Assembly (NCBI GenBank): GCA_015231965.1
Contig: JADGAP010000017.1
Coordinates: 1-34,885, forward strand
DNA from: Magnetococcales bacterium
GTDB taxonomy: Bacteria > Pseudomonadota > Magnetococcia > Magnetococcales > JADGAP01
Length of the DNA stretch: 34,885 nt
Direction of reading: 5' to 3'
The translations under genes were made by a program, and so were the position numbers. Positions 1-34,885 of the stretch are shown piece by piece. Numbering within the stretch: the stretch's first letter is position 1; each line of letters opens with the position of its first letter. The notes under the pieces are model-generated. The model did not search any database. It was given only the letters and a program-made list of their open reading frames with translations, and was not told where the DNA came from.

Positions 1-813
1 GCGCCCCCTCAAGGGATGACGCTCCACCAGGCGACGCACCGCCCCCTCCTCCGGCCCCCCCCCCACCAGCAGCACCGAGGCGGCAACCCCCCGGGCGTGG
101 AGCAGGGTCAGGGCCTCCAACAGCCCTGGCAGCCCCTCGTAAGCGTAAAACGAACCGATAAACCCCAGCACCGGCCCCGGAGCATTTTGTGCAAAGCGCT
201 GAATCGCCTCCGGCGGGGGCTCGACGGGGGGATCGAGGGCCACGCCGTTGGGCAGGAGAAAGACTTTCTCCGGCTTCACCCCTCGTTGCACGATTTCACC
301 CCGCAACCCCTCGCACAGCGTGATCACCGCATCGGCGGCGCGGAGCAAATCGCTTTCGTAATAGCGGGTCAAACGGTAGCGCAAGGAGCCGACCGAGGTG
401 GTTCCGTGACTGACGGCGGCGTCTTCCCACAACGCCCGCACCTCGTAGACCACGGGAATGCGCAACGCCTTGCCCACCGCCAGGGCGGCCCGGCCGTTGA
501 GCAGCGGAGAGTGGGCGTGGATCAGGTGGGGTTGGATCATGGGAACCACGTCCAACATCCGACGCTCCATGGCCATCATGTCGCCGTAGGGGCGAAACCA
601 GCCGATGGAGGCCAACCCCTTGGGGGCCGGGGTGCGGCCATAGTTGACATCGCCCACCAACTCCGTGGGCAATTCCCCCGATTCTTGACGCGGCCCGGTG
701 AGGGGAACGGGCTCCCACCCCATGGCCCGCTGCTGGTGCAGGATGGCGTCGGTGCGGGTGGCGTAACCGCTTTGGCGGGGCAGGCTGTGATCGAGAAGGT
801 GCAAAATGCGCAT
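1..813 (-). CDS. Glycosyltransferase family 4 (GT-B), 3' end beyond window
   Basis: The gene reads leftward from an ATG at 813 and is open for 271 codons to the window edge, so its C-terminal part is missing. The N-terminus MRILHLLDHSLPRQSGYATR is typical of GT4-type enzymes. It closely recalls the exosortase/PEP-CTERM-associated family (TIGR04063-like) that adds sugars during exopolysaccharide assembly. The segment IHAHSPLLNGRAALAVGKAL followed by a VVYEVRALWED-like stretch matches the Rossmann acceptor domain, and the later VFLLPNGVALDPP begins the sugar-nucleotide domain. A purine-rich GAAGAG lies about 7 bases before the ATG. Its neighbours on the left are unseen. The epimerase and YfhO protein at the other end of the window fit a glycan role, but a link is inference. 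The exact sugar cannot be told. Confidence 0.85.
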   Translation of the reverse strand, partial: MRILHLLDHSLPRQSGYATRTDAILHQQRAMGWEPVPLTGPRQESGELPTELVGDVNYGRTPAPKGLASIGWFRPYGDMMAMERRMLDVVPMIQPHLIHAHSPLLNGRAALAVGKALRIPVVYEVRALWEDAAVSHGTTSVGSLRYRLTRYYESDLLRAADAVITLCEGLRGEIVQRGVKPEKVFLLPNGVALDPPVEPPPEAIQRFAQNAPGPVLGFIGSFYAYEGLPGLLEALTLLHARGVAASVLLVGGGPEEGAVRRLVERHPLRGR

Positions 814-961
814 GGACGTCTCTTCGGAAGAGCGGATCAAAGGCCAGGAAGCAAGAAGCTCGGGCCGGGGGGGATCGAAGATCCTGGATTCTGGAATAAC
901 GGGCATGGCGGTCCACGCCACCCCGAAGCATGCAAGAACCACGGGCTCTCATCCGGCCCAG

Positions 962-1009
962 GTTCCCCTCACCCTGACCCTCCCCTCGCGCAAGGCAGGA
1001 AGAGGGAAC
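962..1009. repeat. Imperfect palindromic intergenic element (REP-like)
   Basis: In the 232-bp gap between the glycosyltransferase and the AC39-like gene, GTTCCCCTC at 962-970 faces GAGGGAAC at 1002-1009, with CCCTGACCCTCCCC between them. Short elements of the form CCCTCACCCTGACCCTC are common intergenic repeats in many Proteobacteria genomes. Only one copy is seen here, so the repeat status rests on general knowledge. It may also act as a weak transcription barrier. Confidence 0.4.
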
Positions 1010-1045
1010 GCCTGGACGATGTTTTTCACGGTCAACCGGGAACGC

Positions 1046-1741
1046 CTACCCCTCGCCGAAGGCGATGCGCCGACTCATTGCCCCGCGCAACCGTTCCAGT
1101 TCCAACAACGACATCCCCAAATAGACCGCCACCCGCCCCACGCCCTCCCACCGGCGATAACTCAGGCGCAACGCCCCCATCAACGCCCCGCGGGCCGCCC
1201 AACCATCCTCTTCCCCGGACATTCGCGCCCCGTGACGCCCCACCATCGCTTCCAGGCGAGTCAACGCCACCCACTCCCGCGCCGCGCCTCTCGGCCAGCG
1301 GGCGCGCCACTCCGCCAACCAGTACCCCCACCCTTCCGCCTCCATCCCGCGACGCAACCCCTCCCACTCGCTCCCCTCCTCGGAAGCCAGGGGGAAGAGG
1401 GCGGCGGCGCCGGGGCGCAACAAGGGCGTCCAGGGCAGCCAGCCCATCCACGCCACCCCCTCCCGCCAAGCCTCCGGAACCCACCCCGCCACCTCCAGCG
1501 CATGACGACGATAGCTCCAGCGCAACTGGCGCTCCATCTCCATCCCATCCACCCCCTGCCCCACGCTGCCCAACCAGCGAGACAGGGGGGTCTCCCGGGC
1601 CAGTTTGAGAAACACGGAGGGGGATGGGGCCGTTTCCAGCCGCCGCCACGCCGACTCCTCCACCATCATCGCCCGACGCGCCGCCACCCGGGCCAGGGCG
1701 TATTCCATCCCCGTCGCCATCTTGCCGCCCTTTCCCGTCAC
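1046..1741 (-). CDS. AC39-like protein resembling A/V-type ATPase subunit C/d
   Basis: The predicted 231-residue protein begins with a stretch MEYALARVAARRAMMVEES that resembles the first helix of AC39/subunit C of A/V-type ATPases (YAxARVRAxxxxLLxxE). It continues with a LARETPLSRWLG segment and ends with helices (VAVYLGMSLLELERLRGAMS) like the C-terminal repeat of that family. In the family this subunit links the central stalk to the membrane ring. It is rich in Trp and Arg, and at 231 residues it is shorter than usual members (about 320-350). Its ATG overlaps the stop of the preceding coiled-coil gene (ATGA), so the two are probably translated together. No A, B, D, E, I or K subunit gene is in the window. 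The family call is by eye and moderate; an unrelated helical protein cannot be excluded. Confidence 0.55.
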   Translation of the reverse strand: MTGKGGKMATGMEYALARVAARRAMMVEESAWRRLETAPSPSVFLKLARETPLSRWLGSVGQGVDGMEMERQLRWSYRRHALEVAGWVPEAWREGVAWMGWLPWTPLLRPGAAALFPLASEEGSEWEGLRRGMEAEGWGYWLAEWRARWPRGAAREWVALTRLEAMVGRHGARMSGEEDGWAARGALMGALRLSYRRWEGVGRVAVYLGMSLLELERLRGAMSRRIAFGEG

Positions 1742-2127
1742 CCTTCCTGGCCGTCGCCGGTCAGTCGCGCCGCCAGAAGGAACGCCACCCGTTCCAGAAG
1801 CGGCGTCTCCGGCTGGGCCTTGTCGTTGGCGGAAGGGCTTCCCACCTCCCGCAACATTTCCTGCAACTGGCGTTTCACGCGACGCTCCCGCTGTCGGGCC
1901 AACCCCGCCGCCCGCTCATCCGCCCGGGCCAGGATCCGCCGCCCCTCGTGGCGGGCCGATAAAACCATCTCCTCGGCCTGATGGCGGGCCGAGGAGATGG
2001 CCAGGAGCACCGCCTCTTCCGCCCGCAACACCGTCTCGATGGCCGCCTCCACCGCCAGCGCCCCCGGCGGCGACGCCCCCACCGCCTCCCGCAACGGCGA
2101 CGCAGCCCCCCCCTCGCCGAGGCTCAT
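1738..2127 (-). CDS. Coiled-coil protein resembling A/V-type ATPase subunit G/H
   Basis: The predicted 129-residue protein has a single long charged helix (about residues 28-95) with a repeated Ala/Glu/Arg pattern such as AEEMVLSARHEGRRILARAD. This is the pattern of peripheral-stalk subunits G/H/E of A/V-type ATPases. A Pro/Asn-containing break near 98-108 is followed by a short C-terminal helix. There is no signal peptide or membrane segment. It starts in an ATGA overlap with the histidine-kinase stop (2124) and ends in an ATGA overlap with the AC39-like gene, so all three share translation. Coiled coils are easily confused between families. The call depends largely on the adjacent AC39-like gene. 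Confidence 0.5.
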   Translation of the reverse strand: MSLGEGGAASPLREAVGASPPGALAVEAAIETVLRAEEAVLLAISSARHQAEEMVLSARHEGRRILARADERAAGLARQRERRVKRQLQEMLREVGSPSANDKAQPETPLLERVAFLLAARLTGDGQEG

Positions 2128-4019
2128 CGCCGCTCTCCCGCCGCCGCGAGCGCCGCCGCGTCCGCCCCGTGCAGCGCCGCCGTGATGGCATCCACCAACA
2201 ACCGTTTGCGAATCGGCTTCACCAGATGCAGATCACACCCCGCCGCCAGGGAGCTTGCCACATCCTCCGGCTCCGCCCGCACCGTCAGGGCGATCACCGG
2301 GGTCGGGGGCATGCCCCGCTCCCGCTCCCAGCGACGAAACCGCCGGGTCGCCTCCAAACCGTCCATCTCCGGCATCTGAATGTCCATCAACACCAGATCG
2401 TAGTGGTTGAGCCGCAATTTTTCCAACGCCATCCGCCCATCCGGCGCGGTGTCCACCCGGAACGGCCCCTCCTTGAGAAAGGCCTGCACCAGCAATCCGT
2501 TGTCCTCGGCGTCGTCCACCACGAGAATGCGGCGCAATCGCTCCCGGATCGGTCGCCCCTCGCCCGTCGGATCGACCGCGGCCTCCCCCTCCCCGGGGAG
2601 CCCCTCCTCCAGAGGCCGGGACGGCGGCGTCTCCCCCCCGGCGCGGATCTCCCGCGCCCGGGCCATGGCGTCCCCCGCCTTGCGGGCCAAATCCCACACC
2701 TGCACCGGATCCGAGAGCACCGCCGCGTTGCCCAGCGCCTGAAAAACCTCCGGATCCACCGCGCATCCCTCGCTCATCTGAATCAACAGCGGAACCGCCG
2801 GGTCCGTCCGGCGCAGCGCCTGGGCCCAGGTCAAGCCGTCGCCGTCGGGCAGTCGGCAATGCAGCACCACCACCCCCACCGGCATTCCCCCCTGGCGCAA
2901 CACCTCCACGCACTGACCGCCCCCCTCCGCCTCCACCACCGAGGTGCAACCCACCTGGCGCATCGCCTCCGCCGTTTCGCAACGACGACGAGGATCCCCG
3001 TCGGCAATCAAGGCCCGAGCCCCGGCGCACTCCAACGACTGGGCCGACCCCCCATCCAACTGGAACGGCGCGGTGAACAACAACGCCGCCAAATCCCCCT
3101 CCCGCTCCACTTGGACGATGCCCCCCATGGTATCGGCCAGACGCTGCGCCAGGATCAAGGGGGGGGTCTCCGCCTCCACGCCCTCATCCGACGACTCCCC
3201 TTCGTCGGCGGGGAGGGTGAGATCCTGCCGCAAACCGGTCCCCAACACGGCGAAGGTGATGGCCGCCGCCTGCACGTCCAGCGCCGCCACCTGGGCTTGC
3301 AGGGTCAGTTCCCGGTTCACCCCCTCCTGCCAGGGCCAGCGCAACAGTTGCTCCCCCAAATGGTTCAGCACCTGCCGCAGCCGCCCCGAATCCCCCACCA
3401 GCCGGGAGGGCATGACGGGATCCAAGCTCCAACTCACCACCACGCCCTGTTCCCGTCCTGCCGCCTCCAGCAAACCGCTCACCCCCGCCAGCAGCGCCGG
3501 GGGATCGAACACCACCCGCTTGAGGGCCGTCTTGCCCTTGCCGCTGCGGGCCAGATCGGCGAAATCATCCAGCAGATGCTGAATCGCCCGCCCCCCATCG
3601 GCGGAAATGGAGAGATAACGCCGCTGCTCCGCGTCCAGCCGACTCTCCGCCAGCAGCTCCATCATGCCAAGAATGGCGTTGAGCGGGGTGCGGATTTCGT
3701 GGCTCAAGTCGCGGATCATCCGCCCCCGAACCTTTTCCGCCTTTTCCACCGCCCGTTGCCCCTCCTTGATGCGGGCCTCCAGCTCCTCCCTGGTCCGCTG
3801 CGCCTCCACCAGGCGGCGTTCCGAATCCTGCACCCCCCACAGCACCCCCAGCACCGCCAACGCCCCCACCGCCAGCGGCAGGAGCAGCCACGGCCCCTCG
3901 ATCCGTCCCTCCGTCAGGCTCACCCCCAGCGCCGACCAAAAGCCCAGCAGCGCCGACCAGACCGCCAGCCGCAGCGCCCGGGTGCGGGGCATGGTCAAGC
4001 GCACCCCTCCGGCGATCAT
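2124..4019 (-). CDS. Hybrid sensor histidine kinase with degenerate ATP-binding domain
   Basis: The predicted 631-residue protein has two membrane segments (about 14-36 and 43-62), a coiled linker (70-100) and a HisKA domain with phospho-acceptor H107 in DLSHEIRTPLN. A HATPase-like region follows (about 205-320), then two receiver domains (about 335-450 and 497-615). The HATPase region lacks its usual motifs. The N-box reads RLRQVLNHLGEQLL without the GNA asparagine, the DTG of G1 reads LGTG, and the Gly-rich lid reads PPLILAQRL before the intact DTMGG. Receiver 1 has H387 where the phospho-aspartate belongs. Receiver 2 is complete (D502/D503, D546, K601). The start ATG at 4019 was chosen for its GGGGGG Shine-Dalgarno; M10 is an alternative. 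It probably receives or scaffolds phosphate rather than using ATP. It is divergent from yejE (66-bp gap). Confidence 0.85.
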   Translation of the reverse strand: MIAGGVRLTMPRTRALRLAVWSALLGFWSALGVSLTEGRIEGPWLLLPLAVGALAVLGVLWGVQDSERRLVEAQRTREELEARIKEGQRAVEKAEKVRGRMIRDLSHEIRTPLNAILGMMELLAESRLDAEQRRYLSISADGGRAIQHLLDDFADLARSGKGKTALKRVVFDPPALLAGVSGLLEAAGREQGVVVSWSLDPVMPSRLVGDSGRLRQVLNHLGEQLLRWPWQEGVNRELTLQAQVAALDVQAAAITFAVLGTGLRQDLTLPADEGESSDEGVEAETPPLILAQRLADTMGGIVQVEREGDLAALLFTAPFQLDGGSAQSLECAGARALIADGDPRRRCETAEAMRQVGCTSVVEAEGGGQCVEVLRQGGMPVGVVVLHCRLPDGDGLTWAQALRRTDPAVPLLIQMSEGCAVDPEVFQALGNAAVLSDPVQVWDLARKAGDAMARAREIRAGGETPPSRPLEEGLPGEGEAAVDPTGEGRPIRERLRRILVVDDAEDNGLLVQAFLKEGPFRVDTAPDGRMALEKLRLNHYDLVLMDIQMPEMDGLEATRRFRRWERERGMPPTPVIALTVRAEPEDVASSLAAGCDLHLVKPIRKRLLVDAITAALHGADAAALAAAGERR

Positions 4020-4085
4020 GGCACCCCCCCGGAATCCGCCGGACAACCGTTGCCTGCTGGAACGCCTTCCCTTAGCATCGTTGGC

Positions 4086-5117
4086 ATGATCGACATCCAT
4101 TTCTCTCCCCTGGCGCGCCGCCGCTGGAACCGTTTCAAGGCCCATCGTCGCGGCTACATCGCCCTCTGGATCTTCGCGCTGCTGTTCGGGATCTCTCTCT
4201 TCGCGGAGGGGATCTCCAACGATCGGCCCCTGCTGGCGCGATACCAGGGCGAACTTTTCTTTCCCATCTTCGTAAGCTACCCCGAAACCCGCTTCGGCGG
4301 CATTTTCGAGACCGAGGCCGACTATCGGGATCCGTTCATCACGGAAAAACTGTCGACGGAGGGGGCGTGGGCCATTTTCCCTCCGAATCCCCACCGTTAC
4401 GACACCATCAACACCCGGCTGCGTCAACCCGCGCCCGCGCCCCCCTCGGCGGAAAATTATCTGGGAACCGACGACCGGGGGCGGGATGTGCTGGCCCGGT
4501 TGATCTACGGCTTTCGCCTGTCGGTCCTCTTCGCCCTGGCCCTCACCGCCGTGGGGGTAGCCCTGGGGATCGTCGCCGGGGCGGTGCAGGGCTATTTCGG
4601 CGGGCGGCTGGATTTGTGGATGCAGCGCTTTACCGAAATTTGGGGCAGCATGCCCGAGCTTTATCTGTTGATCATCTTTTCCGGCATTTTCAACCCCAGC
4701 CTCGGCCTGCTGCTGATTTTGCTCTCGCTGTTCGGCTGGATGGGGCTGGCGGACTATGTGCGCGCCGAATTTTTCCGTGGGCGGGGACTCACTTACGTCA
4801 AGGCGGCCAAAGCCCTGGGCGTGACCGACGGGGCGATCATCTTCCGCCACCTGTTGCCCAACGCCCTCACCCCGGTGATCACCTTTCTCCCCTTCCGCAT
4901 CTCCGGCGCGGTGTTGGCCCTGACCAGCCTGGACTTCCTCGGACTGGGGGTTCCCCCGGAAACTCCCAGCCTGGGGGAACTGTTGCGCCAAGGCAAGGCC
5001 AATATTGAGGCTTGGTGGCTGAGCCTGACCACCTTCCTGGTGCTGGTGGGGATGATGCTGCTTCTCAATTTTATCGGGGAAGCCCTGCGGGACGCCATGG
5101 ATCCTCGACGCCAATGA
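4086..5117 (+). CDS. yejE: YejE-like ABC transporter permease (microcin C/oligopeptide type)
   Basis: The predicted 343-residue inner-membrane protein begins with a basic N-terminus (FSPLARRRWNRFKAHRRGYIALWIF) and first membrane helix near 24-42. A long periplasmic loop with NYLGTDDRGRDVLARLIYGFR precedes the BPD_transp_1 domain. The EAA loop is seen in KAAKALGVTDGAIIFRHLLPN, the contact site for the ATPase subunit. Length and features match YejE, which with YejA, YejB and YejF imports microcin C-like peptides. Only this permease is present: the left neighbour is the divergent kinase and the right side is a gene-free stretch, so the binding protein, partner permease and ATPase must lie elsewhere or be lost. 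The ATG at 4086 fits the family N-terminus, though its ribosome site is weak. Confidence 0.88.
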   Translation: MIDIHFSPLARRRWNRFKAHRRGYIALWIFALLFGISLFAEGISNDRPLLARYQGELFFPIFVSYPETRFGGIFETEADYRDPFITEKLSTEGAWAIFPPNPHRYDTINTRLRQPAPAPPSAENYLGTDDRGRDVLARLIYGFRLSVLFALALTAVGVALGIVAGAVQGYFGGRLDLWMQRFTEIWGSMPELYLLIIFSGIFNPSLGLLLILLSLFGWMGLADYVRAEFFRGRGLTYVKAAKALGVTDGAIIFRHLLPNALTPVITFLPFRISGAVLALTSLDFLGLGVPPETPSLGELLRQGKANIEAWWLSLTTFLVLVGMMLLLNFIGEALRDAMDPRRQ

Positions 5118-5173
5118 ACCAAGATTTTCCCTGGGAGCTTGAGGGAGCTAGGAACTCATTCCAAAAAACAAAC

Positions 5174-5419
5174 CGTCATTCCCGCGAAAGCGGGAATCCA
5201 GCCGTTGTCTCCATGCGCCTTACCCAAATCACCACGACAAAACCATCTCCAACGGCGCCGGATCATTCGGTATAAAGCAAATAAAACCAAATAGTTGATA
5301 ATGACTCTTCCATGGATTAACATTCGATGCTTGAATGAAAGTCTGTCCATTTCATCTTGGATGCAAGATCGGCGGTTCAAGGACACAAAGGCTGGATTCC
5401 CGCTTTCGCGGGAATGACG
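5174..5419. repeat. Perfect 30-bp inverted repeat pair bounding 186 bp (MITE-like)
   Basis: Positions 5174-5203 and 5390-5419 are exact reverse complements over 30 bases. Each arm contains an inner palindrome, ATTCCCGCGAAAGCGGGAAT, of the type common as intergenic repeats in Proteobacteria (dRS3-like core). The similarity continues inward for about 9 more bases with mismatches (GTTGTCTCC versus TTTGTGTCC). This suggests two oppositely oriented copies of a longer element. The 186-bp interior has no supported gene. Confidence 0.75.
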
Positions 5420-5483
5420 TTTTCGTGGGGGGAAAGTTGGTTGCATCCTCTGGCTCCATTTGACGTATTGTGCAAATTTAAAA

Positions 5484-5609
5484 TGGAACGACTCTATTAT
5501 ACCCATTCCAATCCAAAGGCGAATCGTCGCCGGAGGCGACCAGATTTTCACGGAATCCAATGATTGCGACCATGTCTTGGCGTCCATCATTGGATTGGAA
5601 CGACTCTAT
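5484..5609. repeat. 14-bp direct repeat with nested inverted repeat
   Basis: TGGAACGACTCTAT occurs at 5484-5497 and again at 5596-5609. Between them TTCCAATCCAA at 5506-5516 is the reverse complement of TTGGATTGGAA at 5590-5600. The arrangement could be a small mobile insertion remnant. No coding content was recognised inside. Confidence 0.5.
5522..5551 (+). repeat. Dispersed 30-bp repeat, copy 1
   Basis: The 30 bases here match the reverse complement of 30767-30796 at 28 of 30 positions. Each copy holds an inner hairpin (GTCGCC, three bases, GGCGAC) and ends in GATTTTCAC. Both copies are intergenic. Confidence 0.65.
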
Positions 5610-6037
5610 CTGGCTATCTTCTCGTTTTTGAAGTTTAGACACCCTCCATCCTTTCGTTCGGTGATGAATCCCATTTGAAAAAATGCTTTCTCTTCATGAT
5701 GTTGCGCCGCAATGTAGACAGGAACCCCTGCAATTTTCCGATGACCGGGCAACTTTTCAAGATCTTTTTCCAATCAATTGATATTCCTGTAAAAAATGAT
5801 GATTGCCAAGCCTCGTCCCAGGAGCTTGTCGCGTTATGTTGCACCCCTTTTGGGCGGAGGCTTCCTGATAACTATGTGTATCTATTTATTATCATTGAGT
5901 AAAGATTCCAATATCGGTTCTGGCCCAATCCGTGCAATCTGAATCGAGGCGGAGAGGCGTTGGTCTCTCCCCATCACGAAGGGCGGCAGAGCCAACCATA
6001 GAAGTCAAATAATGCGAGACGAGAGGAGAACCGAGAG

Positions 6038-6310
6038 ATGGGCATCATTCGCCGGGAACGCAAGCACAAATCCCCCACCCCTTTCTGCCAATCTGCGGTG
6101 ACGTCCAACAAGACGTCCTCCGTGCGCGTGGTCGATCTGCGGGAACAAACCTGGACACCCACCGAGGCCGAGTGCGTGTGGGTGGTGGAGGGCTATCGGG
6201 CGGTTTGCATTCCCCCGGATGGCAAGGCTCCTCACATTCCCATGAACAACCTGGGAGCCTCGTTGTGGGTGGACACCGACCCCTTGACTCCGTCGGGTCG
6301 TGTTCATTGA
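6038..6310 (+). CDS. Small protein of unknown function (90 aa)
   Basis: I do not recognise this protein. A strong Shine-Dalgarno, AGGAGAA, sits 7 bases before the ATG, and third codon positions are mostly G or C as in neighbouring real genes. The N-terminus is basic (MGIIRRERKHK). The middle is rich in Trp and Val (REQTWTPTEAECVWVVEGYRAVCIP). No membrane segment or signal peptide is apparent. It lies 73 bases before the CheY-like gene in the same direction, with a stem-loop between. It may belong to the same signalling group, but that is inference. Confidence 0.5.
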   Translation: MGIIRRERKHKSPTPFCQSAVTSNKTSSVRVVDLREQTWTPTEAECVWVVEGYRAVCIPPDGKAPHIPMNNLGASLWVDTDPLTPSGRVH

Positions 6311-6315
6311 CGTGA

Positions 6316-6353
6316 ATCGCCGCCGTCCGGCGTTTTCGTCGGACGTCGGCGAT
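6316..6353 (+). other. Stem-loop between the small protein gene and the CheY-like gene
   Basis: Arms 6316-6329 and 6340-6353 pair over 14 positions with one mismatch, around a GCGTTTTCGT loop. No T-run follows, so it is not a standard terminator. It could be a partial terminator or an mRNA processing or stability element that sets the two neighbouring genes at different levels. Confidence 0.45.
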
Positions 6354-6383
6354 CCTGGATGAAAGACAAGCAGGAGCAATGGA

Positions 6384-6785
6384 ATGGCCAATATCTTGGT
6401 CATCGATGACGATCCGGACATCCGGGTGCTGGTGCGCAAATCCCTGGCCCTGGAAGGGCACGTGATTTTTGAGGCGGGCAACGGCGAGGAAGGGGTGGAG
6501 GTGCTGAACGATGGTGCCATCGACCTGATCATCACCGACATCTTCATGCCCGAGATGGATGGTTTTGAGTTGATCAGCGAGGTGATGAACGGTCGCCTGC
6601 ACCGGCAGGAAAAGTTCAAATCGATTAAAATAATCGCCATCACCGGCGGGCAAAAGTTAATGGATTCCCATCACATGGTGCGGATGGCCCGCATGTTCGG
6701 GGTGCATGACACCATGATCAAGCCCTTCGACCGCCTGGACATCCGGCGCAAGGTAGCGCAATTGTTGAAGGTTCCCGTCACCTGA
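6384..6785 (+). CDS. CheY-like single-domain response regulator
   Basis: The predicted 133-residue protein is a receiver domain only. Acidic residues D8-D10 bind Mg, D52 in TDIFMPEMDG is the phospho-acceptor, a T in IIAITGG follows, and the conserved Lys lies in MIKPFD. It carries no output domain, so it would signal by protein contact like CheY or Spo0F. It precedes the kinase-like and RsbU-type genes in the same direction. It may share phosphate with the receiver domains encoded there, but no kinase gene is in this island. Confidence 0.92.
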   Translation: MANILVIDDDPDIRVLVRKSLALEGHVIFEAGNGEEGVEVLNDGAIDLIITDIFMPEMDGFELISEVMNGRLHRQEKFKSIKIIAITGGQKLMDSHHMVRMARMFGVHDTMIKPFDRLDIRRKVAQLLKVPVT

Positions 6786-7003
6786 GGCGCGTTTCGTCCC
6801 TCGGGGCGGGTGCGCGGCGGCGAGGGGAGAGAGGGACGAGTGGGACGAGAGGGGAGCGCGGTGCGCCATCACCGCGCCGAAGACTGCGGGGGGGCGCGAG
6901 GGGGAGCGATACTCCCAGTCGTTACATTACAATAATCATTCAAACAAGGAAGGGAAGCGGCGGCGCTCCTTGGCGTGGCCTTTCCGAGACCAGGAGAACG
7001 GCG

Positions 7004-7690
7004 ATGATGCAGACGGAGCGGCAGGTGGACCGGCAGACTGAGCGTCAGGGATCATGGGGTGGTTGGGCGGAGATGGCCCACGCCATCCAGGCCCAACCCC
7101 TGGTGGTGACCGTGTCGGGCGAGCATGGATCCGGGCGGGAAGCGGTGGCGGTGGGGCTGGCGGATCGGCTGCACATGCTCTGCTACGACGCCCAGTTGAT
7201 CGACCGCCTGATTGAAAAATCGGTGGCCAACTCCAGCGACGTCAAGGCCATGCACGCGCCCAAGGGGATCAACGGATGGCTCAAGGGGATATTCGAGACG
7301 GATCGGCTGAAACGTTCCGGCTACTATCTCCACTTGGTGCGCACGGTGATGGAGATCGCCTCCACCGGCGGGGTGATCATTGGCTGCGGAGCCCACCTGA
7401 TCCTCTCCGGGCAGGGGGTGTTCCGCCTGAAGATCGAGGCTGGCACCGATTTTTGCGCCCATCGGGTGGCGCAGCAGGAGGGGATCTCCTTCGCCGAGGC
7501 GCGCAAGCGGGTGGGATTGATGAATGAGAAAAACATTAAACGGGTGAAGGAGATCTACGACCGCTTCCCCAGCGGACGCCACTACTACGATCTGGTGTTG
7601 AGCGCCGAATCCCTCTCCCCCGAGGAGATGATCGATTTGGCCTGGTTCGCCCTGGAAGAGACGGGATGCGTCCAGCCGGTCAAGTCGTAG
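7004..7690 (+). CDS. Cytidylate kinase-like family protein
   Basis: The predicted 228-residue protein matches the cytidylate-kinase-like family (PF13189 type). A P-loop-like VSGEHGSGREAVAVGLADRL lies near 37-56, with Arg where nucleotide kinases usually have Lys. The YDAQLIDRLIEKSV segment follows, then GGVIIGCGAHLIL and FRLKIEAGTDFCAHRVAQQEGIS. A final RVKEIYDRFPSGRHYYDLVL matches the family end. A Gln/Arg-rich tail of about 30 residues precedes the domain. An AGGAG site lies before the first of two ATGs. True substrate and activity in this family are mostly unknown. It is followed by a second, larger paralogue. Confidence 0.85.
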   Translation: MMQTERQVDRQTERQGSWGGWAEMAHAIQAQPLVVTVSGEHGSGREAVAVGLADRLHMLCYDAQLIDRLIEKSVANSSDVKAMHAPKGINGWLKGIFETDRLKRSGYYLHLVRTVMEIASTGGVIIGCGAHLILSGQGVFRLKIEAGTDFCAHRVAQQEGISFAEARKRVGLMNEKNIKRVKEIYDRFPSGRHYYDLVLSAESLSPEEMIDLAWFALEETGCVQPVKS

Positions 7691-7782
7691 CGGCGGGGGG
7701 GACCGAGGGCGGGTCAAAACATTCCATGGGGAGCGACGTCCGGGGGAGTTTTCCGGATGAGGGATCGGCAAGGAGAACGGCC

Positions 7783-9462
7783 ATGATGGATCTGAGTTTT
7801 GCGGAAAAAATCGGTTCCTACTGCGATGCGGAACTGTACGCCATTCACGACAAGGAAGCGGGGCCCCAGGTTCCCATTCTCACCGTCTCCCGCTCTTACG
7901 GAGCGGAAGGGAGCGAAATCGCCCGCCAACTGGCCATCAAGCTCCAGGTTGGGTTTTATGACCGGGAACTGTTTGAAATGGTGGCGGAAGAGGCCAAGGC
8001 GGACAAGCAGCTGGTGAAAATGTTGGATGAACACCCCGTCGGCCCCATCGATGAGGTGATCTACAGCATTTTTGGCAAGAAGGGGGTGACCAAGTCGGAT
8101 CTGTTGCACCACATGGTCAAGATTGTCAACACCATCTGCCTGTCGGGCGGCGTGATCGTGGGGCGGGGGGCTCACCTGTTGACCGGCAAGAAGCCGTTGT
8201 TCCGTCTGCGGGTGGAGGGATCGAGGACGGTGTGCGCCCGACGAGTGATGGAGCGCACCGGGGTCTCCGAGGAGAAGGCGCTGGCGTTGATCGAGGAGAA
8301 AAACAACGAGCGCAACCGGTTCGTGCGTTCCATCTACAAATGGTACGGGGCGGGACGGACCTTTTACGACATGGTGATCAACACCGACTTCTTCACCGTC
8401 CCCCAGGCGGTGCGGCTGGTGTTGCGGGCCATGCATCGCAAGGGGTTCAAGCTGCCCGACACGGTGCTTCAGGAGATCGGTCCGGAAAAGTTGGAGAACA
8501 ACCCCGGAGGAACGGCGGTGTGGCACGCAACGTCGATTCGGGATTCCGGGCTGCACTACGCCCCCGGTGAGGTGATCTTTGAGGAAGGGACCACGGCGGA
8601 TCGATTTTTCGTCATCCAGGAAGGTCAGGTGGAGTTGACCGCCCGGATCAACGGCGAACCGCAACGGGTGGGGGTGCTGGAATCCGGGGAGATTTTGGGG
8701 GTGGTCTCTCTGTTCACCCAGGATAAGCAGCAACTCTACAGTGCCCGGGCGGTGACGGACTGCCGGATGTTGTCGGTGGATGAAAAGTTGTTCGTGGCCC
8801 GGCTCCATTCCGATCCTTCCCTGGCGTTCCGGGTGTTGCGCCACATGGCCTCCCACATCCGCCAGGACATCCTGCAAGAGCGGGCGCTGATGGAGAGCCC
8901 GACCAGCCGGGAGGTGGTGGCGGTTGCGGAGGCGGATGGGGATTATCTGATGGAGCCGCGCCGGTCGGAGGCCAGCCTGATGGCCTTCATCTCCAGCCAC
9001 GCGGGCCTGCGGTTGTTGGTGGTGGAGGACGACGGGGACTATTTTGAACTGGTGCGGGGATGGATCGAGAGCGCCGCCCGTTCCCAGCGCAACCCCCTGC
9101 TGCCCAGCCGGGTGGAGATGGTGCGGGCCGCCACCCTGCAAGAGTCGGAGGAGCAATTGAAGGGGGGTCGGTTCTCCGCCGTGCTGTTGGACCTCAACTT
9201 GCCCGACAGCCAGGGGTTGTCCACCTTCAACCGGCTGCATCAAGCCTACCCGGGGGCTCCCTACCTGGTGCTGTCGGGGATGGACAATGAAAATATCGCC
9301 CTCAAGGCGGTGGAGGATGGGGCGGAGGATTATCTGGTCAAGCACGAGACCGACAGCCGCCATTTGATCCTGGCCATTCGCTACGCCATGGAGCGCCACG
9401 CCCGGCGGGGTGCCGAGCCGCCGTCGGCGAAGCGGGGCGGCAAGAAGGATCAAGCCGCGTGA
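7783..9462 (+). CDS. Cytidylate kinase-like / cNMP-binding / receiver fusion protein
   Basis: The predicted 559-residue protein has three parts. A cytidylate-kinase-like domain (about 30-220) carries LTVSRSYGAEGSEIARQLA, GGVIVGRGAHLL and YKWYGAGRTFYDMVINT. A CRP-like cyclic-nucleotide-binding domain (about 255-370) carries YAPGEVIFEEGTTADRFFVI and SGEILGVVSLF. A receiver domain (about 409-540) has E415-D417, phospho-acceptor D470 in LLDLNLPD and K520. No DNA-binding domain is seen. The start at 7783 follows AAGGAGAA and fits the domain limits; an in-frame ATG further upstream (7666) would overlap the previous gene. It appears to be a paralogue of that gene with two sensory domains added. Domain calls are firm; the combined function is unknown. 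Confidence 0.88.
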   Translation: MMDLSFAEKIGSYCDAELYAIHDKEAGPQVPILTVSRSYGAEGSEIARQLAIKLQVGFYDRELFEMVAEEAKADKQLVKMLDEHPVGPIDEVIYSIFGKKGVTKSDLLHHMVKIVNTICLSGGVIVGRGAHLLTGKKPLFRLRVEGSRTVCARRVMERTGVSEEKALALIEEKNNERNRFVRSIYKWYGAGRTFYDMVINTDFFTVPQAVRLVLRAMHRKGFKLPDTVLQEIGPEKLENNPGGTAVWHATSIRDSGLHYAPGEVIFEEGTTADRFFVIQEGQVELTARINGEPQRVGVLESGEILGVVSLFTQDKQQLYSARAVTDCRMLSVDEKLFVARLHSDPSLAFRVLRHMASHIRQDILQERALMESPTSREVVAVAEADGDYLMEPRRSEASLMAFISSHAGLRLLVVEDDGDYFELVRGWIESAARSQRNPLLPSRVEMVRAATLQESEEQLKGGRFSAVLLDLNLPDSQGLSTFNRLHQAYPGAPYLVLSGMDNENIALKAVEDGAEDYLVKHETDSRHLILAIRYAMERHARRGAEPPSAKRGGKKDQAA

Positions 9463-9654
9463 CGTGGTCCGTTCAGCGCGACCAGGCGCTTGACGGCCGG
9501 GGGGAGGCGCGGGCGGCGTGAAAAACGGGCGAGGGTTTCCACGGTCCTCCCCGTTTTCCATTCATCCCCGGGGAGGGGGGCCACGGGGGGAGGGGGCCAC
9601 GCTCCCCGGCGCGGTGGATGGATCCCCCGGCGGGGGGCGGGAAAGGGGCGCGAC

Positions 9655-11328
9655 ATGGACGGGGCGGCGGCGTTGTGGGCGCGGGAAGAGGCGGTCGTCG
9701 TGCTGATCGTGGATGACGACGAGGAAAGCCTGACGTTGTTGGAGCGGTTGCTCCAACAAGAAGGGTTGGCGGTGGTGCGGGCCTCCCACGGTCAGGAGGC
9801 GGTGGAACAGTTCGAGGCCCATCACCCGGCGCTGGTGTTCATGGACGTGATGATGCCGGGGATGGACGGCCTGCGGGCGGCGGAGGCGATCAAGGCCCGT
9901 TCCGGCGAGCAGTTGACGCCGGTGATCTTTCTCACCGCCCTGGAGGGTCGGCAGGAGGAGGCGGATTGCCTCCAGCACGGCGGGGATGATTATCTGGTCA
10001 AGCCGGTGCATAAGCGGGTGTTGCGGGCGAGGCTCAATGCGTGGCTGCGCAACGTGCGGCTGGCCTCCAGCGTCAAGGCCCATCGGGATCAACTGGTCTT
10101 CGAGCGGGATTTCATCGCCACGTTGTTGGAAGGGATTCGCCGTTCCGACGTGTTCGAGGAGGCGGGGTTGAGCTTTCGCATGACCTCGGTGGAGAACTCC
10201 ACCGGTGATCTGCTGCTCTCCGCCAGCCGTCCCGATGGGGTGCGTCATCTGTTGCTGGGGGATTTCACCGGTCATGGTTTGGCAGCGGCCATGGGGACGC
10301 CCCAGGCCTCCGACGTTTTTTTCACCATGACCCGGCGCGGCTTCGGCGTGGAGGAGATCTTGCGCCAGATGAACCATCGCCTGTACGGGCGGCTGCCCAC
10401 CATGATGTATCTGGCGGCGGTGATGGTCTCCCATGATCCCTGGCGGGGGCTGCTCAAACTGTGGAACGGTGGCATGCCGGAGTTGTTGCTGTTCCACGAG
10501 GGTCGATTGCGGGAGCGCATCGGCTCCCGCCGTCTGCCGGTGAGCGTGGTGGATGAGACGGTTTTTGACGCCTCTTGCGCCATTTATCCGGTGGAACCGG
10601 GGGATCACCTCTTTCTCTGTTCCGACGGCGTGACCGAATTGACCAATCCCGAGGGGGAGATGTTCGGGGAGGAGCGTCTGGAGGCGCTGTTGAGCGAGTC
10701 TTTTCGCCGGGGGGAGGGGTTGGAGCGGGTTTACGCCGGGCTGAACGATTGGCGAGGGGCGTTGGCTCCCCACGACGATCTTTCCATGGCCTTGTTTCGT
10801 TGCGATCCGCCTCCGCCGCCGCCCCCTCCGCCGTTGCGTCGATCCGGTGCGGAGGAGCCGTTGCGTTTGGATTGGGAGTTGACGGAGACGGTGCGGGCTT
10901 CGTTGTTGCAAAGTTCCGACTGGTTGCCGCAACTGGGGGAGCGGGTGGGGGGGCATCCTCAATTACATGCGTGCCGCTCGTCGTTGTACGTCATTCTCAA
11001 GGAGTTGGTGGAAAACGCCTTGCAACACGGTTTGCTCCATCTGCCGCCCCGGCGCGGCGTGGATCCGGAGGCTTGGGAAGGGATGGTGCAACACGCGCTG
11101 TCGGTCCTGGGGGAGGGGATGATCCGGATTCATGTGGAACACCGGGTTCCCCTGAGCGGATCGGGGCGGGGCGAGGTGATTTTGTGGGTGCAAAACAGCG
11201 GCGCGGCGGGGGAGCCCGAGACGTGGCGAGAGGGGGTCGGACTGGCGCGGGTGCGGGGGATGTGCCGGGAGTTGAGCTTTTCCGATGGGGGGAGGACCGC
11301 CCAGGCGGTGTTCGGTTGTTGCGACTGA
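9655..11328 (+). CDS. Receiver-PP2C phosphatase (RsbU/SpoIIE type) with C-terminal HATPase domain
   Basis: The predicted 557-residue protein starts with a receiver (about 14-130; D20-D22, phospho-acceptor D64 in FMDVMMPGMDG, K116). A coiled link leads to a SpoIIE-type PP2C domain (about 175-382) with metal ligands in STGDLL, LGDFTGHGLAAAMG, CSDGVTEL and HDDLS. A run of nine prolines (385-393) leads to an HATPase_c domain of the RsbW type (about 405-557) with the N-box KELVENALQHGL. In partner-switching systems PP2C enzymes dephosphorylate STAS proteins and RsbW-type kinases phosphorylate them, so this chain appears to join both activities under a receiver. No STAS or sigma-factor gene is nearby. 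The ATG at 9655 follows GGAAAGGGG. Confidence 0.9.
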   Translation: MDGAAALWAREEAVVVLIVDDDEESLTLLERLLQQEGLAVVRASHGQEAVEQFEAHHPALVFMDVMMPGMDGLRAAEAIKARSGEQLTPVIFLTALEGRQEEADCLQHGGDDYLVKPVHKRVLRARLNAWLRNVRLASSVKAHRDQLVFERDFIATLLEGIRRSDVFEEAGLSFRMTSVENSTGDLLLSASRPDGVRHLLLGDFTGHGLAAAMGTPQASDVFFTMTRRGFGVEEILRQMNHRLYGRLPTMMYLAAVMVSHDPWRGLLKLWNGGMPELLLFHEGRLRERIGSRRLPVSVVDETVFDASCAIYPVEPGDHLFLCSDGVTELTNPEGEMFGEERLEALLSESFRRGEGLERVYAGLNDWRGALAPHDDLSMALFRCDPPPPPPPPPLRRSGAEEPLRLDWELTETVRASLLQSSDWLPQLGERVGGHPQLHACRSSLYVILKELVENALQHGLLHLPPRRGVDPEAWEGMVQHALSVLGEGMIRIHVEHRVPLSGSGRGEVILWVQNSGAAGEPETWREGVGLARVRGMCRELSFSDGGRTAQAVFGCCD

Positions 11329-11490
11329 GCGGGCGGAGTCGTTCGGCTTGCCGTCGTCGGGGTGGGCATGACGTGCGGGGGTCGAATCTTCCCGTCGAGA
11401 TGATTTATTCTGGGGTCCATGGACGATGGCGGTCGGCAAGCGCCGAGAAGCCGTCGGCAGGACGAGATGACCTTTTCCGGAGGAGAAAAC

Positions 11491-12504
11491 ATGGCTGGAA
11501 ACAATTCTGGGACGCTGGCGGCGGGATATCCGCTGGCGATGGCGGCGGCGCTGTTCCTGTCGTGGGGGGCTTCCGCCCAGGCGGCGGGATGGCTGGGGTG
11601 CAACGTGGGGCCGGCCAAGGGGGTGGAGGTTCGGGAAATTTACAAGGAGAGCCCGGCGGACCGCCTGGGCCTGCTGCGGGGGGATGTCATCCTGACCCTC
11701 AACGGCATTGAATTGACCGATCCGTGGCAGATGGAACGGTTGCTCGCCGCCGCCCCGGCGGGGAGCGAGGCGACCCTGTCGGTGATGCGCGCCGGTCAAA
11801 AGTTGGAGTTGAAAACCAAGTTGGAGGATGGGGCCCGCCGCTTTGCGCCCCAAGCCCCGATTTCTCCGCCGGAGGAAAAGGGCGGCGCTCCCGGCGTCTC
11901 GGCGGCACCCGTGCAGCGGGGGGGAATGCCCGGCTATGGCCCCACCGCCCCGCCGGTGGCCCTGGGTCACACCCACGACGCCGCGGTGCGTCTGGAAAGC
12001 GCCCGTTCGCTGTTGGAGGCCTACGACCGCATTCGCCTGGAGAAAAACGCCGGTGCCGAGGCGGAAAAGCTCTCCCAGCACGTGGCCCTGATGCTGAGCC
12101 AGGCCCAGGAGTTGTTGCGTCTTTATCGTATGGACGAGGGGCGGTCGTTGTTGAACGAAGCCTATCGGACGGTCAAGCAGGAGTTGCAAAAATTGCGGGG
12201 GGGCGAAACCCTGATCAACCCCCTGCGTTTCCAGAACAAGCTGGATGAACTGACCTACGAGCGCAACCGCAACGGCATGTATGAAATGTTGGTGCGGAGC
12301 ATCCCGGACTTTCCCAATCGGATTTCCCAGGGGGATCCCCTGTTCCAGAGCGCCATGACCTTGCGCCAATCGGCGGAAAACGCCTCGGTGCAAGGCGATC
12401 CGGAATCCGGGGTCAAGCTGATGGAGCAGTCCACCAGCAAACTGGTGCGGCTGCTCAAGGAGGCGGGGCTGGACATCCCCGACGAGACCGGAATGACGCC
12501 CTGA
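11491..12504 (+). CDS. Exported PDZ-domain protein with helical C-terminus
   Basis: The predicted 337-residue protein has a signal peptide (hydrophobic stretch about 11-26; likely cleavage after AQA at 31). A PDZ domain follows (about 40-112; GVEVREIYKESPADRLGLLRGDVIL and LNGIEL), then a Pro/Gly-rich linker (about 117-175) and a charged helical region to the end. No protease domain is present, so it probably binds peptides or partners in the periplasm. A GGAGGAG site precedes the ATG at 11491. It follows the RsbU-type gene after 162 bases and ends before a good terminator, closing the signalling island. A functional link to those genes is inferred only from position. Confidence 0.8.
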   Translation: MAGNNSGTLAAGYPLAMAAALFLSWGASAQAAGWLGCNVGPAKGVEVREIYKESPADRLGLLRGDVILTLNGIELTDPWQMERLLAAAPAGSEATLSVMRAGQKLELKTKLEDGARRFAPQAPISPPEEKGGAPGVSAAPVQRGGMPGYGPTAPPVALGHTHDAAVRLESARSLLEAYDRIRLEKNAGAEAEKLSQHVALMLSQAQELLRLYRMDEGRSLLNEAYRTVKQELQKLRGGETLINPLRFQNKLDELTYERNRNGMYEMLVRSIPDFPNRISQGDPLFQSAMTLRQSAENASVQGDPESGVKLMEQSTSKLVRLLKEAGLDIPDETGMTP

Positions 12505-12536
12505 TTTCTCGGTTGGAGGACGCGGAGCGACTTTTT

Positions 12537-12575
12537 ATCAGGCGCAAGCCCCACGGGGTTTTGCGCCTGATTTTT
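12537..12575 (+). terminator. Rho-independent terminator after the PDZ gene
   Basis: A perfect 11-bp stem (ATCAGGCGCAA at 12537-12547 with TTGCGCCTGAT at 12561-12571) is followed by TTTTT. It sits 33 bases after the PDZ stop and about 60 before the next gene. Confidence 0.85.
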
Positions 12576-12633
12576 CTCGGCTATAGTCCTGTTCGTCCCA
12601 CCTTTCCCTTTCGGCATCGGATGATCCGACGGC

Positions 12634-13242
12634 ATGGCCCTTTTTCCCACGGAAGCGATCACGGATCTCCAATGGATCAAGGGGGTTCCCTTCCCCGCGG
12701 GGATGAACTTCCGGCAACTGCTGCTCACCGGCCCGCCCGGTTCGGGCAAAAGTTCCTTGATTCGTCAACTCGGCGGTTGGCCCCAGGAAGGGTGGGTGGA
12801 TTTGGCCCAACCGGGATGGTGGAAAATGGAGTCCTTGAGCTTGCGCCCCCGGGAAGTCCATCTGGGATTTCCCTGGCGGGGCGTCGCCCGCTCCCTGACG
12901 GTGTTCGATCCCGACTGGCTGGACGCCCCCAACCCCCTGGAGCCCGACTGGGAGCGGATTCAACTGCCGCCCCCCAAACATCATTTTTTTTCTCCCGACT
13001 GGTCGCGACGGTATGTTTTTGAATTTTTGCTTCAATCGCCGACCCGTCTGTTCGAGTTGCGGCGGATTCGCGCCGCCGTGGGGAGTCATCCCCTGGATCG
13101 CGCCCTGACCTTTGAGCAAGTGGAACGGCAGGCGGACCTCTACCGGGAGGCGGCGTTGCATCTCCATCGCCGCGGGATCAATCTCTACATTCGGGACGAT
13201 TTCGCGGGCGTTCCGAAGCGCATCGTTTCGGTACGGGAGTAG
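12634..13242 (+). CDS. Small P-loop NTPase-like protein
   Basis: The predicted 202-residue protein has a clear Walker A motif, LLLTGPPGSGKSSL (core 33-41). A hydrophobic strand ending in Asp (SLTVFD, about 87-92) could be Walker B. It contains WVDLAQPGWWKMESLSLRPREVHLGFPWRG, and a C-terminal helical part rich in Arg and His. I cannot place it in a named family. Its stop lies 6 bases before the phosphatase gene, so the two are very probably co-transcribed and work together. It may phosphorylate or remodel a partner whose phosphate the phosphatase removes, but that is speculation. Confidence 0.7.
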   Translation: MALFPTEAITDLQWIKGVPFPAGMNFRQLLLTGPPGSGKSSLIRQLGGWPQEGWVDLAQPGWWKMESLSLRPREVHLGFPWRGVARSLTVFDPDWLDAPNPLEPDWERIQLPPPKHHFFSPDWSRRYVFEFLLQSPTRLFELRRIRAAVGSHPLDRALTFEQVERQADLYREAALHLHRRGINLYIRDDFAGVPKRIVSVRE

Positions 13243-13248
13243 GCGTCC

Positions 13249-14712
13249 ATGGCCCCCCACACCCCCGAGGAGGAGGATGGCCTGCTGCGCAAGCTGGCCA
13301 AGCTGTTTCGCAAAAACCACCGCGTCGAGTGCCTCGACTTGAAGGAGGAGATCCTGCTGCGGGGGGGGGAGGAGATCCAGATCCGTCACCATGGCCAGCC
13401 GATCCAATTGACACTGGGGAAAAAAGGGCAAGAGTTGTTGATCGTCCCCAGCGGTGCCCTCGACCACGAGGCGTGTTCCGCCTCCGCCGCCTCCTCCTCC
13501 TGCTTTCTGGTGGTGGATCCGGAGCGCCTTTCCGACGAACTCAGCGGATTTTTGCGGCTGGAGGATGGGGGAACCCTGTTGCTGGGACGGGGAGACGCGG
13601 TGCAACAGGGATTGATGCATTACTCCTCCGCCGTGGGGCGTCGTCACCTGACCCTGGTCAATGATCGGGACGTCCTGGTGCTGAAGGATTTGGGGGAGGA
13701 CGGCGGAACCGAGGTGGGACCGCTGCGCAAGGTCAAGGAGTTGACCCGGCGCAAGCAGGTGCGGCTGGAGCGGCTGAAACGGCTGAGGGATCTCTTCGGG
13801 GGACCGCTGGAACCCCTGGAGCCGGTCCGGGCGTTGGAGACGATTCGGGAGGTCAACGCCCTGTTGCGGGAGGAGCCCCATCGTCCGCGCAACGCCCTGG
13901 GCGAACCCGGCGGGGTGGTGCTGTTGCCCCATCAGCCCACGCCGGTGATCGTGGGGGATCTCCACGCCCAGGTGGACAACCTGCTCAAGCTGTTCACCGA
14001 ACTGCCGCTGCTGGAGGGGTTGGAGCGGCGGGACTTGCGCTTGGTGATTCTGGGCGACGCCGTGCATTCGGAGATGGATGGCCAGATGGCGCGGATGGAC
14101 TCCTCGCTGCTGATGATGGATCTGATTTTCCGCCTCAAGCTTCGTTTTCCGGGGCAGGTGTTTTACGTTCGGGGCAATCACGACGGATTTTTTCCCGAGG
14201 TGCAAAAAGGGGGGGTGTTGCAGGGCATCCTGTGGGCGCGGGAAGTGGTGACGCGGCGCGGAACCCATTATTACGCGGAGATGGAAAAATTTTACGACCG
14301 GCTTCCCTACGTCGTCCTCTCCCGGGAGTTTGTCGCCTGCCACGCCGCGCCCCCCATCGCCCGGGTGACGTTGCCGCTGCTGATCAACATCCATCAATAT
14401 CCCGGTCTGGCCCGGGAGTTGACCTGGAACCGTCTGCGTCGGCCCAACCATCCGGCGGGTTATACCGCCTCCGACGTCAAACGGTTGCGCTCCGCCCTCG
14501 ATCTTAACCCGGAGACCCCCTTTCTCGTCTCCCACAACCCCCTCTCCCGGGATCGTTCCATCTGGTTCAATGCCGGGGGGATTCCGGAGCATCACATCGT
14601 CTTCAGCGGACTGCCCCATTGCATCGGTCTTTTCACCCGGATCCGCGGTCGCCTCCTGCCCCTGACCCTGCCTACCGAACCGCTGCTCGCCCTGGCCAAT
14701 CGTTTGGAGTAG
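13249..14712 (+). CDS. PPP-type metallophosphatase with FHA-like N-terminal domain
   Basis: The predicted 487-residue protein has an FHA-like segment (about 108-160; LLLGRGD, then RRHLTLVNDRDVLVLKDLG) of the sort that reads phospho-threonine. A calcineurin-like catalytic domain follows with the PPP motifs VIVGDLHAQ (236-239), LVILGDAVHSE (269-274), YVRGNHDGF (309-312), CHAAPP (H365) and a late VSHNPL (H429). This order matches serine/threonine phosphatases of the PP1/PP2A superfamily. The second motif reads GDAVHS instead of GDYVDRG. The FHA call is weaker than the phosphatase call. It follows the P-loop NTPase by 6 bases. It is likely a cytoplasmic phosphoprotein phosphatase; the substrate is unknown. 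Confidence 0.82.
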   Translation: MAPHTPEEEDGLLRKLAKLFRKNHRVECLDLKEEILLRGGEEIQIRHHGQPIQLTLGKKGQELLIVPSGALDHEACSASAASSSCFLVVDPERLSDELSGFLRLEDGGTLLLGRGDAVQQGLMHYSSAVGRRHLTLVNDRDVLVLKDLGEDGGTEVGPLRKVKELTRRKQVRLERLKRLRDLFGGPLEPLEPVRALETIREVNALLREEPHRPRNALGEPGGVVLLPHQPTPVIVGDLHAQVDNLLKLFTELPLLEGLERRDLRLVILGDAVHSEMDGQMARMDSSLLMMDLIFRLKLRFPGQVFYVRGNHDGFFPEVQKGGVLQGILWAREVVTRRGTHYYAEMEKFYDRLPYVVLSREFVACHAAPPIARVTLPLLINIHQYPGLARELTWNRLRRPNHPAGYTASDVKRLRSALDLNPETPFLVSHNPLSRDRSIWFNAGGIPEHHIVFSGLPHCIGLFTRIRGRLLPLTLPTEPLLALANRLE

Positions 14713-14774
14713 GGACGGGGGGAGAGCCGCACTCCCAGGAAGAGTCCCGTTCCCTGGAGGCGGCGGCGCGTCCC

Positions 14775-14806
14775 AAAAAGAACGGCGCCGCAGAGGGCGC
14801 CGTTCT
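14775..14806 (-). terminator. Rho-independent terminator of the CNNM/CorC gene
   Basis: A perfect 11-bp stem (AGAACGGCGCC at 14779-14789 with GGCGCCGTTCT at 14796-14806) is followed, on the minus strand, by TTTTT (14779-14775). It lies 33 bases past the stop of the minus-strand gene. Transcripts from the phosphatase side also meet the stem but without a T-run. Confidence 0.82.
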
Positions 14807-14838
14807 CGAAACGTTGGGACATTCCCGGGGACGAGGGG

Positions 14839-16275
14839 TTACGATGCCAGAGCCTTCATGTCGTCGGCGTGGGGGGCGTCCGCCGGGGAGTGGGATTCGG
14901 CCAGGGTGATGGAGCCATCCTCCGCCACCTTGAGATCCTCGAAGCGGACCCGGGTGATGCGATGGTTGTCCATCTCCATCACCACCAGACGGGCGGACTC
15001 CAGCTCCACCACGTCGCCCATCTTGGGCACCCGGCCCAGATGTTTGTAGACCATGCCGGCCAGGGTGACGTAGTCCCGATCCGAGGGGAAGGGGTAGGCC
15101 AACACATCTTCCAGGTCGGAAACCCGCATGGAGGCGTCGATGTCGTACTGGCTGCCTTCCAGCTTTTTGACCCGGCGGGCCTGACGGGTGAACTCGTCCT
15201 CGTACTCGCCGACGATCTCCTCCAGGATGTCCTCCAGGGTGATCACGCCTTCGGTGCCGCCGTACTCGTCGATGACGATGGCCATCTGCTGACGGGTGCG
15301 CTTGAACTCCTTGAGCAGGTCGCTCAACGATTTGCTGTTGGGCACGATGAACGGCGGATTGACGAACTGGCTCACCGGGCGCTTGCTCACTTCGCTCATG
15401 TTTTCGCCGCTTTCGGCCATGATGCTCAGCAACTCCTTGATCGCCACGATGCCGATGATGTTATCCATGGTCCCGTCATAGACCGGGAAGCGGGCGTGGG
15501 GGGTCTCCTTGAATAACTTCATGGCTTCGCCCAGGCTGGCGTCTTTGGCCAGGGCCAGGATCTCGGTGCGGGGGATCATGGCGTCGCGGACGGTATGCTC
15601 GTCCAGGTCGAACACGCCCCGGATCATCTGGGTCTCTTCCGGCTTCAACACGCCGGCCCCTTCGCTGGCGGAGATGATGGTGCGGATCTCCTCCTGGGTC
15701 ATGGTGAAGTGTTCGCCATGGGAGCCGATGAGATCCTTTTGCCCCCAGGTCCACAGCAAGAAGTTGGAAGCGTGCTTCATGGCCCAGATCACCGGAGTCC
15801 AGGCGATGTACTGGGCGTTGACCGACCAGGAGACCGCCATGGCGATGGGTTCCGCCTTGTGGAAGGCGAGAATTTTGGGGGCCAACTCGCCGGCCACCAC
15901 GTGAAGGAAGGAGATGATGCAGAAGGCGATGAACCAGGCCGTGGTGTGGGCGATCTCCATCAGGCGCTCCCCCTGCCCGAACATGGAGAAGAGCCCCTCG
16001 AACCAGGGGTTCATGATCTGGGCCAGGGTGTCCATGCCCACGGCGCCCAAGGCCAGGGAGACCAGGGTGATGCCGATCTGGGTGACGGAGTAGAAACGTT
16101 CCGGCTCGTTGTGCAGCTCCTGCACCCGAAGCGCGGCCTTGTTGCCTTGGTCCGCCAACTGCCGAATTTTGCTCCGACGCGCCCCAGTGATGGCCACTTC
16201 CGCGCCCACGAAGTAGGCGTTGCCCATGATCAGAACCAGGATCATCAACAGTTTAAGCCATAAGACGGTTTCCAT
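14839..16275 (-). CDS. CNNM/CorC-type membrane protein (DUF21-CBS-CorC_HlyC)
   Basis: The predicted 478-residue inner-membrane protein starts [22 protein letters not shown]. It has the DUF21/CNNM domain (about 1-195) with [16 protein letters not shown] and the [15 protein letters not shown] loop. A CBS pair follows (about 215-335; [35 protein letters not shown] and [27 protein letters not shown]), then a CorC_HlyC domain. Related proteins are linked to Mg or Co homeostasis and bind adenine nucleotides through CBS. The ATG at 16275 was preferred over one 26 codons upstream because AAAGGGAAAC lies before it and the family begins there. The region upstream (16320-16350) is AT-rich and may hold the promoter. 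Confidence 0.9.
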
Positions 16276-16383
16276 TTTGTTTCCCTTTGATCCTTCCCTC
16301 GCTGCAATCCGCTCTCCCATCGGCGGATTATTTTTTATTATTATCCGGAACACAACAAGTGTTATGCATCCGAGTTGGCGGAA

Positions 16384-16716
16384 TCAGTCCAGCATGGTCT
16401 TGAGAAGGTGAATCTTGGCGGAGTTGTAGGCTTCTTGGGCGTTTTCCAGGGCGCGGGCGGCGTCGGCCATCTCGTGCAGCGCCTGCTGCACATCGGAGCC
16501 GATCAACCAACTTCGGACCGTGGCGGCATCCTGGACGTTGTCGCTGACGATGGCGCTGTCATCCCCCAGCAAAATGGCCAGCCGGTGCTTGCACAACTGA
16601 TTTTTGGTTCCCGCCGCGCAACTGCAAAGGGCGGTCAGGTTGTTCCCCGCCTTGCGGAAGAGTACCTTCTGCACGTCAAACGTGGCGGTCTTGACTTGAA
16701 ACTTCAGCTCTTTCAT
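16384..16716 (-). CDS. Small SWIM-type zinc-finger protein
   Basis: The predicted 110-residue protein has C31-x-C33-x8-C42-x-H44 (ALCSCAAGTKNQLCKHRLAIL), the pattern of a SWIM zinc finger, found in proteins that bind nucleic acids or other proteins. The rest is helical with an Ala/Glu-rich C-terminus. There is no catalytic domain. The start MKELKFQ at 16716 was chosen because the finger sits near the N-terminus in short family members; an ATG 20 codons upstream is possible. It follows the Trm112 gene by 56 bases in the same direction, so it may be the last gene of the rnc-era-recO transcript. The function is unknown. Confidence 0.7.
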   Translation of the reverse strand: MKELKFQVKTATFDVQKVLFRKAGNNLTALCSCAAGTKNQLCKHRLAILLGDDSAIVSDNVQDAATVRSWLIGSDVQQALHEMADAARALENAQEAYNSAKIHLLKTMLD

Positions 16717-16772
16717 GGCGTGGCTCGTTTCCTTGCAACAGGCGAGGTGGGCGCGTGAATGGCGAGAGGGGG

Positions 16773-16946
16773 TCAATCCATCTCCACTTGGCGGGCTTCA
16801 TCGGTGAGCATCACCGGAATGCCGTCGCGAATGGGGAAGGCCAGGTGGTCATGGCGGCAGATCAGCTCCTGCTGCTCCCGGTGATATTCCAGTTCGCCCT
16901 TGCAGGCGGGGCAGACCAGGATTTCCAGCAGCTCCTTGTCGATCAT
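16773..16946 (-). CDS. Trm112 family protein
   Basis: The predicted 57-residue protein reads [20 protein letters not shown] with the CPAC pair (C12, C15) near the N-terminus, then [18 protein letters not shown]. This matches the YcaR/Trm112 family of small proteins that support methyltransferases in eukaryotes and archaea. Length and motif match closely. Its ATG overlaps the recO stop (ATGA), so it is translationally coupled. Confidence 0.92.
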
Positions 16947-17731
16947 CTTACAAGATTCCTTGAGGTCATCGGCGTGGATGGGTGGGATGGTTCCAGCATT
17001 CGGCGGAAACATTCCGCCGAGGCCAGGGGTTGACCTCCGCCGCGCCAACCGATGCTGGCGGCCGCCAACCGCAGGAGGAGCATCCACTCCTGAACGGATG
17101 ATAACGTGATTTCTTCCTCCCGCGCCAGTCGCCGCATGGCCAGGGCCAGCGTGGGGGAGAGGGCGGGGGAGCGTCGGGCGCGACCTTCGCCGCAGCGGCG
17201 ACACAGTCCCTGGCCGTGTTTCAGGGAGAGAAAGGCGGAGGGTTCCGGGGCGCCGCAGCCGCCGCAGCGCTCCCATTGCCAGCCATAGCCCAGGCGGTGG
17301 AGCAGCAGGGTCAGGGCGCGGGCCAAGGTGGGCAAGGGAGGATCGCCTCTCTCCAGGCGGTCCAGGGTTTCATCCAACAGCAGGAAAAGCAAGGGTTGGG
17401 GGTCGCCGGGGGCGGCGTGGCGCTGGAGGGCTTCCCGCATCACTTCGCCGGCGGCGGAGGCCAGAGGGGCGGCGAGAAGCTGAGGGCGGCTTTTGACCGT
17501 TTCGGCCCCGGTGAGCAGGGCCATGTCGCCCCAATCCCTTGCCCGGCCTTGGATGCGCAAGGTGTGCCACCCGGCCAGGGCGGCCCGGGCGGTTCCCTTG
17601 TTTTGCGCCCGCACCCCCTTGGCCATGGCGGGAATCACGCCGTGATGGCGGGTGAGCAGGTGAACCACCAGGGAGCTTTCCCGGTAGGGAATGCGCCGCA
17701 GCACCACCGCGTCATCCTCAAGGGGAACCAT
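16943..17731 (-). CDS. recO: DNA repair protein RecO
   Basis: The predicted 262-residue protein begins with the OB-fold ([40 protein letters not shown]). The C-terminal helical domain carries a zinc site ([20 protein letters not shown], then LCRRCG). RecO loads RecA with RecR on gapped DNA and anneals strands. Its start overlaps the era stop by 14 bases, and the order rnc-era-recO is widely conserved. The start MVPLEDD fits the family. Confidence 0.95.
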
Positions 17732-18656
17732 GGTCCTCTTCCTGATAGCCCAGGCGTCGCAACATGCGGGGGTCGTTGGTCCAGGAGTCCACCACTTTGA
17801 CCCACAGTTGGAGAAAGATTTTGGTTCCCAGCAGCCGCTCCAGTTCGACCCGGGCGGCGATGCCCGTCTCCTTGAGTCGGCTTCCTCCCTTGCCGATGAC
17901 GATGGCTTTGTGGGAGGCGCGGGAGACCAGAATCTGCACGTGGAGGTTCAGCGAACCGAATTCGTCCTCTTCCATGGACTCGGTGCGGGTGGTGATGGCG
18001 TAGGGGACTTCCCGGTCGAGGAGCATGAACAATTTTTCCCGCACAATTTCGGCGACCAGCAGCTCTTCCGGTTGATCGGTGGTCTCGCCCTCGGGGAAGT
18101 AGGCGGGGCCGGGGGGCATTTGTTCCTCGATCACCGCCAGCAGCCGCTCGATATTTTCCCCCTTGGTGGAGGAGAGGGGGAAGAAATCCCGGATCGGGAT
18201 CCCCCGCTGTTCGCTCTCTTCCCCGCCCTTGGCGAGGTTGGCGATCAACTGGGGGGGGGTGGCCAGATCGCATTTATTGAGGGCCAGGATGAGGGGAACC
18301 TCCTCCTGTCCTTGACGCAGGCGGCGCAGGATCTCCCAATCTTCTTCCTTCACCCCGGCGGCGGCTTCGACGAAATAGAGGATGAGGTCCACGTCGCGGC
18401 AGGCCTGGTAGGCGGTTTTCACCATGGCCTTGTTGAGCAGCGCCCCCTTGGGGTTGTGGATGCCGGGGGTGTCGAGAAAGACGATCTGCGCCCCCGGACG
18501 GTGCAACGCCCCCATGACCCGGCGGCGGGTGGTTTGGGGCTTGGGGGTGACGATGGAGACTTTGCGCCCCAGCACGCGATTGAGAAAGGTCGATTTGCCC
18601 ATGTTGGGCCGTCCGGCGATGGCGACGAGGCCGGAATGGGGGAGTTCCTCAGACAT
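17718..18656 (-). CDS. era: GTPase Era
   Basis: The predicted 312-residue protein has G1 in AGRPNMGKSTFLN (residues 14-26), TTRRRVMG, the DTPGIH G3 motif and NKCD (G4), followed by a C-terminal KH domain with HKAIVIGKGGSRLKETG. Era binds the 3' end of 16S rRNA and helps assemble the 30S subunit. The start MSEELPHSG at 18656 gives the usual family N-terminus and overlaps the rnc stop by 8 bases. Confidence 0.97.
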   Translation of the reverse strand: MSEELPHSGLVAIAGRPNMGKSTFLNRVLGRKVSIVTPKPQTTRRRVMGALHRPGAQIVFLDTPGIHNPKGALLNKAMVKTAYQACRDVDLILYFVEAAAGVKEEDWEILRRLRQGQEEVPLILALNKCDLATPPQLIANLAKGGEESEQRGIPIRDFFPLSSTKGENIERLLAVIEEQMPPGPAYFPEGETTDQPEELLVAEIVREKLFMLLDREVPYAITTRTESMEEDEFGSLNLHVQILVSRASHKAIVIGKGGSRLKETGIAARVELERLLGTKIFLQLWVKVVDSWTNDPRMLRRLGYQEEDHGSP

Positions 18657-19404
18657 TGGGTTCCTGACGGGCGGGAGGGGGAGGGCCATCCAGGGAGAGG
18701 AAGACCAGACGGGCCGCTTCGTGTTCGGCGGCGCGGCGGGAGCGTCCCTCGCCAAGGGCGGGGGGGACGCCCTCCACGCGGCACTCCACGGTAAAGTGGC
18801 GTTCGTGGGGGGCGCCGGAGAGGGTCACGACTTGATAATGGGGCAGGGGGCGACTTTCGGCTTGCAGAAGCTCTTGCAGCAACGATTTGAAATCCTTGCG
18901 CAGATGTTCCGGCTGGGCCCCGGCGAGGCCCTCGTCGAACTGGCGGAGGATGAAGGTTCGGGCGGCGTCCAGACCGCCGTCCAGCAGCATGGCCCCCAGC
19001 ACCGCTTCCAGGGCGTCGGCCAGCAGGGTGGGTTTTTCGCCGCCGCCGCTACGGGCCTCGCCCCGGCCCAGCCGCAGCAGTTCGCCCAATCCCAGGGAGC
19101 GGGCCATCTCCGCCAGGGCGGTGGTATTGACCAACTGGGCTCGCCAATGGGAAAGCACCCCCTCGTCGGCGGCGGGGAGGCGCTGAAACAGTTGTTCGGA
19201 GATCACCAGATTCAGCACCGCGTCCCCCAGGAACTCCAGCCGCTCGTTGTGCGGACCGGCCATGAAGGGAACTTCCCCCTTGATCCGATCCCAGGAGCGG
19301 TGGGTCAATGCGGTTTGCAGCAGACGCCGGTCGGCGAAGAGGTATGCCAGACGAGATTCCAGCCCGTGACAGGCTTCGTCCCAATCCTTGCCGGGACTCT
19401 CCAT
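18649..19404 (-). CDS. rnc: Ribonuclease III
   Basis: The predicted 251-residue protein shows the RNase III signature NERLEFLGDAVLNLV (53-67) with acidic metal ligands, a second acidic site in LLADALEAVLGAML, and a C-terminal double-stranded RNA binding domain (about 175-240, beginning KDFKSLLQELLQ). It cuts rRNA precursors and other duplex RNAs. It lies 4 bases after DUF4845 and overlaps era, as part of one operon. Confidence 0.97.
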   Translation of the reverse strand: MESPGKDWDEACHGLESRLAYLFADRRLLQTALTHRSWDRIKGEVPFMAGPHNERLEFLGDAVLNLVISEQLFQRLPAADEGVLSHWRAQLVNTTALAEMARSLGLGELLRLGRGEARSGGGEKPTLLADALEAVLGAMLLDGGLDAARTFILRQFDEGLAGAQPEHLRKDFKSLLQELLQAESRPLPHYQVVTLSGAPHERHFTVECRVEGVPPALGEGRSRRAAEHEAARLVFLSLDGPPPPARQEPNV

Positions 19405-19408
19405 GATC

Positions 19409-19756
19409 TTAGGATTGAACCTCGTAAGAGAAGTGAATTTCCTGGAACCGTCCCAGGGGGATGGAGATCTCGCCCACGCCCAGCTTCAACGGAACCGTGT
19501 ATTCCACTTTGACCTTGTACCCCCCGTCGCGCAAGGGGGAAATCTTGAGGGCGTCGGCGGGGGCGGTGATGCGGGACATGTCGTATTCGGTGCGCACCTG
19601 TTTTTGCACCTCGGCCATGCTGCCGGTCTTGTATTCCCGGGCGATGCGGGTGGCCAGATCCTTCAACAGCTTGTATTCGTAGAGGGCGGGGAACAGTTGC
19701 GCCCCCAGGGTCAAGACCACCGCCACCGCGGTAAAGATCACGATCAGTCGGAACAT
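19409..19756 (-). CDS. DUF4845 family membrane-anchored protein
   Basis: The predicted 115-residue protein starts with one membrane helix (MFRLIVIFTAVAVVLTLGAQL). A soluble domain follows with YEYKLLKDLATRIAREYKTG and a C-terminal beta-rich part (KVKVEYTVPLKLG). Position between lepB and rnc, size and topology match DUF4845, whose function is not established. It ends 4 bases before rnc. Confidence 0.88.
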   Translation of the reverse strand: MFRLIVIFTAVAVVLTLGAQLFPALYEYKLLKDLATRIAREYKTGSMAEVQKQVRTEYDMSRITAPADALKISPLRDGGYKVKVEYTVPLKLGVGEISIPLGRFQEIHFSYEVQS

Positions 19757-19813
19757 GAGGGCGTCTCCTGGGTAAAAAAGGGGAGGCTGGTGCCTTGTGA
19801 GAACGCGAAGGGT

Positions 19814-20731
19814 TCAGATCACCGGCGAACCGATGCGTCCCCAGCGAATTTTGCCCATCAGGCTCGCCTCGTGGTGGTCGTAGGACCAGAAGAGCATGGT
19901 GGCGCGACCCACCAGACGCCACGCTGGCACCGGACCCCAGATCCGGCTGTCGTTGCTGTTGTCCCGGTTGTCCCCCATGGCGAAATAGTGTTCGGGGGGA
20001 ACGGTATATTCAAAGCGCCCCGCCGGATAGGCGAAGGGGGTGGATTGAATCAGCATGTCGTGGCTTTTGCCGGGCAGCTCCTCGGTGAAGCGCTGCCCTT
20101 CGAGCTTGTTGTCCCGCTCGTTGTAATAGGTGAAATCGCCCTGGGGGGCGTAGCTCACCGGCTGGTCGTTGATGAACAACTGCTTGTTGACGTAGAGGAT
20201 GCGATCCCCCGGCAGGCCGATGATGCGCTTGATGTAGTCCTTGCCCGGATCCTCGGGATATTTGAACACCGCCACGTCGCCCCGTTGGGGGCCTTCGCCC
20301 ATGAGGATCCGATGGGTGGTGTAGGGGACGCGGAAGCCGTAGGAATATTTTTGCACAAAGAGATAATCCCCCACCAGCAGGGTGGGGATCATGGATCCAG
20401 AGGGGATCTTGAAGGGCTCGAAGAGGAAGGTGCGGATGACCAGGGCGATGCCCACCGCCACCACCACGGCGTCGTAGTATTCGCGGAAGGTGGTTCCCGG
20501 TTGCAGCAGCTTGCGTCCGGCGGTCAGGATGAAGAGGCCGAAGAGGATCAGGGCGGCGCTCAGGGGGGCGCCGTAGGCGGCGGTCTCCTGCTGCAATTTT
20601 TCCCAGGGTCCGGGGGTGATGTAGGTTCCCAGGAGAAAAATGCCCGCTCCGGTGAGCAAAACCCCATGCAGCCGATGACGGACGTGGCTGTCGCGGGAGG
20701 AGGAGGGGAGGGCGTCGAGGTTTTGATTCAT
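19814..20731 (-). CDS. lepB: Signal peptidase I
   Basis: The predicted 305-residue protein has two N-terminal membrane segments (about 22-38 and 54-71) and a third near 88-104. Catalytic S113 is in KIPSGSMIPTLLVGD and the general base K168 in KDYIKRIIGLPGD; box E is HYFAMGDNRDNSNDSR. It removes signal peptides from exported proteins, such as the PDZ and rhodanese proteins here. Its ATG directly follows the lepA stop with no gap. It is followed by DUF4845. Confidence 0.97.
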   Translation of the reverse strand: MNQNLDALPSSSRDSHVRHRLHGVLLTGAGIFLLGTYITPGPWEKLQQETAAYGAPLSAALILFGLFILTAGRKLLQPGTTFREYYDAVVVAVGIALVIRTFLFEPFKIPSGSMIPTLLVGDYLFVQKYSYGFRVPYTTHRILMGEGPQRGDVAVFKYPEDPGKDYIKRIIGLPGDRILYVNKQLFINDQPVSYAPQGDFTYYNERDNKLEGQRFTEELPGKSHDMLIQSTPFAYPAGRFEYTVPPEHYFAMGDNRDNSNDSRIWGPVPAWRLVGRATMLFWSYDHHEASLMGKIRWGRIGSPVI

Positions 20732-22528
20732 TCAGTCCACCTTCAGAACCGCCAGGAAGGCTTCCTGGGGGATCTCCACGCGACCGATCTGCTTCATCCG
20801 TTTCTTGCCTTCTTTTTGTTTGTCCAGCAGCTTGCGCTTGCGGGAGATGTCGCCGCCGTAGCATTTGGCGGTGACGTCCTTGCGCATCGCCTTGACGGTT
20901 TCCCGGGCGATGATCTTGGCCCCGACGGCGCACTGGATGGCGACGTCGAACATTTGCCGATGGATCACCTCGCGCATGCGGGTGACCAGATCCCGGCCTC
21001 GGGTTTGGCTTTTGTCCACGTGGCAGAGGATGGAGAGGGCGTCCACCGGGTCGCCGTTGATCAGCATGTCCAGCCGCACCAGATTGGAGGGGCGGTATTC
21101 GAGAAAGTCGTAATCCAGCGAGGCGTAGCCCCGGGAGAAGGATTTGAGCCGGTCGTAGAAGTCGGTGACGACTTCGTTGAGGGGGAGTTCGTACTTGAGC
21201 AGCACCCGGGATTCGGAGACGTAGGTGACGTCTCGCTGGATGCCCCGGCGGTCGGTGCAAAGCTGCATCACCGGCCCCATGAATTCGGGGGGCAGGAGGA
21301 TGGAGGCGAGGATGAAGGGCTCCTCGATGTGCGCCCGCTTGGTCGGCGGGGGGAGGTCGGCGGGGTTGTGGATCTCCTTCACCACGCCGTCGGTCATCAC
21401 CACTTTGTAGACCACGGTGGGGGCGGTGGTGACCAGATCCAGGTTGAACTCCCGCTCCAGCCGCTCCTGGATGATCTCCATGTGGAGCATGCCCAAAAAG
21501 CCGCAGCGGAAGCCGAAGCCCAGGGCGGGGGAGCTTTCCGCCTCGAAAGAGACGGCGGAGTCGTTGAGGGTCAGCTTGGCGAGGGCGTCCTTGAGCTCCT
21601 CGTAGGCCCCGGTGTCTACCGGATAGAGTCCGGCGAAGACCATGGGCTTGACCTCCTTGAAGCCGGGCAGGCGCTCCTCGGCGGGTTTGCGGGCGTCGGT
21701 GATGGTGTCGCCCACCCGGGCGTCGGCCACCTCCTTGATATTGGCCATCAGGCATCCCACCTCGCCGGTGAGCAGCTCCCCCCGGTCGACGATCTTGGGG
21801 GAGAAGATGCCGATGCGCACCAGCTCGTAATCCCGCCCGGTGGCCATGAACCGCACTTTTTGCCCGACCTTGAGACTGCCTTCGAAGACCCGCACCAGGA
21901 TGACCACGCCCAGGTAGTTGTCGTACCAGGAGTCGACGATGAGCGCCTTGGGGGGGACCGCTTCCCGCCCCTTGGGGGGAGGAATGCGCTGGTGGATCGC
22001 CTCCAGGATATCGTCCACCCCGACGCCGGACTTGGCCGAGGCGAGGATGGCTTGGGAGGCATCCAGGCCGATGACCTCCTCGATCTGCCGCTTCACCCCC
22101 TCCACGTCGGCGGAGGGGAGGTCGATCTTGTTGATGACCGGGATGATTTCGAGATTGTTCTCGAGGGCCAGATAGACGTTGGCCAGGGTTTGAGCTTCCA
22201 CGCCCTGGGCGGCGTCCACCACCAGCAGCGCCCCTTCGCAGGCGGCCAGGGAGCGGGAGACCTCGTAGGAGAAGTCCACGTGGCCGGGGGTGTCGATGAG
22301 GTTGTAGATGTAGCTTTGGCCATCCGGCGCGGTGTAGTTCAGCCGCACCGACTGGGCCTTGATGGTGATGCCCCGCTCCCGCTCGATGTCCATGGAATCC
22401 AGGACTTGGTCGGTCATCTCCCGCTGGGAGAGGGTTCCGGTGCGCTCGATCAGGCGGTCGGCCAGGGTGCTTTTGCCATGGTCGATGTGGGCGATGATGG
22501 AAAAATTGCGGATTTGCTGCTGGGACAC
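20732..22528 (-). CDS. lepA: Elongation factor 4 (LepA)
   Basis: The predicted 598-residue GTPase from the GTG at 22528 begins [20 protein letters not shown] (P-loop 13-21). It shows [12 protein letters not shown] and NKIDLPSAD, and ends with the LepA-specific tail ([22 protein letters not shown]). LepA acts on stalled or assembling ribosomes. The start was chosen because family members are about 600 residues and begin at this point. An in-frame ATG at 22603 with GGAAGGGG just before it would add 25 residues and could be the true start. It is the first gene of the lepA-lepB-DUF4845-rnc-era-recO operon. Confidence 0.95.
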
Positions 22529-22775
22529 GGCGACTCGCGGAAACACGGGCTGGGGATGAGAATTAAAGAGCGGCGATTGAGCCCCCCACTCTATCAGATT
22601 CATCCCCTTCCGGCAATGGCGCACGGGGTCGTCGGCGCTGCGGAGGCGTTCGAGGGTGCGTCGGCGTCATCCCACCGAATTTTTCGGGAGCAGGGTTTCC
22701 TGGGCGATGCGGAGGGCTTTGGCCAGGGCTTGGAGTTTGCTCGGGGCGCAACCCCGTCCGTTCGAGGGACGGAGG

Positions 22776-23042
22776 TCATTTCCCAAACGTCAGTTTCATT
22801 CCCAGGATCATCCCGGCGAGAAAAAAGATGGCGATGTTGGTCGCCAGCACCGGCCACGCTTTGGCGAGCCAGCCATAGACCAGCCACAGCACGGTGCTTG
22901 ACAGGTAAAGGGTGAGCATCCCCAGGGAGAGGTCCGCCGCCGAGCGGGTGCGCCAGGTGCGTATAACTTGGGGCAAGAACGAGGCGGCGGTGAGGCCGCC
23001 GGCGAGATAACCCAGCCACTCGATGGCAAGGGAGGAGTTCAT
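22776..23042 (-). CDS. SemiSWEET-type small sugar transporter (PQ-loop)
   Basis: The predicted 88-residue membrane protein has three helices (about 8-25, 40-59 and 64-83) and the PQ motif in FLPQVIRTWRTRSAADLS. Size and layout match bacterial SemiSWEETs, which act as dimers to pass sugars across the membrane. The ATG at 23042 has a weak ribosome site, but the helices begin right after it. It lies upstream of lepA on the same strand and opposite pgi. Confidence 0.87.
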   Translation of the reverse strand: MNSSLAIEWLGYLAGGLTAASFLPQVIRTWRTRSAADLSLGMLTLYLSSTVLWLVYGWLAKAWPVLATNIAIFFLAGMILGMKLTFGK

Positions 23043-23281
23043 GGGGCGGGAGACTTTCACGGGACAGCGAGAGGAAGAGGGACGGGAGGTTTGTCGCCTG
23101 GAGGGGCGGAATTTGTCAATGGTCGATGCGCAAGGGGAAGCTTGCGGTGCCTTGCCTTTCGCCGCGACGGCGCCACAATAAACCATCGCAAGCCCTGCCC
23201 GATGGGATTGAACGGAATGATGGACGCCATGCCCCCTCCAGCGATGCGGAGCCAGGGGTTGAGGAAGGTTGCTGACAAACG

Positions 23282-24613
23282 ATGACATCGCCCCCGCACT
23301 CCCCCGCGCTGTTCCTGGAACCCTTCGCCGCTCCGCCCCCGGAGCCGTCCGACGAGGAGACGATCCGGCGGCGCATGGAGCCGATCCTGACGGAACTGGG
23401 GGCGTGGCGACGCCAACGGACGGGATTTCTCGGCCTGCCGTTTTGTCTGGAGGAGTTGGAGAAGGTCCACTACTGGGCCAAACGGATCCGGGAGCGGGCG
23501 CTGCGCCTGGTGGTGTTCGGCCTGGGCGGAAGCTCCCTGGGCGGGGAGATGCTGGTCTCCGCCCTGGGAGGGGATGGCCTGTCGGTGCGTTTTGTCGACA
23601 ATGTGGACCCCGACGCCATGGCGGAAGTGGCCCTCATCGACTGGCGGGAGAGCTTTCTGCTGGTGATCAGCAAATCCGGCGGCACGCTGGAGACCCTGGC
23701 GCAATTCTTGACCACCTTGCCCGACTTGCACCATCAGTTGGGACGGCGGTTGGCGGACCATGCGGCGGTGATCACCGACCATCCAGAGACCCCCATGGGG
23801 CGCATCGCCGCCTGGCACGGGATTCCGGTGATTCCCCATCCGGCGGTGGGGGGGCGGTTTTCCGCGCTGTCGGTGGTGGGGTTGCTGCCGGCGGCGGCGG
23901 CGGGCGTGGCGGTGGATGAACTGATCCACGCGGCGGCGCTTCAGGCCGAGGCGTGCGCCCGTCCCGTGCTGGAGGAGAATCCTGGGGCTGCGATGGGGGC
24001 GGACCTCTATCGTTGGTTGCAGCAGGGCCGCACCACGGCGGTGTGGTGGCATTACGGCGACCGATTGGCCCAGGTGGCGGCGTGGTACGCCCAGTTGAGC
24101 GCGGAAAGTCTGGGAAAACGGACCGGCGGAGCGGGCGAGGGGACCGGGCGTTGCGTGGGGTTGACCCCCATCGTCGCCCGAGGGACGACGGATCAGCATT
24201 CTCAGTTGCAACTCCACCTGGACGGCCCCCCGGACAAGCAGTTCACCTTTTTGTACGATCCCCGGCTGGCCCTGAAGGGGCGCGGGATTCCCCCGCTGCC
24301 GGAGGGCTTTTCCGCGGTCGAGGAACCGGCGCTGTGGGCCAGTTGCGCGCCCTTGCGGGGGCAAACCACGGGGCGGCTGTTCGAGGCGGAATTTTTGGGG
24401 GTGCGGGAGAGCTTGGCCGTCAGCGGTGCCCCGGTGCGCACCTTTCACCTGCCCGAGGGGGGCGTGGCGGCGCTGGGAGAGTTGATCGTGCTGCTGGAGA
24501 CCGAGACAGTGGTCGCCGGGCGGCTCTTGGGGGTGGATCCCTTCGACCAACCGGCGGTGGAAGATGGAAAACAGCGCGCCAAACGTCGACTGCTGGCCAG
24601 CGGCGCGACTTGA
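23282..24613 (+). CDS. pgi: Glucose-6-phosphate isomerase
   Basis: The predicted 443-residue enzyme converts glucose-6-phosphate and fructose-6-phosphate. It shows VVFGLGGSSLGGEML, the phosphate-binding LVISKSGGTLET, AESLGKR and the His-containing ARGTTDQHSQLQLHL; a Lys in VEDGKQRAKRR lies at the C-terminus. At 443 residues it belongs to the shorter bacterial form. It is followed by pckA, which suggests a link to gluconeogenesis; whether they share a transcript is unclear (160-base gap). Confidence 0.94.
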   Translation: MTSPPHSPALFLEPFAAPPPEPSDEETIRRRMEPILTELGAWRRQRTGFLGLPFCLEELEKVHYWAKRIRERALRLVVFGLGGSSLGGEMLVSALGGDGLSVRFVDNVDPDAMAEVALIDWRESFLLVISKSGGTLETLAQFLTTLPDLHHQLGRRLADHAAVITDHPETPMGRIAAWHGIPVIPHPAVGGRFSALSVVGLLPAAAAGVAVDELIHAAALQAEACARPVLEENPGAAMGADLYRWLQQGRTTAVWWHYGDRLAQVAAWYAQLSAESLGKRTGGAGEGTGRCVGLTPIVARGTTDQHSQLQLHLDGPPDKQFTFLYDPRLALKGRGIPPLPEGFSAVEEPALWASCAPLRGQTTGRLFEAEFLGVRESLAVSGAPVRTFHLPEGGVAALGELIVLLETETVVAGRLLGVDPFDQPAVEDGKQRAKRRLLASGAT

Positions 24614-24773
24614 ACGGTTGGCGTAGAGGCTTTTCCCGGCGATGTCCGATGGGTGGGGCCTGCCGGTTGGAGGATGTACCGAGGTGGTCAAGAGGTTATA
24701 TTCAGTTCTCTGTGGTGATCCGAGGGGAACCACACTTTGAGGGCGGGATCATGCCCGCGCCAGGGAGAAACGT

Positions 24774-26387
24774 ATGAGCCAAGGTAACTTCCATGCCAAG
24801 CGCGTCGCTGCGGTGACCAGGCAATTGGCCAAGCAGGGGATCGTCAATCCCCGGCAAGTGATCCTGGACGCCACCACCGCTCAACTGTACGAGGAGATCG
24901 TGCGGCGGGGCGAGGCGCAGATCGTCCACGGCGGGCCGGTGGCGGTGTTGACTGGCATCTACACCGGACGCAGCGCCAACGACAAGTTCGTGGTGAAGGA
25001 CGGTTCCAGCCAGAAGCACGTGGCCTGGGGCAAGGTCAATCGGCCCTACGAAGGGGACTACGCCCGCCTGAAGCAGCGGATGATGGCCTTTTTGCAGGGG
25101 CGCGACCTTTTTGTGCAGGATTGTCGGGTGGGGGCGGATCCGGCGCATCAGCGCAAGGTGCGGATCCTCACCATGTGGGCGTGGCAGTCGTTGTTCGCCC
25201 GCAACATGTTCATCCATCCCCGGGGCTTCGACAACGACAAGGTGGATTTGCCCAACTACACGGTCATCGCCGCGCCTGGGTTCAAGGCGGATCCCTCCAT
25301 CGATTCCACCCGTTCCGAGGCCTTCATCGTCCTCAACCTCAAGGAGCGGGAGGTGTTGATTGGCGGCACCGGTTACGGCGGCGAGATCAAGAAGTCCATC
25401 TTCACGGTGATGAACTACCTCCTGCCCCTGGAGGGGGTGCTGCCGATGCATTGCAGCGCCAACATCGGCGAGAAGGGCGACACGGCCATCTTCTTTGGTC
25501 TGTCCGGCACCGGCAAGACCACCCTTTCCACCGACTCCCGGCGCAAGATGATCGGCGACGACGAGCATGGCTGGTCGGATCGCGGGGTGTTCAACTTCGA
25601 GGGGGGATGCTACGCCAAGGTGATTCGCCTCTCCCCTTCCGCCGAGCCGGAAATTTGGGCCAACACCCGCAAGTTCGGCACGGTGATGGAAAACGTGGTG
25701 ATGGATCCCGTCTCCCGCCGGGTGGATCTGGACAGCGAGGCCATCACGGAAAATACCCGGGCCTGCTATCCGTTGTCGTCGTTGGACAACGTGCAGGAGG
25801 ACGGGTTGGGCAATCATCCCGAGCATGTGATCATGCTTACCGCCGATGCCTTCGGCATTTTGCCGCCGGTCTCCCGGTTGACGCCGGAGCAGGCGATGTT
25901 CCACTTCCTGTCGGGATACACCGCCAAGTTGGCGGGGACCGAGCGGGGGGTGAAGGATCCCCAGGCCACCTTCTCCACCTGTTTCGGGGCACCGTTCATG
26001 GTGCATGATCCGGTGGTTTACGGCGAGATGCTGCGGGACAAGTTGGCCAAGACCCACGCCAAGTGTTGGTTGGTCAACACTGGTTGGACCGGCGGGGCCT
26101 ATGGCGAGGGGTATCGGATGCCGATTCTCGAAACCCGCGCCATCATCAACGGCATTTTGTCCGGGGCTCTGGACAAGGCCGAGACCCGCTTGGACGGCGT
26201 GTTTGGTCTGCACGTGCCCAAGGCGGTGGCGGATGTGGATCCGGTGCGTTTGGATCCCCGCAAGACCTGGAAGAACGTCAAGGCGTTTGACGAGAAGGCC
26301 AAGCATTTGGCCGGTCAGTTCGCCGACAACTTCGCCCAGTACGCCCCTCGGGTGGCGGAAGAGGTTCGGGCGTGCGCCGGTCGTTGA
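24774..26387 (+). CDS. pckA: Phosphoenolpyruvate carboxykinase (ATP)
   Basis: The predicted 537-residue enzyme turns oxaloacetate and ATP into phosphoenolpyruvate. It shows the substrate-binding TGIYTGRSANDKFVV near the N-terminus, MHCSANIGEKGDTAIFFGLSG and the kinase loop GLSGTGKTTLS (about 242-252), then GDDEHGW and NFEGGCYAK. Length matches the ATP-dependent form. AGGGAGAAACGT precedes the ATG. The upstream region contains a TATATT at 24697-24702 and a TGTGGT/ACCACA pair (24711-24716, 24729-24734), possible control sites I cannot confirm. A terminator follows. Confidence 0.97.
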   Translation: MSQGNFHAKRVAAVTRQLAKQGIVNPRQVILDATTAQLYEEIVRRGEAQIVHGGPVAVLTGIYTGRSANDKFVVKDGSSQKHVAWGKVNRPYEGDYARLKQRMMAFLQGRDLFVQDCRVGADPAHQRKVRILTMWAWQSLFARNMFIHPRGFDNDKVDLPNYTVIAAPGFKADPSIDSTRSEAFIVLNLKEREVLIGGTGYGGEIKKSIFTVMNYLLPLEGVLPMHCSANIGEKGDTAIFFGLSGTGKTTLSTDSRRKMIGDDEHGWSDRGVFNFEGGCYAKVIRLSPSAEPEIWANTRKFGTVMENVVMDPVSRRVDLDSEAITENTRACYPLSSLDNVQEDGLGNHPEHVIMLTADAFGILPPVSRLTPEQAMFHFLSGYTAKLAGTERGVKDPQATFSTCFGAPFMVHDPVVYGEMLRDKLAKTHAKCWLVNTGWTGGAYGEGYRMPILETRAIINGILSGALDKAETRLDGVFGLHVPKAVADVDPVRLDPRKTWKNVKAFDEKAKHLAGQFADNFAQYAPRVAEEVRACAGR

Positions 26388-26432
26388 CGGCGGGGTTGGT
26401 TTGACGTAATGCATTAAGGATGGAATCGGACG

Positions 26433-26470
26433 CCGTCCGCCGGAGTTTTCCGGCGGGCGGTTCGGTTTTT
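26433..26470 (+). terminator. Probable terminator after pckA
   Basis: A 12-base stem (26433-26444 with 26449-26460, one G-T pair) around a GTTT loop is followed by TTCGGTTTTT. It lies about 45 bases after the pckA stop and 50 before the rhodanese gene. Confidence 0.7.
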
Positions 26471-26520
26471 CCGGTGGGGCGGTTTTTTGGGGGGGCAGCG
26501 CGGAAGAGGATGGGGCCGAC

Positions 26521-27159
26521 ATGGGACGCCAGGGATTGTTCGTGGTTGGAGCGTTATGCGGGTTTCTTTATTCCGGCGTGGTTTGGGCGGAGGCCAAGAT
26601 TACGCAGGAGATTGCATCCATCACCGTGCCTCATGGGACCAAGCAGGTGACGGTGACGCGGGAGCAGGATCCTTCGGCGGTGATTGATCCGGTATTTGCC
26701 CGGGTTTCTCGGCCGTGTCCGCCGTATTGTGCGCAGCCGATGGTGGTTTTGCCGCGGGTTCAGACCATTGGCGAGGTGGAGTTGATTGATTTCATGCGGA
26801 CGCATTTGAAGGCGGGGACGGGTGTGTTGGTGGATGCCCGGACGCCGGATTGGCATGCCAAGGGGACGATTCCGGGTTCGATCAATGTTCCGTACACCGA
26901 TGTCAATCCGTCGTTGGGGGCGGATGAGATGGTGATTGAGAAGGCGTTGGAGCGTTTTGGGGTCCGGAACGGGGATTTTTCCAAGGCCAAGTCGTTGGTG
27001 TTGTGGTGTAATGGTTCGTGGTGTGGACAGTCTCCGACGGCGATTCGGGGGTTGGTGGAGTTGGGGTATCCCAGGGAGAAATTATTTTATTATCGGGGTG
27101 GGATGCAGGCGTGGAAGATTTATGGTCTGACGGTGGTTCCGCCGGCGGAGGGGGAGTAA
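26521..27159 (+). CDS. Exported rhodanese-like protein
   Basis: The predicted 212-residue protein has a signal peptide (LFVVGALCGFLYSGVVWA, cleavage near residue 23) and a Cys pair in SRPCPPYCAQP (C66, C70). A rhodanese domain follows (about 85-207): VLVDARTPDWHAKGTIPGS, then the active-site loop LWCNGSWCGQS (C163, C168). It probably moves sulfur or handles a thiol in the periplasm; the substrate is unknown. Codon third positions are more often T or G than in pckA next door (TTG, GTT and GAT are frequent), which may mark transfer or low expression. It ends shortly before a strong hairpin. It could also be a thiol-redox partner, given two Cys pairs. Confidence 0.85.
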   Translation: MGRQGLFVVGALCGFLYSGVVWAEAKITQEIASITVPHGTKQVTVTREQDPSAVIDPVFARVSRPCPPYCAQPMVVLPRVQTIGEVELIDFMRTHLKAGTGVLVDARTPDWHAKGTIPGSINVPYTDVNPSLGADEMVIEKALERFGVRNGDFSKAKSLVLWCNGSWCGQSPTAIRGLVELGYPREKLFYYRGGMQAWKIYGLTVVPPAEGE

Positions 27160-27207
27160 TTGCTTTTGATCTTTTGCTTTTACAAGTAAAAAAAGGTGAA
27201 GGGGGGT

Positions 27208-27244
27208 CAGGGGGGACAGTTCTCTGTCCCCCCTGGCTTTTAGC
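27208..27244 (+). terminator. Probable terminator after the rhodanese gene
   Basis: A perfect 12-bp stem (CAGGGGGGACAG at 27208-27219 with CTGTCCCCCCTG at 27224-27235) has a TTCT loop. It is followed by GCTTTTAGCTTTT, a T-rich tail that is also the start of a tandem repeat. Confidence 0.7.
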
Positions 27245-27326
27245 TTTTGCTTTTAGCTTTTGCTTTTAGCTTTTGCTTTTAGCTTTAGCTTTTGCTTCTA
27301 GCTTTTGCTCTTAGCTTTTGCCTTTC
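27236..27326. repeat. 13-bp tandem repeat, about 7 copies
   Basis: The unit GCTTTTAGCTTTT is exact at 27236-27248, 27249-27261 and 27262-27274. Diverged copies run to about 27326 (TTCTAG and TCTTAG variants, with one shortened copy at 27275-27280). A related stretch lies at 27160-27182. One strand is strongly pyrimidine-rich. Copies look as if they arose by slippage. Confidence 0.9.
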
Positions 27327-27338
27327 AGCGCGCAATGC

Positions 27339-27375
27339 GAAAAAAGCCCATTCCGCGTTTTTTGCGGAATGGGCT
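27339..27375 (-). terminator. Probable terminator of the small conserved gene
   Basis: A perfect 12-bp stem (AGCCCATTCCGC at 27345-27356 with GCGGAATGGGCT at 27364-27375) is followed, on the minus strand, by a T-run (27345-27339). It lies about 78 bases past the stop of the minus-strand gene at 27453. Confidence 0.72.
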
Positions 27376-27390
27376 CGCGCGCCGCCCTTG

Positions 27391-27427
27391 TCGTTGAGGA
27401 TCATCGTTTTGGGATGATCCTCAACGA
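27391..27427. repeat. Perfect 15-bp inverted repeat
   Basis: TCGTTGAGGATCATC at 27391-27405 is the reverse complement of 27413-27427, with a 7-base loop. No T-run follows on either side. It lies between the minus-strand terminator and the stop of the small conserved gene, so it is transcribed as that gene's 3' region and may stabilise the mRNA. A recombination or protein-binding site is also possible. Confidence 0.7.
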
Positions 27428-27452
27428 CATTTGCCCGAGGGAGGGGAAGTAC

Positions 27453-27677
27453 TCAGGCCGCCAGTTCGCGGAGTCGCTTGGCCACGCCTTCCGGCAGGTC
27501 GATGGGGGCGAAGAGTTCGGCGGGAAAGAGGTAGTCCTCACCGGATTCATCCTTCAGGCGGACCATTCCTCGTTGCGCCGCTTGGGGATCGGGAATCAAG
27601 GGATAGATTTTGCGTGATTCCAGACTGGCCGGGTAGGCGGCGTTGTCCAGGCAGATGACGAATTGGGTTTTGCACAT
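27453..27677 (-). CDS. Small conserved protein of unknown function (74 aa)
   Basis: The predicted 74-residue protein reads MCKTQFVICLDNAAYPASLE, then RKIYPLIPDPQA and RLKDESGEDYLFPAELFAPI. I recall similar small proteins with a SLExRKIY and DESGEDYLYP pattern in varied bacteria, with no known function. The start at 27677 fits that pattern; an upstream ATG (27782) would add 35 unrelated residues. Its ribosome site is weak. It is divergent from the AT-rich coiled-coil gene. Confidence 0.7.
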   Translation of the reverse strand: MCKTQFVICLDNAAYPASLESRKIYPLIPDPQAAQRGMVRLKDESGEDYLFPAELFAPIDLPEGVAKRLRELAA

Positions 27678-27797
27678 GGGGCGTGATTTCGCTTTCTGGG
27701 GGTATTTGATGATGATATCTTGACCATCATGGGGTGATGGAGCAAGGCTCGTTCTTGGATGAGCTTCCGGACTAACTTCCAAGAGTTATGGAGATGA

Positions 27798-29105
27798 ATG
27801 ATGGTACCGTATAAGGCGATCTCAATCGTTAGGATGAGTGATAAGGCAATATATGACCTGTTGATGGGGATTTTCCAGGAAATTGGCCTAACAGTGGAAA
27901 ATTCCAATTTTAGGCACGATGGGACGCAGATCGATAAGGATAGATTCCTGAAAATCGCCGAGGATTACACCTTTATTTTTACTGAGTTTCTCTTTATTAT
28001 TAAGGAAGATTCTAGCGGTAGTAGGGTGGTGGTTAATGCAGAAAGAAATAATGAAAATTATATTGACAACGTGACAATCGGAACTGCTAGTGGGAATCCG
28101 GTAACTGTTGTTAAGGATAAGATGATGGAGTTTGTTGTTGCCCTCTCTAAGTCTCCTAAAGTGGTTCAGCCAAGTAGGTTGCTATCCACCTTTTTGGGAG
28201 ACGAGAACAATTTGTATCTCCAGGCTAGAGAGGCGGAGATTGAGAGGCTTACTAATGCCTCCAGGTCTATAATTGTCGATCAGCAGGATTTTCTTAAAGA
28301 GCGTGAGAGGCAATATAGTGAGTTATTTGATAAGGTCCGCAGAGATTTTGAGGAAAAGGATGGAAAACTGGAGTTACAGTTTGCTGAACGTAAGAGCAAA
28401 TTAGATGAAGAGGCTTTGGCGAAGAAACGCCAATTGGAAGAGTATGAAGAAGAACTAAATAAGAAGGCAGAAGAATTAAGAGATGGCGAGGCAAGACATG
28501 AGCGGCGAAAGATCCGGGAGGACATCAAGAAAGAATTGAAGGTTAGAAGTGAGGTGTTTAAATTAACAAGCGGCACCATGAGGAATCGATGGGCTGTGCA
28601 TGGCCTGTGCATCATGTTATTGATGGTTTTTGGCGGATTGTTTTGGAATAAAATGAGCAGTCTCCCGTCTGTGCTGGATTTATTCCATTATCTTTCGTTA
28701 GGCGGTTTGGCTTTTGCGTTCAGTGGCACGGCTATTTACTATCTAAAATGGCAGAATAGCTGGTTTCAACAGCTTGCCCAAGAAGAGTTGCGTTTGAAAC
28801 GCATGGAGTTGGACATTGATCGCGCCAGTTGGGTGGCGGAAATGATGGTGGAAATGGAAAGAGAGTTTCATGAAGGATTTTATGAAACTGAAGTGGCGAA
28901 AAATTTGTTCGACCGTCTGACCGCCAACATGTTCACCGATTCGCAACGCCCCGAAACCGTTCATCATCCCGTGGATCAATTGGCATCGGCGCTGCTGGGC
29001 AGCGCGGCTAACGTCAAATTGAGACTACCGGGAGGCAGCGAAATCGATCTTGACAAAAAGGGCATCAAGGATATGAGCGAGCAGAAAGCGCAGGCGGGGA
29101 GGTGA
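27798..29105 (+). CDS. AT-rich membrane-anchored coiled-coil protein of unknown function
   Basis: I do not recognise this predicted 435-residue protein. Residues 14-120 form a mixed alpha/beta domain. A long charged coiled coil runs about 136-250 (KLDEEALAKKRQLEEYEEEL). Two membrane helices follow (about 266-283 and 296-315), then a second helix (about 318-380) and a short C-terminal part. The base composition is much more AT-rich than its neighbours over 27.8-28.8 kb and returns toward host-like values near 28.9 kb. TATGGAG precedes an ATGATG pair; M13 (27834) is another possible start. With adjoining hicAB this looks acquired. A role as membrane sensor or defence component is speculative. 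Confidence 0.75.
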   Translation: MMVPYKAISIVRMSDKAIYDLLMGIFQEIGLTVENSNFRHDGTQIDKDRFLKIAEDYTFIFTEFLFIIKEDSSGSRVVVNAERNNENYIDNVTIGTASGNPVTVVKDKMMEFVVALSKSPKVVQPSRLLSTFLGDENNLYLQAREAEIERLTNASRSIIVDQQDFLKERERQYSELFDKVRRDFEEKDGKLELQFAERKSKLDEEALAKKRQLEEYEEELNKKAEELRDGEARHERRKIREDIKKELKVRSEVFKLTSGTMRNRWAVHGLCIMLLMVFGGLFWNKMSSLPSVLDLFHYLSLGGLAFAFSGTAIYYLKWQNSWFQQLAQEELRLKRMELDIDRASWVAEMMVEMEREFHEGFYETEVAKNLFDRLTANMFTDSQRPETVHHPVDQLASALLGSAANVKLRLPGGSEIDLDKKGIKDMSEQKAQAGR

Positions 29106-29145
29106 CTGATTGTCCCGCATTCGCCATGGCGGGCCATGGGAGGGA

Positions 29146-29499
29146 TCAGGCGGGGGAGTGGCGTCCCAATCCTTCGGCCAGGAGGGTGGAGGCCAGGGCG
29201 TTGAGGCTCACGCCTTCCCGTTTGGCCTGACGGGCGAGGGCGGCGTGGAGGGATTTGGGAACCCGCATCCGCCATTGTCCGCTAAATTTTTCCTGGGACT
29301 GGGGTTTGGGGATGGGGCGTCCCAAGGCGCGGGCGGCTTCCAACCAGGAAAGCGCCGCCTCTTGACCGTTGGCCATGGCTTCCTCGATGGTTTCGCCATC
29401 CGACATGCAGCCCGGAAGGTCGGGGTATTCGACGAAGTAACCCCCGCCTTCTTCCGCGCTCAAGCGCCGGATGGAGCATGGGTATTCCAGGTCAGTCAT
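29146..29499 (-). CDS. hicB: HicB-type antitoxin
   Basis: The predicted 117-residue protein has the HicB N-terminal fold (YPCSIRRLSAEEGGGYFVEY, then PDLPGCMSDGETIEEAMANG), a degenerate RNase H-like domain. A C-terminal ribbon-helix-helix follows (WRMRVPKSLHAALARQAKRE, then GVSLNALASTLLAEGL) for DNA binding and autorepression. It overlaps the upstream hicA by 8 bases, so toxin and antitoxin are co-translated. Confidence 0.93.
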   Translation of the reverse strand: MTDLEYPCSIRRLSAEEGGGYFVEYPDLPGCMSDGETIEEAMANGQEAALSWLEAARALGRPIPKPQSQEKFSGQWRMRVPKSLHAALARQAKREGVSLNALASTLLAEGLGRHSPA

Positions 29500-29740
29500 G
29501 GTTCGCTTCCTCGATGCGCTGAAGCATTTCCAGCAGCTTGCGGACGTAGATCGGTTTGACCGGTTTGTGGGCGGGAATGCACACCATGTCCATCACCAGG
29601 GGATGGGAGAAGACGACGTGACTTCCCCGAGGATTGCGCACTTCAACGCCAAATTTCGCCGCGACGGTTTGCAACTCCTCAATGCGCCAATCGCGAGGGT
29701 TGTTGCGCATTCGCAGGAGGGTCTTTTCGTCGCTTGTCAT
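29492..29740 (-). CDS. hicA: HicA-type mRNA interferase toxin
   Basis: The predicted 82-residue toxin has a dsRBD-like fold with catalytic H41 in NPRGSHVVFSHP, then VCIPAHKPVKPIYVRKLLEML. HicA cuts mRNA and is neutralised by HicB. The start MTSDEKTLLRMRNNP at 29740 gives the usual length; an in-frame start 21 codons upstream is less likely. Gene order toxin then antitoxin is standard. Both key motifs look intact, so the pair is probably active. Confidence 0.92.
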   Translation of the reverse strand: MTSDEKTLLRMRNNPRDWRIEELQTVAAKFGVEVRNPRGSHVVFSHPLVMDMVCIPAHKPVKPIYVRKLLEMLQRIEEANHD

Positions 29741-29803
29741 GGCCAAATGATACCGCCCGAGGAACCACTTATGCAACACCGATTTTCGGATTGATTCCCC
29801 CAA

Positions 29804-30724
29804 TCAAGGGGGCGCGCTAAACCACGCCACGGTGCGGGCGAGGCCCTCTTCCAGGGGGATGCGGGGTTGCCATCCGGTGGCCTGTTGCAAGCGGGTGGTG
29901 ACGGCCTGGAGCAGCATCACCTGATCGGGACGGTAGGGAATATCGCCGAAGCCCAGGGGGAGGGCGGGGTCGATGGCGTCCCGGAGGGCTTCGATGGTCT
30001 GGCGCAGCGGCGGGGCGGATCCAGAGCCCAGATTGAAGACCCCTTCCGCCGTGGGAGTTTCGAGGAGTCGGGCCAGGGCGTCGGCGGCGTCCTCGACGTA
30101 GAGGAAGTCCCAGAGCTGTTCGCCCGGCGTGAGGGCCGGACGTTTTCCCGCCAGCAGTTCGCGAATCAGGGTGGGGATCATCCATCCGGGGTGATCCAAG
30201 GGGCCGAAGGTGGAAAAGATGCGCACCCAGACGAACCCCATCCGCCGCTCCCGGCAGATGATTTCGCTCATCAAACGGGTGGAGAGCTTGGCGGCACCGT
30301 ACAGGGTGGTGGGGCGGGTGGGGGTGGATTCATCCTGGGGGGCGTTGTGGGGTCCGTATTCCGCCTGGGAGCCCACGCCAAGGAAGCGGGTCGCGCCGCT
30401 CTCCGCCGCCAGTTGGATCAAGCGCAGGGTCAGGCCCACGTTGTCCGCCTGGCTGGGATCGTTGCGGGCGGTGTTCATCACCCCGCCCCACGCCAGATGA
30501 GCCAACGCCTCGGGACGAAACGTCGCCAACAACGGACGCAACGGCTCCGCATCGTTCCAGCCGCCGGGAATCACCCGCAGCCGGGGATGTTCGAGCAGCG
30601 CCCGAATGCGCCAGGGGTCCGACGCGGAACGCAACGGAATGGCGACCTCATGGCCGCTCTCCAGCAGCCGCGCCAACAGCCAGGAGCCGACAAATCCCGT
30701 GGAGCCGGTGAGAAAGATGCGCAC
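29804..30724 (-). CDS. NAD-dependent epimerase/dehydratase (extended SDR)
   Basis: The predicted 306-residue protein begins VRIFLTGSTGFVGSWLLARL, the NAD-binding TGxxGxxG motif. It has the active-site YGAAK (Y-x3-K) after a QAEYGPHNAPQDE stretch, then LWDFLYVEDAADALARLL and a VFNLGSGSAPPL end typical of sugar-nucleotide epimerases. The GTG at 30724 was chosen because the Rossmann strand starts there; an upstream extension is Arg-rich and unlikely. It probably modifies a nucleotide sugar for surface glycans, in line with the adjoining genes. The exact sugar is not evident. Confidence 0.9.
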   Translation of the reverse strand: MRIFLTGSTGFVGSWLLARLLESGHEVAIPLRSASDPWRIRALLEHPRLRVIPGGWNDAEPLRPLLATFRPEALAHLAWGGVMNTARNDPSQADNVGLTLRLIQLAAESGATRFLGVGSQAEYGPHNAPQDESTPTRPTTLYGAAKLSTRLMSEIICRERRMGFVWVRIFSTFGPLDHPGWMIPTLIRELLAGKRPALTPGEQLWDFLYVEDAADALARLLETPTAEGVFNLGSGSAPPLRQTIEALRDAIDPALPLGFGDIPYRPDQVMLLQAVTTRLQQATGWQPRIPLEEGLARTVAWFSAPP

Positions 30725-30766
30725 GTTTGGGAGCCTTGAGGGGGTTGTCGCTGGGAATATCCTTGG

Positions 30767-30928
30767 GTGAAAATCGGGTCGCCTTCGGCGACGATTGGGC
30801 GCGCTGCGCCAAAGCAAAAAACGCTTTGGCTTCTCTTGAAAGCGCGCCTAAAAAACTGCAAAATCAAATGCGAAAGTCAAAACCGTAGGGCTCTGCCCTA
30901 CAACCCGCCAGGGCAATGATTGCCCTGG
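30767..30928. repeat. Intergenic repeat cluster: dispersed repeat copy 2 plus three hairpins
   Basis: Positions 30767-30796 are the reverse complement of the repeat at 5522-5551 (28 of 30 match). Next come CCAAAGC/GCTTTGG (30809-30815, 30823-30829), GTAGGGC/GCCCTAC (30885-30901) and CCAGGGCAAT/ATTGCCCTGG (30908-30928). The cluster fills the gap between the radical SAM stop and the epimerase start, so it may also end transcription of the radical SAM gene. Confidence 0.65.
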
Positions 30929-30959
30929 ACCCGCAGTCGCAAAAGCAGGACGCGATTTG

Positions 30960-32495
30960 TTACGTCCTGTTCCTGGAGAACAGCACCGACAACGCCGCCT
31001 TGGCCTTCACCGCCAACGGTACCTTGGCCGGATAAATCCGACTCTGAAGAAAATAGCCGTAATAAAAACGATAGGCCAAATCCGTCGCCTTGCGCCCCAA
31101 CTCGGTGCGACGCAACCGCTCCACCTCCGGCAACCAACGATCCAACCAGGGATGATCCACCAACATGGGGAACATCCGATGATAGGTCTCCACCTTCTCC
31201 TTGAACGCCTCGGGAAAATTGAGCAACGAACGGGTGAACTGACTCTCCCACGACGCCGCCCCCGGCTCCAACCAACCATGGGCCACGCAATATTCGGTAA
31301 TTTCCGTGCCGGGATAGGGCTGGAAAATCGAGGCGTCGGCAAAATCCGCACGACACTCCCGATTGAGATCCACCGTCAACTGGAGATCCGCCTCCGTCTC
31401 CCCCGGCAACCCCAACATGTTGAGGGAGTAGATGCGAATCCCCCGCTCCCGAATCAAACCATAGGCGGTGCGCACGTCGTCGCTGGACATGTTGCGCCGT
31501 AACACCTGATTGCGGATGGTCTCGTTGCCGCACTCCACCGCAATGCTGATGGCGTGACAACCGGAACGCTGCAAGGCGTCCACATACTCGGCGTGAACCA
31601 TGTTGGGCCGGGCGTAACAAAGATACGGCAATCCAATCTCCCTGGGATACCGCTCGGCGAACTCCGCCAACCACGCCTTGTTCACCCCGAAAACATCGTC
31701 ATGAAACTTCAGGAATTGGGTCGGATATTTCCGAATCACCTGCTGAATTTCATCGAGAAAGCGCGAGACGCTCTTGGCCCGGACAATCTTGCCCATCTCC
31801 TTGCCACGATACATGGCGTTGTATTGATGGTTGAAACAATAGGAACACTTGTACGGACACCCCCGCCCAGCGAAAAACGAACGAATGGGCATCTCCCGCT
31901 GAATCCACGAAGCCTCGTAGAGCATGTCCCGATCCGGGTGGGGGAGGGCGTCCAGATCGGGAACCAGGGGGGCGGGACGGTTGCGCACGATCTCGCCGCC
32001 CGGCAGCTTGAGATGAAAATTGGAGACGTCGGCCATGGCCGAACTCCCCAACGAACCGATCAAGGCGGGAAACGCCGCATCCCCCTCGCCGACACAAATG
32101 GCGTCCACCCCCTCCTTTTCGATGAAATCCGGGAAAAAGGTGGGATGCGCCCCGCCAAAGATGGAAAACGCCCCGGTGGCCTGCTTCAAAATACGGTTCA
32201 TCCCGAGAAATTTATTGGAGTCGGTGGAGGTGATGGAGTAGGCCAGGGCGTCGGGCTGAAACGATTGCAACCGCGCCATCGCCCCCTTGGGATCGGGATC
32301 ATACTCCTGAAAAATCACCGAATGGCCGTCCCGCTTGAGAATCGCCGCCAGCAGCGGAATGGAAAAAAGCTCGGCGTGGCCGATGCGGTCGATGACGAAG
32401 GCCACCCGACGAGGGCTGTTCTTGCGTCCGGGCGCCGCCGACGGAACAAAGGTCAGGGGCTGGGCGGGGGCTTCGGCGGGGGAGGGAGGATTCAT
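30960..32495 (-). CDS. B12-binding radical SAM protein
   Basis: The predicted 511-residue protein has a cobalamin-binding-like N-terminal domain (about 30-170; VAFVIDRIGHAELFSIPLLA, then IFGGAHPTFFPDFIEKEG). The radical SAM core follows with C213-x3-C217-x2-C220 in GRGCPYKCSYCFNHQY, then AVECGNETIRNQVLRRNM. The C-terminal part (about 430-511) is helical and basic. Such proteins often carry out methylations or rearrangements at unactivated carbons. Its neighbours suggest a lipid or glycan substrate. The ATG at 32495 gives a Pro-rich tail of about 25 residues before the domain; the true start could be later. Confidence 0.9.
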   Translation of the reverse strand: MNPPSPAEAPAQPLTFVPSAAPGRKNSPRRVAFVIDRIGHAELFSIPLLAAILKRDGHSVIFQEYDPDPKGAMARLQSFQPDALAYSITSTDSNKFLGMNRILKQATGAFSIFGGAHPTFFPDFIEKEGVDAICVGEGDAAFPALIGSLGSSAMADVSNFHLKLPGGEIVRNRPAPLVPDLDALPHPDRDMLYEASWIQREMPIRSFFAGRGCPYKCSYCFNHQYNAMYRGKEMGKIVRAKSVSRFLDEIQQVIRKYPTQFLKFHDDVFGVNKAWLAEFAERYPREIGLPYLCYARPNMVHAEYVDALQRSGCHAISIAVECGNETIRNQVLRRNMSSDDVRTAYGLIRERGIRIYSLNMLGLPGETEADLQLTVDLNRECRADFADASIFQPYPGTEITEYCVAHGWLEPGAASWESQFTRSLLNFPEAFKEKVETYHRMFPMLVDHPWLDRWLPEVERLRRTELGRKATDLAYRFYYGYFLQSRIYPAKVPLAVKAKAALSVLFSRNRT

Positions 32496-32593
32496 CAGGG
32501 GAGGTCCGTCACAGGGAGAGGGAGAGGAGAGGCGCTGGGGGAATCCTTCCCCCCCATGATTTCAAACTTTGGCGGCGGATGCAAAATTCCGTT

Positions 32594-34885
32594 TCAAACC
32601 CGGCGTCCCCGGCGGATCAGACCCCACCCCAGCAACCCCAACGTCACGGCCAGGGAGGCCAGGGAGATTTTCAACCCCAGGGGAAACAGGGGCGGTTGAT
32701 AGATCATCTCCACGGCGTGCTCCCCCGGCGGCAGGCAGAGGCCGCGAAAATTCAGATTGACCCGCTCCAGCGGCACCGGTTGGCCATCCACCCGCGCCGA
32801 CCACCCCTCGGCCCAGGATTCATTCACCACCAGCAGGGTCGTCCCCTCGGCCCAGGCTTGCAGGCGCAGGGTGTTGGCGGTGCGACCGCTCCTCTCGATC
32901 CGTCCTCCGGCGGGGGCGGCTCCTCCGGCGAGGCAGGCGGGGGTCCGCTCCACCAGGACGGTTCGTTCCAATCCGTTCACCCGCTTCCGCAGCCAACGGA
33001 GCTGATCCTCCTCGGCGGCGATTTCCACCACCTCCTCGGCGAAAAAGGCCCGGGGGGCGACCCCGGGATTTTCCAACACGGTGAAGCGTCCATTCGCCGT
33101 TTTCAACGCTACGGGATACTCCCCCTCGACCCACTCCGGCAGGGCACCCGCCCCGGCGATGAGATAATCCACCCCGGCGGCGTCGAGAAACGCCTTGGGC
33201 ATCGCCCCCTTGGCGATCTCATCCATCAACAGTTGATAACGCCGCAACGGGGCGGACTCGTAGCTTTGCAAGGTTTCCAGCCCGAACAGCACCGGCTGGG
33301 TGAAATAGGGCAACCCCCCCGGCAGACTGAAAATCCGCAACGCCCCCCGCTCTTGTTGTCGATCCCGCAAAAAGGCGATGAGTTCGCCATGGCGGGATTC
33401 ATCGAAGAGGTTGCGATACCGCTCCTCGGGCCGGTCGTCGGAGAGATCCCCCCGGTTGGCGAGGAAAAATCCCCCGACCAGCGCCAGCCAAAAGGCGAGA
33501 AACATCCCCCCCAGGCGCTTGTCCCGCCACATTCGCCAGGCCATGCCCCAGCCGGCCAAGGCCAGGGCCGTCACCGCCACGGTGGGCAGAAGTCGGGGCT
33601 TGAACACCCAAAATCCCGCCAGGATCAACAGCACCGGAGCCCCGAATCGGCGGGGCCACTCCCACAGCAGTTGACGGGGCTTCTCCTCGGGCAGGGCGTC
33701 GCTCAACAGGGCGTGGAAGCCCACGGCGGTAAGCAGCGCCACGGCGAAGAGCAACATGGGCAGGAGCCGATAGGCGGCGTTGGCCCCGGAATGCCCAGGC
33801 AGAAGTCGCAGGGCGTCGAAGAGTCCGAAGGGAAAGATGCACAGCAGGGCGAATCCCCCCAGCCACAGGGCGACTCGCCGCAGGTGTCCATCCCCCCAAT
33901 GGGCCGCGACCAGCAAAGGGAGGTTGACCAGTCCGATGAAGAGCAGGGAGTGGCGGTGCAGGTCGGCCAACAGCAACTGGGGTGCCCGCTCGAATCCCTG
34001 GTAGATGGAGGGTGCCAGATGTCCCGCCGCGGCAAAGCGCGACGAGGCGGCCAAATGGTCCGCCACCGGCAGCAGCAGGACCATGGCCAAGCCCAACCCC
34101 AGGCCGAAGGGAACGGCCAGGGTCGCCGCCCAGCGCAACAGTTGGCCCGGCTGACGCCAGGGGGGGTGGGGGGGATCCCGGGAGAGGTCGAACCAGACGT
34201 ATCCCGCCACGACGAACAAATTATAGATCATGTCCGAGGGGCGGCCGTTGAAGGCCATCCAACCCAATCCCAACGCCCCCAGGGCCATCCACAAGGGGGG
34301 ATTGTTTTCCCGTCGCAGTTTGAGAAAAATCAGCAGCAGAAAGGGGATCCACAGGGTGGTGGCGGTCAGGGAGAGGTCGTAGAGATACCACAGATGGTAG
34401 CCGCTGTAGGCCCAGACCACCGCCCCCAGGGTCGCCGCCGCCGCCGACAGCCGCTCCTCCCGGGCGAAGAGATAAAAAAAGGTCATGGCCAGGAAGGTGT
34501 GGAAGGTTCCCACCAAAATCGCCACATCCTCCGGCGGCAGGAGCAGGGTCAGCCAGGATTCCAGGGCGGGAAAGCTGCTCACCGCCCACAGTTCGCCGCC
34601 CCCCCCCTCGAAGGGGTTCCAGAAGGGGATTTCGCCGTGTTGCAAGGCGTAAGCGATGGCGTGAAGCTTGGGAATGAGGAAGCGGTAGTTGTCGTTGGTG
34701 AGGGAAAAAAGGGGGTTGGCCGGGCTGCCCAGGGCGTCCCGCCCCAGCAGCAGATAAAACCCGGCCTGCAACGCCGGAATCAACGCGATCAGCCAAAACG
34801 GGCGGAAGCGGAACTCCGGGACGACGGGCGGGTGGGGAGGATGGTGATCCCCATGGGGCCTTGCAAGGCGATGTCCGACAGATGC
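32594..34885 (-). CDS. YfhO family multi-spanning membrane protein, 5' end beyond window
   Basis: The frame stays open from the stop at 32594 to the window edge, with a possible TTG at 34783 but no ATG or GTG, so the start probably lies beyond the window. The visible part has about 10-13 membrane helices from FRPFWLIALIPALQAGFYLL onward and the NDNYRFLIPKLHAIAYALQHGEIPFWNP loop, typical of YfhO and other GT-C-like membrane glycosyltransferases. A soluble periplasmic beta-rich domain follows (about the last 200 residues), ending in a last helix and basic tail. The YfhO family is linked to lipoteichoic acid and glycan decoration. It lies 98 bases before the radical SAM gene, likely in one operon. 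Confidence 0.85.
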   Translation of the reverse strand, partial: ASVGHRLARPHGDHHPPHPPVVPEFRFRPFWLIALIPALQAGFYLLLGRDALGSPANPLFSLTNDNYRFLIPKLHAIAYALQHGEIPFWNPFEGGGGELWAVSSFPALESWLTLLLPPEDVAILVGTFHTFLAMTFFYLFAREERLSAAAATLGAVVWAYSGYHLWYLYDLSLTATTLWIPFLLLIFLKLRRENNPPLWMALGALGLGWMAFNGRPSDMIYNLFVVAGYVWFDLSRDPPHPPWRQPGQLLRWAATLAVPFGLGLGLAMVLLLPVADHLAASSRFAAAGHLAPSIYQGFERAPQLLLADLHRHSLLFIGLVNLPLLVAAHWGDGHLRRVALWLGGFALLCIFPFGLFDALRLLPGHSGANAAYRLLPMLLFAVALLTAVGFHALLSDALPEEKPRQLLWEWPRRFGAPVLLILAGFWVFKPRLLPTVAVTALALAGWGMAWRMWRDKRLGGMFLAFWLALVGGFFLANRGDLSDDRPEERYRNLFDESRHGELIAFLRDRQQERGALRIFSLPGGLPYFTQPVLFGLETLQSYESAPLRRYQLLMDEIAKGAMPKAFLDAAGVDYLIAGAGALPEWVEGEYPVALKTANGRFTVLENPGVAPRAFFAEEVVEIAAEEDQLRWLRKRVNGLERTVLVERTPACLAGGAAPAGGRIERSGRTANTLRLQAWAEGTTLLVVNESWAEGWSARVDGQPVPLERVNLNFRGLCLPPGEHAVEMIYQPPLFPLGLKISLASLAVTLGLLGWGLIRRGRRV

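Follow-up and report, generated by a model that had tools for sequence, protein, structure and literature searches.

A Magnetococcales signalling protein joining a cytidylate-kinase-like domain to a cNMP-binding fold and a receiver

What might a protein do that carries a cytidylate-kinase-like domain, a cNMP-binding fold and a receiver on one chain, and is such a chain real? The question is raised by an open reading frame in a contig of 34,885 nucleotides from a Magnetococcales bacterium (JADGAP010000017.1, assembly GCA_015231965.1), the whole of which we call the window. The first-pass annotation had assigned these three domains to one protein and regarded their combination as unusual, and both points stand. 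The frame is intact, with AAGGAGAACGGCC just 5' of its ATG start, and all three Pfam matches lie above the curated cut-offs (Table 1); no DNA-binding domain was found C-terminal to the receiver. The possibility that the gene is a frameshift or an assembly fusion of separate genes was rejected, since an orthologous fusion with the same domain order occurs in a second genome, Magnetococcales bacterium nWRX3bin10 (G013, contig JADGCL010000002.1), which belongs to a different Magnetococcales family. The two proteins are 42% identical over residues 28-483, the G013 copy ending at a contig edge inside the receiver with last residues that look unreliable.

Table 1. Positions of the fusion gene, its domains and motifs, and other genes of the window. 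Residue numbers are those of the fusion protein.
Feature	Position	Strand	Details
Single-domain receiver	6384..6785	+	133 aa, upstream of CytK'
CytK', small PF13189 paralogue	7004..7690	+	228 aa, Pfam 6.8e-27
Fusion gene	7783..9462	+	559 aa, cytidylate-kinase-like, cNMP-binding fold and receiver; single uninterrupted frame
PF13189 cytidylate-kinase-like domain	7876..8388	+	residues 32-202, Pfam 5e-34, 118.4 bits against a curated cut-off of 28
P-loop region SRSYGAEGSE	7888-7917	+	Gly43 at the Walker A Lys position
GRGAHL motif of PF13189 domain	8161-8178	+	retained
NNER motif of PF13189 domain	8302-8313	+	retained
PF00027 cNMP-binding-like domain	8554..8799	+	residues 258-339, Pfam 9e-20, 70.8 bits against a cut-off of 27.5
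Phosphate-binding cassette GEILGVVSLFTQDKQQLYSARA	8686-8751	+	V307 and Q317 replace the canonical Glu and Arg
Receiver domain	9019..9420	+	PF00072 residues 444-529, Pfam 6.5e-13, 49.3 bits, above the curated cut-off
Receiver - PP2C (SpoIIE) - weak C-terminal HATPase protein	9652..11328	+	downstream of the fusion
PDZ-domain protein	11419-12504		directly downstream of the PP2C gene
CNNM/CorC-type transporter	14839-16353	-	with CBS domains
Open reading frame	27798-29105		435 aa, no clear Pfam match

Among 399 Pseudomonadota genomes (E<=1e-25), all three domains were matched in two only, the window's own genome (G000) and G013, both of Magnetococcales; G001 was matched over the kinase-like and cNMP part, its form being PF13189 plus cNMP, which, together with the G013 orthologue, excludes a chance joining of the domains. 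The rarity of the fusion is established within Pseudomonadota. We also searched 48 Magnetococcales genomes from 14 families. Relatives of the kinase-like domain outside Magnetococcales numbered two in Pseudomonadota, with a PPK2 polyphosphate-kinase gene near neither. When 64 kinase-like domains were placed in a tree, the three fused copies grouped as a single clade (support 100/99), which is nested in a clade of 21 rows (97/93) containing all ten rows marked as PPK2-linked. The fusion is a genuine Magnetococcales-specific signalling protein, with a single origin in three families.

Its parts also occur on their own and in other combinations. In many genomes the cNMP-REC half stands as a gene of its own; one such response regulator of 342 aa, on contig C257 of the window's genome, has no kinase-like domain and shares 41% identity with the last two domains of the fusion, in the same order. 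In G022, CytK', CytK, cNMP and REC are four adjacent separate genes, ordered as in the fusion, with divergent cNMP and REC. Independent fusions were found as CytK-REC (one family, ten tree rows, with receiver genes and an Hpt gene often coming next), as cNMP-CytK in G002 and as CytK-HisKA-HATPase-REC in G036. A hybrid histidine kinase at L088 3318-5216 has its PF13189 domain at the N-terminal sensor position, and in G016 and G039 a cNMP-REC gene directly precedes CytK-REC. The kinase-like domain has been fused to cNMP, receiver or histidine-kinase modules on at least four separate occasions. As fusion and adjacency recur, we argue that the parts work together.

The kinase-like domain is the least conventional of the three. 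A full CMP or NMP kinase would carry the Walker A motif GxxGxGK[ST], and the fusion has Gly43 at the Lys position. This Lys is missing in all 64 Magnetococcales kinase-like domains examined, being replaced by Gly in the fusion clade, Gly or Ser in the PPK2-linked group, mostly Ala or Arg in CytK' and Met or Val in another group. A separate, deep PF13189 group (L078-L088) has the P-loop GPFGSGM. A true Cmk with an intact GAGAGKG P-loop is encoded elsewhere in the window's genome. Compared with CMP kinase (Cmk; E. coli 1CKE), the domain shares the overall fold but lacks the Walker A Lys and has very weak profile similarity. In a model of the CytK domain (pLDDT 71, four sequences), the best Foldseek matches were 3FDI and 3HDT (target TM 0.67-0.79), followed by CMP and adenylate kinases. 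These two structures are solved but uncharacterised members of PF13189 (Cytidylate_kin2), which resemble the fusion in fold, in a degenerate P-loop that also lacks the Walker A Lys, and in the conserved GR and Arg residues; they are single-domain proteins, whereas the window protein is fused to cNMP and receiver domains and paired with a second paralogue. We found no function, binding or activity data for PF13189 members in the literature. The kinase-like fold proposed earlier is matched among NMP kinases; the absence of the Walker A Lys throughout speaks against the simple kinase output that went with it.

The loss of this Lys does not by itself exclude catalysis. The protein could be an active kinase for nucleotides or another small molecule, with an unusual P-loop and switched by the receiver, so that the fusion would be a regulated metabolic enzyme acting on nucleotides near PPK2 products. 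The fusion and PPK2-linked groups retain R37, R128, R141, R154 and R177, while G40, G123 and G127 persist almost throughout the kinase-like domains; the domain is folded like an NMP kinase, and PPK2 enzymes handle nucleotides (PMC7347700). We nevertheless consider an active enzyme rather unlikely, given that not one of the 64 domains has a Lys at the Walker A position and that the domain is repeatedly found with signalling modules, one case being the hybrid histidine kinase of G036, where it occupies the sensor position. A signalling protein specific to this lineage, in which the kinase-like domain would be a non-canonical module sensing nucleotide or phosphate, paired with CytK' and under phosphorelay control, is the reading that we favour, and we regard it as about evenly balanced between right and wrong.

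What such a module might respond to is suggested by its stand-alone relatives, a link to polyphosphate that the first-pass annotation overlooked. A PPK2 gene lies within 4 kb of CytK at 29 loci in 29 of the 48 Magnetococcales genomes and 12 of the 14 families (about 0.5 expected), counts that are not independent events, as the operon is largely inherited, yet has persisted through deep splits between families. At all 29 loci PPK2 is upstream on the same strand, and 20 of them also have a CHAD gene no more than 6 kb away, on the opposite strand. The linked PPK2s make up one of about four PPK2 paralogue clades (99/94), with three unlinked rows inside it. In several genomes, CorC-type genes separate PPK2 from CytK or flank CytK, and the window has a similar gene (Table 1). 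The window's genome has this arrangement on contig C67 (L040 240-3468), where CHAD, PPK2 and a stand-alone CytK occur together and PPK2 immediately precedes CytK on the same strand, as recurs across the order. This CytK belongs to the same clade as the first domain of the fusion, with 41% identity; unlike the fusion, it is a single domain located behind PPK2, with CHAD divergent. The window's contig itself gave no PPK2 match, so that the fusion has no PPK2 directly upstream, and its own link to polyphosphate is one that we infer by paralogy. PPK1 (PF02503) was detected in none of the 48 Magnetococcales genomes, in a search that detected the controls. According to an earlier report, Magnetococcales possess several PPK2 but lack PPK1 (PMC6783814); CHAD domains bind polyphosphate (PMC6537752), and magnetotactic cocci can fill as much as 90% of their cell volume with it (PMC8786505). 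A literature search on PPK2 together with cytidylate kinase returned nothing useful. Gene order suggests a role of stand-alone CytK in polyphosphate metabolism and, since the closest single-domain relatives of the fusion are encoded beside PPK2, CytK proteins are candidate regulators of the polyphosphate store.

The immediate neighbourhood of the fusion points to a partner of another kind. The first-pass annotation had noted that the gene follows a single-domain paralogue, and this neighbour proves to be fixed: in all three members of the fusion clade, the gene immediately before the fused one, on the same strand, encodes a degenerate PF13189 paralogue. In the window, the start and ribosome-binding context of CytK' is almost identical to that of the fusion. 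CytK' is the more degenerate of the two, with Gly in place of Arg37 (in nine of nine CytK') and, in the window copy, Cys in place of Arg128, a residue mostly lost among CytK' proteins; it looks like a pseudo-enzyme partner. An unfused CytK'/CytK pair occurs in six further genomes. One such pair, at G010 C1:2053588-2054825 (L043), belongs to a genome that is complete as one contig of 4,719,581 bases. In G013, a receiver gene is located upstream of the pair (L038 2631-3287), as in the window. CytK' and the fusion are probably partners, as judged from the adjacency of their genes.

Downstream of the fusion is an RsbU-type gene, and the first-pass annotation had raised the possibility that such a gene would be a constant neighbour. 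It was seen beside the fusion in the window alone; G001 has one about 4 kb away on the opposite strand, and RsbU-type genes are present in all 48 Magnetococcales genomes, usually several in each. A role as a fixed partner was rejected as unproven. The architecture of the downstream protein is like that of HsbR-type receiver-PP2C regulators, although as a neighbour it lacks fixed linkage to the fusion. This bears on an explanation in which a phosphorelay feeds into partner-switching: the fusion would serve the downstream receiver-PP2C-HATPase protein as an adaptor, its kinase-like domain being no more than a scaffold. The two genes are adjacent on the same strand, a terminator-like site was not found between them on that strand, and HsbR-type partner switches do exist (PMC6482189). 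We find this explanation decidedly unlikely, since the place of the RsbU-type gene next to the fusion is not conserved while such proteins occur in all 48 genomes, usually several in each, and since the window's contig gave no STAS gene, whereas elsewhere in the genome three proteins of this type have one as a neighbour.

There remains the cNMP domain. The earlier description of it as a cyclic-nucleotide sensor holds for the PF00027 domain, which is real; sensing is doubtful. Binding of cAMP or cGMP would go with Glu and Arg in the pocket and, because V307 and Q317 take their places in the window copy (Table 1), binding by this copy is doubtful. The pockets of the orthologues are mixed, being partly kept in G013 and G001, and some of these proteins may indeed bind a ligand. 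The cNMP-REC regulator on contig C257, unlike the fusion, has the canonical pocket Glu and Arg. A genuine cyclic-nucleotide-gated switch, as had been proposed, would agree with a PF00027 match far above its cut-off, with the Glu and an Arg retained in G013, and with ten class III cyclase-domain matches in the genome, owing to which cAMP or cGMP is probably made. The substitutions at two key pocket positions, neither of which is conserved in the clade, nevertheless make such a switch very improbable. The receiver has kept its acidic pocket (E415/D416/D417), the phospho-acceptor D470, S498 and K520. In a full-length AlphaFold model it matches CheY-like domains, although the model (pLDDT 56, cNMP part below 50) is too weak for domain arrangement.

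Returning to the lineage-specific signalling protein, we suggest that a PF13189 protein of the PPK2-associated family became fused to a response regulator with cNMP fold and receiver, giving the present gene. The kinase-like domain would bind a nucleotide or a ligand rich in phosphate, with no classical phosphotransfer, and would have a sensory or regulatory role, probably in a pair with CytK'. A histidine kinase would phosphorylate D470 and so change the state of the CytK'/fusion pair, the cNMP fold being mainly a dimerising or relay module. The output would be protein-protein, and PPK2 or polyphosphate metabolism would be the likely client of the stand-alone relatives. The first-pass interpretation as a whole thus remains sound on domains, rarity and paralogue, and is weak on the sensor and unsupported on the RsbU link. 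A bolder and unlikely extension is that Magnetococcales PF13189 proteins are regulatory partners of a dedicated PPK2, enabling very large polyphosphate stores without PPK1, with the fusion as a two-component-controlled version. Because its genes accompany one specific PPK2 and its domain has repeatedly been joined to signalling domains, the PF13189 family is a candidate for polyphosphate control, and this PPK2 and signalling context offers PF13189 a first setting open to testing. Other neighbours of CytK, as read from the sequences, include Mfd (three genomes) and a helicase or Ser/Thr kinase (one genome).
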